From Spiractinospora alimapuensis (GTDB lineage Bacteria; Actinomycetota; Actinomycetes; Streptosporangiales; Streptosporangiaceae): a stretch of DNA of 64,000 nt. The notes under the pieces are model-generated. The model saw only the letters and a list, made by a program, of their open reading frames with translations, ran no database searches and was not told the DNA's origin. This document shows, one piece after another, positions 1-64,000 of the stretch; positions within the stretch are counted from its first letter, which is position 1, and every line of letters begins with the position of its first letter. The translations under genes and the position numbers were made by a program. Location of the stretch: NCBI RefSeq assembly GCF_018437505.1, contig NZ_CP072467.1, positions 2,604,001 through 2,668,000 on the forward strand, in the 5' to 3' direction.

Positions 1-882
1 GGCACGCACGCGGGCCTCACCGAAGGCACGGGGGAACTCCTGGCGCAGGAAGTCCACCACCCGGTCCGCCTGGACCCGGCCGTCGAGTTGTGCCTTGGCC
101 GCGCCCACGGCGTCCAGCGGGGACTCCACGTGGGTCATGTTCATCACCGCGGTGTTGCGGCCCGGGAAGAAGAAGGCCAAGCCGTCGCGGCGGATGAGCC
201 CGTAGGCGTCGGCCTTGGCGTCGATGCGGGCCACCAGCTCCTTGGGGTCCGGCTTCCACTCCTCGTCCAGGTGCTCCAGCCGGACCTGCTGCGAACCCCA
301 CACTGTGCGCTCGGGCACGCGGCAGGGGAAACCGGCCTCCCAGGCGAGAGCCGCGTCTCCGCTGGCGTCGACGAACCCCGCGGCCGTGACCCGCACCCGC
401 CCGTGCCTGGTGGCGAACCCACACTGGTGGACGCCCCCGTCGTTCACGTGCACGTCCAGAACCGACGCCCCGAGCACGACCTGGATCCCGAGCTCCCGCA
501 CCAGGTTCTCGAACCAGCGCGCCAGAACCACTTCGTCGTAGCTGACCGTCATGGTGTGGCTGCGGTTGTAGTGGATGTCGTTCGTCCGCCCGAGGTCCTC
601 GAACATGGCGTCGAAGATGCCGTGCGTCAGTTGCCGGTACTCCGGGGCGTTGCCGTAGACACCGCAGAACAGCCCGATGAGCGAGTTCACGCACTGCCCG
701 CCGAGAACGGGTTGGGCGTCCACCAGGGCCACCGAGTGGCCCAGGCGCCGCGCCTCGACGGCGGCCGACAGGCCCGCGATCCCCGCCCCGACGACGCAGA
801 CGTCCGCCGTGAGTTCCTCCGACGGCTGGTCCGCGGTTCTGCGTACGGTGCGGACGTTGAGCTCGGTGAGCTCGTGCGGCAT
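1..882 (-). CDS. FAD-dependent oxidoreductase (3' end outside window)
   Basis: Partial gene. The ATG is at 882-880 and the frame is open to base 1, so about 294 N-terminal residues are present and the stop lies outside the window. A dinucleotide-binding fold sits near residues 28-45 (VVGAGIAGLSAAVEA), followed by DAQPVLGGQC, which is typical of FAD-dependent oxidoreductases of the FAD_oxidored / fumarate-reductase-like type. The remaining residues show no substrate-defining motif that I recognise. It lies 55 bp downstream of the ABC permease on the same strand and is probably the last visible gene of the transporter operon, so it may oxidise or reduce the imported compound. The substrate is unknown. 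Confidence 0.8.
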   Translation of the reverse strand, partial: MPHELTELNVRTVRRTADQPSEELTADVCVVGAGIAGLSAAVEARRLGHSVALVDAQPVLGGQCVNSLIGLFCGVYGNAPEYRQLTHGIFDAMFEDLGRTNDIHYNRSHTMTVSYDEVVLARWFENLVRELGIQVVLGASVLDVHVNDGGVHQCGFATRHGRVRVTAAGFVDASGDAALAWEAGFPCRVPERTVWGSQQVRLEHLDEEWKPDPKELVARIDAKADAYGLIRRDGLAFFFPGRNTAVMNMTHVESPLDAVGAAKAQLDGRVQADRVVDFLRQEFPRAFGEARVRA

Positions 883-937
883 CTTCTCTCCTTGTCTGGC
901 CGCGGCGCGGCCGTGCTGCGGATGGGGACGCCCTGGC

Positions 938-1744
938 TCAGAGGCTCAGGTCGCGCTGGCTGTAGACGGACTCGTGCCACGGGATGAAGAGCCGCTTGAG
1001 TCCGCTGACGATGAAGTACAGGATCAGCCCGATCGCGGACAGCAGGATGATCACCGCGAACAGGGCGGGGGCGTCGAGGTCGTTCAGGGTGCGGACCACC
1101 AGGAAGCCGAGCCCCTCGTTTCCGCCCAGGTACTCACCGACGATCGCCCCGATGATGGCCAGGACGATGCCGACCTCCATGCCGGTGAAGACGTAGGGGA
1201 GGGTGCTCTTCATCTCCAGGTGTTTGAAGGTCTGCCAGCGGCTCGCGTTGAGGCTGCGCATGACCTCCCGGTGCCCGCTCTCCACCGAGCGCACCCCGAG
1301 CTGGGCGTTGAGCATGATGGGGAAGAACGCGAGCAGCGCCGAGATGATGATCTTGGGCGCCATGCCGAAGCCGAACCAGATCACGAACAGCGGGATCAGC
1401 GCGACCTTGGGCACGACCTGGGAGGCGACGATGAGGGGGCGGAGGCTGTTCTCGAGCCAGGGCAGTTTCCCCAGGATGGCGCCGACGGTCACGCCGACCA
1501 CCAGGGCGATCAGGAACCCGGCCAGGATCTCGGTCACGCTCGTCCCCGCGTGCCGCCACGTCTCCGGGTCCACCACGAGCTCCCCGAACGCGGCGAACAC
1601 CGTCGTGGGCGGCGGGAGAACGAGTTCCGACATGTCGTTGAACCGGACGAACAGGTCCCACGTGACGAAGAAGACCAGCAGGATCGCGGGGGTGCTGATC
1701 CAGGGCAGTAACCGTAGGGATCGGGAGCTGGCGATGATCCTCAC
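938..1744 (-). CDS. ABC transporter permease (SsuC/TauC type)
   Basis: 268-residue inner-membrane permease with several hydrophobic segments and the BPD_transp_1 EAA region (near LNASRWQTFKHLEMKSTLP). This architecture is typical of importers for sulfonates, nitrate, thiamin precursors or aromatic acids. It starts at a GTG (1744-1742) that overlaps the stop of the upstream ATPase gene by four bases (GTGA), which implies translational coupling. It belongs to an operon of binding protein, ATPase, permease and FAD oxidoreductase. Family membership is clear. The substrate cannot be read from the sequence, but the neighbouring amidohydrolases and Rieske protein favour a small carboxylated or aromatic compound over taurine. 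Confidence 0.92.
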   Translation of the reverse strand: MRIIASSRSLRLLPWISTPAILLVFFVTWDLFVRFNDMSELVLPPPTTVFAAFGELVVDPETWRHAGTSVTEILAGFLIALVVGVTVGAILGKLPWLENSLRPLIVASQVVPKVALIPLFVIWFGFGMAPKIIISALLAFFPIMLNAQLGVRSVESGHREVMRSLNASRWQTFKHLEMKSTLPYVFTGMEVGIVLAIIGAIVGEYLGGNEGLGFLVVRTLNDLDAPALFAVIILLSAIGLILYFIVSGLKRLFIPWHESVYSQRDLSL

Positions 1745-2580
1745 TCCTCTTCGTCGAGCGTGTGGCGCAGGTCGCGCACGATCGCGGCGAACTCCGGCTC
1801 GGTCTGGACGTCGATGTCGCGGGGCCTGGCGAAGCCGACGGGCGTGATGTCGCGGATGCGGCCGGGCCGTGGGGTGAGGTGGACGACGCGATCACCCAGG
1901 AACACGGCCTCGGTGATGTCGTGGGTCACGAAGACGACGGTCGCGCCGGTCGCCAGCGCGATCCGTTGCACCTCGAGGTTCATCCGTTCCCGGGTGAGGG
2001 CGTCCAGCGCTCCGAACGGCTCGTCCATGAGGAGGAGTGTTGGCCTCATGCTGAGCGCCCGCGCGATCGCGGCGCGTTGCCGCATCCCGCCGGAGAGCTC
2101 CCGGGGGTAGGACCGCTCGAATCCGGACAGCCCCACGAGGATCGCGAGTTCCTCTGCTCGCTCCCGCTGCTCCTTCCTGCTGTATCCACGCAGCGTGAGC
2201 GGGAGGGCGATGTTCTCCTCGACCGAGTACCAGGGGAAGAGGTTGGGGTCCTGGAACACGACGCCCAACTGGGCGATCACCGACGAGTCGACGCGTGTCC
2301 CCCGCCAGAGCGGCTGGTCCTCGACCAGGACCTCTCCCGTTGTCGGGCTGGTCAGGCCGGCCATGATGCGCAGGAGGGTGGTCTTTCCGCACCCGGAGCG
2401 CCCGATCAGTGAGACGAACTCGCCGTCGGCGATCCGTAGGTGGATGTCGTGGAGCGCGTCGGTGTGCGCTCGCCTGCTGTGGAAGCGTTTACCGACGCCG
2501 ACGAGCTCCAGCTTGGTGGCGTCCGGCGGAGACGGGGATGTCGGACGGGGTTCTCCCACTGAGGGGCTGCTCATGGACAT
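1741..2580 (-). CDS. ABC transporter ATP-binding protein (SsuB/TauB type)
   Basis: 279-residue cytoplasmic ATPase that energises the permease downstream. Visible in order: Walker A GRSGCGKTT, Q-loop VVFQDPNLFPWYS, signature LSGGMRQRAAIARA, Walker B LLLMDEPFGALDA and an H-loop in VVFVTHDITEA. The layout matches the nitrate/sulfonate/taurine subfamily. The N-terminal 30 residues before the ABC fold are low-complexity and Pro/Ser-rich. Its stop overlaps the permease start, and the binding-protein gene ends 22 bp upstream. Confidence 0.95.
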   Translation of the reverse strand: MSMSSPSVGEPRPTSPSPPDATKLELVGVGKRFHSRRAHTDALHDIHLRIADGEFVSLIGRSGCGKTTLLRIMAGLTSPTTGEVLVEDQPLWRGTRVDSSVIAQLGVVFQDPNLFPWYSVEENIALPLTLRGYSRKEQRERAEELAILVGLSGFERSYPRELSGGMRQRAAIARALSMRPTLLLMDEPFGALDALTRERMNLEVQRIALATGATVVFVTHDITEAVFLGDRVVHLTPRPGRIRDITPVGFARPRDIDVQTEPEFAAIVRDLRHTLDEEE

Positions 2581-2602
2581 CGGGCTCCTCTGGAGATTGG
2601 TG

Positions 2603-3655
2603 TCAGGCCCCGGGCAGCAGACTGTTGTCGAACCAGGCCGACGCGTCCCCGTCGGGGCTGGCGAGGCCGGCGGCGACGAGCTCCTCGTATCCCGAGACCC
2701 ACGCCTCGTCGTGGGTGACCAGCAGCGGGGCGTCGGCGTCCCCGCCCGACCACAGGTCCCGCAGTTCCGTGAGGGCCTGGCGTGCGATCTCGTCGTCGTC
2801 CAGGGCCGTGAAGGAGTTCTCGCCGCGCAGGGTCTCCAGAGTTTCGTCCAACGACTCGTCGGCGACGACCGACGCGAGTGCGTCGTGGATGGCCCTCATG
2901 AACGCCTCGAGCACCTCCGCGTTGTCCTGCAGGTCGTCCTCCGTGGTCACATAGACCTGGGAGTCGGACGCGACCAACGTGGCGGGATCGAAGACCGCCG
3001 CGTCCTCGTTCTGCGCCACCACGGTGTGGGCGGTGTCGATGCTGACGACGTAGCCGGCCAGCTCCCCCTGCTGCACGAGGTTGAACGTTCCGGGTGTCAG
3101 GCCCACGACCTGTTTCGCGGTCTGGTCGGGGTCGAGTCCGGCGTTGGCGAGGACCAGGGAGACCACCAGGTCGCTCGTACCGCCTTCGGACGGGACACCG
3201 ATCGTCTGGTCGAGGAAGTCCTCGGGGGTCTCCAGGCTGAGGTTCTCGGTGCTGTAGACGACCCGTTGGGACGTGCCGCGGGTCAACGAACCGACGCAGA
3301 CCAACGGCTGGTCGGAGTCCGCGACGGTGGTCATCAAGTCGATCTGGCCGATCCTGGTGATCGGTCCGAGCCCCGAGATCAAGGTCTGCATCGCCTGGGG
3401 CGAGCCCTGCACCTCCTGGAGCTCCACGTCGAGGCCGTGTTCCGCGAAGTGTCCGCCGGCGAGGGCGAGCAGCTCCGGCGTCATCGACAGGGTCTCCAGC
3501 GGCAGGTAGCTGAGGAAGGTGGTTGCGTCTCCCCCACCCCGGGAGCCACAGGCGGACAGCAGGCCGGGGCCGGCGATGGCCGCGGCCGCGGCGAGCGAGG
3601 AGCGGGCCAGGAAGGCTCGGCGGCTGACAGGTGACGACGATCGGACAGGCACCAT
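2603..3655 (-). CDS. ABC substrate-binding lipoprotein (NMT1/SsuA-like)
   Basis: 350-residue exported solute-binding protein. The N-terminus carries a twin-arginine-like segment (SRRAFLARS, residues 11-19), a hydrophobic stretch, and a lipobox ending at Cys36 (GLLSAC), so it should be a membrane-anchored lipoprotein exported by Tat or Sec. The mature part fits the NMT1/THI5-like periplasmic-binding fold that pairs with SsuBC-type importers. It is the first gene of the transport operon. A TTCCG-N5-CGGAA palindrome lies about 90 bp upstream of its start and is the likely IclR operator. Confidence 0.9.
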   Translation of the reverse strand: MVPVRSSSPVSRRAFLARSSLAAAAAIAGPGLLSACGSRGGGDATTFLSYLPLETLSMTPELLALAGGHFAEHGLDVELQEVQGSPQAMQTLISGLGPITRIGQIDLMTTVADSDQPLVCVGSLTRGTSQRVVYSTENLSLETPEDFLDQTIGVPSEGGTSDLVVSLVLANAGLDPDQTAKQVVGLTPGTFNLVQQGELAGYVVSIDTAHTVVAQNEDAAVFDPATLVASDSQVYVTTEDDLQDNAEVLEAFMRAIHDALASVVADESLDETLETLRGENSFTALDDDEIARQALTELRDLWSGGDADAPLLVTHDEAWVSGYEELVAAGLASPDGDASAWFDNSLLPGA

Positions 3656-3743
3656 CGGTCCCCTCTTTCCCTATTGCCGAAGCAGGGGTTGCGACCGGCT
3701 CGAGAAAGAATCACCTCGGGGAAGATCGACCGGCTACCCGCGT

Positions 3744-3758
3744 TTCCGGAGAACGGAA
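3744..3758. promoter_or_regulatory. Candidate IclR operator of the ABC operon
   Basis: Perfect palindrome TTCCG-GAGAA-CGGAA directly after the iclR stop and upstream of the binding-protein gene. The arms and spacing are identical to the site at 7450-7464 before the Rieske/amidohydrolase operon. IclR-family proteins commonly bind TTCC/GGAA-armed palindromes. Assignment to the adjacent regulator is inference. Confidence 0.6.
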
Positions 3759-3761
3759 GAC

Positions 3762-4523
3762 TCATACATCCGGTTCGGGATCCTTCTGTAGCTTCCGGGA
3801 GATGCCGCGCGTGGTGACCTGCACGAGGTAGGCGAGGCTGGGGCCGTAGGGCTCGGTGTGCGGGATGATCAGGGACAACGCCGCGACAACCTCCCGATCG
3901 GCGTCATGGATGGGCGCCGCGATTGACGCGAACGCCGGGTTGATCTGGCGGTCACTGACCGCGTATCCGGACCGGCGCACCTCGGCGAGCACGTGCCGCA
4001 GTTCCCGCGAACTCGAGTAGGTATGTGGTGTGTAGGACTCCAGCGGGCCGCCGAGGACCTCTTCCTGTACCTCGACCGGCGCGTGCGCGAGGAGCACGAG
4101 GCCCACGGCGGTCGCGTGCAGGGGATAGCGACCGCCCACGCGCGGCCCCGAGGAGGCCGAGTCCGGGGTGACGAAGCGTTCGACGAAGATGACCTCGTTC
4201 CCCTCCCGAACGGCGAGGTGAACGCCCCGGTGGGTCGTCTCGTACAGATCCTGCATGAAGGGCAGGGCCGTGCGTTGGAGTCCGACGGACCGCGGTGCGT
4301 GCGCGGCGACCTCCCACAGGCGCAGTCCAATGCGGTACCGGCCCTCGTGGTCGCGTTCGAGGGCGCCCCACTCGTGCAGCTCGTTCACGATCCGGTGCGT
4401 GGTCGTGAGGGGGATGCCCGAACGTCGACCGATCTCGGAGAGGGTCAGTGGACCGCCCGAGTTCTGGAAGGAAGCGAGGATCCGCAGCGCGCGTTCGAGC
4501 ACGGACCGCCGCTCACTGGCCAT
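3762..4523 (-). CDS. IclR-family transcriptional regulator
   Basis: 253-residue regulator starting MASERRSVLERALRIL. An N-terminal winged helix-turn-helix (residues about 10-65, LTLSEIGRRSGIPLTTTHRI) is followed by the GAF-like effector domain, with the family signature in the C-terminal half (PIHDADREVVAALSLI). I chose the ATG at 4523-4521. The longer open frame to 4613 reads through a palindrome and lacks family sequence. TACACT stands six bases before this ATG, so the transcript may be leaderless. It sits between two operons on the same strand that share a TTCCG-N5-CGGAA palindrome, and it probably controls both in response to the pathway substrate. Confidence 0.93.
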   Translation of the reverse strand: MASERRSVLERALRILASFQNSGGPLTLSEIGRRSGIPLTTTHRIVNELHEWGALERDHEGRYRIGLRLWEVAAHAPRSVGLQRTALPFMQDLYETTHRGVHLAVREGNEVIFVERFVTPDSASSGPRVGGRYPLHATAVGLVLLAHAPVEVQEEVLGGPLESYTPHTYSSSRELRHVLAEVRRSGYAVSDRQINPAFASIAAPIHDADREVVAALSLIIPHTEPYGPSLAYLVQVTTRGISRKLQKDPEPDV

Positions 4524-4550
4524 TGGTGCAGTGTAGTTCGGCGCTTGGCG

Positions 4551-4576
4551 CCCATCGTGACCCGGGTCACGATGGG
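4551..4576. promoter_or_regulatory. Perfect 26-bp palindrome upstream of iclR
   Basis: Two perfect 13-base arms (CCCATCGTGACCC and its complement) with no loop, between the amidohydrolase stop and the iclR start. No T-run follows, so an operator for autoregulation of iclR or a terminator for the upstream operon are both possible. The spacing (28 bp before the iclR ATG) favours an operator. Confidence 0.5.
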
Positions 4577-4628
4577 CACCGGCGTGGCCGCACCTCCGGT
4601 GTAGGGACGGCACGCTCCCGTCGCGCGG

Positions 4629-5678
4629 TCAGGAGGTCAGGTCGTACAGCGCCGCCGCGTTGGTGTGGTTGACCGCGGCCGAGGTCGGGGCGTCGAGCGC
4701 GGCGTGGAGTCGTTGGGCTCCCTCCCCGTGGTCGTGGGGGTGGTCGCTGGCGTGCATGAGGAGCTTGTCCGGACGGAGCATGGCCAGGACCTCGGCACAC
4801 TGCCGTTCGTCTGCGGGGAGCTGGGCCGGCTGGGTGGTGAGGCGGAAGTGCCGGTAGAAGTACTCCGAGGGCGACTCCCGCACCCAGGGCACCTCCCGCC
4901 AGATCCCCTTCCACTCCTTGTCGAACCGCCAAAAGAGGGACGGGACCCAGGTGAACCCACACTCGGCCAGGCAGACCCGCAGGTCGGGGAGAGACTCGAA
5001 GACACCCTCGGCGATGAGGCTGACCACCTGGCCCTGCACGACTTGGGAGTTGCTGAGGTAGTCCTCCAGGTAGGTGTGGGTGGAGCCGTGGAACGTCGGC
5101 CCGCTGGCCACGCGTCCCCAGGCGTGCAGGCCGAGGACGAGGCCGTGTGAGCTCGCGGCCTCCAACAGCGGACGGAAACGCGGGTGACCGTAGCGCACGT
5201 CCTGCCCACGGACGGGTAGCAGCACCTGGGTGAACCGGCGGTCCGTACCGAGCCGTTCGATCTCCGCGACCGCGGCCGTGACGTCCTGGGTTGGCACCAC
5301 GATGCTGGCGCGCAGCCGGGAGTCCCGCTCCAGCCACTCCGCGACGAGCCAGTCGTTGATCGCGCGGCACAGTGCGGTCTCGAAGTAGGGGTTGCGGTTC
5401 GCCGTGAATGCCGTGACGCAGTTGAGGATCGCGTGGGTGAGGTCGGACCCGTCCAGCAGTTGTCGACGGAGGACGTCGACGGTGTCCGGCGGAACTGTAC
5501 CCAGGTCTCGTGCCCGCTGGGTGGAGGTGGTCGGAGCCGCCGGAGGGTAGGGAGCCCCGACCGCCGGGGAGAGGGTGACGGTGGCGTCGTCGATGTAGTC
5601 GCGCCAATAGGCGTCGAGGTAGGGACTCAACGCCTCCCAGGAGGCGGGGGCACAGTGCACGTCAGTGTCGATCCTCAT
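4629..5678 (-). CDS. Amidohydrolase-2 family protein A
   Basis: 349-residue TIM-barrel metal-dependent hydrolase or decarboxylase of the amidohydrolase-2 (ACMSD / gamma-resorcylate decarboxylase) group. Metal-site elements are visible: RIDTDVH at the N-terminus, LGLHAWG (His) near the middle and HASDHPHDHG towards the C-terminus, where the usual GSDYPH is altered. Members of this group remove CO2 from aromatic acids or hydrolyse C-C/C-N bonds without oxygen. It is the last gene of a coupled operon, and its ATG overlaps the preceding stop by four bases. It is clearly related to the next gene but diverged, so the two may form a heteromer or do consecutive steps. Confidence 0.88.
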   Translation of the reverse strand: MRIDTDVHCAPASWEALSPYLDAYWRDYIDDATVTLSPAVGAPYPPAAPTTSTQRARDLGTVPPDTVDVLRRQLLDGSDLTHAILNCVTAFTANRNPYFETALCRAINDWLVAEWLERDSRLRASIVVPTQDVTAAVAEIERLGTDRRFTQVLLPVRGQDVRYGHPRFRPLLEAASSHGLVLGLHAWGRVASGPTFHGSTHTYLEDYLSNSQVVQGQVVSLIAEGVFESLPDLRVCLAECGFTWVPSLFWRFDKEWKGIWREVPWVRESPSEYFYRHFRLTTQPAQLPADERQCAEVLAMLRPDKLLMHASDHPHDHGEGAQRLHAALDAPTSAAVNHTNAAALYDLTS

Positions 5679-6775
5679 GCCGCCGGCCCTTCCAACCGGT
5701 AGCCCCGGTGCGCGTTCTCACCCAGCATCGCCGTACGCATCGCCTTGGGCAGCGACCGCAGGGCCATGGTGGGCGAATCGAAGTCCCAGTGCGGGTAGTC
5801 GGAGGCGAACATGATGCGCTCGGTCATCCCGGTGTGCTCCAGGGCCTGCAGGAGCTGCACGTTGTCCTCGGGCTCCTCGATCGGCTGGGTCGTGAACCAG
5901 AAGTGCTCACGGAAGTACTCCGAGGGTTCGCGGCGCAACCAGGGAACGTCCCGGCGCAGCCGCGCCGCGGCGTCATCCATCGCCCACATCTGCGGGGCCG
6001 CCCAGGAGATGCCGCCTTCGACGAGAACGACCTGTAGTTCGGGGAATCGTTCGAACACGCCCTCGAGGATCATGTCGCAGGCGGTGAGGGCCATCGAATT
6101 GCCGTACCAGGCGTGCTGCTCCAGGTAGAAGGAGGGCCACCCGTCCGAGCGGTGGTTCTCGATCCCGCCGAGGTGCACACCGACCGGGAGGCCGGCGTCC
6201 ACGGCGGCGGCGTAGATCGGGTCGTACTTCCGGTTGCCGAGCATCGCCTCCGCGCCGGAGGGCAGGAGCACCTGCACGAACCTCGGGTCGCCAGCCCTGC
6301 GGCGCACCTCCCGGACCGCGAGTTCCGGTGACTCGTGGGGAACACAGATCGAGGCACGCAGACGGGGCTCGCGGTCGAGCCACTCATCGACGAGCCACTC
6401 GTTCAGCGCGTGACACAACGCGTCGGCGAACTCGGGGTACTCGGCCCCGAAGGTGTGGGCCTGCAACGGGATGAGGATCCCGTGGTCAACGGAGTACAGG
6501 TCCAGGAGTTGCCGCTGGACCAGCCCCAGGTCGCTGCCGGGGATCCCGTCGGCGGGCCAGGAGTCCCGTCGCATGCCGCCGTTGCGAACCCGCGGATAGA
6601 CCAGAGGTGGCGCGGGGACCCGGTTGCCCTGGTTCTCGTACCGTTCGCGCCACGGACTCGCGAGCCTGGGTGCGATGTGGCGCGGCAGGGCCGCGGGGTG
6701 GATGTCGGCGTCGACGACGGTCGTCGCCTGTTTGCGGGACGTGTCGGGTGTCGTGTTGGGGGCGGTCAGCGTCAT
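5675..6775 (-). CDS. Amidohydrolase-2 family protein B
   Basis: 366 residues, paralogous to the following gene. After a 20-residue leader it shows VVDADIHPA (metal ligands), VGVHLGG (His) in the middle and a canonical FASDYPHWDFD near residue 325, so the catalytic Asp is kept. The family acts on carboxylated aromatic or related substrates. It is coupled by four-base overlaps to the Rieske gene upstream and to amidohydrolase A downstream, so all three are expected to be made together. The substrate is unknown. Confidence 0.9.
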   Translation of the reverse strand: MTLTAPNTTPDTSRKQATTVVDADIHPAALPRHIAPRLASPWRERYENQGNRVPAPPLVYPRVRNGGMRRDSWPADGIPGSDLGLVQRQLLDLYSVDHGILIPLQAHTFGAEYPEFADALCHALNEWLVDEWLDREPRLRASICVPHESPELAVREVRRRAGDPRFVQVLLPSGAEAMLGNRKYDPIYAAAVDAGLPVGVHLGGIENHRSDGWPSFYLEQHAWYGNSMALTACDMILEGVFERFPELQVVLVEGGISWAAPQMWAMDDAAARLRRDVPWLRREPSEYFREHFWFTTQPIEEPEDNVQLLQALEHTGMTERIMFASDYPHWDFDSPTMALRSLPKAMRTAMLGENAHRGYRLEGPAA

Positions 6776-7272
6776 GACCTGTCACCTGTCCTCTCCGTCG
6801 CGTCGACGTCCCCGGGGCCGGCGTTGGTCGTGGTGTCCACGATCACGTAGTCGTCCTCGACCCGTACCGGATAGGTCTCGGCCACGTACGGCCCGGGGGT
6901 GCGGCCCGGCACGCGAAGGTCGAGGTCCTGGTCAAGGGTCTCTCCGGAGGCGACGGAGACCTGGTAGCTACGCGCGGGTGGCTCCGTCGGCCCGAGGAAG
7001 GACCGTCCGGTGGCCAGTTCGTACTCCCAGCCGTGCCAGGGACAGGCCAACATCACGTGTTCCTCCCCGGTTCGCGCGCTCCCCGGCCCGTCGGAGTGCG
7101 TCCACGGGGCGGTGCGGCCCGCGCAGAGGGGGCCGCCCTGGTGGGGGCAGTGGTTGCTGATCGCGTAGAACCGGTCGCCGACACGGAACACCCCGATCGA
7201 GCGGCGCCCGACGTCGACGACGCGCCTTCCTCCAGGTTCGAACTCGTCAACTCGACCAACGACAATCCGCAT
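6772..7272 (-). CDS. Rieske [2Fe-2S] protein
   Basis: 166-residue soluble Rieske protein. The cluster ligands are NHCPHQGG (near residue 40) and CPWHGWEYELATG (near residue 75). It is too short for an oxygenase alpha subunit and fits a ferredoxin-like electron carrier. I chose the ATG at 7272 because GAGGA lies seven bases before it; a GTG at 7290 would place that SD inside the gene. It is the first gene of an operon with two amidohydrolases. A Rieske carrier implies a redox step, possibly together with the FAD oxidoreductase at the left edge. No oxygenase is visible in the window. Confidence 0.92.
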   Translation of the reverse strand: MRIVVGRVDEFEPGGRRVVDVGRRSIGVFRVGDRFYAISNHCPHQGGPLCAGRTAPWTHSDGPGSARTGEEHVMLACPWHGWEYELATGRSFLGPTEPPARSYQVSVASGETLDQDLDLRVPGRTPGPYVAETYPVRVEDDYVIVDTTTNAGPGDVDATERTGDRS

Positions 7273-7333
7273 CAGCCGTTCCTCACCCACTGCCCAGCGC
7301 AGTGCGTTGACTCGGGCATTGCTCGCAGGGGTC

Positions 7334-7359
7334 GGTGACGTCGCGGGCGTGACGTCACC
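7334..7359. promoter_or_regulatory. Inverted repeat in the Rieske operon leader
   Basis: Arms GGTGACGTC and GACGTCACC, perfect over 9 bp with an 8-bp spacer, between the TTCCG palindrome and the Rieske start. It could be a second operator. No regulator is assigned. Confidence 0.4.
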
Positions 7360-7449
7360 AGGCCCGCGGTTCCTGTCCTGTCGCGGTCGGGGACGTCCAC
7401 GACCGGCGCCGCCAGGATGACGTGTGGCTGGGGGCCTGCCTACCCGGAT

Positions 7450-7464
7450 TTCCGAATATCGGAA
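7450..7464. promoter_or_regulatory. Candidate IclR operator of the Rieske operon
   Basis: TTCCG-AATAT-CGGAA, the same arms and spacing as the site at 3744-3758. It lies about 178 bp upstream of the Rieske ATG, in the 211-bp gap after the alpha/beta hydrolase gene. Confidence 0.6.
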
Positions 7465-7483
7465 GGGCTCCCCGGGGCTCGGG

Positions 7484-8164
7484 TCAGAAGCAGAGGTCGT
7501 TGATCACGGCGGCGGTGGTGTCGGGGGCGGCGGTGTAGAAGTTGTGTCCGCCGGTGACGGGAACGGGTTCCACGCCTAGTCGGTCGTGTGCTGCCCGGGT
7601 CATCCAATCGGGTCGAAGCGCGCGGTCCTCGGTGGGGAGGACGTAGGTGGAGGGGAGACGCGCGGGGTCCTCCGCCGGGGTCTCGGCGTAGATCTCGGAG
7701 AGGTCGCACAGCGCCACCGTCGTGAGGGCCTGGCGCAGTGTGGCCAGGTCGGCGTCGTGGAACAGGAAGTACGCGGCCACCACGGGATCGTCGGCCGGGT
7801 TCTCCCCCAGCCACTCCGGACTGAACATGTCATGGGGATCCTGCTGGAGTTCGGCGAGCAGGCTGCGCTGGCCGTGGAAGTCGGCGACGGTGGCCGCCAG
7901 CCACACCTGGTGCCGCGCGCCGACGCGGCGGGCGATCGCGGGCAGCAGCAGCCCCGACGCCGAGTGCGCCGCGACCACGGGGTCCCGTAGGTCGTCAGGA
8001 AGCTGCCGCGCGACCAGCGCCGCGTAGCCGGCCGCGCTGGACGCGCCACCCGAGGGAACGTCGACCGCCGACGCGCGGTGGCCGCGCTCCGCGAACGCCT
8101 CGACCAGGCCGGTGAAGCCTTCCGCGGTCTGGGTCGTTCCGTGGACAAGGACGATGTCTCCCAC
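7484..8164 (-). CDS. Alpha/beta hydrolase
   Basis: 226-residue alpha/beta hydrolase fold. The oxyanion strand is IVLVHGTTQ at the N-terminus. The nucleophile elbow is AAHSASG, with Ala in place of the first Gly, and the late catalytic His is in VTGGHNFYTAAP. No signal peptide, so it is probably cytoplasmic. The GTG at 8164 is preceded by a strong AGGAGG. It resembles esterase or EstA-like hydrolases of unknown substrate. It is transcribed towards the Rieske operon but separated from it by an operator-bearing gap, so membership of that pathway is uncertain. Confidence 0.85.
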   Translation of the reverse strand: MGDIVLVHGTTQTAEGFTGLVEAFAERGHRASAVDVPSGGASSAAGYAALVARQLPDDLRDPVVAAHSASGLLLPAIARRVGARHQVWLAATVADFHGQRSLLAELQQDPHDMFSPEWLGENPADDPVVAAYFLFHDADLATLRQALTTVALCDLSEIYAETPAEDPARLPSTYVLPTEDRALRPDWMTRAAHDRLGVEPVPVTGGHNFYTAAPDTTAAVINDLCF

Positions 8165-8275
8165 ACCATCTCCTCCTCAGTCGGACACTCACGCACCGTG
8201 CGCGCGGACGTCAAGCACCCACGACCCAGACAGGGAGAACCGCCGATCAGGAGGAGGACAGGTGCGAGCCACGGG

Positions 8276-8908
8276 TCAGTTCAGCAGCGAGCCCCGGGCG
8301 TCGTCGGTCACGAACAGGGGCAGCCGTGGGCCGATCGAGTCCAGCAGTCCCCGGGCTCCGCCTCCGCGGGCGGCTTCGTACTCCGGTTCGGTGATCCCCA
8401 CGACTTGGAGGAAGGTCACCCTCCCGTTGTCGGTATCGATGGAGCCGAGTTCGGGGTCCTCGACGAAGGTGATCGCGCGAATCGCGGTTTCGGGCCGCTC
8501 GGGGTTGATAGGACCGTTGACGCCGATCGTGTGCCCCGGCGCGAACGGGTTGCCGTTGTCGTACACATACTTCGCCAGCGTTCCCAGCAACGTCACCGGC
8601 CACATGGGCGCGGAGTCCCCCCGAGTGTCACCGGTCGCCCGCATGGTGAATTCGAACCCCCAGCCCGACTCCTCCGGATCGTCGGATTCCTTGCCGTACA
8701 GCTCGCTCATGCCGTAGGTGACGATGTGCCAGTGCGGCACGGGGGCGGCGCGGGGATAGAGACTGACGCCGTCCAGCGGGTTCTCACCACCCAGCGCCCA
8801 GGGAACCTCGGGGGCGTAGTGCAGCGGATCGGTGTCGGGGTAGACGGGGCTCAGGGCCGCGTCGATCGCGTCCCAACCGGGTGCCGCGTCGGTTTCCTCA
8901 TGGTCCAT
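8276..8908 (-). CDS. Suppressor-of-fused (SUFU) domain protein
   Basis: 210-residue cytoplasmic protein matching the bacterial SUFU-domain family. Typical features are an N-terminal PLHYAPEVPWALGG, a central HWHIVTYGMSELYGKES, WGFEFTMR, and a C-terminal half resembling GITEPEYEAAR and LPLFVTD. Bacterial members are often immunity proteins of polymorphic toxin systems or stand-alone proteins of unknown role. No toxin gene is seen next to it, so I do not assign immunity. The start ATG at 8908 has no strong SD and may be leaderless. Confidence 0.85.
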   Translation of the reverse strand: MDHEETDAAPGWDAIDAALSPVYPDTDPLHYAPEVPWALGGENPLDGVSLYPRAAPVPHWHIVTYGMSELYGKESDDPEESGWGFEFTMRATGDTRGDSAPMWPVTLLGTLAKYVYDNGNPFAPGHTIGVNGPINPERPETAIRAITFVEDPELGSIDTDNGRVTFLQVVGITEPEYEAARGGGARGLLDSIGPRLPLFVTDDARGSLLN

Positions 8909-9065
8909 GTCGGTATGGACGTGCGGTGGTGGGTCGCGGTTCCTGCGCCTTCGCTCCGAAGTGTCACGTTACGGCCCCCCGCCGTGGGCCTCTCGGAGAG
9001 ACCCCTGAGACTCGAGGTGCGAGCCGCCTGGTGAGCCGATTGACCCAGAGAACATGGAGGTCCTC

Positions 9066-9506
9066 ATGGCAGGCACCCGGAGCACGAAGTCGAAGCGGAC
9101 GCGCGTCGCCCGAGGGGTCGTACGCGCCGTACTGGCCGGCACGGGAGTGCTGGGCCTCACGACCGGCAGCCTCATCGCCGCTCGTGGTGGCGCGGCGCTT
9201 CCCGGTGGACGCGAGTGCGGCCCGAGTGAGGAGAGCGCCATGCGCTTCTACGCGGTCTGGTGGGCGCTGGGCGGTGCGGTCATGCTCAACGCCGCCCGTA
9301 GTGAGTCGCCCAACCCGGTGGTCGCCAACACGGCCGCGGGAGCGATATTCGTCGGCGGGCTGGCGCGGCTCGGCGCGGCCTGGAAGACGGGCTGGCCCCA
9401 CCCCTTCTTCCGCGCGATGATCGCCATGGAGATGCTGGCTCCCCCGGCCTTCGTCGCCCTCAACCGCCTCGCCCAGCGGGAGGACGACACCACCTCCACA
9501 CGTTGA
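9066..9506 (+). CDS. Small membrane protein, DUF4345-like
   Basis: 146 residues with a basic N-terminus (MAGTRSTKSKRTRVARG) and about four hydrophobic segments. FYAVWWALGGAVMLNAARS followed by FVGGLARLGA fits the DUF4345 family of predicted membrane proteins without known function. GGAGG sits five bases before the ATG at 9066, which decides the start over an ATG at 9054. Confidence 0.7.
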   Translation: MAGTRSTKSKRTRVARGVVRAVLAGTGVLGLTTGSLIAARGGAALPGGRECGPSEESAMRFYAVWWALGGAVMLNAARSESPNPVVANTAAGAIFVGGLARLGAAWKTGWPHPFFRAMIAMEMLAPPAFVALNRLAQREDDTTSTR

Positions 9507-9594
9507 GACGTGGACCACACCTCGGTGCTGTCACGTTGGGGGTCGGCTCCTGCGTCGAGACGTTGACGGATCGACCGCGACAAAGGAGCTCACC

Positions 9595-10065
9595 ATGGAG
9601 GCTCGACTCAGCGCGTCCGGCAACCCGATAGCGGAAAGGACCCTGAAACACCTAACGTCGATCAACGCGACGATCGCCAACTCCCCGCTGCCCACCGCGA
9701 CCCAGGAACTCGTGAAGATCCGGGCCAGCCAGATCAACGGCTGCGGGTTCTGCGTCGACATGCACACCAAGGACGCCGCCGCGTCGGGCGAGAGCCCGGT
9801 CCGGATCAACCTCGTCGCCGGCTGGCGGGAGGCCACGGTGTACACCGACGCCGAACGCGTCGCCCTGGAGCTCGCGGAACAGGGGACCCGCCTCGCCGAC
9901 AGCGCGGGAGTCAGCGACGACCTCTGGGCCGCCGCCACCACGCACTACGACGAGGCCCAGCTCAGCAGCCTGGTGTCCCTCATCGCGGTCATCAACGCGT
10001 TCAACCGGATCAACGTCATCACCCAACAACCCGCCGGCGACTACCAGCCCGGCCAGTTCGGCTGA
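9595..10065 (+). CDS. Carboxymuconolactone decarboxylase / AhpD-like protein
   Basis: 156 residues of the CMD fold. The redox-type motif NGCGFCVDMHTKDA (CxxC plus His) near residue 50 is the hallmark of AhpD-like alkylhydroperoxidases rather than true decarboxylases. It is probably a cytoplasmic peroxide or thiol-redox enzyme. AAAGGAG precedes the ATG at good spacing. A strong hairpin follows the stop. Confidence 0.9.
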   Translation: MEARLSASGNPIAERTLKHLTSINATIANSPLPTATQELVKIRASQINGCGFCVDMHTKDAAASGESPVRINLVAGWREATVYTDAERVALELAEQGTRLADSAGVSDDLWAAATTHYDEAQLSSLVSLIAVINAFNRINVITQQPAGDYQPGQFG

Positions 10066-10072
10066 CCGCCAT

Positions 10073-10107
10073 ATCGTGACCCACCCCGGACAGGGGTGGG
10101 TCACGAT
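10073..10107. terminator. Bidirectional hairpin between convergent genes
   Basis: Perfect 15-bp stem (ATCGTGACCCACCCC and its complement) around a 5-base loop GGACA. It lies between the AhpD-like gene and the convergent MmcQ gene. Confidence 0.75.
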
Positions 10108-10115
10108 TCCGCGAA

Positions 10116-10460
10116 CTACCGTGCCGACTCATCCCACTTGTCGCGCAGGCTGGCGGGGGCCTTGCGGCGCCAGGACTCGACGAGGAGTCCCCACAGTTTG
10201 TCCTCCTCGACGTGCTTGAGATCGACGATGATGGTGCCGTGTCCCTTGTGGTGGGGAATCGTGTAGTAGGCGGGGTTTCCGGAGGTGACCAGGGCCTCTT
10301 TCGTGGCGAGACTGCAGTAGAGGACCAGCCCACCCTCCGTGCCCCGGCGCCACGCGAAACTCTTGCCGCGGACGTTCAGGGCGGGGGTCGACATCGATCG
10401 TCCCCGCTCGACCTCGGGAAGGTCGCGCGCCATGGCCACGACCTCTTTCCAGGTGATCAT
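10116..10460 (-). CDS. MmcQ/YjbR family protein, copy 1
   Basis: 114 residues of the MmcQ/YjbR-like fold: MITWKEVVAMARDLPEVE, TPALNVRGKSFAWRR, GNPAYYTIPHHKGHGTIIVDL, and a C-terminal ESWRRKAPASLRDKWDE. Members are single-domain proteins, described as DNA-binding-like (CyaY-like fold), without firm function. I preferred the ATG at 10460 (GGAG five bases upstream) over the GTG at 10466. It is the first of three tandem homologues between 10116 and 11360. Confidence 0.88.
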   Translation of the reverse strand: MITWKEVVAMARDLPEVERGRSMSTPALNVRGKSFAWRRGTEGGLVLYCSLATKEALVTSGNPAYYTIPHHKGHGTIIVDLKHVEEDKLWGLLVESWRRKAPASLRDKWDESAR

Positions 10461-10611
10461 GCACACTCCAACGGATCACTCCGCGACCGAGGCGAAGGGT
10501 GCTCGTCGAGCAGAGCCCCAAGGCTCACGTCACCAATTCCTATCGTGACCCAGTGCCGGCCCCCGACCGGGGACCACTTCCGGCGTTATGGGGGGCCGCA
10601 CGGAGCCTGGC

Positions 10612-10917
10612 CTACGACCGCGACTCGTCGAAGCGTTCGCGCGGGGTGACGGGAGCCCTGTGACGCCAGGGCGAGGACGACGATGACGGCACTGTGACCG
10701 TCGTAGCGGGAGGTCGCAGATAGGCGGGGTCTCCCGAGGCCACCAGGGCCTCCTTCCGTGCGAGACGGCGGTGGAGGACCAGTCCGTACACGTACGCGCT
10801 ACGGAGACGGGTGAAGCCTCGCCACGGACCTTCAGCGCGGGCATGAGGTAGAAGCTTCCCTCCTCCAGCTCGGGAAGGGCGCGGCCCAGGGCGACGACCT
10901 CTGTCCAGGTGACCCAT
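10612..10917 (-). pseudogene. Frameshifted MmcQ/YjbR family copy 2
   Basis: Degenerate tandem homologue. One frame gives VTWTEVVALGRALPELEEG and MPALKVRGEA. A second frame then gives GLVLHRRLARKEALVASGD and PAYL. A third stretch has lost the GAIIVDL and SWRRKAPASL segments before FDES near the stop. Compared with copy 3, the start itself reads ATGGGTC instead of ATGGTC, an extra G that throws the frame at codon 2. Several indels make a functional product unlikely. Confidence 0.85.
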
Positions 10918-11012
10918 GCGTGACCCCTTCGGTCCAGGTGGTGGGAGGTACGGCGGCGTCCGAGCGGCGGATGCCGCACGGTCCTCACCGGACCGGCGGA
11001 GCGTGGCCCGTT

Positions 11013-11360
11013 CTATCGCGCCGACTCGTCGAAGCGTTTCCTGAGGCTGGCGGGGGCCTTCCGGCGCCAGGACTCGGTGAGGAGTTCCTCGAGCTCGTCC
11101 TTCGCCACCTGGGTGAGGTCGACGATGATGGCGCCGTAGCCGTCGTAGTGGGAGGTCGTGTAGTAGGCGGGGTCGCCGGAGGCGAGGAGGGCCTCCTTCT
11201 CGTCGAGGCCGCAGAAGAGGACGAGTCCGCCCTCGTACTCGCTGCGGAGACGGGCGAAGCCCTTGCCGCGGACCTTCAGCGCGGGAGTGCGGTACGACGT
11301 ACCCTCCTCCACCTCGGGGAGCTCACGTCCCAGGGCGACGACCTCTTCCCAGGTGACCAT
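11013..11360 (-). CDS. MmcQ/YjbR family protein, copy 3
   Basis: 115 residues, intact: MVTWEEVVALGRELPEVEEG, TPALKVRGKGFARLRSE, GDPAYYTTSHYDGYGAIIVDL, and C-terminal SWRRKAPASLRKRFDES. GGGAG lies six bases before the ATG. It is closely similar to copy 1 and to the broken copy 2, so the array arose by local duplication. Function is unknown beyond family membership. Confidence 0.9.
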   Translation of the reverse strand: MVTWEEVVALGRELPEVEEGTSYRTPALKVRGKGFARLRSEYEGGLVLFCGLDEKEALLASGDPAYYTTSHYDGYGAIIVDLTQVAKDELEELLTESWRRKAPASLRKRFDESAR

Positions 11361-11371
11361 GCTCGGCTCCC

Positions 11372-12871
11372 TCAGTCGGTGCTCGTGACGGGTGCGGAGA
11401 ACTCCCCCTCGACGAAGTCACGGTGGGATCGCACCAGGAATTCATACCCCGAGGCGCCGACAGTGTCGACCTCCCACGACGATTCGTCGGTGACCGTCAC
11501 CGCCTCCCAGGAGTCGGGGGCGTCGGCGGGGTCGTCATCGTCCACGGGCTCGCAGTCCGTGGGGTCGTCCTCCGCGCAGTCCAGGGCGCGGCGCCACACG
11601 GCGAAGTGGGTGGCGGTGGTGTCCCCGCTCCACTCCAGCGACACGTTCCCGCTCGTGAACGTGAGGTCCTCGGGGGCCGCCGGGGCGGGCAGGTCCAACT
11701 CGACCCGCACCTCGGCCTCCTCCCCCGCGTCCTCCCCCCGCAGGGGCCGTACGACGAAGGAGTAGGTGGCGCCGGCCAACAGATGCTCCACGCGGAGACC
11801 TCGGGGGTTGTCGGCGAACCCGGTGACGGGGCCCGGCACGGGCACCTGGTCGTCGGGGTCCGGCTCGACCCGCCGCTGCTCCACCTCGTAGTTGGTCGCA
11901 CCGGGGACCGGGTCCCAGGTGAGGCGGACGCTGCCGTCGTCCTCGGGGTCGGGCTCCACACTGACCTCCGGGGCGATCCGTGGCCCCACGGGTAGGTCGG
12001 GGAGCGGTCGAGCGTAGGGCTCCCCGAGACCGAGCTCGTCGGCGAGGGTGTCGGCGAACGCGGCGGCGATCTTGACCTCGCCGTTGGCGTTGGGGTGGAC
12101 CGGATCCCAGTTGTCGTCGGCCGGCGCGTACTCCTCCGCCGACCGCGCCACCACGACGGGAGAGTCCTCACCCGTGAGTTCGGCGGCGAGCCCGGGCAGG
12201 GCCGCGTTGAACGCCGCGATCTCCTCGTTGAGACGGCTGTCGTCGGTGGTGCCCCACACGGGTGGGAGCTCCGAGACCACGACCTGCAGGTCCCCACGGG
12301 CGACCCGGGCGGTGGCGACGAGGTCGGCGATCCGGTTGCCCACCGCGTCGGCGTCGCTCCCGGTCAGCATGTCGTTGAGCCCGGCCATGACCAGGAGGTA
12401 GTCCGGCTCGAACTCCGCCACGTGGCCGCCGATCTCGTCGGCGAGGCGCTCGACGGTGGTGCCCCAGACGCTCGCGTGCTCGGTGTCGAAGTCCGGCTCG
12501 GCGTAGGCGGTAGCGGCGTCCTCTCCTCCGGCGAGGCTGAACAGCTCGTCGTAGGGGCCGACGAAGCGCGCCTCCACCTCGGAGTCCTCGTTGAGATGCG
12601 TCCACAGTCGGTACCGCCATGTGTAGTCCCCCGCGCTGCCCTGCGCGGTGGAGTCGCCCACGATCATCAGCTCGGCGATCCCCAGTGGTGGGGTGGCGTC
12701 GACGGTCACCGACTCCGGCTCCGCTTCGCCGAAGCGCAGCCCGCCCGGTCCGAACGGGGTGAAGGGGAGGGTGACCGCGAAGGCACCCACGCAGATAGCG
12801 AGGAGCCCGAACACGCCAGGCTGCCAGCGGGCTCGGCGCCGCGACGGCTCCGGGGGGTTCTCGTTCGCCAC
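11372..12871 (-). CDS. Membrane-anchored GDSL/SGNH esterase with C-terminal fibronectin-like region
   Basis: 499 residues. One N-terminal membrane segment (about residues 19-40) makes it an exported, anchored protein. The SGNH catalytic blocks are MIVGDSTAQG (Ser), the GLND block near residue 175 (Asn), and WDPVHPNANG (Asp/His). From about residue 295 to the end the sequence looks like fibronectin type III modules (LTWDPVPGATNYEVEQRR, TYSFVVRPLRG). The probable role is extracellular ester or acyl hydrolysis on a surface polymer. The start is GTG at 12871. It may share a promoter region with the divergent DMT gene. Confidence 0.85.
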   Translation of the reverse strand: MANENPPEPSRRRARWQPGVFGLLAICVGAFAVTLPFTPFGPGGLRFGEAEPESVTVDATPPLGIAELMIVGDSTAQGSAGDYTWRYRLWTHLNEDSEVEARFVGPYDELFSLAGGEDAATAYAEPDFDTEHASVWGTTVERLADEIGGHVAEFEPDYLLVMAGLNDMLTGSDADAVGNRIADLVATARVARGDLQVVVSELPPVWGTTDDSRLNEEIAAFNAALPGLAAELTGEDSPVVVARSAEEYAPADDNWDPVHPNANGEVKIAAAFADTLADELGLGEPYARPLPDLPVGPRIAPEVSVEPDPEDDGSVRLTWDPVPGATNYEVEQRRVEPDPDDQVPVPGPVTGFADNPRGLRVEHLLAGATYSFVVRPLRGEDAGEEAEVRVELDLPAPAAPEDLTFTSGNVSLEWSGDTTATHFAVWRRALDCAEDDPTDCEPVDDDDPADAPDSWEAVTVTDESSWEVDTVGASGYEFLVRSHRDFVEGEFSAPVTSTD

Positions 12872-12995
12872 GCCTCGAGAGTTACACGTCCCCGCCCCGC
12901 ACCACCAGAGTCGCTCACTCCGTGCCGGGTCGGACGAGGGGGATCCCCTACGATGTGAGAACCAGTTCTACTCCCGGACCAGGCGAGGGGTTGGC

Positions 12996-13937
12996 GTGGC
13001 CGGATTGCTCGTCGCGTTGGTGTCGGCGGTGATCTACGCCGTGGGCCTGATCATCGAGCAGGGCGCCCTGCACCGGTCGGAGAGTCTGAGTGTGCGGCGG
13101 CCCCTGCACCTCGCCCGCATCCTGGTCTCCAACCCGCGATGGCTCGGCGGATGCGCGCTGGCCGCGATCGGGAGCGTCGGGCTGATCGTGGCGCTCGGCC
13201 TCGCGCCGGTTTCCGTGGTCCAGCCGTCCTTCGCCAGCGGAATCGCCGCGATCCTGCTGCTGCGCGCGGCCTTGGCCGGCGGGACTCGGGCCATCACCCG
13301 TGGCGAGTGGGTGGCCCTCGGCCTGATGCCCCTGGCCTTGGGCCTGCTCGGCCTCTCCCTCGGCGGCGAGAACGAAGTGGGCACCAGCGCGAACCTCCCC
13401 GCTCTCGTGGGCCTGAGCCTCGGCACCGTCGCGGTGTGCGTGGCGGCCGTCGCGTGGCGGGGTACCGGTCCGGCCGTATCCGCCGTCGCCCTCGCCATCG
13501 CGGCCGGCCTGTCCCAGGGGGTGGCCGGGCTCCAGGGCAAGGGGATGGGCGGCGCGCTCGCCGACGAGGGCGTCATCGGGGCGATCCCCGCGGTGCTCAC
13601 CTCGCCGTTCCCCTACCTCTACGTCGTGGGTTGGGCCGTGGGCATCGTGCTGTTCCAGACCTCGCTCCAGCGCAGCCGCGCGTCGGTGACCGCTCCGGTG
13701 TCCAACGTGGTGGGCAACCTGTTCGTGGTCACCCTCGGCACGGTCATCTACGCCGAACCGTTGCCCGACGATCCCCTCGACCTGCTGCTGCGGGTCGGTG
13801 GCATCGCCCTGAGCCTGGCCGTGATCGTCCTGGTGCGTTCGGACGTGGCGAGCGTCGAGGCCGACACCGCCCGGCTGCGTTCCCGGATCGGTCCGGACGG
13901 CGGGGCTGACCGGGGCGGCGACGGGCGCGCCTCCTAG
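12996..13937 (+). CDS. DMT-superfamily transporter (NIPA/EamA-like)
   Basis: 313-residue integral membrane protein with about nine to ten hydrophobic helices, beginning VAGLLVALVSAVIYAVGLIIEQ. The repeat architecture and late helices (TAPVSNVVGNLFVVTLGTVIY) fit DMT/EamA-like or NIPA-like exporters. The substrate is unknown. The GTG at 12996 has GAGGGG upstream; a longer open frame from 12648 runs antisense to the GDSL gene and is not used. Its stop TAG (13935-13937) lies in the CTAG where an IS is inserted: the stop is made of target bases TA plus the first base of the IS, and it reads the same as before insertion. Confidence 0.85.
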   Translation: MAGLLVALVSAVIYAVGLIIEQGALHRSESLSVRRPLHLARILVSNPRWLGGCALAAIGSVGLIVALGLAPVSVVQPSFASGIAAILLLRAALAGGTRAITRGEWVALGLMPLALGLLGLSLGGENEVGTSANLPALVGLSLGTVAVCVAAVAWRGTGPAVSAVALAIAAGLSQGVAGLQGKGMGGALADEGVIGAIPAVLTSPFPYLYVVGWAVGIVLFQTSLQRSRASVTAPVSNVVGNLFVVTLGTVIYAEPLPDDPLDLLLRVGGIALSLAVIVLVRSDVASVEADTARLRSRIGPDGGADRGGDGRAS

Positions 13938-14811
13938 GTCGTGTTTTTTGAACGGGTGAGGTCGCGGAGCCAGATCCGGATGGAGGCGATTTGCGTGGTT
14001 CCGTCGTAGATCACGGCTCGTTTGTCGTATCTGGTCGCGACCGCTCGGTTTTGCTTGAGCAGGTTGATGGACCGTTCGACGGTGTTGCGGTTTCGGTAGG
14101 TGTCCCGGTCGAAGGTCGGGGGTCTGCCGCCTTTGGCTCCTTTGCGTTTGCGGTTGGCGCTTTGGTCGGCGGGCTGGGCGATGGTCGCCCGGATGCCTCG
14201 TCTGCGCAGGTGGGCCCGGATCGCTGATGAGGAGTAGGCCTTGTCTGCCAGCAGACGGTCCGGGCGAGTCCGTGAGCGGCCGGCGCCGCGCGGCAGCCGT
14301 AGCGCGGCCATCAGCGGCTCGAACATGCGGGTGTCACCGCGCTGGCCGGGGCTGGTGGCGATGGCCAAGGGGCGGCGACGGTTGTCGGCGATCAGGTGAA
14401 TCTTGGTGGTCAGTCCTCCCCGGGAGCGTCCCAGTGCTTCGGACCCGTCCGGTTCGTTCCGGGCCGCTCCCCCTTTTTTGTGGCGCCGGCGGCGTGGTGG
14501 TGGGCGCGCACGGTGGTGGAGTCGATGCCGACCTCGAGGGCCTCGCCGGTGGCGGCGTCGATACGCAGCCGTTCGGCGATCCTGTCCCAGGTCCCGTCCA
14601 GTGACCAGCGGCGGTGCCGCCCGGCAGCGGTCTCCCAGGGCCCGTACCGCTCGGGCAGATCCCGCCAGGGGATCCCGGTGCGGGTTCTGAACAGGATCGC
14701 GTTGATGACCTTGCGGTGGTCGGCCCACCGCTTTCCTTTGTGGGGGTGGGCGGGCATGAGCGGGGCGAGCAAAGCCCATTCCTCGTCGGTGAGTTCATGG
14801 CGTCGAACCAT
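13934..14811 (-). CDS. IS5-family transposase (two frames, -1 frameshift)
   Basis: OrfA runs from the ATG at 14811 (MVRRHELTDEEWALLAPLMP) to a stop at 14410, and includes the first catalytic Asp in GIDSTTVRAH. The second frame continues from the slippery A_AAA_AAG at 14479-14473 through GGLTTKIHLIADN, LLADKAYSS (second Asp) and NTVERSINLLKQ (Glu) to a stop at 13936-13934. The fused product of about 291 residues has the full DDE triad; neither frame alone does. The stop TAG lies outside the IS, made of the duplicated TA plus flanking C on the complementary strand. Cytoplasmic DNA transposase. Confidence 0.88.
13937..13955. repeat. IS left terminal inverted repeat
   Basis: Begins GGTCGTGTTTT, next to the duplicated TA at 13935-13936. 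It matches 16 of 19 positions of the right end. Confidence 0.85.
14473..14479 (-). other. Programmed -1 frameshift site A_AAA_AAG
   Basis: The heptamer is in the zero frame of orfA (ACA AAA AAG) and followed by GGGG. A -1 slip moves ribosomes into the downstream transposase frame. This is the classic dnaX-type slippery sequence. Confidence 0.75.
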
Positions 14812-14850
14812 GCCACCCAACACTTCCAGACCACCCACCCACCCCGCAGA

Positions 14851-14869
14851 CCCTCCACAAAACACGACC
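14851..14869. repeat. IS right terminal inverted repeat
   Basis: Complement begins GGTCGTGTTTT. It is followed by the second TA copy at 14870-14871. Confidence 0.85.
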
Positions 14870-15246
14870 TAGCCGACGAGGAGGAGGACCCCGACCACCA
14901 GCACCGCGAGCGCGGTGGCCCCGTGGACCCCGTAGACCGCCGACCTCGGTCCCCCGCCGCGCAGCACGATCAACGCGTCACCGGTGGGGATGACGGTCGC
15001 CGCCAGCACGAGCCAGCCCAACAGGTGCGTCGACCCGCCGACCAGCACGATGAGGATGAAGAGCCCGGCACCGAGGTCGCGCACGGCCTTGACCGCGAGC
15101 CACGACCGGAAGGTGGGGTCCTCCGTCGGCGTGTGCGGGATGCCGAAACCCGCCGCGAACCGCGGGGCGGAGAGGCCGACCACGCCGAGGAAGAAGACCC
15201 CCGCCCCGATCAGCCCGGCGAGCACGGTGGCGACGGTGGTGACCAT
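14869..15246 (-). CDS. DUF4267-like membrane protein
   Basis: 125 residues, four hydrophobic helices, starting MVTTVATVLAGLIGAGVFFLG with GGGAG six bases upstream. GIPHTPTEDPTFRSWLAVKAVRDLGAGLFIL fits DUF4267, a family of small membrane proteins of unknown role that often sit beside TetR regulators. It is divergent from a TetR gene, and two CTAGC-N3-GCTAG operators lie between them, so it is the likely target of that repressor. Its stop TAG spans the right IS junction and is unchanged by the insertion. Confidence 0.8.
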   Translation of the reverse strand: MVTTVATVLAGLIGAGVFFLGVVGLSAPRFAAGFGIPHTPTEDPTFRSWLAVKAVRDLGAGLFILIVLVGGSTHLLGWLVLAATVIPTGDALIVLRGGGPRSAVYGVHGATALAVLVVGVLLLVG

Positions 15247-15275
15247 GGCTGACTCCCTTCGGTGCCAGCCGGTGG

Positions 15276-15288
15276 CTAGCAACGCTAG
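15276..15288. promoter_or_regulatory. TetR operator 1
   Basis: CTAGC-AAC-GCTAG, the same palindrome as 15327-15339, in the divergent DUF4267/TetR promoter region. Confidence 0.7.
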
Positions 15289-15326
15289 AAACTGTGTCGA
15301 CGATAGCATTACCTCCGACAGGGTTC

Positions 15327-15339
15327 CTAGCACTGCTAG
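15327..15339. promoter_or_regulatory. TetR operator 2
   Basis: CTAGC-ACT-GCTAG ten bases before the TetR start. It is positioned for autoregulation. Confidence 0.7.
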
Positions 15340-15348
15340 GGTGTGCGC

Positions 15349-15933
15349 ATGTCAGCCGTCAGAGAGCGTCGTGAACGGGAACGCGCCGCACGCCATCAAC
15401 TGATCGTGGCCGCGGCCCGTGAGCTCGCCGAGGCCGAGGGCTGGGAGGCGGTCACGACCCGACGGCTCGCGGAACGCGTGGAGTACAGCCAGCCGGTGCT
15501 CTACAGCCACTTCAGCGGCAAGGACGCCATCGTGCGCGCCGTCGCGATCGACGGCTTCGGTCGGCTCGGCGCCCACTTGCACCACGCACGGACGGCCACC
15601 CCCTGGCGGCGCGAGGCGCTCCGGGCCGCGTGCCGCGCCTATCTGGAGTTCGCGAGCAAGCGGCCCGCGCTGTACCAGGCCATGTTCGTCATGCCGACGG
15701 ACCTGAAGTTCGCGCACGCCGAGACGCCGCCCGAGCTGCGGGCGGCGTTCGACGAGTTCGTCAGTTGTTTTCGCCCCGACAACGCGCGCCGCGAACTGTT
15801 CGCGGAGGTCATCTGGAGCGCCCTGCACGGCATCGCCGTCTTGTCGGAGAGCGGACGCATCCCGCCGGACAGCGAGGAGGAACGCCTGGACTTCCTCATC
15901 ACCCAGCTCGCCGACACTCCGAGCTCGGGTTAA
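15349..15933 (+). CDS. TetR-family transcriptional regulator
   Basis: 194 residues. The N-terminal HTH (about residues 15-60: AARELAEAEGWEAVTTRRLAERVEYSQPVLYSHF) is typical TetR, followed by a C-terminal ligand domain with TetR_C/WHG-like features. It is divergently transcribed from the DUF4267 gene with two matching palindromes between them, so local repression of both is likely. The ATG at 15349 is used; a GTG six bases earlier is also in frame. Its stop TAA shares TTAA with the stop of the convergent arginase-family gene. Confidence 0.9.
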   Translation: MSAVRERRERERAARHQLIVAAARELAEAEGWEAVTTRRLAERVEYSQPVLYSHFSGKDAIVRAVAIDGFGRLGAHLHHARTATPWRREALRAACRAYLEFASKRPALYQAMFVMPTDLKFAHAETPPELRAAFDEFVSCFRPDNARRELFAEVIWSALHGIAVLSESGRIPPDSEEERLDFLITQLADTPSSG

Positions 15934-16687
15934 CGCTCCATCAGGCCCGTGAGGAGGTGCCGGTACCAGGGGTCGGTCGCGACCCGCTCCGGCGCGCTCG
16001 TCAGGCCCACGCTCAACGCGGGCACGGAGGACGCTCGGCCGATGACGTCGGCGACCGTTTGTCGCACCCGCTCCTTCCCGGCCCCGTTCGCGGTGGGGAA
16101 GAGCTGTCCCGTCAGTTCCGCGGGGTCCACGACGTCGGTGTCCAGGTGGACCAGGTGGGGGCGGGACGCGATGTGGTCGGCGACGGGGTCCTCCACGGCG
16201 GCCCGGCGGATCCGCGACGTCCGCAGGTATTCAGCCTCCGACGGGTCCAGGTCGCGTGCGCCGACGAGCAGGATGTCGTCCTCGAGGAACGGGCGCAGCC
16301 CCATGGGCCGACCCCACAGCTCGGGCCGGTAGCCGAGCAGAACGCTCAGGGGCATTCCGCCGAGGTAGCCGGACGGGGTCGTCTCCAGGGTCTGGAGGTC
16401 ACCGTGCGCGTCCAACCACACGATCCCCGGCTCGACGCCGGCCCGCTGGAGCCCCGCTGCGACCCCGAGCGCGACCATGCAGTCGCCAGACGCGACGACC
16501 ACCTGCTCGCCACGTCCCACGATCGCGGCGACGTGCTGGGCGACCACCTCGTGCAGGGCGACCATCCGACCCAGACGTCCGCGTCGGGCAAGGTGACGGC
16601 CACGATCGTGGCCGGAACACCGTCGGGGACCGCGAGGTCGGGAAGGTACTCGTCGAGGTGGTAGGGGACCCACAGCAGCGTTCTCAT
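15930..16687 (-). pseudogene. Arginase/ureohydrolase-family gene with one frameshift
   Basis: The reading frame starts MRTLLWVPYHLDEY at 16687 and runs about 40 residues to DADVWV. A -1 change near 16570 is needed to continue into MVALHEVVAQHV and the rest. The second part keeps ureohydrolase metal motifs WLDAHGD and HLDTDVVDP, while the first motif reads SGDC instead of GGDH, a variant I recall in some actinobacterial members. One missing base could be a real mutation or an assembly error. A shorter product could start at the ATG at 16565 but would lack the first beta strands. The family hydrolyses guanidino compounds; the substrate here is not assigned. Confidence 0.75.
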
Positions 16688-16729
16688 CGCGGCATTCTAG
16701 CCACGAGGGGGCCCGCCACCACGCGTGCG

Positions 16730-17248
16730 TCAGGCTCCGACGGCCAGGGCCTCGTTGAGCGCGGGGGCCGCGACAGCGGCCCAGGCGCGGACGACGCCGG
16801 CTGGGTCGCCGAGCTCGGACTCCGAGAGCAGCAGGCCCGGCTCCGCGACCCACGCGCCGAGGTCGGAGAAGACGAGGCGGAGGTCCTCCTCCACCCCGTG
16901 CCCGTTGCGGAGGTCGGGGACCGCGGCCACGGGAACCACGACGGCGTGGCCGAGAGCGAGCTCCGGCAGCCGGTCGAGGAACACCTTGAGCAGTCCGGTG
17001 TAGGTACCGTGCGCGAACGGTGACGCGACCACGATGATCTCGCTGCGCAGCACGGTGTCGACGGCGTCGGCGACCGGCCCGTTGGGTGTCGGGTCGAGCA
17101 GGGCCTGTCCGAAGGCGGCCAAGTCGATGACATCGGGCGTCGTCGAGAGGTGTGCGTCGGCCGCGAGGGCTCCAGCGGCGTCGACCGCGGCGTCGCGCAG
17201 GGCGGAGTGGGGCTGGGAGTGGGCGACGAGCACGCTGAGATTCGTCAT
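16730..17248 (-). CDS. NAD(P)H-dependent FMN reductase-like protein
   Basis: 172 residues of the flavodoxin-like NADPH-dependent FMN reductase family: MTNLSVLVAHSQPHSALRDAA, then VVASPFAHGTYTGLLKVFLDRLP, the flavin-binding region typical of SsuE/MsuE proteins. AGGAG lies seven bases before the ATG at 17248, which rejects a longer open frame to 17383. Cytoplasmic flavin reductase supplying FMNH2 to a monooxygenase; no monooxygenase lies nearby. Confidence 0.85.
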   Translation of the reverse strand: MTNLSVLVAHSQPHSALRDAAVDAAGALAADAHLSTTPDVIDLAAFGQALLDPTPNGPVADAVDTVLRSEIIVVASPFAHGTYTGLLKVFLDRLPELALGHAVVVPVAAVPDLRNGHGVEEDLRLVFSDLGAWVAEPGLLLSESELGDPAGVVRAWAAVAAPALNEALAVGA

Positions 17249-17556
17249 CAGTATTCTCCTGGGTCGGCCGCCGTTGGGCGGCCATGCAAAGACGACTAGG
17301 GGTTGAGGCAGATCCCTAGCCGTGACACAGCGCGCTGGCCTGCTGTCGAAGATCGACATGCAGGCGGGCCACGAGCAATTCACCAGGAGACATCTCCGCC
17401 ATCATCCGGTCACCCGCGCGGCCGCGTCAATGGGCGGGGCGCCATCGGTCGCGAATTCGGGTGTGGTCTTCGGCATAGGCACCCCAATGTCACTACTCTG
17501 TGAAATTACTGAGGGACAATGAGTAGCCAAAGCGACGAACGAAGGGGGACCGTTCG
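17249..17556. promoter_or_regulatory. Divergent intergenic region with CTAGGG inverted repeat
   Basis: 308 bp without a credible gene. It contains one inverted repeat, CTAGGG (17296-17301) and CCCTAG (17314-17319), placed to act on the flavin reductase promoter. Short open frames at 17303-17522 have no SD and no recognisable content. Confidence 0.4.
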
Positions 17557-17877
17557 ATGGGCAAGGCCAAGCGCACCCGTGCCGCGAACGTCAGAAGCAA
17601 GGCCGCGGTGGGCGCGGCGAACACACCTGAGCGGCGACATCTCGCGTCGCTGGCCGGCGCGCTGACCTCGCACCAGGTCTGGGCCCGGGTCATCGAGGAG
17701 GACACCCCGGTCCTGCGCGTGAGCAACCCGGACTCGATCTACGCCACCGAGGACGTTCTCTGCGAGAGGAACGGCAGCGGACACGCCTTCCGGGCGTCCT
17801 TCGGAGTGGATCTGGGCACCACGGAGGACATCCCCGCGACGGCGGACCGCATCGCACGGCTCCTCGGCACCTCCTGA
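17557..17877 (+). CDS. Hypothetical protein, 106 residues
   Basis: I do not recognise a family. It starts MGKAKRTRAANVRSKAAVG, a strongly basic N-terminal 25 residues, and continues as a mixed soluble domain without membrane segments. AAGGGGGA lies seven bases before the ATG, and codon use matches the neighbours, so it is probably a real gene. Confidence 0.65.
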   Translation: MGKAKRTRAANVRSKAAVGAANTPERRHLASLAGALTSHQVWARVIEEDTPVLRVSNPDSIYATEDVLCERNGSGHAFRASFGVDLGTTEDIPATADRIARLLGTS

Positions 17878-17995
17878 GGGCCATTCGCCCCGTACGCGGG
17901 GGTGCGGCCACGGGGGGTGGCTACACGATCTTGCGTACGGGCGAGTACGTTCCCAGGCCATGGGCTGGCAGGGACACGATTCGTAGCATGGAGGC

Positions 17996-19192
17996 GTGTC
18001 CACTCGCTGGCCCCCTGTGCTCCTCGACGTCCTCGTCGCGCTGGCCCTGTCCGTCACGTTCTTCGCCCCGCACTTTCGCGACGTGGCGCGGGGGTTCCCT
18101 CCCGGCGCCGAGGTCGACCCCACGGGCTCCGTTCTGCTGATCGCCTGCGGTCTCGCGTTCGCGCTGCGTCGCCCCTGGCCCGGCCTGTATGTCGGCATCA
18201 CCGTCGCCATCGTGTTCGTGTACACCGCGCTGGGCCACGAGCCCGGCCCCGTCTTCCTCGCCCCCACCATCGCCCTGGCCGTGTGTTTCACCACGGTCGC
18301 GCCACGCTACTGGTTTCCGATCCTCCTGACCTGCGGTGTCGGCTACATGATCGCCCTCAACTGGCAGAACCCGACCCTCGGCTCGGTCCTGTACACCGCT
18401 GCCCTCTGGTTCGGCACGGGTGGGGCGCTGGCCCTGGGCATCTCCCTGTACCGCAACAACCTCATCGCCGTCACCCGACGGGCGGAGCACGCCGAACGAA
18501 CGCGGGAGCAGGAGGCCCAGCGGCAGGTCGCCGACGAAAGGATCCGGATCGCCAGGGAACTCCACGACGCGGTGGGCCACCGGCTGGCGACCATCAGTCT
18601 CCAGGCCGGGGTCGCCAACCATCTCGCCGGCGCCGCGCGACCCACCGACGAGCCCGACCCCACCCAGGAGGCACTCGCCGCGATCCGGCAGGAGAGCACC
18701 GACGCGCTCCGCGAGCTCCGCACCACTGTGGGGATCCTCCGGGAACACGACGCCACGGAGGCCGATCGGGCCCCGACGGACCCCGCACCCCGGCTCGAGG
18801 ACCTACGTTCCCTGGTGCGGACCATGGGTGCCGCCGGGATGGAGCTCCGCGCCGAGCTGGACCTCAGCACCGCCGAGGTGCCGGACATGGTGGCCGCCGC
18901 CTGCTACCGCGTCGTGCGGGAGGCCCTCACCAACGCCGCCCGGCACGCCCCCGACACCCCCGTCACACTCCGCGTCGCGCCGCTGCCACACGGCCTGGAG
19001 ATCGACGTACGCAACGGCCTGGAAGCATCAGGTGGCGGAGGGGGGCAGGGCGTCGGGCTGCTCGGCATGCGGGAACGGGTGACCGCCCTCGGTGGCGTGT
19101 TCGAGGCCGGCCCCGAGCCCTCCGGCTCCTTCCGGGTCTGGGCCGTCCTCCCGTTCGATCGTGCGGTCGCACCGCCGGTGGGTGCGTCGTGA
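17996..19192 (+). CDS. Two-component sensor histidine kinase (NarL-type partner)
   Basis: 398 residues. The N-terminal membrane part has about five hydrophobic helices (residues 8-155). A HisKA_3 dimerisation domain with phospho-accepting His190 (ARELHDAVGHRLATI) follows, then a HATPase domain with N-box EALTNAARHA and G-box GVGLLGMRERV. This is the DesK/NarX class that phosphorylates LuxR-type response regulators. The signal is unknown. It starts at GTG 17996 with TAGCAT six bases upstream, so possibly leaderless. It overlaps the response regulator gene by four bases. Confidence 0.93.
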   Translation: MSTRWPPVLLDVLVALALSVTFFAPHFRDVARGFPPGAEVDPTGSVLLIACGLAFALRRPWPGLYVGITVAIVFVYTALGHEPGPVFLAPTIALAVCFTTVAPRYWFPILLTCGVGYMIALNWQNPTLGSVLYTAALWFGTGGALALGISLYRNNLIAVTRRAEHAERTREQEAQRQVADERIRIARELHDAVGHRLATISLQAGVANHLAGAARPTDEPDPTQEALAAIRQESTDALRELRTTVGILREHDATEADRAPTDPAPRLEDLRSLVRTMGAAGMELRAELDLSTAEVPDMVAAACYRVVREALTNAARHAPDTPVTLRVAPLPHGLEIDVRNGLEASGGGGGQGVGLLGMRERVTALGGVFEAGPEPSGSFRVWAVLPFDRAVAPPVGAS

Positions 19193-19896
19193 CCGCGATC
19201 CGCGTCGTCCTCGCCGACGACCAGAACCTGGTGCGTGCGGGGATGCGCTCCCTGCTGTCCGCCGAGCCGGACATCGAGGTCGTGGGCGAGGCGTCGGACG
19301 GCGACCACGCGATGCGGGTGATCCGGGAGGTGCGGCCCACCGTCGTGTTGATGGACATCCGGATGCCGCACCGCGACGGTCTCCAGGCCACGCGGGACAT
19401 CGCGGAGGACCCTCACCTCGCGGACGTGCACGTGGTCATCCTGACGACCTTCGAGCTGGATGAATACGTCTATGCCGCGATCCGGGCCGGCGCGACGGGC
19501 TTCCTGCTCAAGGACGCCGAACCCACCGAGCTGGTCCGGGGCGTTCGGGTGGCGGCCACCGGCGACGCGTTGCTGTCGCCGGCGATCGCGCGGCGGCTCA
19601 TGGCGGGCTTCGCCGCCGCCCCCGACGGTCCGCCCAACCACGAGCGCGCGCGGGACCTGCCCCTGCTGACGGAGCGGGAGCGCGACATCGTCCGTCTCGT
19701 CGGGCACGGCCTGTCCAACGACGAGATCGCCCAGCACCGGGTGATCAGCCCGGCGACGGTGCGGACCCATGTGTCCCGCTCCCTGCTCAAGACGGGGTCG
19801 CGGGACCGGGCCCAGCTCGTGGTCTTCGCCTACGAGGCGGGGCTGGTCGTCCCCGGCCGGGGACTCGGTTCCGAGGGCACCGATTCCCCTCGCTGA
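19189..19896 (+). CDS. NarL/FixJ-family response regulator
   Basis: 235 residues. The receiver domain carries Asp10/Asp11 and phospho-acceptor Asp56 (VVLMDIRMP), with FLLKDA as the conserved Lys. The C-terminal LuxR HTH is LTERERDIVRLVGHGLSNDEIAQ. The GTG start overlaps the kinase stop (GTGA), so the pair is coupled. A much longer open frame from 17902 contains this gene, but its upstream part is the kinase gene read in another frame. The last 67 bp overlap the convergent YhhN gene. Confidence 0.94.
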   Translation: MTAIRVVLADDQNLVRAGMRSLLSAEPDIEVVGEASDGDHAMRVIREVRPTVVLMDIRMPHRDGLQATRDIAEDPHLADVHVVILTTFELDEYVYAAIRAGATGFLLKDAEPTELVRGVRVAATGDALLSPAIARRLMAGFAAAPDGPPNHERARDLPLLTERERDIVRLVGHGLSNDEIAQHRVISPATVRTHVSRSLLKTGSRDRAQLVVFAYEAGLVVPGRGLGSEGTDSPR

Positions 19897-20531
19897 GCAC
19901 GCTCTCGCAGTAGGCCGGTCACGATGAGGAACTGGGCGACCGTGTAGGTCGCCATGACGAGCTGCCCCAGTCCGTCGACACCGCCGGCGCTGAGTCCCAC
20001 CATGAAGTCGGAGACCACGAAGACGAGCGCCCCGACGGCCACACCGAACCGCACCCCGGCGGCGGTGGCGGCCATCACCGCGAGCAGTGCCCCGTACAGC
20101 GCGACCGCGACGGCGCTGATCAGGTCGTCCATCATCGGCCACAGCAGCGTGACGGCGCCCGCCCACACCACGGCGTAGACCAACGGGACCGGCCACCGGC
20201 CCCGCAGCCGCCGAAGCGCGCCCAGACTCAGGAAGACCCCGGTGTAGGCCAACTGGGCGACACCGAACAGGCTCACGCCGACGAGGAACGCCCGCGTCCC
20301 GGGAAACAACAGCGCGATGTCGGCCAACCATGACGCCGCCAGCGCCAACATCACCACCGCGGGGATCCCCCGCGTCACCCGCCCGCCGACCGACGCCGCG
20401 ACGTAGCACGCCAGCAACGGCATCAGCAGCGACTTGGTGACCCAATGCCACTCCGGCGACCCCACCGTCAGCCCGACGAGGTCGAGTGCGACCGTCACCC
20501 AGAACAGCACGAGAACGACACGAGCGAGCAT
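19830..20531 (-). CDS. YhhN/TMEM86-family membrane protein (lysoplasmalogenase-like)
   Basis: 233 residues with about eight membrane helices. Conserved YhhN features: VTKSLLMPLLACYVA, ASWLADIALLFPG and GALVFVVSDFMVGL, where the acidic residues and Lys of the family are kept. Eukaryotic relatives hydrolyse the vinyl ether of lysoplasmalogens; the role in an actinomycete is unproven. AAGGGA lies six bases before the ATG at 20531. The 3' end overlaps the response regulator coding sequence by 67 bp. Confidence 0.88.
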   Translation of the reverse strand: MLARVVLVLFWVTVALDLVGLTVGSPEWHWVTKSLLMPLLACYVAASVGGRVTRGIPAVVMLALAASWLADIALLFPGTRAFLVGVSLFGVAQLAYTGVFLSLGALRRLRGRWPVPLVYAVVWAGAVTLLWPMMDDLISAVAVALYGALLAVMAATAAGVRFGVAVGALVFVVSDFMVGLSAGGVDGLGQLVMATYTVAQFLIVTGLLRERAQRGESVPSEPSPRPGTTSPAS

Positions 20532-20609
20532 GAGATGTCCCTTCCCGACCACCGAAGGCACCAATCCGCCTGCCTCAGGGGAAGGACGGTCCCGGGGGTT
20601 GGTCCCGCG

Positions 20610-21110
20610 TCAGGCGGGAACGTTGCCCGGGGCCGCGCCCTCCTGGTGGGGGGTGCGCGGCGCGTCGGGATCGGCGTCGACCGTTGGGGCGCTCCCGTTG
20701 GCTAGGGCGTTGAGGACGGGAAGCGCGTTCGGTCGGAGGGCGTGGGGGAGGTTGTCGCCGAGGGCTTCGAGGCGGGTGGTTACGCGGTCGTGGACTTCGC
20801 GGCCGAGGCGGGCTCCGTCTGTGGTCAGGCCGATGAGGGACGCGCGGCGGTCCTTGGGGTTCTGGCGGCGGCGGACGAGGCCGCGGCGTTCGAGACGGTC
20901 CACCATGCCGGTCACGCTCGACTTTTCCAGGTCCAGGACGCGTCCGATCTCGCCCATGACCAGGGCCTGACCATCCAGGAGGCACAGCACGTGGGTCTGC
21001 TGAGGCGTGAGGCCATGCGCTCGGCCCTCCTCGACGAAGATGCGCTCGATCGTCGACGAGAGTGCGGCCAGCGCCGAGGAGATTCCCAGAGGCCGCGGCG
21101 TCTGTGTCAT
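20610..21110 (-). CDS. MarR-family transcriptional regulator
   Basis: 166 residues with a winged helix domain: LTPQQTHVLCLLDGQALVMGEIGRVLDLEKSSVTGMVDRLERRGLV, and wing RRQNPKDRRASLIGLT. The C-terminal 25 residues are low-complexity and acidic. GGAGG seven bases before the ATG at 21110 decides the start. It is divergent from an FAD/NAD oxidoreductase, with a pair of GTTCnC-N3-ACGAAC palindromes between them. Confidence 0.92.
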   Translation of the reverse strand: MTQTPRPLGISSALAALSSTIERIFVEEGRAHGLTPQQTHVLCLLDGQALVMGEIGRVLDLEKSSVTGMVDRLERRGLVRRRQNPKDRRASLIGLTTDGARLGREVHDRVTTRLEALGDNLPHALRPNALPVLNALANGSAPTVDADPDAPRTPHQEGAAPGNVPA

Positions 21111-21148
21111 GGGCACACCTCCGTCCCGTCCGAGCTTAGTTGACTTTG

Positions 21149-21185
21149 GTTCACGAGACGAACTAATTTGGTTCGTGTTACGAAC
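21149..21185. promoter_or_regulatory. Paired MarR operators
   Basis: Two palindromes, 21149-21163 (GTTCAC-GAG-ACGAAC, one mismatch) and 21171-21185 (GTTCGT-GTT-ACGAAC, perfect). Their starts are 22 bp apart, two helical turns, between the divergent marR and oxidoreductase genes. A further half-site ACGAACC follows near 21196. Confidence 0.75.
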
Positions 21186-21215
21186 AGTACGCACAACGAA
21201 CCAAAGGATCGAGAG

Positions 21216-22301
21216 ATGACCGAGACCGTTGTGATCGTCGGAGGCGGCTACGGCGGCATCACCGCCGCGAAGGCCTTGGACGAACATGCCGACGTCGTCC
21301 TGGTCGAGCCACGGGACACGTTCGTCCACAACATCGCGGCCCTCCGTGGGGTTGTGGACGCCACCTGGATCGACCGGATCTTCATGCCCTACGACCGTCT
21401 CCTGAGCCGTGGGCGGGTGGTGCGGGACCGCGCCACGGAGGTGACACAGCAGGGGGTACGCCTGGCCTCAGGAGAGTGGATCGCGGCGGACTACCTGGTC
21501 CTCGCGACCGGATCCTCCGTCCCGTTCCCCGCCAAGCCCGAGTCCCCCGACAGCGAGACGACGCGCGCCCGGATGCGCTCAGTCCAGCGGGACTTGGCGG
21601 ACAGCGACGACATCCTGGTGCTCGGCGGCGGCCCCACCGGGCTGGAGCTGTCCGGGGAGATCAAGTCGGCCTGGCCGGACAAGCGCGTCACCGTGGTCGA
21701 CCCGTCACCGGTGCTGCTCCCCGCGCTCCCGGAGGAGTTGCGGGTCGAGGTGCGTCGCCAGCTCGACGAGCTCGGCGTCACGATCCGCTCGGGCACACGC
21801 CTCGTCGAGGACCCACCAGGCCACCCCGGTGACCGGGCCTCGTTCACGGTGCGCACCGAGGACGGGGACCAGATCCAAGCGGACCTGTGGTTCCGGTGCT
21901 TCGGGTTCACCCCGCACACCGACTACCTTGGCTCCGACCTACTGTCCGCCCGTCGAGACGACGGCCTGTTGGACGTCACTCCCCAACTCCGCCTGGCGGG
22001 ACAACCCAACGTGTTCGTGGTGGGCGACATCGCCAACCTGCCGGAAGCCAAGATGGGTGGAAACGCGCAACGACAGGCGAACGTCGTCGCCGAGAACATC
22101 CGTCACCTCCTCAACGGCGACTCGGCCCTCGACAGCTACGCCCCCCTGAAACCCTGGGTCCTCCTGCCCCTCGGTCCCAAGGCAGGGGCCAGCTACACCG
22201 AGGAGACCGGCCTCCTCGACGCGGTCACCACCAGCGAGTACAAGGGAGCCGACCTCATGGTGGAGTACTTCCGCACGGAGCTTGGGCTCGACAGCGAGTA
22301 A
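21216..22301 (+). CDS. NAD(P)/FAD-dependent oxidoreductase (NDH-2/AIF-like)
   Basis: 361 residues of the pyridine nucleotide-disulfide oxidoreductase fold: an N-terminal FAD motif VVIVGGGYGGITAAKALDE, a second nucleotide motif ILVLGGGPTGLELSGEI near residue 135, and the C-terminal FAD motif NVFVVGDIANL. The closest classes are type II NADH dehydrogenase or FSP1/AIF-like quinone reductases. The ATG at 21216 follows the operator region. MarR control suggests induction by a redox-active or aromatic compound. Confidence 0.9.
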   Translation: MTETVVIVGGGYGGITAAKALDEHADVVLVEPRDTFVHNIAALRGVVDATWIDRIFMPYDRLLSRGRVVRDRATEVTQQGVRLASGEWIAADYLVLATGSSVPFPAKPESPDSETTRARMRSVQRDLADSDDILVLGGGPTGLELSGEIKSAWPDKRVTVVDPSPVLLPALPEELRVEVRRQLDELGVTIRSGTRLVEDPPGHPGDRASFTVRTEDGDQIQADLWFRCFGFTPHTDYLGSDLLSARRDDGLLDVTPQLRLAGQPNVFVVGDIANLPEAKMGGNAQRQANVVAENIRHLLNGDSALDSYAPLKPWVLLPLGPKAGASYTEETGLLDAVTTSEYKGADLMVEYFRTELGLDSE

Positions 22302-22334
22302 CGGGACGCACGGGGTGGGTGAGGCGTGGCATTC

Positions 22335-22366
22335 TATACAGCACCCAGCCGGCCTAATGCTGTATA
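22335..22366. promoter_or_regulatory. TATACAGCA inverted repeat
   Basis: Perfect 9-bp arms TATACAGCA and TGCTGTATA separated by 14 bp, in an AT-rich promoter directly upstream of a lipoprotein gene. A second nested pair, TTCTAT and ATAGAA, flanks it. The binding protein is unknown. Confidence 0.55.
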
Positions 22367-22387
22367 CACAATAGAAGAGGTTATGTC

Positions 22388-23041
22388 GTGCCCACACTCC
22401 CCTTACGGCTCCCCGCTCTCCCCTTCCTCGTCGTCGGAACACTCCTTCTGTCCGCGTGTGGCTCCGACCCCGCCCCGGAGGAGGACGACGCCGGGGGCGC
22501 CGCCGAGGAGACCACGGACACCGAGGAGTCCGAATCGGAGGACGCGTCCGCGGGGGACCTGCTCGCCGACGCGGAGTCCCTCCCTGTCGAGGCGCTCGGC
22601 CTGAGCGTTCCGGTGCCCGAGGGTTGGAGGCTAGAGGACCAGGGGCTGGAGTTCGGTGACGCCGCGGTCGTCGCTGAGGACGAGACGTCGCTGGTCGTCA
22701 TGGGTGGATTCGACGGGGTGATGGAGCCCCCGGAGGCGGGACTCGCTCCGCCGGATCTCGCCGCCCACGGGATGACCGCACTCGCGGAGTTCTACTATCC
22801 AGATGGTGTGACCCGCACCGGCCGCAGTGACGAGGAATGGGAGCTGGACGGACTGCCCGGCCACATGGTGGAAGAAGAGCTCACGCCGCCGGATCCCGAC
22901 GGCTTCTCGGGCACCGTCCAATACCTGGCACTCGACCGGGGAGACGCCGACCCCGTGTTCACGGCAGTCATCCACGAGCCGGGGAACGACGATCAGCAGG
23001 ATCAGGCCGTCGCGATCCGGGATGCGATCACTTTCGACTGA
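22388..23041 (+). CDS. Putative lipoprotein (paralogue 1)
   Basis: 217 residues. Signal peptide with lipobox ending at Cys24 (LLSAC), then an acidic linker (residues 30-55), then a globular part with VPVPEGWRLED, MVEEELTPPD and a C-terminal DAITFD. No known domain recognised. It is paralogous to the next gene, which ends DSLSFD and has the same order of elements, so this is a tandem duplication of surface lipoproteins. GTG start with AGAGG upstream, behind the TATACAGCA repeat. Confidence 0.75.
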   Translation: MPTLPLRLPALPFLVVGTLLLSACGSDPAPEEDDAGGAAEETTDTEESESEDASAGDLLADAESLPVEALGLSVPVPEGWRLEDQGLEFGDAAVVAEDETSLVVMGGFDGVMEPPEAGLAPPDLAAHGMTALAEFYYPDGVTRTGRSDEEWELDGLPGHMVEEELTPPDPDGFSGTVQYLALDRGDADPVFTAVIHEPGNDDQQDQAVAIRDAITFD

Positions 23042-23157
23042 CGTCGATGAGTGGAGCGGCGGGGCCTGGTCCGGCCTCGCCGCTTGCTTGTGGCTCGCTG
23101 GCGACCCCGGCGATGCTGAAAGTCGAAGCCGTCGAACAACGAAAGCCGAGGCGCCGC

Positions 23158-23739
23158 GTGATCCAACGGTGCACCCAGTCCCTGATCCCCGTCGTGGCCC
23201 TGTTGGCCCTGGCCGCGTGCGCGGGCGGCCCAGGTGGGGAACCTGGTGCGGACGACGAGGAACGACACCACATTCCCGAGGCGGGTACCCACGTCGTGGT
23301 GCCCGACGGCTGGGTGGCGGACACCGAGGACCTGCTCTTCGGTGAAGTCTCGGTGCAGCCGGACGTGTCCGCCATGGAGGCGGACGAGGCGCCGATGGCG
23401 ATCGTGCTCGTGGGACGGTTCGACGGGCTGTTCGTCGGTCCGGAGAGCGGGTCACTCCAGGACGTCGCCACCTCCAACGCCGCCAGCTTCGCGGAGTTCC
23501 TGTTCCCGGAGCCCGGGGAGCGCACGACCCTGGTGGACGAGGAACGGGAGATCGACGGTAATCCCGCGCGTGTGGTGGAGTTCGAGATCACCCAGGGGGA
23601 GACGCTGACCTACAGCCGGTTCCTCGTCGTCGACCGGCAGAACGACGACCCCGTGTTCGCCTACTTCGCGCACACCGAGACACCGGACGACCTCGTGGAG
23701 GAGGGAAACCACGTGCTGGACTCCCTCAGCTTCGACTGA
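23158..23739 (+). CDS. Putative lipoprotein (paralogue 2)
   Basis: 193 residues. Lipobox ends at Cys21 (ALAAC). The globular part parallels the previous gene: VVVPDGWVADTED, MAIVLVGRFDGLFVGPE, VFAYFAHTETPDD, DSLSFD. I chose the GTG at 23158 (GAGG six bases upstream); an in-frame ATG at 23113 would add a charged 15-residue extension to the signal peptide. Function unknown; probably cell-surface. Confidence 0.72.
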   Translation: MIQRCTQSLIPVVALLALAACAGGPGGEPGADDEERHHIPEAGTHVVVPDGWVADTEDLLFGEVSVQPDVSAMEADEAPMAIVLVGRFDGLFVGPESGSLQDVATSNAASFAEFLFPEPGERTTLVDEEREIDGNPARVVEFEITQGETLTYSRFLVVDRQNDDPVFAYFAHTETPDDLVEEGNHVLDSLSFD

Positions 23740-23823
23740 CAGGCACCGGCTGGCCCGCACCCCCAGGGTGCGGCGGCTAAGCGGCGAACCGTCCACCCCC
23801 GTCGCCGCTCCGCCTAGGCTGGA

Positions 23824-24288
23824 ATGATGTCCTCGTCCAACTCCCTCGTTCTGCGTCCTTGCGCCGGCCCGTCGGAATGGCCGCACCTCGCCCGGATCTG
23901 GCGCGGCGCCGTCACGGCCACGCACGACTTCCTCACCGAAGCCGACATCACCTACTACGAGGAGCGCCTGACGACGACGTACCTGCCGGCCGTGGAGGTC
24001 ACCGTCGCAGAGATCGACGGTGAGGCCGTGGGCTTCTCCGGCGTCGCCGACGGAACCCTGGAGATGCTGTTCGTCGACCCGTCCCGACACGGCCACGGCA
24101 CCGGAACAGCGCTCCTGTACGCCGCGTTCATGCACAACCCGGAGTTGCGCGTGGACGTCAACGAACAGAACCCCCAGGCGGTGGAGTTCTACCACCGCCG
24201 AGGGCTCGTCACCATCGGCCGCAGCCCGACCGACGGCGAGGGGCGCCCCTTCCCCCTGCTGCACCTCCGCGCGCCAACCACCCAGTAG
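23824..24288 (+). CDS. GNAT-family N-acetyltransferase
   Basis: 154 residues of the GNAT fold. Acetyl-CoA-binding motif A is MLFVDPSRHGHGTGTALLYAA near residue 80, followed by NEQNPQAVEFYHRRGLVTIGR. It resembles YjaB-type acetyltransferases; the substrate is unknown. TAGGCT just before the first ATG (23824) suggests a leaderless transcript; the next codon is also ATG. Confidence 0.9.
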   Translation: MMSSSNSLVLRPCAGPSEWPHLARIWRGAVTATHDFLTEADITYYEERLTTTYLPAVEVTVAEIDGEAVGFSGVADGTLEMLFVDPSRHGHGTGTALLYAAFMHNPELRVDVNEQNPQAVEFYHRRGLVTIGRSPTDGEGRPFPLLHLRAPTTQ

Positions 24289-24370
24289 CGAGGGACCAGG
24301 CCCCGGCGACCTCCTGGACACGACGCCTCGGACTCAGCGATATTTGCTGGGTGACGCACGCGGACGCGAC

Positions 24371-24392
24371 GGCCACACCACGCCGTGTGGCC
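24371..24392 (+). promoter_or_regulatory. Hairpin just before an RBS
   Basis: Perfect 8-bp stem GGCCACAC / GTGTGGCC with a 6-base loop, ending six bases before the AGGAGG of the DUF1989 gene. It could control access to the RBS. It does not match the guanidine-I riboswitch consensus as far as I can see. Confidence 0.4.
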
Positions 24393-24410
24393 CCGACAGG
24401 AGGTGTGAAC

Positions 24411-25262
24411 GTGGGGTTTCCCCCCGCCGCATACCAGGCCACCTCGGGTGGAGCGCTCGACCTTGACCGCGACTTCTATCGGCGTCTCGCCGAGGCCGAC
24501 CACGAACTGGTGGACTCATTCGAGATCCCCATCCGATCGGGCCGCGCGTGGTCCGTACCCGAGGGCCATCTGTGCCGGATCGTCACGGTGGACGGCCCCC
24601 AGGTGGGGGACCTCAACGTCTGGAACGCCAACGATCCCCGCGAACGGATGTGGGCGGCACGGACCCGGCAGCTCCAGCGCGCACACGTCACCACCTACGA
24701 CCGGCTGTGGTCCAATCTCCCTTTCCTCCGCCCCCTGGTCACGATCACCAGCGACACCCTGGCCGACTACGGCACCGACGCCGAGGGCGGTCGCGTACAC
24801 GACCTCCTCGGAACGCGCTGCGACCCCTACGTCAACCAGATGCTCACCGGTGAGGCCTTCGACTACCACTGTCACTCCAACCTCGTCCGGGCCGTCCTCC
24901 CCCACGGACTCACCGAGTTCGACGTCCACGACGTGCTCAACGTCTTCCAGTGCACCGGGCTCAACGACGAGGACCGCTACTTCATGAAGGCCTGTCCGGC
25001 CCAACCGGGGGACCACTTCGAGTTCTTCGCCGAACTCGACCTGCTCTGCGCACTGTCCACGTGCCCCGGCGGCGACCTCTCCGTACCCCTGTGGGGGCCG
25101 GAGGCCCGCGACCCCCTCGACACCTGCAACCCCATCGGCATCGAGGTCTACCGCCCCGACCCGGCCCTTCTCGAGGGCTGGCACCCACCCCAACGCGCGG
25201 CGTACGCAAACCTGCACGGGATGCGGCTCCCTGAGTGGAGCGAGCGGGGGCAGAGTAGCTAG
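24411..25262 (+). CDS. DUF1989 / urea carboxylase-associated family protein
   Basis: 283 residues of the DUF1989 family, often linked to urea or guanidine/allophanate metabolism. Visible signatures: EGHLCRIVTVDGPQVGDLNVW, HCHSNLVRA, DVLNVFQCTGLN, and a Cys-containing CPAQPGDHFEFFAELD. The product is probably a cytoplasmic metal-binding protein. I chose GTG 24411, seven bases after a perfect AGGAGG; GTG 24351 is in frame and could be used from a leaderless transcript. No urea carboxylase gene is in the window. Confidence 0.85.
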   Translation: MGFPPAAYQATSGGALDLDRDFYRRLAEADHELVDSFEIPIRSGRAWSVPEGHLCRIVTVDGPQVGDLNVWNANDPRERMWAARTRQLQRAHVTTYDRLWSNLPFLRPLVTITSDTLADYGTDAEGGRVHDLLGTRCDPYVNQMLTGEAFDYHCHSNLVRAVLPHGLTEFDVHDVLNVFQCTGLNDEDRYFMKACPAQPGDHFEFFAELDLLCALSTCPGGDLSVPLWGPEARDPLDTCNPIGIEVYRPDPALLEGWHPPQRAAYANLHGMRLPEWSERGQSS

Positions 25263-25414
25263 GGGCGGATCCGCCAAGCACGGGAACCGGCCTCTCCGTC
25301 GCGCGGCCACACCGTGGAGTCGGCGCGACGACCCTCGAGCGGAGGGGCTGGTTCCTCCACGCTCACTCGTCCACCATGTGCGCGGCTGAGGGATTCGGCG
25401 CGGGACGTGAGCGG

Positions 25415-25843
25415 TCACGAGCGCTGGCTCGGCAGCGTGCCGTACTGGTTGGCGTAGATCTTGCCGGGCAAGGGACGCGTGAACTTGATGCCAGCCCAGG
25501 TGTCATCGATGCGCAGACAAGTGCTCTCGACCATGTTCAAGTCGTAGCCGATCGCGATCACCGACCTCATGGTCAGATCCGTGCCGAGTCGACCACCCTT
25601 GGGCCAGGACACCCAGAGCATCCCGCCGACCCGCAGATGGTCCCGGAGACCACCGAAGGACGCGCGCATGTCCTCCTGGCGGATGACGAACAGGTGCAGG
25701 TAGTCGAAGTCACCGGCCAGCTCGCCGGGCAGGTCCAGGTCCGGCAGCTCCATCGCCGCCACCGCGACGTCTGGAGCCCCGACCAGATGGGCCCTGCTCC
25801 CCGCGCGCACGCCCATCTTCCGTGCCACGGTCTTGGTCGTCAT
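25415..25843 (-). CDS. DUF3052-family protein
   Basis: 142 residues resembling DUF3052: FDYLHLFVIRQEDM, GGMLWVSWPKGG, IAIGYDLNMVESTCLRIDDTWAGIKF. No membrane segment; probably cytoplasmic. Function unknown. It lies 49 bp downstream of the GlxA-type regulator gene and may be cotranscribed with it. Confidence 0.75.
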   Translation of the reverse strand: MTTKTVARKMGVRAGSRAHLVGAPDVAVAAMELPDLDLPGELAGDFDYLHLFVIRQEDMRASFGGLRDHLRVGGMLWVSWPKGGRLGTDLTMRSVIAIGYDLNMVESTCLRIDDTWAGIKFTRPLPGKIYANQYGTLPSQRS

Positions 25844-25892
25844 GAACGGATTCTAGGTTCCCCGTATCGCCCCACCGGCGAAACCCACGCCG

Positions 25893-26933
25893 CTACGACG
25901 CCCGCGCCCGCCCTCCACCGACCGGGGAGGGCCGATCCTTGGCGAATCGGCGCCGGTGCGCGGACGGGGTCGTACCAGCCACGGCCCGAAGCTGTTTGCG
26001 CAGGGCCGCACCAGTACCGATGCCCACCTTCTCGGCGATGGCCTCGACCGCGAGGTCGGTCGACTCCAGAAGCTCCTGCGCCCGGCGGATCCGCTGCTGG
26101 GTGAGCCACGTTCCCGGGGAGATCCCCGTCTCCGCGCGGAAGCGCCGACTGAAGGAGCGGACACTCATGTGGGCCTGGGCCGCCCATTCCGGAACGGTGA
26201 TCCGGGTCCCCAGGCGTTCCAGGGCCCAGGCCCGACTCGCCGCGGTCGAGGAACCGGTACCCGTCGGGCGGGGCAGCTCGATGTACTGGGCTTGGTCGCC
26301 GTCGCGCCACGAGGGGGCGACGCAGTGGCGCGCGACCCGGTTCGCCGCCTCCCACCCCGCGTCGCGGCGGACCACGTGGAGACACAGATCGATTCCGGCG
26401 GTCAGCCCGGCGGAGGTCAGGACGCTCCCCTCGTCGACGAACAGCGCGGTCTCGTCGAGGTCGACGTCCGGATAGTGCTCGCGGAAACGGGAGGCGTGGT
26501 TCCAGTGTGTCGTCGCCCGACGTCCGGCGAGATACCCGGCGGCGGCCAGGGCGAACGCCCCCGTGCACAGCGAGATGACGCGGGCGTCCTCCGGGATGAG
26601 CGCGACGGCCGCCGCGGTCTCCGGGTCCATCGTCCCCTGCCGGTAGACCGATTCCCGCTTCGTTCCCGGAACGACCACGGAGTCGGCCCCGGCGAGTGCG
26701 TCCAGTCCCGATCCGGGAGTGAGCACGTAGTCGGAGGCGGTGTGGGCGGGCGTGCCACCGACGGAGCACACGCTGACGTCGTACAGCCGTCGTCCGTCCT
26801 GGTCCACCGCGCTGCCGAAGATCAGGGGCGGGATCGTGGCGTCGAAGCCGACGACCGGTGGCAGGAGCAGCACGACGACGCGGTGCGGCGTCCCCTCGGG
26901 CCGCTCGCCACGTCCATTACGATCATCGGCCAT
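25893..26933 (-). CDS. GlxA-family transcriptional regulator (DJ-1/PfpI + AraC HTH)
   Basis: 346 residues. The N-terminal DJ-1/PfpI-like domain (about residues 18-185) keeps the nucleophile-position Cys in VISLCTGAFALAAAG. The C-terminal AraC double HTH (about 230-325) contains MSVRSFSRRFRAETGISPGTW and AIAEKVGIGTGAALRKQ. It is a DNA-binding activator or repressor of unknown ligand. Divergent from an MFS gene across 148 bp, so that transporter is the likely target. Confidence 0.92.
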   Translation of the reverse strand: MADDRNGRGERPEGTPHRVVVLLLPPVVGFDATIPPLIFGSAVDQDGRRLYDVSVCSVGGTPAHTASDYVLTPGSGLDALAGADSVVVPGTKRESVYRQGTMDPETAAAVALIPEDARVISLCTGAFALAAAGYLAGRRATTHWNHASRFREHYPDVDLDETALFVDEGSVLTSAGLTAGIDLCLHVVRRDAGWEAANRVARHCVAPSWRDGDQAQYIELPRPTGTGSSTAASRAWALERLGTRITVPEWAAQAHMSVRSFSRRFRAETGISPGTWLTQQRIRRAQELLESTDLAVEAIAEKVGIGTGAALRKQLRAVAGTTPSAHRRRFAKDRPSPVGGGRARAS

Positions 26934-27081
26934 GGCCGGATTGTTTCACAGCGCATCGATCGGGCCACAGCCCCGGCCGCTCCGTGCCTTCGATCCGCCG
27001 CACCACGGTTGGCCGAATCGTTTCTGATGTTGACCTTTCGGCCACTGGCCACCGCCGACCGGACCACACAGACTGACGGTC

Positions 27082-28407
27082 GTGCGTAACAGTCGTTCTC
27101 CCTGGTACATAGCGATCGTCATCGCCGCCTTCTGCACGCTGATCGGGGCGGCCGGGTTCCGGTCCGCTCCCGGCGTGCTCATGAATCCCCTCCACGAGGA
27201 GTTCGGGTGGTCCCACGGGACCATCGGCGGCGCCGTCTCGGTGAACCTGATCCTCTACGGCCTCTTCTCGCCCTTCGCGGCCGCCCTCATGGAGCGGTTC
27301 GGTGTCCGCCGTGTCGTCGCGACCGCGCTGCTCCTCGTCGCCGTGGGAAGCGGACTCACCGTCTTCATGCAACAGGCGTGGCACCTGTGGCTGCTCTGGG
27401 GCGTCGTCATCGGGGCGGCGACCGGATCCATGGCGATGTCCTTCGTGTCGATCATCGTCGGACGCTGGTTCGTGGCCCGCCGTGGACTCGTGTCCGGTGT
27501 CCTCACCGCGGCCGGAGCCACGGGCCAGTTGGTGTTCCTCCCGCTGATCGCGGCGTTGGCCGGCAGCTACGGTTGGCGCACACCGGCCCTCGCGATCGGC
27601 CTGGCCGCCCTGCTGACGATCCCCGTGGTCCTCCTCATGCTCAGGGACTACCCCAAGGACGTGGGGCTGCTCCCCTACGGTGCGCCGAAGGACGATCCCT
27701 CGGTCCAGGAGCCCACACGACGCCCAGGCTCCGCCGTGCTCGCCACGTTCACCACCCTGGGCCAGGCCGCCAGGACACGGACGTTCTGGCTGTTGGCCAT
27801 ATCGTTCGCCATCTGCGGCGCCAGCACCAACGGACTGATCGGAACCCACTTCGTGCCCGCCGCGCACGACCACGGGATGCCCGCCACCACCGCCGCCGGA
27901 CTCCTCGCCCTGATCGGTGTGTTCGACATCCTTGGCACGGTGTTCTCCGGCTGGCTCACCGACCGGTTCGATCCGCGCCTGCTGCTGGTGGCCTACTACA
28001 CCCTGCGCGGCGGATCACTCCTCTTGCTCCCCGCCCTGCTCGGCCCCGAGGTGCATCCACCGATGTGGGCGTTCATCCTCTTCTACGGCCTGGACTGGGT
28101 GGCCACGGTCCCACCCACCATCGCCCTGTGCGCCAACCGCTTCGGACAAAGCGCACCCGTGGTGTTCGGCTGGGTCTTCGCCTCCCACCAGGTAGGCGCC
28201 GCGATCGCCGCCGGCGGCGCCGGCTACCTCCGGGACACCACCGGAAGCTACGACGCGGCCTGGACCATCGCCGCCGCCCTATGCGGCGTCGGAGCCGTCC
28301 TGAGCTTCCTCATCGCCAAACCCCTCGTCCTCGCCGCCCAACACCGCGCCGACCAGGAGCGGGCGGAGAACGAAGAGGAAAGACCGGAGCCACTCCGCAC
28401 AGGTTGA
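27082..28407 (+). CDS. MFS transporter
   Basis: 441 residues with twelve predicted membrane helices. The MFS motif between helices 2 and 3 is MERFGVRRV and the corresponding loop in the second half is LTDRFDPRL. It is close to oxalate/formate antiporter-like or monocarboxylate MFS carriers (OFA/MCP type). The GTG at 27082 has only a weak SD. It is divergent from the GlxA regulator. It ends before a strong hairpin shared with tmRNA. Confidence 0.9.
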   Translation: MRNSRSPWYIAIVIAAFCTLIGAAGFRSAPGVLMNPLHEEFGWSHGTIGGAVSVNLILYGLFSPFAAALMERFGVRRVVATALLLVAVGSGLTVFMQQAWHLWLLWGVVIGAATGSMAMSFVSIIVGRWFVARRGLVSGVLTAAGATGQLVFLPLIAALAGSYGWRTPALAIGLAALLTIPVVLLMLRDYPKDVGLLPYGAPKDDPSVQEPTRRPGSAVLATFTTLGQAARTRTFWLLAISFAICGASTNGLIGTHFVPAAHDHGMPATTAAGLLALIGVFDILGTVFSGWLTDRFDPRLLLVAYYTLRGGSLLLLPALLGPEVHPPMWAFILFYGLDWVATVPPTIALCANRFGQSAPVVFGWVFASHQVGAAIAAGGAGYLRDTTGSYDAAWTIAAALCGVGAVLSFLIAKPLVLAAQHRADQERAENEEERPEPLRTG

Positions 28408-28428
28408 CGAACACCCCCGACACACGAA

Positions 28429-28466
28429 GAGATCCCCGCGACACGATGGTGTGTCGCGGGGATCTC
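28429..28466. terminator. Bidirectional terminator between MFS gene and tmRNA
   Basis: Perfect 16-bp stem (GAGATCCCCGCGACAC and complement) with a 6-base loop GATGGT. It lies 22 bp after the MFS stop and 9 bp after the 3' end of the opposing tmRNA. Confidence 0.85.
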
Positions 28467-28474
28467 CTCACTTC

Positions 28475-28848
28475 TGGTGGAGGTGGCGGGAATCGAACCC
28501 GCGTCCTTCAGTACCGAATCAGGGCTTCTCCGGGTGCAGCCTCGTGTGTCGTTCTGCTTGGCCTCAGCGCTCGTACGAGGCGCGTCGCTGACAGGCCCAG
28601 CCACGTAGATTTCCCAGTTAGGCCCCGTGGCCTGATCTAACCGGTGAGTCCCCTAGACGATGCCGGGTCCTGAGGCGGGGACGCACTCAGGCCGACAGAG
28701 TCGCTACTCGCTTATGCGGCGAGGGCGAACTCAGTGCGCTTGTTATCGGCACTTGTATTTATACGATCGCATTATTGACGAGGTCACGATCGCCACCCTC
28801 GACCCGCTTCCCCTGAAGCGATCACCGAAGTCGAAACCGATCACCCCC
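28475..28848 (-). ncRNA. ssrA: Transfer-messenger RNA (tmRNA, 10Sa RNA)
   Basis: 374-nt tmRNA that rescues stalled ribosomes. The 5' end GGGGGTGATCGGTTTCGACT and the 3' end GGTTCGATTCCCGCCACC with encoded CCA form the tRNA-like part; GGGGGUG pairs with CACCUCC as a 7-bp acceptor stem. The tag reading frame lies in the 5' third, and the remaining part folds into pseudoknots as in other one-piece tmRNAs. Its partner smpB is 2.4 kb upstream on the same strand, with a PBP-like gene between. No clear promoter was found within 60 bp upstream. Confidence 0.95.
28712..28750 (-). other. tmRNA proteolysis tag (ADNKRTEFALAA)
   Basis: Thirteen codons including stop: GCC GAT AAC AAG CGC ACT GAG, then TTC GCC CTC GCC GCA TAA. 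The hydrophobic ALAA end is the usual degradation signal. The resume codon is placed at GCC by analogy with other actinobacterial tags; it cannot be proven from the sequence. Confidence 0.75.
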
Positions 28849-29190
28849 ATGTTGAGTTGTCAACCGGCGCCGGAACGCCGGGCACTGGAGCCGCCGAACG
28901 ACTCCAGGTTCACCGTACCGTGAGAACGTTCCGCGCTCCAAGTTGATTCCCGTCGGGGGCAGAGAAGAACCCTCGTGGGCGCGGACGAGAACCGTCTGAC
29001 GCGCCCGACGAGGGCGGCCGGCTGGGTCGTGCGCCGGCTGGGGCAGAAACTCCCCCGAGACGAGCATCTGCCCGGGGACCGGTCTCCGTGACCCCCCTTC
29101 ACGGACCAGTCACCCGGAAAGACGCGGACACACCACCAGGGGGTTGATCCGCGCTGGCCTGGGATCGGTAAAACTCACCCCAGGAAGGCG
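28849..29190. other. Gene-free stretch upstream of tmRNA
   Basis: 342 bp between the tmRNA 5' end and the PBP-like gene stop. Short open frames here have Arg/Pro-rich shadow-like composition and no SD. A TTGACA-like hexamer lies too close to the mature 5' end to be a normal -35. I see no gene. Confidence 0.5.
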
Positions 29191-31194
29191 TCAACCACCT
29201 TGGTGCTCGAGGTCCTCCGGCGAGGGCTGATCCGCCTGGGAGTCGGGGTCCCCGACGTAGTCGGGGGGCAGGGCGACCAGGAAGTCCGCTGACGCGCCCA
29301 CGGCGTACTGGGTGCCCAGGCCCACCACGAGGTGCTCGTAGGGGGCGTCGACCTCGATCGCGGTGGCGAAGGCGACATGCCCCTGGTAGCCCACGAACCA
29401 CTGCACGACGCGGTCCTCGCCGTCCACGTTCTGGGGGACGGTCGCCACCTGGCCGTGGACCGGCACCGTCCCGACACCCGCCGCGGAGGCGCGGCCGGAG
29501 GTGACGGTGGTGCGCATGAGCTCCCGCAACTGCTCCAGCGCGTCGGAGTCCAGGCCCGCCTCGGCGAGGTCGGTGTCCTCCGCCGTCACCTGGTCGAGTT
29601 CGTCGGAGCTGACCAGGGTGGGTGAACGCCACGTGCCGTCGGCGACGGCACCGGCGGCGAGCGCCATGCTCAGCGGGCTGACCGTCACACCCGTTTCACC
29701 CGCCGCGGTGGCGGCGGTGTCACCCGGTCCGGCCGGGGTCTCCACCGATCCGGGGAACGCGTCCACCGGCAGTTGCCACTCCGCCCCGATCCCGAACGTG
29801 GCCGCGGTGTCGGAGAGCGCCTCCGCGTCGAGGTCCTCTCCGAAGGCGGCCAGGCCGGCGGAGCAGGCCTGCGCGAAGTTCTGTTGCAGGGTGGCCTCGC
29901 CCCAGAGCTGCTCCCCGCTGAGGTTGGCGACCGAGTGATCACCGAAGCTGCCCTCGGGGTCGCAGGCGGCGGTGTCCTCGGGCGAGACCCCGGCGGCGAG
30001 CATGGCCGCCCCCGAGACCACGCTGAAGGCCGCGCCCGGACGGTACTCGGCGGTCAGGGCCGCGTCCTCGTCGAGATCGGTTGGATAGTCCGCCGCGGCG
30101 AGGACGCTTCCGTCCCGGGAGTCGACCGCGACCATCGAGCCGCGCACGACGGGTTCCTGCACCTCACCGCTGGCCAGCGCCTCCTCGGCGGCTTCCTGGA
30201 CCTCACGGTCGAGGGTCGTCTGCAGCGTCCCGCTGGCGCTCCCGCTCCACTGTTCGACGTCGTCGACGTGCGCGCCGTCCTCGTCCAGGGTCACGATCCG
30301 CGCGGTGGCCGTCCCGGAGAGACGCTGTTGGTAGGCGGCCTGCAGGCCGTTGAGACCGACGGTGTCCCCCGCCTGGTAGGGGCCGCCCACCCGGTTGGCG
30401 ATGTTGTGCTCGTCTGTGCCGGCGACCTCCCCGACGAGGCTGGGGGCGACCTCGGGGGTGAGGGGCATCGTCGTCTCTTCGGTCTCGACCCCGTCGATCC
30501 CGCCGGCGCTGCGCACGAGCCCGGAGTCGACGTCGTCGGCGCGCATCAGCACCAGCGGCTGGAAGTCCTCCGGAGGGGCGGAGCGGACCCGGTTGAGGAA
30601 CGGTGCCGGGTCCTCGTCGAGGAGCTCGGCGAAGGCGTCGATGCCCGCCTCCATGTCGGGCATCTCGCCGGGGCGCACCCCGAACGCGACGACCTCCGTC
30701 TCCTCGACCAAGGGCTCGTCGTCACGGTCGAGGATCTGGCCACGGTCGGGGACGTCATAGGTGACGGCGAGTCGTTCCTCGCTGTCCAGCAGGGGGTGGA
30801 TTACCGTGGGCCCCCAGTCGATCAGCCAGCGGCCGCCGTCACGGTGCAGCGACATCGTGCCCGAGTACTGCCACACCGGGTCGCCGATGCCGAGGTCGGC
30901 GTCGACCTCGAAGGTGGCCTCAGCGGTGTCGCCGTCGCGGGAGACCGCACCGAGCGCCAGCCGCAGGGCGGCGAGGTCGAGCTGGTCGTGGAACGCCGTG
31001 AGCTGGGCGGCGACCTCCTGCGGGTCACCGTCGGTACGTTGGGCCGCGGCCTCGTGGTTCCCGCTCTGCCATTCCAGCAGGAACTCCCGGACCGCGACCT
31101 CCGCGCTGGGTTCGGCGCCGCATCCGACTAACGCCCCAGCCGCGGTGAGACCGAAGGCAACCGCGGCGCTCCGGCGAAGACGGCCAAACAGCAC
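29191..31194 (-). CDS. PBP-like lipoprotein lacking transpeptidase active-site motifs
   Basis: 667-residue exported lipoprotein (lipobox ALVGC, Cys25). Layout: NTF2-like MecA_N domain (about 30-140), PBP dimerisation domain (about 145-310) and transpeptidase fold (about 335-640), as in class B PBPs. All three active-site motifs are gone. SxxK reads Ala388-A-F-Ser391 (PGAAFS instead of PGSTFK), SxN reads A-C-S at 443-445, and KTG reads Q-V-A at 582-584 (HGQVAT). The rest of the fold, including WFVGYQGHVAFA, is well kept and the frame is intact. It is therefore probably a pseudo-enzyme with a structural or regulatory role in cell-wall synthesis. GTG start with AAAGGA. It lies 15 bp downstream of smpB, probably in one operon. 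Confidence 0.88.
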   Translation of the reverse strand: MLFGRLRRSAAVAFGLTAAGALVGCGAEPSAEVAVREFLLEWQSGNHEAAAQRTDGDPQEVAAQLTAFHDQLDLAALRLALGAVSRDGDTAEATFEVDADLGIGDPVWQYSGTMSLHRDGGRWLIDWGPTVIHPLLDSEERLAVTYDVPDRGQILDRDDEPLVEETEVVAFGVRPGEMPDMEAGIDAFAELLDEDPAPFLNRVRSAPPEDFQPLVLMRADDVDSGLVRSAGGIDGVETEETTMPLTPEVAPSLVGEVAGTDEHNIANRVGGPYQAGDTVGLNGLQAAYQQRLSGTATARIVTLDEDGAHVDDVEQWSGSASGTLQTTLDREVQEAAEEALASGEVQEPVVRGSMVAVDSRDGSVLAAADYPTDLDEDAALTAEYRPGAAFSVVSGAAMLAAGVSPEDTAACDPEGSFGDHSVANLSGEQLWGEATLQQNFAQACSAGLAAFGEDLDAEALSDTAATFGIGAEWQLPVDAFPGSVETPAGPGDTAATAAGETGVTVSPLSMALAAGAVADGTWRSPTLVSSDELDQVTAEDTDLAEAGLDSDALEQLRELMRTTVTSGRASAAGVGTVPVHGQVATVPQNVDGEDRVVQWFVGYQGHVAFATAIEVDAPYEHLVVGLGTQYAVGASADFLVALPPDYVGDPDSQADQPSPEDLEHQGG

Positions 31195-31209
31195 CCTGGT
31201 TCCTTTCGA

Positions 31210-31674
31210 CTAGCGGCGGCGACGCATCGCGCGTTCGATGTCGCGTTGCGCGTCGCGGGCCGCGATGTCCTGGCGCTTATCGTATTCGCGTTTACCGCGT
31301 GCCAAGGCGATCTCGACTTTAGCCTTGCCGTCGGAGAAGTAGAGGGACAGGGGCACGATAGTGAGTCCCGCCTCCTTGGTCTTCGCCTCGAGCCGGCCGA
31401 TCTCCTGACGGTGCAGCAGCAGCTTCCGGGTGCGGCGTGGCGTGTGGTTGGTCCACGTCCCCATGACGTACTCGGGGATGTGCACGTTGTGCAGCCACAC
31501 CTCCCCGTCCCGTATGGAGGCGAACCCGTCGGTGAGCGATGCGCGCCCCGCGCGCAACGCCTTCACCTCGGTGCCGGTGAGTACCAGCCCCGCCTCGAAC
31601 GTATCCACGATGGCGTAGTCGTGCCGCGCGCGCTTGTTCTGCGCGATCAACTTCCGCCCTTGCTCTTTTGCCAC
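31210..31674 (-). CDS. smpB: SsrA-binding protein SmpB
   Basis: 154 residues: [46 protein letters not shown]-like [25 protein letters not shown], and the basic C-terminal tail that enters the mRNA channel ([12 protein letters not shown]). It binds tmRNA and delivers it to stalled ribosomes. GTG start. Part of the ftsE-ftsX-smpB-PBP-like-ssrA block. Confidence 0.97.
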
Positions 31675-31698
31675 CCTTGTCCGGCCTCTCTAGACCAT

Positions 31699-32607
31699 CT
31701 AGACCTTCAGATATCGCCGCAGGGTGATGAAGGATGCCACAAGACAGATCAAAACGCCCAGGATTATCGTCACGCCGATCACGTAGAACACCGAGCCCAG
31801 GCCGAGCGTGATGTCGAACTGGAACCAGCTCTGGACCCGGTCCAGCAGGGTGAACTTCGCGCCGACGATGAACGCCGAGGCGATGAAGCCACCGAGGAGC
31901 CCGGCGACCACGCCTTCCAGCAGGAACGGTAGCTGGATGTAGAAGTTGGAGGCGCCGACGAGCCGCATGATGCCCGTCTCCCGCCGTCTGCTGTACGCCG
32001 AGAGGCGGATGGTGTTGCCGATCAGCAGCGCGGCGGCGGCCAACTGGACGAAGGCGACGGTCAGGGCTCCCCACTTCAGCCCGTCGAGCAGTTCGAAGAA
32101 CTGATCGAGCACGGCCTGGTCGTCGGAGATCGAGTCGATGCCGTCCATCGAGGCGATGCGGTCCGAGACACCGTCAACCTCGCCGGAGTCCCGCACCGAC
32201 ACCCGGAAGTTGTCCGGGATGTCGCCTTCCTCGGTCGCTTCGACCAGCGCCTCGTCACCGGCGAAGCGCTCCTCGAAGTCCGCGTAGGCCTCGTCCAACG
32301 GCACGTAGCGGACGTCGGTGACCTCCGGCATGGACCGAAGTTCGTCCTCGATGGCCTGACGGTCCTCGTCGGTCGCCGCACCTTCCTCCTGGCAGACGCT
32401 CGTGGTCGAGCTCTCGGTGCAGAGGAAGACCGTCATCTGGATCCGCTCGTCCCAGAAGCGGCGCATCTCGTTGACCTGCTGGTTGATCAGCAGACCTGTG
32501 CCGAACAGCGACAGTGAGATGGCGACGGTGATGATGACGGCGATCGTCATCGTCAGGTTTCGGCGCAGGCCGATCCAGATCTCGGAGAGTACGAACTGTG
32601 CTCGCAT
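31699..32607 (-). CDS. ftsX: Cell-division ABC transporter permease FtsX
   Basis: 302 residues: a cytoplasmic N-terminus, helix 1 near residues 22-45 (VIITVAISLSLFGTGLLI), an extracellular domain (about 46-170) that typically activates cell-wall hydrolases, then three helices in the FtsX_C domain (GALTVAFVQLAAAALLIGNTI onwards). The extracellular domain contains a Cys pair in FLCTESSTTSVCQ. Acts with FtsE. Directly downstream of ftsE. Confidence 0.96.
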   Translation of the reverse strand: MRAQFVLSEIWIGLRRNLTMTIAVIITVAISLSLFGTGLLINQQVNEMRRFWDERIQMTVFLCTESSTTSVCQEEGAATDEDRQAIEDELRSMPEVTDVRYVPLDEAYADFEERFAGDEALVEATEEGDIPDNFRVSVRDSGEVDGVSDRIASMDGIDSISDDQAVLDQFFELLDGLKWGALTVAFVQLAAAALLIGNTIRLSAYSRRRETGIMRLVGASNFYIQLPFLLEGVVAGLLGGFIASAFIVGAKFTLLDRVQSWFQFDITLGLGSVFYVIGVTIILGVLICLVASFITLRRYLKV

Positions 32608-32653
32608 GATGTGTAAAGGGTCCGTCCTTCAGTGGCAACGCCCGCGGGGCGGC

Positions 32654-33343
32654 CTAATACGCCTGGCCGTAGACGCCGCGTGACTGGTCGCGGACGACGA
32701 CGCCGTCCTCAAGTTCGATGACGCGCTTACGCATCGAGTCGACGATCGCCGCGTCGTGGGTCGCCATGAGGACCGTCGTCCCGGTCCGGTTGATCCGGTC
32801 CAGCACCTTCATGATGCCGATGGACGTGGCGGGGTCGATGTTTCCGGTCGGCTCGTCGGCCAACAGGATCTGTGGGCGATTCACGAACGCCCGCGCGATG
32901 GCGACGCGCTGTTGTTCACCACCGGACAGTTCGTCCGGCATTCGGTTGGCCTTCCCCTCGAGGCCGACCAGGTCGACCACCTCGGGGACGACCTTCTTGA
33001 TGAACCGTCGGGGCTTGCCGATGACCTCCAGCGCGAAGGCGACGTTCTCGAAGACGTTCTTGTTCGGCAGCAGCCGGAAGTCCTGGAACACGCATCCGAT
33101 GCGGCGCCGCAGATGCGGCACCTTCCAGTTGGACAGGCGGGCGAGGTCCTTGCCCGCCACGTGAACCTGCCCACGGGACGGCCTTTCCTCGCGTAGCACG
33201 AGCCGCAGGAAGGTGGATTTCCCCGAGCCCGAAGGCCCAACGAGGAAGACGAACTCGCTCTTGTCGACGTGGATGGACACCGATTCAAGAGCGGGTCGCT
33301 TTTGGGTCGTATAGACCTTGGTGACGTTCTCGAAGTGGATCAC
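32654..33343 (-). CDS. ftsE: Cell-division ATP-binding protein FtsE
   Basis: 229 residues. Walker [11 protein letters not shown]-loop VFQDFRLLP, signature [15 protein letters not shown], Walker [10 protein letters not shown]. Cytoplasmic ATPase that drives FtsX-dependent activation of peptidoglycan hydrolases at the septum. GTG start at 33343. It is 46 bp upstream of ftsX. The 208 bp before it hold its promoter; no clear consensus seen. Confidence 0.97.
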
Positions 33344-33551
33344 AGGCGAATCACAAGGTTCCCGGAGTCAGGTGTGCCCTAACGGGTAGTCCTAAGCCGT
33401 ACTTGGCATGACGACCTCTGGGCCAACCGACAGTGTAGAGGCGGCAGCGAAGTGCCATGGCCAGAAGCGCGACCGTCCCGTCGGGAGCGTGTCAACTGCT
33501 GACGGCCACGATATCCGTATTCAGATCGTTAGCAACCCCGACGCGATGATT

Positions 33552-34658
33552 TTACTGTTCGTGACTCCGCAACCAGCGGATTTCCGAGTCGATGAAAGGA
33601 TCTAGATCACCATCGAGAACCCCGGTCGGGTTGCCCGACTCCTCGCCGGTACGGAGGTCCTTGACGGTCTGGTACGGGTGCAGCACGTAGTTGCGGATCT
33701 GCGTGCCCCAACTGGTGCCGCTGTCCCCCCGCAGCTCGTCGAGTTCGGCCTGCTCCTCTTTGCGCTTGCGCTCCAGCAGCCGGGCCTGGAGCACCGTCAT
33801 CGCGGTCGCCTTGTTCTGGAGCTGACTCTTCTCGTTCTGGCACGAGACGACGATCCCGGTGGGGACGTGGGTGATGCGCACCGCGGAGTCGGTGGTGTTC
33901 ACGCTCTGCCCGCCCGGGCCCGAGGACCGATAGACGTCGATACGCAGCTCGTTCTCGTCGATCTCGACGTGGTCGCTGGTCTCCACGACCGGTACGACGT
34001 CGACCCCGGCGAAGGAGGTCTGGCGCCGGTTCTGGTTGTCGAAGGGTGAGATTCGCACCAGTCGGTGGGTGCCGTGCTCGCCCCGCAGGGTGCCGTAGCC
34101 GTAGGGCGCGTCCACCTCGAAGGTGGTGGACTTGATCCCCGCCTCCTCCGCGTAGGACGTCTCGTACACCTTGGTCGGGTAGCCGTGTCGTTCCGCCCAC
34201 CGCAGGTACATGCGCTGCAGCATCTGGGCCCAGTCGGCGGCGTCGACACCGCCCGCCTGGGAGTTGATGGTGATCAGGGCCCCGCGCTCGTCGTAGGGCC
34301 CGGCGAGGAGGGTCCGCACCTCCAGGTCGGCCATGTCCTTGCGCAGGGAGGCGAGCTCCTGCTCGGCCTCGACCCGCGTGTCGGGGTCGTCCTCCGCCTC
34401 GGCGAGCTCGAACAGGACGCCCAGGTCCTCGACGCGCTGGCGCACCGACTCCACCTTGTTCACCTCGGACTCCAAGGCGGACAGCCGGCGTGTCACCACC
34501 TGCGCGGTGGCCTGGTCGTTCCACAGCTCGGGATCGCTGGACTGCTCGCGGAGCTGGTCGATCTCGGTGTGCTTGGCGTCGAGATCCATGACGGCCTCCA
34601 CGCTCGCCAAGGTCGACGTGAGATCCCTCATCTGCTGTGTCGCGTCGATGTCTGCCAC
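33552..34658 (-). CDS. prfB: Peptide chain release factor 2
   Basis: About 368 residues, starting [17 protein letters not shown]. The codon-recognition loop is RISPF (SPF, RF2 type, for UGA/UAA) and the catalytic loop is [13 protein letters not shown] (GGQ). The frame is continuous: there is no internal UGA frameshift as in E. coli prfB. I chose GTG 34658 because TAGAAT stands seven bases before it, suggesting a leaderless transcript; the open frame to 34772 covers a GC-rich hairpin and is not coding. Confidence 0.95.
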
Positions 34659-34665
34659 GTGCCCA

Positions 34666-34671
34666 ATTCTA
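34666..34671 (-). promoter_or_regulatory. Leaderless -10 element of prfB
   Basis: TAGAAT with a 7-base spacer to the GTG start; no SD is present. No convincing -35 element is visible. Confidence 0.5.
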
Positions 34672-34730
34672 GGTCGTTTGGGGTGGCGACTCCCCCGCGG
34701 CGGTCCCCGGGGGCGCGGCGGCGCACGAAC

Positions 34731-34760
34731 GGGCCCCCCGTCCACCAGGACGAGGGGCCC
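34731..34760 (-). terminator. GC-rich terminator after glutamate dehydrogenase
   Basis: Stem GGGCCCCCCGTC / GACGAGGGGCCC with small mismatches around a CACCAG loop, 26 bp after the dehydrogenase stop and before prfB. Confidence 0.65.
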
Positions 34761-34786
34761 GCACATCCACAAGGTTCGGGGCCGGT

Positions 34787-37700
34787 CTAGACGAGTTCCC
34801 GCACCGAGCGCACCGCGACCGAGAGTGTCGCCAGGTCGAAACGTTCGGTCTCCCAGATGTCGGAGAGCACCGCGCTCGCCTGGGCCAGCCGGTGGGCGTT
34901 CTGCGCGCTCCAGTTGGCCAACAGCTCCTCGGGCTCGGCGTCCGCGGCGCCCGAGACCAACACCGACTCGGTCAGGTCCGCGTGGGCGGCGTAGAGGTCG
35001 TCACGGACCGAGGTCCGCGCCATCGTGTTCCACCGGTCGTCCCGCGGCAGGCCGATGATGCGTTCCCGCAGTCGGCTGAGCTGTAGCTGGTCGGCCAGGT
35101 AGAAGTAGACCCGCGCCACCGACCGCAGCGGCCGGTTCGTGTCGCCCGCGACCGTCACGAGGCTCAGAGTCGAGTAGGCGGGGACCAGACCCGCGACCCG
35201 TTCGGCGAGCTCGTGGGGCACGCCCCGGCTCTCCAGGCTGCTCCGCCGTTCCTCGAACGCGGCCAGGTCGCGTCCCTGGAGCAGGTCGGGAAGCTGCGGC
35301 ACGATGGCCTGCGCGGCGGACCGGAAGGACTCGATCTCCTCGGTCAGCGCGAAGGGCGCCGTCCGGTTGCTGAGCAGCCAGCGACTGGCCCGCTCGGCGA
35401 GCTTGCGGGCCTCCAGCATCATGGTGAGCTGGGTGTCGATCCCCACCCGGCCCCGCAGCTCCTCGACGTCGTTCCAGAACTGGGGCAGGTCGAACACCTC
35501 CCGCACCACGAGGTAGGCGCGGGCGATGTCGGCCTTGCGCACCCCCGTCTCCTCGTTCACGCGGAACGCCAGGGTGGAGCCCATCCGGTTCACGAGGTCG
35601 TTCACGACGCTCGTCGTGATGATCTCGCGCTCCAGCGGGTGGGTCTCCATCGCCTCGGCGTAGCGTTCGCGCAGCGCCTCCGGGAAGTAGTCGCGCAGAG
35701 TCCGCCGCAGGTAGGGGTCGGCCGGCAGGTCGGAGGCGAGGATCTCCTCCTCCAACTGGATCTTGGTGTGCGCGATCAGCACCGCGAACTCCGGGCTGGT
35801 CAGGCCGGTCCCCATCGACCGCCGCTCGGCGATCGCGCGGTCGTCGGGCAGGAACTCCAGCCTCCGCTTGACCTGGCCGGACCGCTCCAGGTCCCGGATG
35901 TAGCGAGCGTGCACGTGCAGCATGCTGGACGCCTGCTGACGGGACGCCGCCAGTGCGACGTTCTGCTGGTCGTTGTCGGCGAGCACGAGCTGCGCGACGG
36001 TCTCGGTCTGGTCCTTGAAGAGCTGGTCGCGTTCCTCCTTGGACAGCCGGCCGGCCCGTACCTCCCGGTCCAGCATGATCTTGATGTTGACCTCGTGGTC
36101 GGAGGTGTTCACCCCGGCGGAGTTGTCGATGAAGTCGGTGTTCACCCGGCCACCACCGAGCGCGAACTCGATCCGGCCCAACTGGGTGAGTCCGAGGTTC
36201 CCGCCCTCTCCGACGATGCGGCAGCGCAGCTCGGCGGCGTCGACGCGCACCGAGTCGGTGCTCTTGTCCCCCACCGAGGCGTGGGACTCGGCGGTCGCCT
36301 TGACGTAGGTGCCGATCCCCCCGTTCCAGAGCAGGTCGACTGGAGCGCGCAACACCGCCTTGATCAGCTCCTGCGGTGTCAACGCCGTCACCGGGGCGCC
36401 GTCGACGTCCGGGATGTCGAGGGCCTCCCGCACCTGCGGGGTGATCGGGATGGACTTGGCCGTGCGCGGGTGCACACCGCCGCCGGCCGAGATGAGGGAC
36501 TGGTCGTAGTCCGCCCACGAGCTGCGGGGAAGCCGGAACAGGCGTTCCCGCTCGACGTAGCTGGAGGCCGCGTCCGGGTCGGGGTCGAGGAAGACGTGCC
36601 GGTGGTCGAACGCCGCGACCAGGCGGATGTGGCGGGACAGCAGCATCCCGTTGCCGAAGACGTCACCCGACATATCGCCGACGCCGACAGCGGTGAAGTC
36701 CTGACGCTGGACGTCGACGCCCATCTCCAGCCCGTGGTACTTGACCGACTCCCACGCGCCGCGGGCCGTGATCCCCATGCCCTTGTGGTCGTAGCCGACC
36801 GACCCGCCCGAGGCGAAGGCGTCGCCCAGCCAGAAGTCCCGCTCCGCCGCGACACCGTTGGCGATGTCGGAGAACGTCGCCGTCCCCTTGTCGGCCGCGA
36901 CCACGAGGTAGGAGTCCTCCTCGTCGTAGCGCACCACGTCCTCGGGGTGCACGATCCCGCCGTCCACCCGGTTGTCGGTGACGTCCAGCAGGCCGCTGAT
37001 GAACTGGGTGTAGCAGGTGACCACCTCGGCCTGGACGGCGTCACGATCGCCGCCCACCGGCAGCCGCTTGCACACGAAGCCGCCCTTGGCGCCGCTGGGC
37101 ACGATGACGGCGTTCTTCACCATCTGCGCCTTGACGAGCCCGAGGATCTCGGTGCGGAAGTCCTCCTGCCGGTCCGACCAACGCAGCCCACCGCGCGCCA
37201 CCGAACCGAACCGCAGGTGCACACCCTCGAACCGCGGGGAGTACACGTACATCTCGAACCGTGGCCGGGGCGCGGGCAGGTCCGGGATGCGCTGCGGGTC
37301 CAGCTTCAACACCACGTAGGGCTTGGGCTGGCCGGCGTCGTCAGGCTGGAAGTAGTTGGTGCGCAGCGTGGCCTGGATCGTCTCGAGCAGGGCCCGCAGG
37401 ATGCGGTCGTGGTCCAGGCTCTCCACCTGGTCCAGCACCCCGTACGCCTCCTCGGCGATGGCGTCGGTGCGCTCCGCGCGCTCCTCGGCCGGCAGGTCAC
37501 CGGGGGTGAACCGGGACTCGAACAGCCGCACCAGCACCGCCGCGAGGTGCCGGTTCGCCGCCAGAACCCCCGCGATGTAGTCCTGGCTGAACGTCGTCCC
37601 CGCCTGACGCAGGAAGCGGGCGTAGGCGCGCAGGATCCCGACCTGACGCCAGGTGAGCCCGGCCCGCACCACCAGGGTGTTGAACAGGTCGGACTCGGTG

Positions 37701-39658
37701 TCGCCGCCCCACAGCGCCACGAAGGCGTCCTCGAACAACGAACGCAGCGTGGAACGCGACACGTCGGCGCCCGGAAGGTCGCCGAGCCCGAAGTCGTAGA
37801 TCCAGAACCGGTCACTCGGGTTGTCCGGGGAGGCCACCTCGTAGGGAAGCTCCTCGACGATCTCGGCGCCCATGTGCTCCAGCAGGGGGAGCAGCCGCGA
37901 CAGCGACAGGTGCGCACCGGCGCGGTACACCTTCAGCCGCCAACTGTCGCCGGACTCGTACAGCTTCACCTGGAGGGTGTCGGGGTCGAGGGTGTCCAGG
38001 CGCGCGACGTCGTCGACGGCGACGTCCGGGCTGACGTCGATCTTGTAGCTCTCGGGGAGCGCCGCGGTGAAACGTCGGGCGAGCGCGCCGGCCCGGTCCG
38101 GGCCGAACTCCTCGCCCAGCTTCTCGAACAGGTCGTCGTCCCAGGAACGCGACGCCGCGGCGACCTGGCGCTGGAGATCGGCCTGGTCGACCTCGGCCAG
38201 GGAGTGGCCCTGGTCCCGGTTGGCCCGCACGACCAGGTAGAGCATGGCGAGGGGGGCCGAGGTGACCATGACCGAGTGGTCGATGGTGGCGCCCTCGAAG
38301 GTGTCGAGGAGGACGTCCTGGATGTCCATCCGCACACGGGTGGTGTAGCGGTCCCGCGGCATGTAGACGAGGCAGGTGACGTAGCGCCCGTAGTCGTCGC
38401 GCCGCATGAACAGGCGGGTGCCCCGTTGCCCCCGCAGGCGCAGCACGCCGTTCACGGCGTCGTGCAGGTCCTGCACGCTGATCTGGAAGAGCTCCTCGCG
38501 GGGGAAGAGGTCGACGACCTCGATCACGTCTCGCCCGTCGTAGCTGTCGGAGGACAGCCCGGAGATGTTCAGGACCTCGGCGAGCTTGCGGCTCAGGATC
38601 GGGATCGTGGACACGCTGGTGGCCTCGGCCTCGTGCGTGTACAGGCCGAGGAAGCGGCGCTCCCCGACGACCCGTCCGGCCTCGTCGAACTTCTTCACAC
38701 CGATGTAGTCGAGGTACTTCGGCTGGTTCACGGTCGAGCGGGAGTTCGCCTTGGTGAGGACCAGCACCTTGGGGTCACGGGCACGTTCCTGGGCCTCGGC
38801 CGGGAGCGCCGCGAAGCTCTCCGAGCGCGGGGCGTCCTGGCGTAGCAGGCCCAGACCGGAGCCGGGGACGGCGCTGAGCGCGAGCGCGCTGTGGTCGACG
38901 TCCTCCGGGGCCTCCCCCTCGGTGGTGACGAGGTCGTACTCGCGGTAGCCCATGAAGTTGAAGTTGCGTTCGCCGAGCCAACGCAGGAACTCCGCCGCCT
39001 CGCGCACCTCCTGCTCCTTGATTCCCGCGGACAGCATCGGGCCGAGGTCGGCGGACAGCTCGTCGGCGAGCGTCGCGGCGCGACGACGGAGCTTGTCGGC
39101 GTCCTCGTCGACGTTGCGGACGTCGCCCAGGACACGCTCCAGGCCCGCGAGCAGCGCGTCGTTGCCCGCTGGATCGCTCTGGCGGTCCACCGTGATGTGC
39201 ATCCACGACTCGGGGATGGGCTTGAGGTCCGGGTCCCGTGGCTCGACGCTGCGCAGCTCGCCAGTCAGTTCCCGGTCGACCTCCAGCTGTGGGTGCAGCA
39301 CGCGGCGCACCGCCAGCCCGAACCTGGTCAGCTCGCTGGTCACCGAGTTGACGAGGAACGGCGCGTCGTCGGTGACGATCTCCACGACCGTGTCCTCGGC
39401 CCCCCACTCCCCCGAGCTGGGACTGAAGACCCGGATCTTCGGCCGCCCCGGGACACGGTCCTTGCCGAGCTCCAGGTGCGTGTCCGCCGGCCCGCAGATC
39501 TGGGCGGCGGAGAGCTCCGCCAGCTCCTCGGAGGAGACATGCCGGTAGTAAAGCTGGAGGTACCGTTCGGCGAGATCGGTGTCGGGATGGGCGTCACGCC
39601 AGGTCCCCAGGGCCTCGCGCAAGATCTCGTACTTCGCGCGTGCGGGAAGCTCAGACAT
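34787..39658 (-). CDS. NAD-dependent glutamate dehydrogenase (large, 180-kDa class)
   Basis: 1623 residues, the usual length of the bacterial large NAD-GDH (Bac_GDH) class first described in Streptomyces. The N-terminal half carries ACT-like regulatory regions. The catalytic domain in the middle has [22 protein letters not shown] and [15 protein letters not shown] (substrate Lys), followed by a nucleotide domain near [15 protein letters not shown] and [13 protein letters not shown]. It converts glutamate to 2-oxoglutarate plus ammonia in the catabolic direction. ATG 39658 with AAGGAAG upstream; the frame beyond, to 39721, is rejected. pruA, which makes glutamate, lies 2.8 kb upstream on the same strand. 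Confidence 0.95.
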
Positions 39659-39854
39659 CGGCTCACTTCCTTGTGAGTGGTTAAAAGTGGTGCGCGCCAC
39701 CCCGTCGGCACGCACCGACACATCCTTCGCGGGGGACGCCGTTGTCCCTTTCGCCGCATTCCAGACCAGGCTACTTCGCGGGCCTCGTCCACCTCGCTAC
39801 CGACACCACACAGCAAAGACTGACCAGTGGGGACAGGGAGGACTTACCGCCCAG

Positions 39855-41472
39855 TTACTCATCGACCGCGACACAGCCGCCATCAGGGAGAATCCGCACA
39901 GATCCCCCAGAACGCCACTCTCGCTTTGACGTGCCGAAATACGCGTGGTGGTAGTGCACGGACCCGGGATCCTCCCAGAATCCCAGTGGCAGGGACGGCA
40001 TCGCGCGCGTGAGAGTGAGTTCCCCCACAGTGCCGGGCGCGCCGTCCGCCGGGTCCCGCGCGTCCAGTGCCTCCACCCGCGCGCCCAGGAACCGCGCCGT
40101 CGGCACGCCGGAGCGAACCGGAAGCAGGGGAACCGGGCCGGCGAGCATGGTGCACGCCTCCGCGGACTCCAGGAGCGCGCCCAACTGCACGTCCGGCCCC
40201 ATGTTCGCCACCGCCCACTCCGTGGCGGCGGGTGGTGGTGTGGGCCCGGTGGTGACGACGCCGCGCAGCGCGCCCAGGTCGAAGCGTTCTCCCGGTCGGG
40301 CCCCGGCCCGTTGACTATCCGCGAGGTAGCCCGACGGCATGCCGAGGCACGTGACGCCACTGTCGGCGGCGACCGACCACAGGGTGTCGGTCCGGGGGTA
40401 GGTGGGGCTGCCCGCGTACACCAGGGCCGTGGCCCCGGTGAGCAGCGCGCCGACCAGGTAGTGCCAGGACGTCTGGGCGGGGTTGGCGTGCCAGCCGAGG
40501 ACGTCACCGGGACCGAGATCGTGGTGGAAGCTCAGGGCCTTGAGGTGCTCCAGGACCACACCGCCGTGCCCCTGCACCACTGGGCGTTCCCGACCAGGGA
40601 CCTGGCGCAGCCACAGGGGGTGGTCGAAGGGGACGAATGCCGCGCGTGTGGGGTCCTCGCCCTCCCCGCCGGTGAGGCTCTGCCAGGGGACGGCACCCGG
40701 GAGTTCCCGGCCCTCGGCGGAGGGGACCTGGATTGTGGCGGTGAGACTGGTCAGCGCCGAACGGACGGCGCCGACGGACTCCCGGAGGTCCCGGGGACAC
40801 GCCCTCGACCCGGTCGGAGTCGGTGGCGACCAGGACCTTCGGTGTCACCCAGGCGAACCGCCGAACGGCCTCGCGTGGGTCGGTGTCGGGGGCGGCGGCC
40901 GTCCACACGGCGCCGAGGCTGGCCGTGGCGAGCATCGAGACCACGGCCTCGGCGGTGGCGGGCAGGAGGCACGCCACCCGGTCCCCGGAGCCGACCCCGA
41001 GCTCCCGCAGGGCGTGGGTGACGTGTGCGGTGGCCGTGGCGAGCTCGGCGTAGGTGAGTCGCGTCTCTCCCCCCGCCTCCGAACGGGCGATCACCGCGAC
41101 CTGGTCGGGCCGTTCCCGGGCGTGCCGGAAGACCTGGCGTACGTAGTTCACTCGGGACTCGGGGAACCACTGGACGGAGGCGACGTCGTCACCGGTGCTG
41201 ACGGGGCCCCACCCCCGTTCCCCGGCCACGTCGAAGTAGGGCCAGAGGGAGTCCCAGAAGTTCTCCGGCTCGGTGACCGACCATCGCCACAGCTCGCCGT
41301 AGGAGGTGAGGTGCTGACCACGGTCACGGGCGAGCCAGTCCATGTAGGCGGTGGCCCGGGCCCGCTCCCGGATGACCACACTCGGTTCCCACAGGAGGGA
41401 CGAATCGACGACGGACGGTCCACTGGTGTGGACACCTGGACGGACTTGAGTCAACGACGACAGGCTGGACAT
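39855..41472 (-). pseudogene. Decayed acetoacetyl-CoA synthetase gene
   Basis: Starts MSSLSSLTQVRPG at 41472. The N-terminal ACAS_N region (YMDWLARDRG, WRWSVTEPENFWDSLWPYFDV) is intact to VLVATDSDRVEG. A single-base insertion in a C-run near 40793 then shifts the frame to RDLRESVGAVRSAL. The AMP/ATP-binding loop expected between PFDHPLW and GHGG reads LRQVPGRERPVVQ instead of a SSGTTGLPKP-type loop. The gene ends after about 540 codons (GGSVRILPDGGCVAVDE), just before the GRSD hinge, so the C-terminal lid with the catalytic Lys is absent. Three independent lesions show it is dead. Intact homologues are about 650 residues and activate acetoacetate. Confidence 0.88.
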
Positions 41473-41610
41473 GCTGAATGCGACCTCCCAAGGGTGGCCG
41501 GCGACCGCGCGTGGAGCACCCCTCCTGGGCATGCCCGCTTTCGGAAGGGACCCTACGTGGTTGTCGTATCACCCGAAGGGGGTTTTCCTGTCACCATTCG
41601 GTGAGCTGGA

Positions 41611-42300
41611 TCACTCGGTGGCTCGCTGGATCGCGGTGACGACGGCCACGGTGTCCTCCAGGTCGTCCAGCACGATCTCGGCACCGGCCTTGCGAAGCTG
41701 GGCCGCGGTGTCCAGGCCGGAGACCACGCCGATGGGGGTGACCCGACCGATCAGCGCGGCCTCGACGTCGCGGACGGAGTGACTGACGTAGACCGTCGAG
41801 GCGTCGGGGAAGCTCGTGCCGCGGCTCTGCTCCGCCCGCATCCGGGTGAACTGGATCAGACTCGCCTTGAGGTAGTTCTGCGAGCCGAACCCGCCGACCT
41901 CGAGGTTGAGCAGACTGTCCAAGCCGAAGGCGGCCAGCTTGGCGACCGCGTTGGGCTTGATGCCCCCGGTCACGACCGTCTGCACCGTGTCCGGCAGCGC
42001 GGCGACGGCGCGCAGCGCGTCGGTCGCCCCCGGCAGCAGACGACCCTTGGTGCCGACCTCGCGGCGCCGCGCCGCGAAGGCCTGCTCCAGCGCGTCGAGG
42101 TACAGCGGCAGCAGCGTCTCGTCGTCGGAGGGGACGTTGTTGCGGGCGAGGAACGCGAAGAACAACTCCGAGTCGGTGGCCCCCGCGGTGGGAGCGAGGT
42201 AGACCAGCGGGTGTCCCGTGACCTTCTCGAAGGCCTCCGCGTACGCGGCACGAGCCACCCGCTCGACGTCGACCAGGGTTCGGTCGATGTTCCAGAGCAC
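41611..42300 (-). CDS. HAD-like hydrolase
   Basis: About 230 residues of the HAD fold with an alpha-helical cap: motif I LWNIDRTLVD, motif II VVTGG, Lys in NYLKASL, and motif IV region VYVSHSVRDVEAAL. Motif I has Asn where the nucleophilic Asp is expected (NID for DxD), so phosphatase activity is doubtful. The listed GTG start has no SD at normal distance. AAGGAG instead lies six bases before an in-frame ATT at 42312, which would give MSRLVLWNIDRT; a non-canonical ATT start is plausible. Substrate unknown. Confidence 0.8.
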   Translation of the reverse strand: MLWNIDRTLVDVERVARAAYAEAFEKVTGHPLVYLAPTAGATDSELFFAFLARNNVPSDDETLLPLYLDALEQAFAARRREVGTKGRLLPGATDALRAVAALPDTVQTVVTGGIKPNAVAKLAAFGLDSLLNLEVGGFGSQNYLKASLIQFTRMRAEQSRGTSFPDASTVYVSHSVRDVEAALIGRVTPIGVVSGLDTAAQLRKAGAEIVLDDLEDTVAVVTAIQRATE

Positions 42301-42466
42301 CAGCCGGCTAATGATTGGCTCCTTGAGTCACAGGGGGGACAGCGCTTTGCCCCTATATTGCCCTACTACGCCGGGATCCCGCAGGGGACTGACGTGCGAA
42401 GGCGCCGGACCGCGCGAACCGCTGTCCCGGTGCGGCGGGCGCGCACGCGCGGGCGTCGACGCCGGA

Positions 42467-44095
<1,629 letters not shown>

Positions 44096-44463
44096 CGTGG
44101 CCCTCCTCTGTCTGAATCACGGCTGAATCACCGCCGCAGGACGGCGGGCCCGTCCGGTGACCGACTCCGCGGTACGGCGGGAGCGGCGGTCGCTCGGTGG
44201 TCCTCCGCGGGCCGCTGGGTCGACGGCGCGGCCGATCCCCGGACGGACCGCCGGTGTCGCGTTCGCCTGACCTCGGCGGCCACGGGCGGGTCGATGCCGG
44301 CTGGGCGGCCACTGGTAGCCCTACCCACGGCGTCACCCGCGCTACCGCGCGAGCTCCACCCATGGCGACGGAGTGGCGCGCGTTACGATGCAAATTCGGA
44401 CAAACTTCCCAGCCGGGGGTGTTTTCCCTGGTAGGGACCAGACCTGTGGGAGGACCACACACC
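44096..44463. other. Divergent promoter region, pruA / methyltransferase
   Basis: 368 bp without a credible gene. It contains a short direct repeat CTGAATCAC (44113 and 44123 areas) near pruA and a TACGAT -10-like hexamer near 44384 on the plus strand. Nothing else is recognised. Confidence 0.4.
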
Positions 44464-45075
44464 GTGGACGTCAACAACGAGCAGTTACGACGGGTCTACA
44501 AACTCAGTGGGCCGGACGAGGCCCGGGACATCTATGACGAGTGGGCGGCGTCCTACAACGAGGACCTGCGGGACATGGGCTACGTGGGTCCGCGCGTGGC
44601 CGCCCAGCGGCTGGCCGAACTCGCCACACCGGGTTCGACCGTGGTCGACACCGGATGCGGGACGGGGCTCGTGGGCGCCGCGCTGCTGGAGCTCAAGGCG
44701 GACCTGATCCTGGACGGGGTGGACATCTCCCCCGGGATGCTGGAGGAGGCGCGCGGCACGGGCGCCTACCGGAACCTGGTCGCGGCGGACCTGACCCAGC
44801 CGCTTCAGGTCCCCGACAACAGCTACGACGCGGCCATCTGCGTCGGAACGTTCACCGACGGGCACCTCGGCCCGGCCGGGTTCGACGACCTGGTGCGTGT
44901 GGTGCGCCCGGGCGGCATCATCGTGGCCACGGTGCAGAGCCAGGTGTGGGAGGCGGAGGGCTTCCGCCACCACCTGGAGGAGATGACGCGCGCCGGTACC
45001 GCCACCCTGCGGGAGGCCAACGAACGCCCCTACCACGAGATCACCTGCCGCCTCTGTGTGCTCGACGTCCCCTGA
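44464..45075 (+). CDS. Class I SAM-dependent methyltransferase
   Basis: About 203 residues. SAM-binding motif I VVDTGCGTGLVGAALLE near residue 60, motif II GVDISPGMLEEAR, then VVRPGGIIVATVQ. N-terminal LSGPDEARDIYDEWAASYNED is typical of UbiE-like small-molecule methyltransferases. Substrate unknown. GTG 44464 has GGGAGG at a slightly long spacing; GTG 44446 is an alternative start. Confidence 0.88.
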   Translation: MDVNNEQLRRVYKLSGPDEARDIYDEWAASYNEDLRDMGYVGPRVAAQRLAELATPGSTVVDTGCGTGLVGAALLELKADLILDGVDISPGMLEEARGTGAYRNLVAADLTQPLQVPDNSYDAAICVGTFTDGHLGPAGFDDLVRVVRPGGIIVATVQSQVWEAEGFRHHLEEMTRAGTATLREANERPYHEITCRLCVLDVP

Positions 45076-45150
45076 CCGGGCCCCTTCGTCGGGCGGCGAG
45101 CGGAGCGGAGCCTGAGCGCCCTGGGGGCGCCGTGGTCTAAGCTGGCCGGC

Positions 45151-46398
45151 GTGATCGACCTCAAGGCAGCCCGACAGGACCCTGAACGCTTCCGCGCGGC
45201 GCTGGCGCGCCGCGGCGCCGCCACCGACTTCGACGAGCTCCTGGCCGCCGACCGCGTCTGGCGCGAGGCGACCGAACGCACGGAGGGTCTGCGCGCCGAG
45301 CAGAAGCGATCGTCCAAGGGCGCCCCCGACGAGGAGACGATCGCCCGGCTGCGCACGCTGAAGGCGGAGATCGCCGAGTCCGAGCAGTCCCTGGCCCAGG
45401 CCGACGAACGGCGCCAGGAACTGCTCGGACGGATCCCCAACCTCCCCGACCCCACCGCGGCGGAGGGGTCGTTGGAGGAGGACGCCGAGATTCTGCGCAC
45501 GTGGGGTGAGCCGCCGTCGTTCGCCTTCGAGCCGCGGGACCACCTGCAACTGGGGTCCTCCGCCGGCTGGGTCGACATGCAGCGCGGCGCCCGGCTCTCC
45601 GGCTCACGCTTCGCCTACCGCTTCGGCGACGTCGCCCAGACGGAGATGGCGCTGTACCGCTTCGTGCTGGACCACGTCGCGGCCAAGGGCTTCATGCCGG
45701 TGCTCGCCCCGGTCCTGGTGAACGAGCGGGCCATGTACTCCACCGGTTTCCTGCCGACGGAGGAGTCCAACCTCTACCAGGTGGAGCGGGACGACCTCTA
45801 TCTCACCGGGACCTCCGAGGTGGCCCTCGCCGGTATCCACATGGACGAGCGGCTCTCGGGGGACGAGCTCCCATTGCGCTACGTCGCCTACTCGACCAAC
45901 TTCCGGCGGGAGGCGGGCGCCGCGGGCAAGGACACTCGGGGCATGTTCCGCGTGCACCAGTTCGACAAGGTCGAGATGTACGTGTACTGCCTGCCGGAGC
46001 ACTCCAAGGACATCCACGAGGAGCTGCTGGCGAACGAGGAGGAGATCGCCCAGGCGATCGGTGTCCCCTACCGGGTCATGAACATCGCCGTCGGCGACCT
46101 CGGCGCGCCCGCCGCCAAGAAGTACGACATCGAGGCGTGGTTCCCGACGCAGCGGCGCTACCGGGAGATCACCTCCTGTTCCAACACCACCGACTACCAG
46201 GCTCGCCGGCTCAACACCCGGTTCAAGCGGGACGAGGACGGACCGACGGAGTTCCTCCACACCCTGAACGGCACCGGCACCACCGCGCGAACCCTGCTGT
46301 CGTTGATGGAGAACTTCCAGGACGAGGGCGGCGTCGTCGCCGTCCCCGAGGTCCTGTGGGCCTACGGAGCCCCCAAGACGATCGGCCGCGCCGAGTAA
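45151..46398 (+). CDS. serS: Seryl-tRNA synthetase
   Basis: 415 residues. An N-terminal coiled-coil tRNA-binding arm (about 1-110) and a class II catalytic core: motif 2 YSTNFRREAGAAGKDTRGMF, motif 3 LNGTGTTARTLLSLMENFQ. It charges tRNA-Ser (and initial charging of tRNA-Sec where present). GTG start without an SD and TAAGCT nine bases upstream, so the transcript may be leaderless. Confidence 0.97.
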   Translation: MIDLKAARQDPERFRAALARRGAATDFDELLAADRVWREATERTEGLRAEQKRSSKGAPDEETIARLRTLKAEIAESEQSLAQADERRQELLGRIPNLPDPTAAEGSLEEDAEILRTWGEPPSFAFEPRDHLQLGSSAGWVDMQRGARLSGSRFAYRFGDVAQTEMALYRFVLDHVAAKGFMPVLAPVLVNERAMYSTGFLPTEESNLYQVERDDLYLTGTSEVALAGIHMDERLSGDELPLRYVAYSTNFRREAGAAGKDTRGMFRVHQFDKVEMYVYCLPEHSKDIHEELLANEEEIAQAIGVPYRVMNIAVGDLGAPAAKKYDIEAWFPTQRRYREITSCSNTTDYQARRLNTRFKRDEDGPTEFLHTLNGTGTTARTLLSLMENFQDEGGVVAVPEVLWAYGAPKTIGRAE

Positions 46399-46620
46399 CG
46401 ACTGAGCGATTCGGTGTCCGCGCGGTCGATGTCCGTGGGGACGCCTAGGATCACGCCTGCCCGAATCACCGGCACGGTGCCAGCCGCCCGAGTGATCACG
46501 TCCGGGGGGCGGATCCGACGCGACACGGTCGTGAGGAAGCGCTTCCCTTGTCGTTTGGGAGGTACAGGTGAGGATCCACCACGGGGATGAGCTGTCGGTC
46601 TCGAGTGTCGGCCAGGGGCG

Positions 46621-47512
46621 GTGACCGCCGAGGCGGAGCCGGGAGCGCTCCTCGATCTGGTTCTCGCCCCGGGCAATGACCCCTGGACCGAGGAGATCGT
46701 GCGGGCCGTCGCGGAGGTCGCGCGGCGCGCGGGTGTCGAGGTCGGCGTCTCCACCGCGTCCGGTGCGATCGAGGATGTGGACCGGTGGACGAGGTCCATG
46801 CGCGCGCGAGGGACACGTGGCGTGATCCTCGTCAACTCCGCCTCAGCCCACACGATCCAGGACGGCGTCACGCGCGACGGCGGACTCGACGTGCCCCTCG
46901 TCGTCGTAGACCCCTCGGGTGGAACCGCGGCGATGTCGCGATGGTGGGTCCCACCAATTGGCTGGGGGCGGTGGCCGCTGTAGGGCACCTGGTGGATATC
47001 GGGCACCGCCGCATTGGTGTATCACGGGGCCGTTGTCTATGCGGCACAGCAGTGACCGGGTCGAGGGGTACCGCGCGGCGCTGGAAGCCGGCAGGACCGA
47101 GGTGGACGAGTCGCTGATCATCGAGGTCGATCGACTACTGGTCGAGGGCGATCTCGGGCAGGTGTGTGGGGGGAGGGCTGCCCGCGCGTTGCTCGATCGC
47201 GAGGATCCGCCGACCGCGATCTTCGCCTGCGACGACCACCTGGCGCTCGGGGCTTTGGAAGCCGTCCCAACCGACTACTCGAGCCCCCGGGCCGTCAGCG
47301 TTGTGGGATTCGACGATTTGCCCTACACCATGTTCAACCTGCCCCTGCTGACCACGATCGGGCAGCCAGTGCGGGAGATGGCGATGTACGCGACACGCAT
47401 GGTCCTCAACCACGTTCCTGGCACACCGCTGCCGGCTGAGCGCGTGGAGTTCCCCACGGAGTTCGTACTGCGGGAGACCGCGCACGGCCCAATCCCCTCC
47501 ACCGCGGACTGA
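46621..47512 (+). pseudogene. Decayed LacI-family repressor
   Basis: Only the sugar-binding half remains, in three frames: frame 1 LLDLVLAPGNDPWTEEIVRAV to LVVVDPSGG; after a missing base near 46928, DVAMVGPTNWLGAVAAVGHL; after another near 47020, ITGPLSMRHSSDRVEGY to FPTEFVLRETA. The N-terminal HTH (about 60 residues) is absent. Its position next to the GH3 gene and sugar ABC operon, with palindromic operator-like sites still present there, suggests it once repressed them. Confidence 0.88.
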
Positions 47513-47576
47513 CGTGAAGGGCTCGGGACGCCGGTCACAGGCGTGGCGCCCCGAGCCATCCCCAGAGTCGCGGGGG

Positions 47577-49988
47577 CTACCGGACCCGAGACGGGGTGTG
47601 CAGCGGGCGGTCGTGGCCGAGGAGCTGGTGGGGGGTGGAGACTCGGCCTCTGACGTGGTGGTGGGTGTGTTCGCTGGAGGAGGCGAAGAGGAGGTCCACG
47701 GCGCCGGGTTCCAGGACCCACTCGCCGGCGCGGCCGACGAAGGCGAACCGGCGGGCGTCGATGTCGAACTCCACCCGGCGGGCCTCACCCGCCTCCAGGG
47801 CGACCCGGTGGAAGGCCATCAGGCGGGTGACGGACGGCGTCACCTCGGCGACCGGGTCGCGGAGATAGAGCTGGACGATCTCGCTGCCGGCGCGGGGCCC
47901 CGTGTTGCGGACGCGGACCGAAAGCCGGACCGGTGACTCGGCCGCGAACTCGACGGTTTCGTCCTCCCCCAAAGGACGGTCGTCCACCCGTACGTCGTCC
48001 CAGTCGAAGCGGGTGTAGGACATCCCGTGCCCGAACGGGAAGAGTGGGGTGGGGTCGAGGGTGCTGACCGGGGTCTCGCGTCCCAGGCGTGGGGAGAGGT
48101 AGGTGCTGGGCTGTCCGCCGGGGATGCGGGGCACGCTGACGGGGAGCCGTCCCGACGGGTTGACCCGCCCCGACAGCACCCCGGCCACGGCCGGGCCGCC
48201 CTCCTCACCCGGGAAGAAGGCCTGGATCGCCGCCGTGGTGCCCTCGACGTGGGCGCCGAGGGCGTAGGGCCGGCCGGACATCACGACGACGACCAGGGCG
48301 GTCCCGGTGCCGTCCAGCCGCTGACGGAGCGCCGTCAGGAGCGCGTCCTGGGCGCCCGGCAGGGTGAGGTCGGCGGCGTCGCAGCCCTCCCCGGAGGTGG
48401 CGTGGGTGAACACTCCCGCGTGGTCGCCGACGACCGCGACACAGACGTCGGTGTCGGCGGCGGCCTCGACCGCCTCGGCGATCCCGCTGGTGTCGGTGTC
48501 CCGCACCGTACATCCGGGGACGGTGCGGATGTCGGCGTCCGGCAGCTCGCGACGCAACGAAGCGAGGACGGTGGGAACCTCCACCCCCAGGCCGACCTCC
48601 GGGTGTCGGCGGCCGACGTGCCGGGGGAAGGAGTAGCAGCCGAGCATCGCCTCGGCGGCGTCGGCGAGCGGCCCCACCAGGCTGATCCGGACGCCGTCGG
48701 GGATGGGGAGGGTGCCCGTGTTGCTCAGCAACACCACGGAGCTCTCCGCGATCTCGCGGGCCAGCTCCCGGGACGCGGGCGGGTCCAGGTCGATGGGGGC
48801 GGTCTCGGCGTCCGCCGACGCCAGGCGGGCGGGGGTCGCGCTCCAGTCCGGGTCCAGCAGGCCCAGGCCGGCCTTCTGTTCCAGGACGCGCAGCGCGGCG
48901 CGGTCGACGAAGTCCTCCGACGCGCGTCCGGCGCGGACGGCGGCGACGAGGGGCGCGCCGAAGCAGTGCACCATCGGGAGTTCGACGTCCAGTCCCGCCT
49001 CCAGGGCGGCCTTGGCGGCCTCCCCCTCATCCGCGGCGACACCGTGGAACGTCTCCAGGAACTTCACGCCGAAGTAGTCGGCGACCACCACGCCGTCGAA
49101 TCCCCACTGCTCCCGCAGCACCCCGGTGAGCAGTGCCGTGTCGGCGTGGGCGGGCACTCCGTCGACGGCGACGTAGGTCGCCATGACGGACCGGGCCCCG
49201 CCGTCACGGACCGCCATCTCGAACGGGAGTAACAGCTCGGCCCGTTCCCGCGAGCCCATGGAGACCGGAGCGTGGTTACGGCCGGCACGGGAGGCGGAGT
49301 AGCCGACGAAATGCTTGAGGGTGGCGTGGACGCCTTCCGACTGCAGACCTCGGACGTAGGCGGTGGCCAGTAGGCCGACCAGGTAGGGGTCCTCGCCGAT
49401 GGTCTCCTCGGTGCGGCCCCACCGAGGATCGCGGGTCACGTCCAACACCGGTGCGAGACCCTGGTGCACGCCCAGGGACCGCATGTCCGCCCCGATGCGG
49501 GACGCCATCCGTTCGACCAGGGACGCGTCGAAGGTCGCTCCCCAGGCGAGCGGGGTGGGGTAGATGGTCGCGCGCCAGGTGGTCCACCCGGTGAGGCACT
49601 CCTCGTGTGCCAGCGCGGGGAGGCCGAACCTGTTCGCGGCCGTGACGTGCTCCTGGAGGGCGGCGAGGTGACGCGCGCCGTCCCGCGGGGCGACCGGTGC
49701 CGTCCCGAACGGTCGGGTGAGATGTCCGAGGCCGCGGCGCGTCGTGGCGTCCCAGTCGAACTCCTCGTCCGACATCTCCTGTTGCATGGGCGCGACGTCG
49801 CCGGCGGACGATCCGGTGTCCAACCAGACCCCGACCAGTTGACCAACCTTCTCCTCCAGCGTCATCTCCGCCAGCAGGGCCCGTGCCCGCGCACCGGGTG
49901 AGGCGGTGACATCGCGCCAGGCCGGCGGGGTGGGGTCGTTGGGGGTCGCCGTCGCGCGGTGGGAGTCGTTTCCGGGCTCGACAGTCAA
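47577..49988 (-). CDS. GH3 family beta-glycosidase
   Basis: 803 residues: the GH3 N-terminal barrel (LGVHQGLAPVLDVTRDPRWGRTEE, KHFVGYSASRAGRNH), nucleophile Asp in FDGVVVADYFGV near residue 310, the GH3_C sandwich domain (VVVVMSGRPYALG, GRVNPSGRLPVSVPR) and a fibronectin-III-like C-terminus (about 690-790). No signal peptide, so the enzyme is probably cytoplasmic and acts on imported oligosaccharides such as beta-glucosides or beta-xylosides. It starts at TTG 49988 with AAGGA seven bases upstream. Divergent from a sugar ABC operon. Confidence 0.93.
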   Translation of the reverse strand: MTVEPGNDSHRATATPNDPTPPAWRDVTASPGARARALLAEMTLEEKVGQLVGVWLDTGSSAGDVAPMQQEMSDEEFDWDATTRRGLGHLTRPFGTAPVAPRDGARHLAALQEHVTAANRFGLPALAHEECLTGWTTWRATIYPTPLAWGATFDASLVERMASRIGADMRSLGVHQGLAPVLDVTRDPRWGRTEETIGEDPYLVGLLATAYVRGLQSEGVHATLKHFVGYSASRAGRNHAPVSMGSRERAELLLPFEMAVRDGGARSVMATYVAVDGVPAHADTALLTGVLREQWGFDGVVVADYFGVKFLETFHGVAADEGEAAKAALEAGLDVELPMVHCFGAPLVAAVRAGRASEDFVDRAALRVLEQKAGLGLLDPDWSATPARLASADAETAPIDLDPPASRELAREIAESSVVLLSNTGTLPIPDGVRISLVGPLADAAEAMLGCYSFPRHVGRRHPEVGLGVEVPTVLASLRRELPDADIRTVPGCTVRDTDTSGIAEAVEAAADTDVCVAVVGDHAGVFTHATSGEGCDAADLTLPGAQDALLTALRQRLDGTGTALVVVVMSGRPYALGAHVEGTTAAIQAFFPGEEGGPAVAGVLSGRVNPSGRLPVSVPRIPGGQPSTYLSPRLGRETPVSTLDPTPLFPFGHGMSYTRFDWDDVRVDDRPLGEDETVEFAAESPVRLSVRVRNTGPRAGSEIVQLYLRDPVAEVTPSVTRLMAFHRVALEAGEARRVEFDIDARRFAFVGRAGEWVLEPGAVDLLFASSSEHTHHHVRGRVSTPHQLLGHDRPLHTPSRVR

Positions 49989-50038
49989 AGATCAGTCCTT
50001 ACCTGGTCGCGAAGACTGCGGGCGTCGATAACTGCGGT

Positions 50039-50068
50039 CATACTTTTCGACACTTTCCGGAAAGTATG
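50039..50068. promoter_or_regulatory. Nested palindromes at the GH3/ABC divergent promoter
   Basis: Outer arms CATACTTT (50039-50046) and AAAGTATG (50061-50068). The perfect palindrome ACTTTCCGGAAAGT lies at 50052-50065. LacI-type operators have this symmetric form. The likely cognate repressor is the broken LacI gene at 46621. Confidence 0.55.
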
Positions 50069-50201
50069 TCGATGACGGGACGCGCGTCAAGTTCGGTGCG
50101 ATGGACATGTCACCCGGGGAAACGAACCGTAACCCGAACGATACCTCGAGACTTATTGACCGGATGTCCCGATCGGTCCTACGTTCTCAGCCACAAACTA
50201 T

Positions 50202-50214
50202 CGGAAACTTTTCG
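50202..50214. promoter_or_regulatory. CRE-like site before the sugar-binding protein gene
   Basis: CGGAAAC-TTTTCG, imperfect symmetry, followed by TTTCGAAA, 28 bp before the binding-protein ATG. Operator assignment is tentative. Confidence 0.35.
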
Positions 50215-50242
50215 AAACGAGTTGTTCCGAGGCGGTGTCCAC

Positions 50243-51550
50243 ATGCGACCCCTTTCCCCCCGTCACGCCACACTCGCCGCGGCGATGGCCCTCGGACTCA
50301 CGGCCGTCACGGCCTGTGGTGGGTCCGGAGCCAGCGACGACGGCACCCTGGAGATTTGGAGTCTCGAAGACGAGGTCCTCAACCCCCTGCTGCAGGAAAC
50401 CATCGACGCCTACAACGAGGAGAACTCCGGGGATGACGACGTCCAGTTGGAGTTGGTGACCTTCCAGAACGACCCCTACAAGGAACGCCTCCAGGTGGCG
50501 ATGGGGTCGCCGGAGCATCCGGACGTCTTCTTCAACTGGGGCGGGGGCAACCTCGCGCAGTACGTGGAGGCCGGACAGGTCTACGACATGAGCGACCACA
50601 TGGACGCCAACCCCGAGTTCCGGGACGCGTTCATCCCGTCGGTCATGGACGTCGTGGTGATCGACGACGCCACCTACGGTGTGCCGATGCTCGGCACCCA
50701 ACCGGTGTCGTTCTTCTACAACGCCGCGGTCTTCGACGCCGCCGGCGCGGAGCCGCCCGAGACGTTCGACGAGCTCCTGGACCTGGTGGAGGTGTTCGAG
50801 GCCGAGGACGTGACTCCGGTGGCACTCCCCGGCGCGGCCCCCTGGACCCTGCTCATGTGGGTGTCCTACCTGGTCGACCGAATCGGTGGCCCGGAGGTCT
50901 ACCAGGCGATCTCCGACGGCGAGGACGGCGCCTGGGAGGACCCGGCCGTGGTCGAGACCATGGAGACCGTCCAGGAGCTGGTCGACGTCGGCATGTTCGG
51001 CACCAACTACACCGCCGTCGACTGGGACGGCGGCCAGGCCACCACACTCGTCGCGGAGGGTCAGGCCGCGATGATCCTCATGGGGCCGTGGTTCACCCAG
51101 GACGCGGAGGCCAACGCCCCCGAGTTCTTCGAGTCGGGCGACCTCGGCTGGTTCCCCTTCCCCGAACTGGAAGACGGAGCCGGGGATCCCGCCAACGTGG
51201 TCGGTCCCCCCTCGAACTACTTCTCCATCCACGCCGAGGCCTCCGACCCGGATGCCGCGCTGGAGTGGTTGACCGAGTACATGGCGTCCGACAGCTACGT
51301 CGACGGCCTCATCGGCAGCGGCGCGGTGCCCACCGTCACCGGGATCGACGACAAGCTGGCGGAGACCGACGACGGCGAGTTCCCGACCTGGCTGTACGAG
51401 CGCACCATGGAGGCCCCCACGTTCACCCCCGCCTGGGACCAGGACCTCGACCCCGGCGTGGCCGAGAGCATGCTGACGAACTTCTCCCTGGTGTTCGAGC
51501 AGGAGATGTCCCCGGAGGAGTTCGCCGAGTCGATGGAAGCCACGTCCTAG
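50243..51550 (+). CDS. Sugar ABC transporter substrate-binding lipoprotein
   Basis: 435 residues. Lipobox ends at Cys25 (AVTAC). Mature family-1 solute-binding fold: LEIWSLEDEVLNPLLQETIDAYNEE, HPDVFFNWGGGNLAQYVEAGQV, GQAAMILMGPWFTQDAE. Typical of carbohydrate uptake porters with two permeases and a shared ATPase supplied in trans (MsiK type). First gene of a three-gene operon divergent from GH3. The ATG at 50243 starts the signal peptide; the frame before it, from 50066, covers the operator region. Confidence 0.93.
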   Translation: MRPLSPRHATLAAAMALGLTAVTACGGSGASDDGTLEIWSLEDEVLNPLLQETIDAYNEENSGDDDVQLELVTFQNDPYKERLQVAMGSPEHPDVFFNWGGGNLAQYVEAGQVYDMSDHMDANPEFRDAFIPSVMDVVVIDDATYGVPMLGTQPVSFFYNAAVFDAAGAEPPETFDELLDLVEVFEAEDVTPVALPGAAPWTLLMWVSYLVDRIGGPEVYQAISDGEDGAWEDPAVVETMETVQELVDVGMFGTNYTAVDWDGGQATTLVAEGQAAMILMGPWFTQDAEANAPEFFESGDLGWFPFPELEDGAGDPANVVGPPSNYFSIHAEASDPDAALEWLTEYMASDSYVDGLIGSGAVPTVTGIDDKLAETDDGEFPTWLYERTMEAPTFTPAWDQDLDPGVAESMLTNFSLVFEQEMSPEEFAESMEATS

Positions 51551-52485
51551 TGTCCGGGACCGTAGTAGAGAGTCCCGGCAGTCACGCGCGAACGCGGCGC
51601 CGAGTCCGGGAGGAGCGCCCCGGGGTCCTCTGGGTGGCGCCGGCGCTGCTCTTCTTCGGGATCTTCGGCATCGGCCCGGTGCTGGGGGTCTTCGGACTGA
51701 GCTTCACGGACTGGCGGGGGCTCGGCGACCCGGTCTGGACGGGTCTGGACAACTGGCGCGCCCTCCCGCAGGACCAGGCGGTCACGGGAGGGCTCCGGCT
51801 CTCGCTCATCCTCACGGCGCTCTGCTGGGCGACCCAGACCCCGATGGCGCTGATCTTCGGGGTCTGGGCGGCGGGCCGGCAACGCTTCCGAGCCGTGGTG
51901 GGCGCCGTCTACTTCATGCCGCTGCTGCTGTCCGGCGCGGCGATCGCCCTGCTGTGGGGCGCGCTGCTGGACCCGAACTTCGGCCTCGCCGCCGACATCG
52001 GACCCTTCGTGGGGGTTCCCGACGGCAACTTCCTCGGCGACCGGAACCTGGCGTTGTACGTGATCGTGGCGGTCATCCTGTGGCAGTGGATGCCGTTCCA
52101 CATGCTGCTGTACCAGGCCGCCGCGCGGCAGATCCCGCGTTCGCTGTACGAGGCGGCGATGATCGACGGCGCGGGGCGAGCCCAGATGTTCTTCCGCATC
52201 ACGGTCCCCCAGCTCAAGCACACCATCGTCGCCTCCTCCGTGTTGATCGTCGTGGGCGCGATGACGTTCTTCGAGACGGTGTTCCTGATCACTGGTGGCG
52301 GACCGGGAACGGCGACCCGCATCCTTCCCCTGCACATGTACATCCAGGCGTTCCGTGCCTTCGAGATGGGCTACGCCAGCGCGATCGCGGTCGTCCTCGT
52401 GGTGCTCGGCTTCGGACTCGCCCTCGTCACCATCTGGGTGTCCGGATACTCACGCATGACCAGTCAACGGGAGGGTGCGTCGTGA
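51550..52485 (+). CDS. Sugar ABC transporter permease 1
   Basis: 311 residues, six membrane helices, with the EAA loop SLYEAAMIDGAGRAQMFFRITVP. GTG start shares one base with the previous stop (TAGTG). Partner of permease 2, overlapping it by four bases. Confidence 0.94.
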   Translation: MSGTVVESPGSHARTRRRVREERPGVLWVAPALLFFGIFGIGPVLGVFGLSFTDWRGLGDPVWTGLDNWRALPQDQAVTGGLRLSLILTALCWATQTPMALIFGVWAAGRQRFRAVVGAVYFMPLLLSGAAIALLWGALLDPNFGLAADIGPFVGVPDGNFLGDRNLALYVIVAVILWQWMPFHMLLYQAAARQIPRSLYEAAMIDGAGRAQMFFRITVPQLKHTIVASSVLIVVGAMTFFETVFLITGGGPGTATRILPLHMYIQAFRAFEMGYASAIAVVLVVLGFGLALVTIWVSGYSRMTSQREGAS

Positions 52486-53324
52486 CCGGCGTCCGGCTTC
52501 GCACGTGGCGCAGACCCAACTGGCTGATGGGCGGCGCGGCCCTCGTCTGGCTGGCGCTGGTGTCGATACCGCTCTACCTGCTCCTGGCGACGAGTCTGCG
52601 CGGCGCGGGCAACTACATCGTCGACGGGCCACTGTCGATCCCCGACGCCCTCACCCTGGAGAACTACCGCACCGTCTTCGAGATGGGGTTCCACCGCTAC
52701 CTGTTCAACAGTGTGGCGGTCGCCGTCTGCTCCATCGTCATCGTGGTCGCGGTGGCGCTGCCGGCGGCCTTCGCCATCGTGCGCAGCCGCAGTCGCGTCG
52801 TCCGGGTCGGCTTCGGGATGTTCCTCCTCGGGCTCGCGATCCCCGCCCAGGCCGTCATCATCCCGATCTACCTGATCATCTCGAGGATCGGTCTGTACGA
52901 CTCCCTCGCCGGGATCATCCTGCCCACGGCGGCGTTCTCGCTGCCCATCTCGATCCTGATTCTGACCAGTTCCTTGCGCGATATTCCGCACGACCTCTAT
53001 GAGGCGATGGCGATCGACGGCGCCCGCACCCGGCAAATGTTCGTGAACCTGGTACTTCCGGTGGCGCGTCCTGGCATCGTGACAGTGTCGATCTATGTCG
53101 GGCTGCAGGCCTGGAACAACTTCATATTCCCACTGGTGCTGACACAGAGCCCGGAGGTGCGCGTGCTCCCGATGGGGCTGTGGCAGTTCCAGGGCCAGTA
53201 CACCACTGACGTACCGGGCCTCATGGCCGCTGTGGTGGTCTCGCTGGTGCCGATCTTCGCGCTGTATCTGTTCGGTCGACGCCAGCTCCTCAGCGGCCTC
53301 GCCGCGGGCGCTCTCGGCAAGTGA
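52482..53324 (+). CDS. Sugar ABC transporter permease 2
   Basis: 280 residues, six helices; the EAA loop is DLYEAMAIDGARTRQMFVNLVLP. GTG start inside a GTGA overlap. No ATPase gene follows, as is usual for actinobacterial sugar porters that share one MsiK-like ATPase. Confidence 0.94.
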   Translation: MTGVRLRTWRRPNWLMGGAALVWLALVSIPLYLLLATSLRGAGNYIVDGPLSIPDALTLENYRTVFEMGFHRYLFNSVAVAVCSIVIVVAVALPAAFAIVRSRSRVVRVGFGMFLLGLAIPAQAVIIPIYLIISRIGLYDSLAGIILPTAAFSLPISILILTSSLRDIPHDLYEAMAIDGARTRQMFVNLVLPVARPGIVTVSIYVGLQAWNNFIFPLVLTQSPEVRVLPMGLWQFQGQYTTDVPGLMAAVVVSLVPIFALYLFGRRQLLSGLAAGALGK

Positions 53325-53344
53325 GCACCCGCACCCTCTCCCCT

Positions 53345-53386
53345 GGGCGTCCGGACCGGGCCCCTCCCCCTCCGGTCCGGGCGCCC
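53345..53386 (+). terminator. Terminator of the sugar ABC operon
   Basis: Inverted repeat GGGCGTCCGGACCGG and CCGGTCCGGGCGCCC (one bulge) about 20 bp after the permease 2 stop, loop C-rich. Confidence 0.65.
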
Positions 53387-53429
53387 CACCCCGCGCTCAC
53401 GTCAGCGCGACGCGAGCGCGGATGGTCAG

Positions 53430-53894
53430 CTACTCCTCGATGTAGCGCAGTTCCTGGGTCGCGAACCAGAGCAGGTCGTGGTCCTCCAACCCGGCCGCGT
53501 CGCCGGGGCCCAGCGCGGCGGCGACCGCCTCCTCCGCGGCCGGGTCGTCCACGTGGGCGGCGGCGACCCGTTTCCGGGGGATCTGCGCCTCGACCGTCAC
53601 ACCGGCCGGGCTGGCGCCGGGCGCCCCGGCCGGGTCGGTGTCCACCACGGTGTCGGTGATCTCCACGGCGAGCACGACGCGGCGGCGGGGGGCGTCGGGG
53701 TCCTCGGCCAACAGTTCCAACGAGGCGTTCGCCGCGGCGGTGAACGCCTCGTACTCCAGCTCCTCCTCGTCGCCCTCGACCGCGGACCGCAGGGCGTCGG
53801 TGACGGCGAACCCCTTCAGAGGCGCGGGGGCGACGGTTCCGGAGGCGACGAGCTCGCGAATCCGCGGCAGCGTACTGGGCAGATACACGCGCAT
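53430..53894 (-). CDS. DUF6912-like protein
   Basis: 154 residues starting MRVYLPSTLPRIRELVASGTV, with RRRVVLAVEITDTVVD and C-terminal DHDLLWFATQELRYIEE. It matches, as far as I can judge, the small actinobacterial family DUF6912 of unknown function. No membrane segment. The frame from 53894 to 54122 is excluded as Arg-rich non-coding sequence. A second gene of the same strand lies 71 bp upstream. Confidence 0.7.
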   Translation of the reverse strand: MRVYLPSTLPRIRELVASGTVAPAPLKGFAVTDALRSAVEGDEEELEYEAFTAAANASLELLAEDPDAPRRRVVLAVEITDTVVDTDPAGAPGASPAGVTVEAQIPRKRVAAAHVDDPAAEEAVAAALGPGDAAGLEDHDLLWFATQELRYIEE

Positions 53895-53965
53895 GGCGCC
53901 GTCAGTCTCCGATCCGTGGGGCCTGGGTGGTTCCGGGGCAGCCGGTGTGGGCCTCGGGTTCAGGC

Positions 53966-54646
53966 CTAGTCTGTCAAAGCCGAGCCGCTGCTCGGGACCG
54001 GCATGCCGCACAGTTCCGCGACGCGTTCCCGGGTCTCGGCGGGCGTGCGGTGCAGGACACCGACCATGCCCAGGGCCTCCGCGGCCACGATGTTGTGTTC
54101 GACGTCGTCGATGAACACGCATTCCTCCGCCGGGAGCCCAACCGCCTCCAGAGCGTGGGAGAAGATCTCCGGCTCGGGCTTGCGCATCCGGACCTCGCCG
54201 GAGATGACCACGGCGTCGAACGTCGCGTCGAACAGGTCACGGGGGTAGGAGTTGCCCCAGGAGTTGGACAGCAGACAGGTCCGCAGTCCGCTCGCGCGGG
54301 CGGCGCGGAGGGTGTCGTACATCTCGGTCACGGGATGGAAGCCGTGGAACATCCGGTCGAGCATGCCCTCGGCCGGAACCACGCCGCCGTCGACGAGGCG
54401 GAGCTCGGCGGCGAGCAGGCGTTCGAATTCCCGGGGGTCGATCTCGCCGCGCTCAAGGAGGTGGACGGGGTTGCTGGGGCGGTTCTGGACGTCGCCGTAG
54501 GCGGTCTCCACCCACTCCCTGACGACGCCGAGGTAATGGTCGACGTCGATCCGTTCGCGCTCCAGCCACTGGCCGATGCCCTCGCGGAGCGGCGGGGTGA
54601 GCACCCCGCCCCAGTCGGTAATGATCCCACGGTAGGTCGCGGTCAT
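53966..54646 (-). CDS. HAD-family hydrolase
   Basis: 226 residues. Motif I reads TDWGGVLTPP (nucleophilic Asp kept), motif II LLSNSWG, Lys in MRKPEPEIF, and motif IV VFIDDVEHNIVAA. The helical cap places it with epoxide-hydrolase-N-like or haloacid-dehalogenase-type HAD phosphatases; substrate unknown. GGGAGG just before the ATG at 54646. Confidence 0.9.
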   Translation of the reverse strand: MTATYRGIITDWGGVLTPPLREGIGQWLERERIDVDHYLGVVREWVETAYGDVQNRPSNPVHLLERGEIDPREFERLLAAELRLVDGGVVPAEGMLDRMFHGFHPVTEMYDTLRAARASGLRTCLLSNSWGNSYPRDLFDATFDAVVISGEVRMRKPEPEIFSHALEAVGLPAEECVFIDDVEHNIVAAEALGMVGVLHRTPAETRERVAELCGMPVPSSGSALTD

Positions 54647-54812
54647 GGTCCTCCCTCTGTCTCGGGGTACCGAAGTTTTCCCGGTTCCCCCGCTGTCCAA
54701 CCTCGGGGTTCCTGGGGTATCGCGTACGGCTGCCCTCCGGCCAACGAGCGGCACCAACGGGAGATTCCGTACGGATCTCCCCGTTTCGCGCATATCATCG
54801 ATCTGCTATCAA

Positions 54813-54827
54813 TGATTATGGTTTTCA
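54813..54827. promoter_or_regulatory. Zur-box-like operator
   Basis: TGATTATGGTTTTCA matches 12 of 15 positions of the actinobacterial Zur consensus TGAAAATGATTTTCA as I remember it. It lies 17 bp upstream of the lipoprotein ATG, in the AT-richest stretch of this region. Zinc-dependent repression is inferred. Confidence 0.6.
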
Positions 54828-54844
54828 TTTCAGATTGGAGTCCC

Positions 54845-55771
54845 ATGCGTCGCAGCGCACGGCTCGCGCCCCTGGCACCAGCACTCGCGCTGGTCGCCTC
54901 CTGCTCCACCACCAGCCCGGACGAGGACGCCCCAGCCGAGACCACGGATGTCGAGGAGCAGGAATCCACGGAGGTCGAGGACACCTGGGAACCGCGGGAG
55001 TCCGACGCCCACGGGTCCGCGGAGCCGCGCCTCGTCGTCGCCGACGAGGCGGGCGGACAGGTGCACGTGATCGCCGTGTCCACCGGTGAGCCGCTTGACA
55101 GCTTCGACGTGACCGGGCCACTCGACCTCACCTCGGTCGACGCCGACGGGTCCCAGGTGCTGGTGGGCGACGACACCGTACTGGACACGGGAATCCGGTG
55201 GGAGCCACACGGCGGCCACCTCGACCCCGACAACGGCGACCCCGCGCTCGTCGCCGACGAGGACGAGGTGACGGAGGCACGGGAGACGTCCGAGGACGAC
55301 CCCTTCGACGCCACCGCCATCGAGTCCGTCGACGGCCCCACGGTCACGGTGCACCCACCGGAGGGGACTGAGCTGTCGGTCGAACTCCCGGACGAGGTCG
55401 CCGCGGCGACATGGGATCCGTACTGGGAACAGGCGCTCGCGCTGACCGTGGACGGAACGCTGCACACGATCGACCCCGAATCGGGCGAGATCTCCGGGTC
55501 AGAGCGGGTCACGGGCGCCGTCGACGGCGAGGAGGGAGGCGCCACGATCGCCGCCGCGGAGAACCACGTCTACGTCAGTGACGCGGCCACCCGGACGATC
55601 GTGGAGGTGGATGTCAGTCGGGACGGTCTGGAGACGGACCGGGTTCGTGTACTCGACTTCGCCCCCTCCGACCTGCTCGCCGTCGGAATGGAACCACTGG
55701 CCCACGAGCACCACGACGAGGAGCACGACGACCACGACCACGAGCATGACGATGAGGAGCACGACCACTGA
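54845..55771 (+). CDS. Histidine-tailed lipoprotein, AztD-like zinc chaperone candidate
   Basis: 308 residues. Lipobox ends at Cys20 (LVASC); acidic linker (about 25-60); then beta-propeller-like repeats (LVVADEAGGQVHVIAVSTGEP, ALTVDGTLHTIDPESGEI, HVYVSDAATRTIVEVDVS). A motif GIRWEPHGGHLDPDNG resembles the His-bearing loop of AztD. The last 22 residues contain 10 His among Asp/Glu. These features plus the Zur-like box suggest extracellular zinc binding. AztD proteins work with a ZnuABC-type importer; none is in the window. AztD assignment is tentative, metal binding more certain. Confidence 0.65.
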   Translation: MRRSARLAPLAPALALVASCSTTSPDEDAPAETTDVEEQESTEVEDTWEPRESDAHGSAEPRLVVADEAGGQVHVIAVSTGEPLDSFDVTGPLDLTSVDADGSQVLVGDDTVLDTGIRWEPHGGHLDPDNGDPALVADEDEVTEARETSEDDPFDATAIESVDGPTVTVHPPEGTELSVELPDEVAAATWDPYWEQALALTVDGTLHTIDPESGEISGSERVTGAVDGEEGGATIAAAENHVYVSDAATRTIVEVDVSRDGLETDRVRVLDFAPSDLLAVGMEPLAHEHHDEEHDDHDHEHDDEEHDH

Positions 55772-55895
55772 CTAACCGCTGGGGGGCTCAGCCGGTCAAG
55801 ACCGGGGGGCGGCCGTCCCGTCCTGGCCGTCCCGAAGGGCCCGCGCGTAGCGTCCCTCCGCCAGTTCAGATGACCGCCCATCCCAGCCAAGGCTC

Positions 55896-55911
55896 GAGAA
55901 CACATGTTCTC
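55896..55911. promoter_or_regulatory. TetR operator A
   Basis: GAGAACA-CA-TGTTCTC, perfect 7-bp arms, 57 bp upstream of the TetR ATG. Confidence 0.7.
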
Positions 55912-55930
55912 AATCAACGACCGTACAATC

Positions 55931-55946
55931 GAGAACGATCATTCTC
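55931..55946. promoter_or_regulatory. TetR operator B
   Basis: GAGAACGATCATTCTC, the same GAGAA/TTCTC ends as operator A, 22 bp before the TetR ATG. Two sites suggest cooperative autoregulation. Confidence 0.7.
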
Positions 55947-55967
55947 AAGGGCCGTGGGAGGGAAGTC

Positions 55968-56552
55968 ATGACCACCATCGCTGCGACCAGGAACGATGGC
56001 GTGCGAGTACTTGACGCAGCCGACGAGCTCTTCTATGCCCACGGCATACAGGCGGTGGGCATGCACCAGATCCGGGACGCCTCGCAGATCCCGCTGAAGC
56101 GGATCTACCGGGTCTTCCCGTCCAAGGCCGAGCTGGTGGAGGCGTATCTTCGCCGTCGTGACCACCAGGCCCGCGCCGCGCTGCGCGCGCACACCGCCAC
56201 TCCCCCGACTCCGGAGCGACGCATCCTGTCGGTGTTCGACTGGCTGTACACGTGGTACCAGCTTCCTGAGTTCCGGGGCTGCGTCTTCAACAACGCCTTC
56301 GGCGAGCTCGGCGGGACCGACGCCATCGGACGTGCGGTGCGCAAGCACATGAGCGCCATCCGCGAGCACCTGCACACCCTGGCCGCGGACACCACCGCTC
56401 CGGACCCCGCGGCGCTGGCCATGCAGCTCCACGTCCTCGTCTGCGGAGCGACGTCGCTGGCGGCGATCCACGGCGACCCAACGTCCGCCCTCCACGCGCG
56501 GACCAACGCCGAGGCCCTGCTGGCGTCCCTGCCCGAACGGACGGCGCCGTAG
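55968..56552 (+). CDS. TetR/AcrR-family regulator
   Basis: 194 residues. HTH near residues 12-55: VLDAADELFYAHGIQAVGMHQIRDASQIPLKRIYRVFPSK. The C-terminal domain has PEFRGCVFNNAFGELG, typical of the TetR_C group near multidrug or aldehyde regulators. Two GAGAAC palindromes lie before it, and no divergent gene shares them, so autoregulation is likely with further targets elsewhere. Confidence 0.9.
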   Translation: MTTIAATRNDGVRVLDAADELFYAHGIQAVGMHQIRDASQIPLKRIYRVFPSKAELVEAYLRRRDHQARAALRAHTATPPTPERRILSVFDWLYTWYQLPEFRGCVFNNAFGELGGTDAIGRAVRKHMSAIREHLHTLAADTTAPDPAALAMQLHVLVCGATSLAAIHGDPTSALHARTNAEALLASLPERTAP

Positions 56553-56589
56553 CGGAGGCACTTGGCCGCCCAGCGCCGCGCGGTCCGAC

Positions 56590-57624
56590 TCAGGACGTCT
56601 GGGTCACCTTGTTCAGGCCACGCGGGGTGTCGGGGTCATGGCCGAGACGGCGGGCGAGGCGTTCGGTGAGCTGCTGGGCGGGGACGATGAGGCCGATGGG
56701 CGCCAACCACTCGGGGAGGTCGGGGCCGGGGATGGCGAGGTCGCAGGCATCGGCGAGTGCCGCGCCGCCGCCGATACCGAAGGCCGGAGCACCCGCGGCG
56801 ACCACCCGGCGGGCGAGTTGTGCGGTGCCCTCAACCGTAGGGCCGTCGTTCGCCGCCACCAGGATGGCGGGGGTCTGTTGGTCCACCACGGCGATCGGCC
56901 CGTGGAGGAGGTCGGCGTAGGAGAGGCCCATGGCGTGGAGGTAGCAGGCCTCCTTGAGCTTGAGGGCGGCCTCCAGCGCGGTGGAGAACGCCAGTCCGCG
57001 CCCGGAGATGACCGCGCCGTGCACGTCGCTGAGGCGCTCGACCACACGGTCGACGGAGGCGGTGGGTTTGGCCAGCAGGTCCTCGACGGCGTCGGGCATG
57101 GCCCGCAGCGCGTCGGGGTCCAGCTCGGCGCCCAGGCCGAGCGCCAGAACGGCCAGGGCGGCGAGCTGGGTCGTGTAGGTCTTGGTGGCGGGAACCGCGA
57201 CCTCGGGGCCGGCGCGGGTGACCAGCGTGAGCTCGGCGGCCTCCGTGAGCGTCGATCCGGGACCGTTCGTGATGCCGAGGGTTCGGGCGCCGCAGTCGCG
57301 CGCCCACGCGAGTGTGTCCACGATCTCGGCGGTCTCACCCGACTGGGAGAGGCCGACGGCCAGGACCCCGGAGAGGTCGACCCGCGCCTGATACGTGGTG
57401 GCGATCGACGGGGACGCCAGCGTCGCGAGCCGCCCGGCATGGGCCTGGATGAGGTAGCTGCCGTAGACGGCGGCGTTGTCGGAGGACCCTCTGGCGATGA
57501 AGAGCACCTGGCGCGTCGAACGAGCCAAGGCGGCGATCTCCTCGCGCTGTGCCATCAGGCTGTCCACCGTGTCGCGGAGCACGGCCGGCTGCGCGGAGAT
57601 CTCCGCACTCATGAACGTAGGCAT
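56590..57624 (-). CDS. SIS-domain aminosugar-phosphate isomerase/deaminase
   Basis: 344 residues with two SIS domains as in the isomerase half of GlmS and in NagB-II/AgaS: FIARGSSDNAAVYGSY and GLSQSGETAEIVDTLAWA in the first, and ISGRGLAFSTALEAALKLKE and LLHGPIAVV in the second. The glutaminase domain of GlmS is absent, so the enzyme probably deaminates or isomerises GlcN-6-P. A dre site 15 bp upstream of the ATG indicates DasR control by GlcN-6-P, which fits chitin/GlcNAc use. AGGAG five bases before the ATG. Confidence 0.88.
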   Translation of the reverse strand: MPTFMSAEISAQPAVLRDTVDSLMAQREEIAALARSTRQVLFIARGSSDNAAVYGSYLIQAHAGRLATLASPSIATTYQARVDLSGVLAVGLSQSGETAEIVDTLAWARDCGARTLGITNGPGSTLTEAAELTLVTRAGPEVAVPATKTYTTQLAALAVLALGLGAELDPDALRAMPDAVEDLLAKPTASVDRVVERLSDVHGAVISGRGLAFSTALEAALKLKEACYLHAMGLSYADLLHGPIAVVDQQTPAILVAANDGPTVEGTAQLARRVVAAGAPAFGIGGGAALADACDLAIPGPDLPEWLAPIGLIVPAQQLTERLARRLGHDPDTPRGLNKVTQTS

Positions 57625-57638
57625 CGACTCTCCTGGGG

Positions 57639-57654
57639 GCTGGTCTAGACCACT
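57639..57654. promoter_or_regulatory. DasR-responsive element (dre)
   Basis: On the minus strand AGTGGTCTAGACCAGC, with the perfect palindrome TGGTCTAGACCA at 57641-57652. It agrees with the known Streptomyces dre consensus A(G/C)TGGTCTAGACCA(G/C)T at 15 of 16 positions. Confidence 0.8.
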
Positions 57655-57754
57655 GGGATCAGCCTAGGACATGCCGGTTGCCTACCCGCGCACCCCACCC
57701 CACACTCCGGCCCCCGACGCGCGGTCCGCGCTGGTCGGACCTGGAAACGTGAAT

Positions 57755-57791
57755 GCCGGGCACGTGCCGTGTCACTCGGCACATGCCCGGC
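57755..57791 (-). terminator. Terminator of the lipoprotein hydrolase gene
   Basis: Stem GCCGGGCACGTGCCG / CGGCACATGCCCGGC (one mismatch), 7-base loop, starting 23 bp after the hydrolase stop. Confidence 0.75.
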
Positions 57792-57813
57792 GGGGTCCCC
57801 CGGTGGGCGGTGG

Positions 57814-58734
57814 TCAGCGGGCGACCTGCTCCGTGACGCGTTCGATCGCCCCGAGCGCGGCGTCGGGCTGGTCCACGTGGATGTAGTGGCCGGCCTCCTC
57901 GGCGGTGCTGAGCTCGCTGGCGCTGGAGACCGCCGTCCACTGCTCCTGGCCCTCACTCCACACCCGCTCGAGCTCGTCGCCGTACTCGGGAACCTCACCG
58001 AGGTACTGGACGCCGTGCTGGACGATCTCGGTGGGAATGTCCCCGGCGGACCGGACCGCCGGGTCGCTGTCGATGGTGATGGCCTCGGGGTTCTCACCGC
58101 CGAAGAGGGCGAGATTCTGCTCCCGGACGTCGGCGCCCTCGCCGGTGGCGTCCTCGGGAATCACCCCGGTGATGTCGTCGATCATGGTCGGGGAGGTGGC
58201 GTCCAGGAGCACCAGTCCGGCGACCTGATCGTCGTCGGGGGCGTGGCGGGCGGCGATCAGGCCGCCGAGCGAGTGGCCGACCAGGACCACCGGGGTGTCG
58301 TCGCCGGCGACGTCGTTCACGACCTCGCTGAGTGTTCCTCCGGCGTCGGCGATGCTCTGGGGCCCGGCGGGCTCGTCACTCTCCCCCTCACCGAACCGGT
58401 CGTAGGAGCAGACGCGCTCCTCCTCGGCGATCGTCTCCTGGAAGTCGACCAGGGTGTCCAACCCGTCCCCCATGCCGGCCATCAGCAGGATGACGGGACG
58501 GCCGTCGGCGGGAGTGCCGGAGCAGGAGACCTGGACCGCCCCTCCCTCGACGTCCAGCATCTTCGTTCCGGTGAACAACTGCCCCTCGTTCGCGAGCTCC
58601 TCCGCCGCCGACTCCACGTCATCAGCGGCCTCCTCCAGGTCGGACCGCGCCTCGGACAGCTCCGAGCAACCGGTGAGGCCGGCGGCGGAGAGGCACAGTG
58701 CGGTCAGGGCGGTCGCACGGAGAGCGCGGGGCAT
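57814..58734 (-). CDS. Alpha/beta hydrolase lipoprotein
   Basis: 306 residues. Lipobox ends at Cys23 (GLTGC), followed by a helical acidic stretch (residues 25-50, possibly coiled coil) as a surface spacer. The hydrolase core has PVILLMAGMGDG (oxyanion region), VVLVGHSLGGLIAARH (nucleophile Ser), GLVLLDATSPT and a late AGHYIHVDQP (catalytic His). An extracellular esterase, lipase or haloperoxidase-like hydrolase; the substrate is unknown. GGAG five bases before the ATG. Confidence 0.88.
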   Translation of the reverse strand: MPRALRATALTALCLSAAGLTGCSELSEARSDLEEAADDVESAAEELANEGQLFTGTKMLDVEGGAVQVSCSGTPADGRPVILLMAGMGDGLDTLVDFQETIAEEERVCSYDRFGEGESDEPAGPQSIADAGGTLSEVVNDVAGDDTPVVLVGHSLGGLIAARHAPDDDQVAGLVLLDATSPTMIDDITGVIPEDATGEGADVREQNLALFGGENPEAITIDSDPAVRSAGDIPTEIVQHGVQYLGEVPEYGDELERVWSEGQEQWTAVSSASELSTAEEAGHYIHVDQPDAALGAIERVTEQVAR

Positions 58735-58974
58735 GATGACTCCAGGAGGGGTTCGGGATGTGGGAGACACAGGCGCCGGTGCCGAGGCGACCGCCGGACG
58801 GGTGCCCCGGTGGCCGCGCCCCGCGAACGGAGCGCCGTAACTGGGTGACAACGCTACGGATGTGGCGCCCCGGGGACATCACCACTCAGTGGACACGTGC
58901 CTGTCCCCCGCACGGGGGACAGGCCAACCGATGGCCCCAGCCCCCTCTTTCCCACCGACCGAGGAGGATCCGAA

Positions 58975-59361
58975 GTGACCAGCAAGTTCACCGAGCTCGT
59001 CATCGACTGCGCCGATCCCGTCTCCCTCGCGGAGTTCTGGTGCGCGGTCCTCGACTACGAGGTCCAGGAATCGGAGGACGGGTTGGTGATCATTGGTTCG
59101 TCCGCGGTCCCCGAGGGACGTACGCGGCCCGGGCCGGTGCCGCCCGCCCTCACCTTCGCGCGTGTCCCCGAGGGCAAGACGGTCAAGAACCGGCTCCACA
59201 TCGACCTCAACCCCGTCGACCGGGACCAGACCGACGAGGTTCGCCGGCTCCTGGCCCTCGGCGCCCGCCACGCGGACGTGGGACAGGGCGAGCAGAGCTG
59301 GGTGACCCTTGCCGACCCGGAGGGCAACGAGTTCTGCGTCCTCGCCTCCCGCCACCCCTGA
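58975..59361 (+). CDS. VOC-superfamily (glyoxalase-like) protein
   Basis: 128 residues with the glyoxalase/bleomycin-resistance fold: VIDCADPVSLAEFWCAVLDYEV, KNRLHIDLNPVDRD, and WVTLADPEGNEFCVLAS. Members are metal-dependent dioxygenases, isomerases or drug binders; here unassigned. GTG 58975 has AGGAGG seven bases upstream. Confidence 0.9.
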   Translation: MTSKFTELVIDCADPVSLAEFWCAVLDYEVQESEDGLVIIGSSAVPEGRTRPGPVPPALTFARVPEGKTVKNRLHIDLNPVDRDQTDEVRRLLALGARHADVGQGEQSWVTLADPEGNEFCVLASRHP

Positions 59362-59376
59362 GAGGCCGCGACACCG

Positions 59377-60567
59377 CTACGCGGACGCATCCGCGGCTCG
59401 GGCGCCGGTGGCGGCGTGACGTGCGGCTCCCCAGACGACGAGCGCGCACAGCGCGAAGCCGGCACCGAGCACGCTGGACCCCGCCCACCCGTGACTGGCG
59501 TACACCGTGGTGGTCGCGACCGCGCCGAGGGCCGAGCCGAGGGCATAGAACAGCATGTACCCACCGATGACACTGCTCGTACGGTGCGGGTGGGCCGTGG
59601 TGAGCACGTGTTGGTTGCTGACGTGCACCGCCTGCACCGCGAAGTCGAGCACGACGACGCCGGCGACGACCAGCCACAGCGACCAGGCCGCCTGTCCGGA
59701 GGCGAGCCACGAGGCGGCGAGCAGCACGATCGCGCCACCGGTGACCAGGTGGGCGTGCCCGGCGTCGGCCCACCGTCCCGCCCGGACGGCGCCGAGCGCG
59801 CCGGCGAGTCCGGCGATTCCCAGGAGTCCGACCTGGGCGGTGTCGAGATGCCACGGCGCCGCCGCGAGCGGGAGTGCCAGGCCGCTCCACAGGGTCCCGA
59901 AGGAGGCGAAGAGGAAGAACGCGATCAGCCCGCGCGAGAGGAACAGCCGGTCCCGGAAGAGCAGCCGGAGCGACACGAGGACCTGGCCGTAGGGCGCCCG
60001 GGCGGAGCGTGGGTCGGCGGGGAGGAGCCGGAATACCAGCGCTGTCAGCGCCACGAGGAGCAGGGTGAGCGTCACGTAGACCGCCCGCCACCCGAGGAGC
60101 GAGGCTAGGGCTCCGGCGACCACCCGCGCACCGAGGATGCCGATGATGACGCCCGAGGTGACGACTCCGATCGTGCGTCCTCGCTCGGCCTCCGCCGAGA
60201 GGTCGGCGGCGAAGGCGACCGTGGTTTGGACCACGACCGCGAAGAGGCCGGCGAGGACCAGGCCGACCAGGAGCAGCCAGTACTGGCCGGCGACGGCGGT
60301 GAGCACGGTTCCGGTCGCGGCGAGGAGCAGGTGTCCGGCGATGAGCGCGCGCCGGTCGAAGATGTCGCCCAGCGGGACGAGCAGGACCAGGCCGACGAGG
60401 TAGCCGAGCTGACCGGCCGTGACGATCCATCCCAGGTCCCCCTCGGCGACCCCGAGGTCGCCGCCCACCCGCGTGAGGACGGGTTGGGACACGTAGATGG
60501 TGGCGACCGCGACGGCGCACACCACGGCGAGCAACATCCTGCGGCCGAACGTCAGACTCACGACCAT
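59377..60567 (-). CDS. MFS efflux transporter
   Basis: 396 residues, twelve helices; LGDIFDRRALIAG is the helix 2-3 motif of the drug:H+ antiporter class, and RGRTIGVVTSGVIIGILGARVV is the helix 5 motif C region. Divergent from an HxlR regulator with an 11-bp inverted repeat between them, so it is the probable target. GGAGG lies too close to the ATG at 60567; GTG 60561 at six-base spacing may be the real start. Confidence 0.9.
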   Translation of the reverse strand: MVVSLTFGRRMLLAVVCAVAVATIYVSQPVLTRVGGDLGVAEGDLGWIVTAGQLGYLVGLVLLVPLGDIFDRRALIAGHLLLAATGTVLTAVAGQYWLLLVGLVLAGLFAVVVQTTVAFAADLSAEAERGRTIGVVTSGVIIGILGARVVAGALASLLGWRAVYVTLTLLLVALTALVFRLLPADPRSARAPYGQVLVSLRLLFRDRLFLSRGLIAFFLFASFGTLWSGLALPLAAAPWHLDTAQVGLLGIAGLAGALGAVRAGRWADAGHAHLVTGGAIVLLAASWLASGQAAWSLWLVVAGVVVLDFAVQAVHVSNQHVLTTAHPHRTSSVIGGYMLFYALGSALGAVATTTVYASHGWAGSSVLGAGFALCALVVWGAARHAATGARAADASA

Positions 60568-60585
60568 CCTCCAATTGGTTGCACA

Positions 60586-60622
60586 TTGAAACCATTTGGA
60601 GGCTAGGGCAGAATGGTTTCAA
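60586..60622. promoter_or_regulatory. HxlR operator between divergent genes
   Basis: Perfect arms TTGAAACCATT (60586-60596) and AATGGTTTCAA (60612-60622) with a 15-bp spacer. Outer GGTTGC and GCAACC copies extend the symmetry. Confidence 0.75.
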
Positions 60623-60645
60623 ACCGCAACCGTTGAGGAGGGGTG

Positions 60646-61104
60646 ATGACCGAGGGGACGACCCACGCCGACGGCATGGACTGGACGGACCCCCACTGTC
60701 CGGTCGCGCGCACGCTGGACCTGGTGGGTGACCGGTGGAGCCTGCTGATCATCCGCGACGCCATGGACGGCGCGCGGGCCTTCACCGACTTCCAGCACCG
60801 CACCGGGATCGCGCGCAACATCCTCACGCGACGCCTGCGGCACCTGGTCGAGCGCGGAATCCTCGACCGGCACTCCGCACCGTCAGGCCGCCGGCAGGTG
60901 TACGCCCTCACCGCGGCGGGCCGGGACCTGTTCACCACCATCGTGAGCCTGCGCCAGTGGGGCGAACGGCACGCGTTCGCGCGGGACGAGGGGCACTCGC
61001 TCCTCGTCGACGAGAGCGGTGTGCCCCTGCCGGAGCTGCGCCCCACCGACTCGCACGGAATCCCCGTGGACGTCGACACGACGACGGTCCAACGGGCGAA
61101 CTGA
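60646..61104 (+). CDS. HxlR-family transcriptional regulator
   Basis: 152 residues. HxlR winged helix: HCPVARTLDLVGDRWSLLIIRDAM, TDFQHRTGIARNILTRRLRHLVERGIL, and ALTAAGRDLF. The conserved Cys near residue 18 can be redox-sensitive in this family. ATG 60646 behind GAGGAGG; a GTG directly before is also in frame. Likely controls the divergent MFS gene. Confidence 0.92.
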   Translation: MTEGTTHADGMDWTDPHCPVARTLDLVGDRWSLLIIRDAMDGARAFTDFQHRTGIARNILTRRLRHLVERGILDRHSAPSGRRQVYALTAAGRDLFTTIVSLRQWGERHAFARDEGHSLLVDESGVPLPELRPTDSHGIPVDVDTTTVQRAN

Positions 61105-61187
61105 ACACGGCGCCGCAGACCTCGCCGCCTGGCGGCGCCACGGGACCGGATCGGGTGGAGCGTGCCCCACGGCCCCGAACGCACACA

Positions 61188-61215
61188 GGGCCGGCGGCAA
61201 GACTCCCGCCGGCCC
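61188..61215. terminator. Bidirectional terminator, hxlR / secA
   Basis: Perfect 10-bp stem GGGCCGGCGG / CCGCCGGCCC with an 8-base loop between convergent genes. Confidence 0.75.
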
Positions 61216-61229
61216 CGCCACCACGTCGA

Positions 61230-64000
61230 TCAGCGCGTCTTGGGGTCTCCGTGACAACGCTTGTACTTCTTGCCGGAGCCGCAGGGGCACGGGTCGTTAC
61301 GGTTCACCTTGGGCAGCGTGTCGACCTTGGTGGCGCCCTGCTGGGCCGCCGCGTCCGGGTCCGCCGGTTCGGTGTGCCGCTCGATGTCACCCTGCTCGTC
61401 GGGAGCGGAGTACTCCAGCTCCTCCGGGTGGCCCTCGGCGTCGACGTCCGGGATGACGACGCCGTCCTCAGCCGCCGTGGGGGCCTCGGTCGTTCCGGTC
61501 GCGGAGCCGCCCGTGCTGGCCAGGGATCCTACGGCCACGGCGGTGCTCGCGGCGCTGGCGGCCGTGATGGTCCGCTCCTGCCCCGGCATCTGGACCTGGG
61601 TCTGGAAGAGCAGCGACGCCGACTCCTCCTTGCTGGCCTCGTGCATCTCCTTGAACATGTCGAAGCCCTCCCGCTGATACTCGATCAGCGGGTTGCGCTG
61701 GGCATAGGCCCGCAGCCCGATACCGGACTGGAGGTAGTCCATCTCGTAGAGGTGCTCACGCCACTTACGGTCCCGCACCTGCAACAGGATGCTGCGCTCA
61801 AGCCTGCGCATGATCTCGGAGCCGTACTCCTCCTCACGCGCGTCGTAGACGTGCTCCGCGTCCTCGATGACCCGATCCCGGATGATGTCCGGAGTCAACG
61901 CGTTGATCGAGCCGCCGTTCTGCTCGACCAGCTCCTCGTGGGTGAAGGTGATCGGGTAGACCTGCTCGAACGCCGTCCACAGCTTGTCGAGGTCCCACTC
62001 CTCCGGGTCGCCGACGCTCGTGGCGGAGTCGACGTAGCCGCCGAGCACGTCCTCGATCTGGTCCAGCGCCTGTTCCTTGAGATTGGCCCCCTCGAGGATC
62101 TCCCGGCGCCGCTTGTAGACGACCTTGCGCTGCTCGTTGAGCACGTCGTCGTACTTCAGGAGGTTCTTGCGGGCCTCCATGTGCTGCTGTTCGACGGTGC
62201 CCTGTGCGGTCTGGATCGCCCGGGTGACGGTCTTGGACTCGATCGGCTGGTCATCGGGGATGCTCAACCGGTCCATGATCATCTCGACGCGGTCGCTGTT
62301 GAACAGCCGCATCAGGTCGTCGCGCAGCGAAAGGTAGAACCGCGACTCCCCCGGGTCCCCCTGGCGACCGGAGCGGCCGCGCAACTGGTTGTCGATCCGG
62401 CGGGACTCGTGCCGCTCCGTGCCCAGCACGTACAGACCACCGGCCTCGATGACCTGCTTGTGCTCGGACTCGACCTCGCTCTTGGCCTTCTCCAGCGCGG
62501 CCGGCCACTCCGCCTCGAACTCCTCCGGAGTCTCCAGCGGGGTCAGCCCCCGGGCCTGCAGCTCCTCGTTCGCCATGAACTCGGGGTTGCCGCCGAGCAT
62601 GATGTCGGTACCGCGACCCGCCATGTTGGTCGCCACCGTGACGCCGCCCAACCGACCCGCCCGCGCGATGATCGACGCCTCACCGGCGTGGTTCTTCGCG
62701 TTGAGCACCTCGTGCGGGATCTTGCGTTTGGTGAGCATGCGGGAGAGCATCTCGGACTTCTCGACGCTGGTGGTGCCGACAAGAACGGGCTGGCCCTTCT
62801 CGTGGCGCTCCTCGATGTCCTCGACGATGGCCTGGAACTTGGCCTCTTCGGTCTTGAAGATCATGTCCCGCTCGTCGGAGCGGACCATGGGCTTGTTGGT
62901 CGGGATTTCGACGACGCCGACCTTGTAGGTCTGGCTGAACTCGGCGGCCTCGGTCATGGCCGTACCGGTCATCCCGGCCAGCTTGTCGTACATCCGGAAG
63001 TAGTTCTGCAGGGTGATCTTCGCGAGAGTCTGGTTCTCGTTCTTGATCGCCACTTTTTCCTTGGCCTCGATGGCCTGGTGCATGCCCTCCTGGAACCGAC
63101 GGCCACGGAGCACTCGCCCGGTGAACTCGTCGACGATGAGCACCTCACCGTCCTTGACGATGTACTCCTTGTCCCGCCGGAAGAGCTCCTTCGCCTTGAT
63201 GGCGTTGTTCAGGAAGCTCACCAGCGCGGTGTTGGAGGACTCGTACAGGTTGTCGATGCCGAGGGTGTCCTCGACCTTCTCGATCCCGGCCTCGGTGATC
63301 GCGACGGTGCGCTTCTTCTCGTCGACCTCGTAGTCGACCGTGTCCCGCAGCTTCGGCGCGATCTTGGAGAACTCGGTGTACCAGCGGGAGTTCTGCTCCG
63401 CGGGGCCGCTGATGACCAACGGGGTACGCGCCTCGTCGATGAGGATGGAGTCCACCTCGTCGACGATCGCGTAGACGTGGCCGCGCTGGACACAGTCCTC
63501 CAGCGCGCGGGCCATGTTGTCCCGCAGGTAGTCGAAGCCGAACTCGTTGTTCGTCCCGTAGGTGATGTCGGACGCGTAGGCCTCTTTGCGCTCGGCCCGG
63601 GTCATCTCCGGGTGGATCACGCCGACCGTCAGACCGAGGAAGTTGTAGATCCGGCCCATGTTCTCCGCGTCACGACGGGCCAGGTAGTCGTTGACGGTGA
63701 CGATGTGCACGCCCTTGCCGGGCAGGGCGTTGAGGTACGCGGCGAGCGCGGAGGTCAGGGTCTTGCCCTCACCGGTCTTCATCTCCGCGATGTTGCCCTG
63801 GTGCAACGCGGCGGCGCCCATGAGCTGCACGTCGAACGGGCGCTGACCCAGGGTCCGCTGCGCCGCGACCCGGACGGCGGCGAACGCCTCGGGCAGGACG
63901 TCGTCCAGGCTCTCGCCATCGTTCAACCGCGAGCGGAACTCACTCGTCAACTCGCGAAGGTCGCCATCGCTGAGCTCGGTGAACTCCTCCTCGATCGCGT
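61230..64000 (-). CDS. secA: Preprotein translocase ATPase SecA (N-terminus outside window)
   Basis: The frame stays open to base 64000, so about 923 C-terminal residues are visible and the start lies outside. NBD1 has Walker A MKTGEGKT and Walker [18 protein letters not shown], with a preprotein cross-linking domain, NBD2 ([25 protein letters not shown]), helical wing and scaffold. The C-terminal zinc finger is [17 protein letters not shown]. The motor of the Sec export pathway. The TTG at 63950 is not a start: the upstream sequence continues in frame with SecA-like residues [14 protein letters not shown]. Confidence 0.98.

Follow-up and report, generated by a model that had tools for sequence, protein, structure and literature searches.

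Catalytically inactive PBP2B supports B. subtilis division structurally while PBP3 supplies the activity (PMC5656894), and C. difficile PBP3 promotes asymmetric division without catalytic activity of its own (PMC12713402). The inactivated PBP2B is a laboratory mutant of an active enzyme, and natural C. difficile PBP3 has its serine, as the naming of an S299A mutant indicates. By contrast, the protein that we describe here belongs to a natural dead lineage and lacks the serine; by analogy with inactivated PBP2B, it may have a catalysis-independent role in division. The non-catalytic roles of PBPs in these two studies rest on engineered serine mutants, whereas here evolution itself separated the structural function from the enzyme.

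M. abscessus PBP-lipo (MAB_3167c) is a class B PBP and hypothetical lipoprotein that acts in septal wall synthesis, and an S364A version of it failed to restore growth or shape (PMC9170245). PBP-lipo thus needs its serine, whereas the protein studied here has no catalytic residues and lies beside smpB. B. subtilis PBP3, S. aureus PBP2a and E. faecium PBP5 have the three-domain MecA-type layout in common with our protein and are its best solved matches by both sequence and fold. PBP2a and PBP5 have been solved with bound or acylating beta-lactams, whereas SxxK, SxN and KTG are all missing here. The kinship with PBP-lipo rests partly on the architecture that we take Rv2864c to have, and also on the tree position of active full-length relatives in other families of the class. 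Our searches of the open-licence PMC literature brought up no title or abstract on a natural pseudo-PBP family of this kind.

The window, that is the whole stretch of 64,000 nucleotides from Spiractinospora alimapuensis that we analyzed, contains the following features around the locus:

29191..31194, minus strand: pseudo-transpeptidase gene, 667 amino acids, GTG start (frame and Pfam; locus conserved in the GTDB family)
31120..31131, minus strand: lipobox-like LVGC, residues 22-25, probable lipoprotein anchor (sequence, by eye)
30781..31104, minus strand: MecA_N (NTF2-like) domain, residues 31-138 (Pfam; on average now the best conserved domain)
30262..30753, minus strand: PBP dimerisation (pedestal) domain, residues 148-311 (Pfam)
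29380..30141, minus strand: degenerate transpeptidase domain, residues 352-605 (Pfam; predicted fold like solved PBPs)
30022..30033, minus strand: former SxxK, A388-A-F-S391 (alignment)
29860..29868, minus strand: former SxN, A443-C444-S445 (alignment)
29443..29451, minus strand: former KTG, Q582-V583-A584 (alignment)
31210..31674, minus strand: smpB, the upstream neighbour (NCBIfam model above cut-off; its stop ends 15 bases before the pseudo-transpeptidase start)
31699..32607, minus strand: ftsX (NCBIfam model above cut-off)
32654..33343, minus strand: ftsE (NCBIfam model above cut-off)
33552..34772, minus strand: prfB (NCBIfam model above cut-off)
28475..28848, minus strand: tmRNA (ssrA), tag ADNKRTEFALAA, directly downstream of the pseudo-PBP

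The first-pass annotation had proposed an intact frame of 667 codons encoding a class B PBP with all three catalytic motifs replaced. The frame spans exactly 29191-31194 as it had said, on the minus strand, which it had not given. The GTG start codon occupies 31194-31192, with AAAGGA at 31206-31201, 6 bases 5' of it. The replacements at A388/S391, A443-C444-S445 and Q582-V583-A584, as well as WFVGYQGHVAFA, are present as described. The class B assignment stands, and the layout is more exactly of the MecA type (PBP2a/PBP3/PBP-lipo-like) than that of a plain class B protein. All three Pfam domains score above their cut-offs: MecA_N (PF05223) at 45.0 bits (cut-off 22), the dimerisation domain PBP_dimer (PF03717) at 56.0 bits (cut-off 24.4) and the transpeptidase (PF00905) at 76.2 bits. 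By contrast, none of the 17 NCBIfam models that match the protein exceeds its cut-off; the PBP2a/MecA equivalog NF000237 reaches 28.1 bits against a cut-off of 750, and the PBP2/MrdA equivalog TIGR03423 reaches 133.6 bits against 455. The nearest PDB sequence is B. subtilis PBP3 (7bn9).

Five syntenic active relatives read S/K/S/N/K/T/G in the motif columns, and 45 other PBP sequences keep the SxxK serine in 43, the SxxK lysine in all 45 and the KTG lysine in 42. Because these proteins retain their catalytic residues there, the columns are correctly placed. The Spiractinospora genome (5.86 Mb, one contig) encodes eight PF00905 proteins, and in the other seven SxxK, SxN and KTG are each present by pattern; the pseudo-transpeptidase is therefore the only dead one in the genome. 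A frameshift or assembly error is ruled out, as the frame is intact and relatives show the same motif losses, and we reject chance as the source of the loss.

To learn how widely the gene occurs, we searched 120 genomes of the GTDB family, from 68 genera, and for 119 of them retrieved the best match together with its flanks. Every genome contains a match (120/120), and a dead copy with a readable SxxK region is present in 118 of them, representing 67 of the 68 genera; KTG is readable in 117. A long frame is likewise retained in 118 of the 120 genomes, with a few truncated by contig ends, and even the best matches in G026 and G064, listed with in-frame stops, have frames of 653 and 627 amino acids. 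smpB lies just upstream on the same strand in 116 of the 120 (the window and 115 of the 118 loci fetched), and in syntenic loci the midpoints of the two genes are 1.0-2.3 kb apart. We counted G104 as a miss, since its only yield was an active PBP that is not syntenic (L149), and we found no smpB in its assembly. In G056, the sole genome of the 68th genus, the gene meets a contig end beside smpB after about its first 50 amino acids, which leaves the motifs unread. The G040 copy is split across two contigs, and the G073 copy, with dead motifs, is on a contig without smpB.

For motif counts we picked 138 relatives by locus range before counting: the 118, four on named contigs and sixteen further sequences (L009, L013-L041, L050, L055-L057, L061-L148 and L225-L240; L149 and L221, from f40, were kept apart). 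One of these, L135, ends before KTG. The SxxK lysine is replaced in all 137 readable sequences (by S in 65, T in 51, G in 20 and A in 1), as is the KTG lysine (by Q in 68, V in 49, I in 18 and L in 2). The SxxK serine is replaced in 127 of 137, and its position holds 12 different residues across the clade, with threonine in 50; where serine remains, in ten sequences, the lysine is lost in all ten. At SxN, the asparagine is replaced in 131 of 138 and the serine in 110, while Cys444 in the middle is kept in all 138. Aligning homologues of the same locus, as the first-pass annotation had advised, thus shows the three motifs lost throughout the family sample. The same losses across dozens of genera suggest a protein long retained for a non-enzymatic job. 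For the whole group, the label of penicillin-binding protein probably misleads.

A narrow lipobox pattern matches 100 of the 134 relatives used for conservation counts (partial sequences L041, L057, L135 and L139 removed), with start codons assigned mechanically. In 18 of the 134, including L106 and L111, residues 9-70 contain no cysteine. The N-terminus of several of those that we printed resembles a membrane helix rather than a lipobox, which may point to a changed anchor in them.

Active versions of the gene occur at the same locus outside the family. In f41, of the same order (three genomes, L222-L224), the gene lies behind smpB, ftsX and ftsE with all motifs intact, and one genome each of f7 (L162) and f35 (L163), from other orders of the same class, carries a syntenic gene with intact motifs. 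L162 and L163 were the only ones with smpB adjacent among the best 40 matches outside the family, fetched after a search of 148 genomes of the class; all 15 smpB loci fetched from other families (L205-L219) contain no relative of the pseudo-PBP. Intact motifs at the same locus in f41, f7 and f35 indicate that the ancestor was probably an enzyme. In the single genome of f40 (same order, L221), the SxxK serine is kept; the lysine is changed to Gln, and the other motifs read SCT and LAG.

In trees that included the motif columns, and in which several sequences, the window's among them, have an odd letter composition, the sampled dead genes and f40 form one clade with the active genes outside it. 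Support for this clade was SH-aLRT 100 in a 74-row tree with 32 of the 138 dead sequences, and UFBoot/SH-aLRT 100/99 in a 43-row tree with 20 of them. The simplest account would be that the chemistry was lost once, on the stem of the clade of the GTDB family and f40. Within it, the lysines and SxN look to have been lost earlier than the serine, and the place of f40, inside or beside the family, differs between the trees: it falls among the family's dead genes in the 74-row tree, and in the 43-row tree the dead sequences stand alone at 45/71. Among the active groups, f41 is only weakly placed (80/21, 43-row tree). In family f13, second PBP-lipo-like copies (L172 and L201) have the SxxK serine changed to threonine with the lysine kept, and TTG or TNG for KTG; judging by these residues, this is a separate partial loss.

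The gene evolves under constraint. Pairwise counts for 127 pairs with at least 72% identity, which have branches in common and so are not independent of one another, give a whole-gene dN/dS of 0.14-0.67 (median 0.32). The dN/dS check that had been proposed thus gives a value below 1 in 127 of 127 close pairs, and together with the family-wide motif loss it strongly supports the reading as a pseudo-transpeptidase; these two results also rule out local decay in one genome. The first-pass annotation had named, as evidence against itself, homologues at the locus with intact motifs beside a copy under relaxed selection. Syntenic homologues with intact motifs do exist, in f41, f7 and f35, but the copy in the window is no isolated relaxed gene. 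By domain, the medians are 0.26 for MecA_N, 0.29 for the dimerisation domain and 0.37 for the transpeptidase domain.

The dimerisation domain reaches an omega of at least 0.6 in 20 of the 127 pairs, with values up to 1.15 and at least 1 in two pairs. Nearly all of these high values (0.6-1.15) fall within L077, L089, L096, L102, L104, L107, L108 and L110, a group in which MecA_N is more constrained than the dimerisation domain in most pairs. It is possible that the pedestal is partly relaxed or changes fast, perhaps adaptively, in these loci.

The control came from 14 of the genomes that carry the dead gene: their active paralogue of the MecA_N type (L004 type). IQ-TREE codon models of the 14 genomes gave dead and active transpeptidase domains the same omega despite a two-fold difference in tree length; with codon-model omegas of 0.02-0.13, synonymous sites looked saturated, and we therefore relied on the counted pairwise values. 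Across nine close genome pairs, the omega of the transpeptidase domain is 0.19-0.56 in the dead gene and 0.13-0.55 in the active paralogue, the dead value being higher in eight of nine. The dead transpeptidase domain is therefore constrained, slightly less so than the active one. In MecA_N, the dead value is below the active one in only six of these pairs, with one tie and two above.

Sequence identity reveals where the constraint now resides. Over the 91 pairs of the 14 genomes, mean identity in the dead gene is 0.690 for MecA_N and 0.548 for the transpeptidase domain, against 0.588 and 0.736 in the active paralogue; pair by pair, MecA_N identity is higher for the dead gene in 72 of the 91, and transpeptidase identity is lower for it in 90. 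Mean dN follows the same order (dead gene: MecA_N 0.252, transpeptidase 0.406; active paralogue: 0.357 and 0.195). The transpeptidase domain is the more alike of the two in all 183 active pairs (two groups, 28 sequences), compared with 15% of 8,911 pairs among the 134 dead sequences, and the active groups realigned alone gave the same conservation picture. The window's own relatives (43 sequences) show the inversion strongly (0.649 for MecA_N versus 0.511) and the other 91 dead sequences more weakly (0.506 versus 0.457); in the latter, the transpeptidase domain exceeds the dimerisation domain in 67% of pairs. Counts of positions conserved to 90% or more in the 134 dead sequences, compared with 31 active ones drawn from many families, are 25 versus 4 in MecA_N, 19 versus 17 in the dimerisation domain and 35 versus 62 in the transpeptidase domain. 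Constraint has moved from the transpeptidase domain towards MecA_N, the reverse of what active relatives and the active paralogue display.

The conserved aromatics of the dead MecA_N are W42, W108, Y110, W123 and W127. In the dead transpeptidase domain, G387, F390, C411, C444, S506, P507 and W599 are kept at 99% or more, and the newly near-fixed residues include W473, W522, F600 and G602. Judged from the alignment, the conserved remainder of this domain is made up of fold residues (G387, F390, C411, C444, G468, S506, P507 and W599). An AlphaFold2 model built from 16 sequences (pLDDT 74.7, pTM 0.66, with pedestal residues 246-283 below 50) has B. subtilis PBP3 7bn9 as its best Foldseek match (E 4.3e-33, TM-score 0.60, rmsd 7.6). 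At full length the model matches PBP3, PBP2a and PBP5 with TM-scores of 0.5-0.6 and large rmsd (Foldseek), and its two C-terminal domains match many solved PBPs with Z of 37-40 (VIA-align). These matches to solved PBPs suggest that the dead protein should still adopt a PBP fold.

We think it probable, with some reservation, that the protein is an anciently inactivated, selectively kept and mostly lipid-anchored pseudo-transpeptidase of the MecA type; its role as a non-catalytic scaffold or adaptor in wall synthesis is what we infer. In such a scheme, an enzyme of the PBP-lipo kind would have lost its acyl-transfer chemistry in the ancestor of the GTDB family and f40 and then been kept. The protein would reside on the outer face of the membrane, as a lipoprotein in most members, and would hold wall-synthesis complexes together or link them without catalysis, probably at the septum. 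Partners would dock mainly on MecA_N, and the dead transpeptidase domain would either serve as a rigid body or bind stem peptides reversibly, while active paralogues of the same genome would perform the cross-linking. Because M. abscessus PBP-lipo needs its serine (PMC9170245), the same probably held for the active ancestor; the non-catalytic job must then have become primary once cross-linking had passed to active paralogues. Among the counterpoints, the placement next to ftsEX is older than the loss and may simply have been inherited, and ten of 137 relatives as well as f40 still have the SxxK serine, though without the lysine.

A more specific version, which we put forward only tentatively, would make MecA_N the working part of a beta-lactam-proof receptor or adaptor that, outside the membrane, reads the state of the wall or divisome and sets the activity of FtsEX or an active synthase. 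If true, it would mean that a penicillin target had become, in nature and long ago, a regulator without catalysis, and that a whole bacterial family carries a dedicated, probably important pseudo-PBP. A little less probable still, and on balance unlikely, is that the protein is a receptor for peptidoglycan itself, in which a cleft between MecA_N and the pedestal, or the emptied groove, reversibly binds nascent strands or stem peptides and signals to a partner such as FtsEX or a synthase. MecA_N is on average the most constrained part and is rich in conserved aromatics, one structure of PBP2a, a structural match, contains a peptidoglycan analogue bound allosterically (3zg5, by its entry title), and the model predicts that the dead domain retains its overall fold. 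However, the substrate-holding KTG and SxN residues are lost and variable, and the conserved MecA_N aromatics may be mere core packing.

Slow decay, in which a dying PBP survives through its place in a conserved operon, would fit a transpeptidase domain that changes about twice as fast as that of the active paralogue (by mean dN), the one pair with a whole-gene omega of 0.67 and the two pairs of 127 in which the dimerisation domain passes 1. Against it, the long frame persists in 118 of 120 genomes, whole-gene dN/dS stays below 1 in every close pair, MecA_N gained conservation and the fold residues remain at 99% or more; we consider decay very improbable. Marginally less credible still is an enzyme with new catalytic residues, another nucleophile having replaced the serine-lysine pair. 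The threonine at the serine position in 50 of 137 sequences and the invariant Cys444 could be taken as candidates, but that position varies among 12 residues across the clade, the 31 active relatives show the same invariance of Cys444 and Cys411, and the conserved positions of the transpeptidase domain include no new acid, base or nucleophile. As to the favoured scaffold or adaptor, a single locus, with an active gene in neighbouring families and a dead one throughout the genera sampled from this family, allows the structural function to be studied apart from the enzyme, and the residues behind that function to be read from what stayed conserved.

The genes around the locus, for which flanks of about 5 kb or less were examined, agree with what the first-pass annotation had said of them, since smpB and ftsEX are borne out by NCBIfam models above cut-off. 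With smpB on one side and ssrA on the other, the pseudo-PBP stands between the partners of trans-translation, behind ftsEX. We did not accept adjacency to ftsEX as proof of function, because the active version holds the same position; as the still-active gene already sat there, the ftsEX-smpB position alone is no argument for a scaffold role. ARAGORN found a tmRNA downstream on the same strand at 28 of the 30 dead-gene loci scanned (the exceptions being L150 and L154), at most 1.5 kb away in most loci having one. At L218 (family f18), smpB and ssrA adjoin with no PBP between them. An open reading frame at 7406-8617 of L065 (minus strand), between ftsX and smpB, resembles by eye a PDZ/S41 carboxy-terminal protease, and a similar frame may account for the wider ftsX-smpB gap at several other loci. 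The tmRNA tag peptides of L062, L069, L074, L077 and L146 are longer, unlike the usual AN..RTEFALAA, for example ANKTHSEVKSQGSLALAA.
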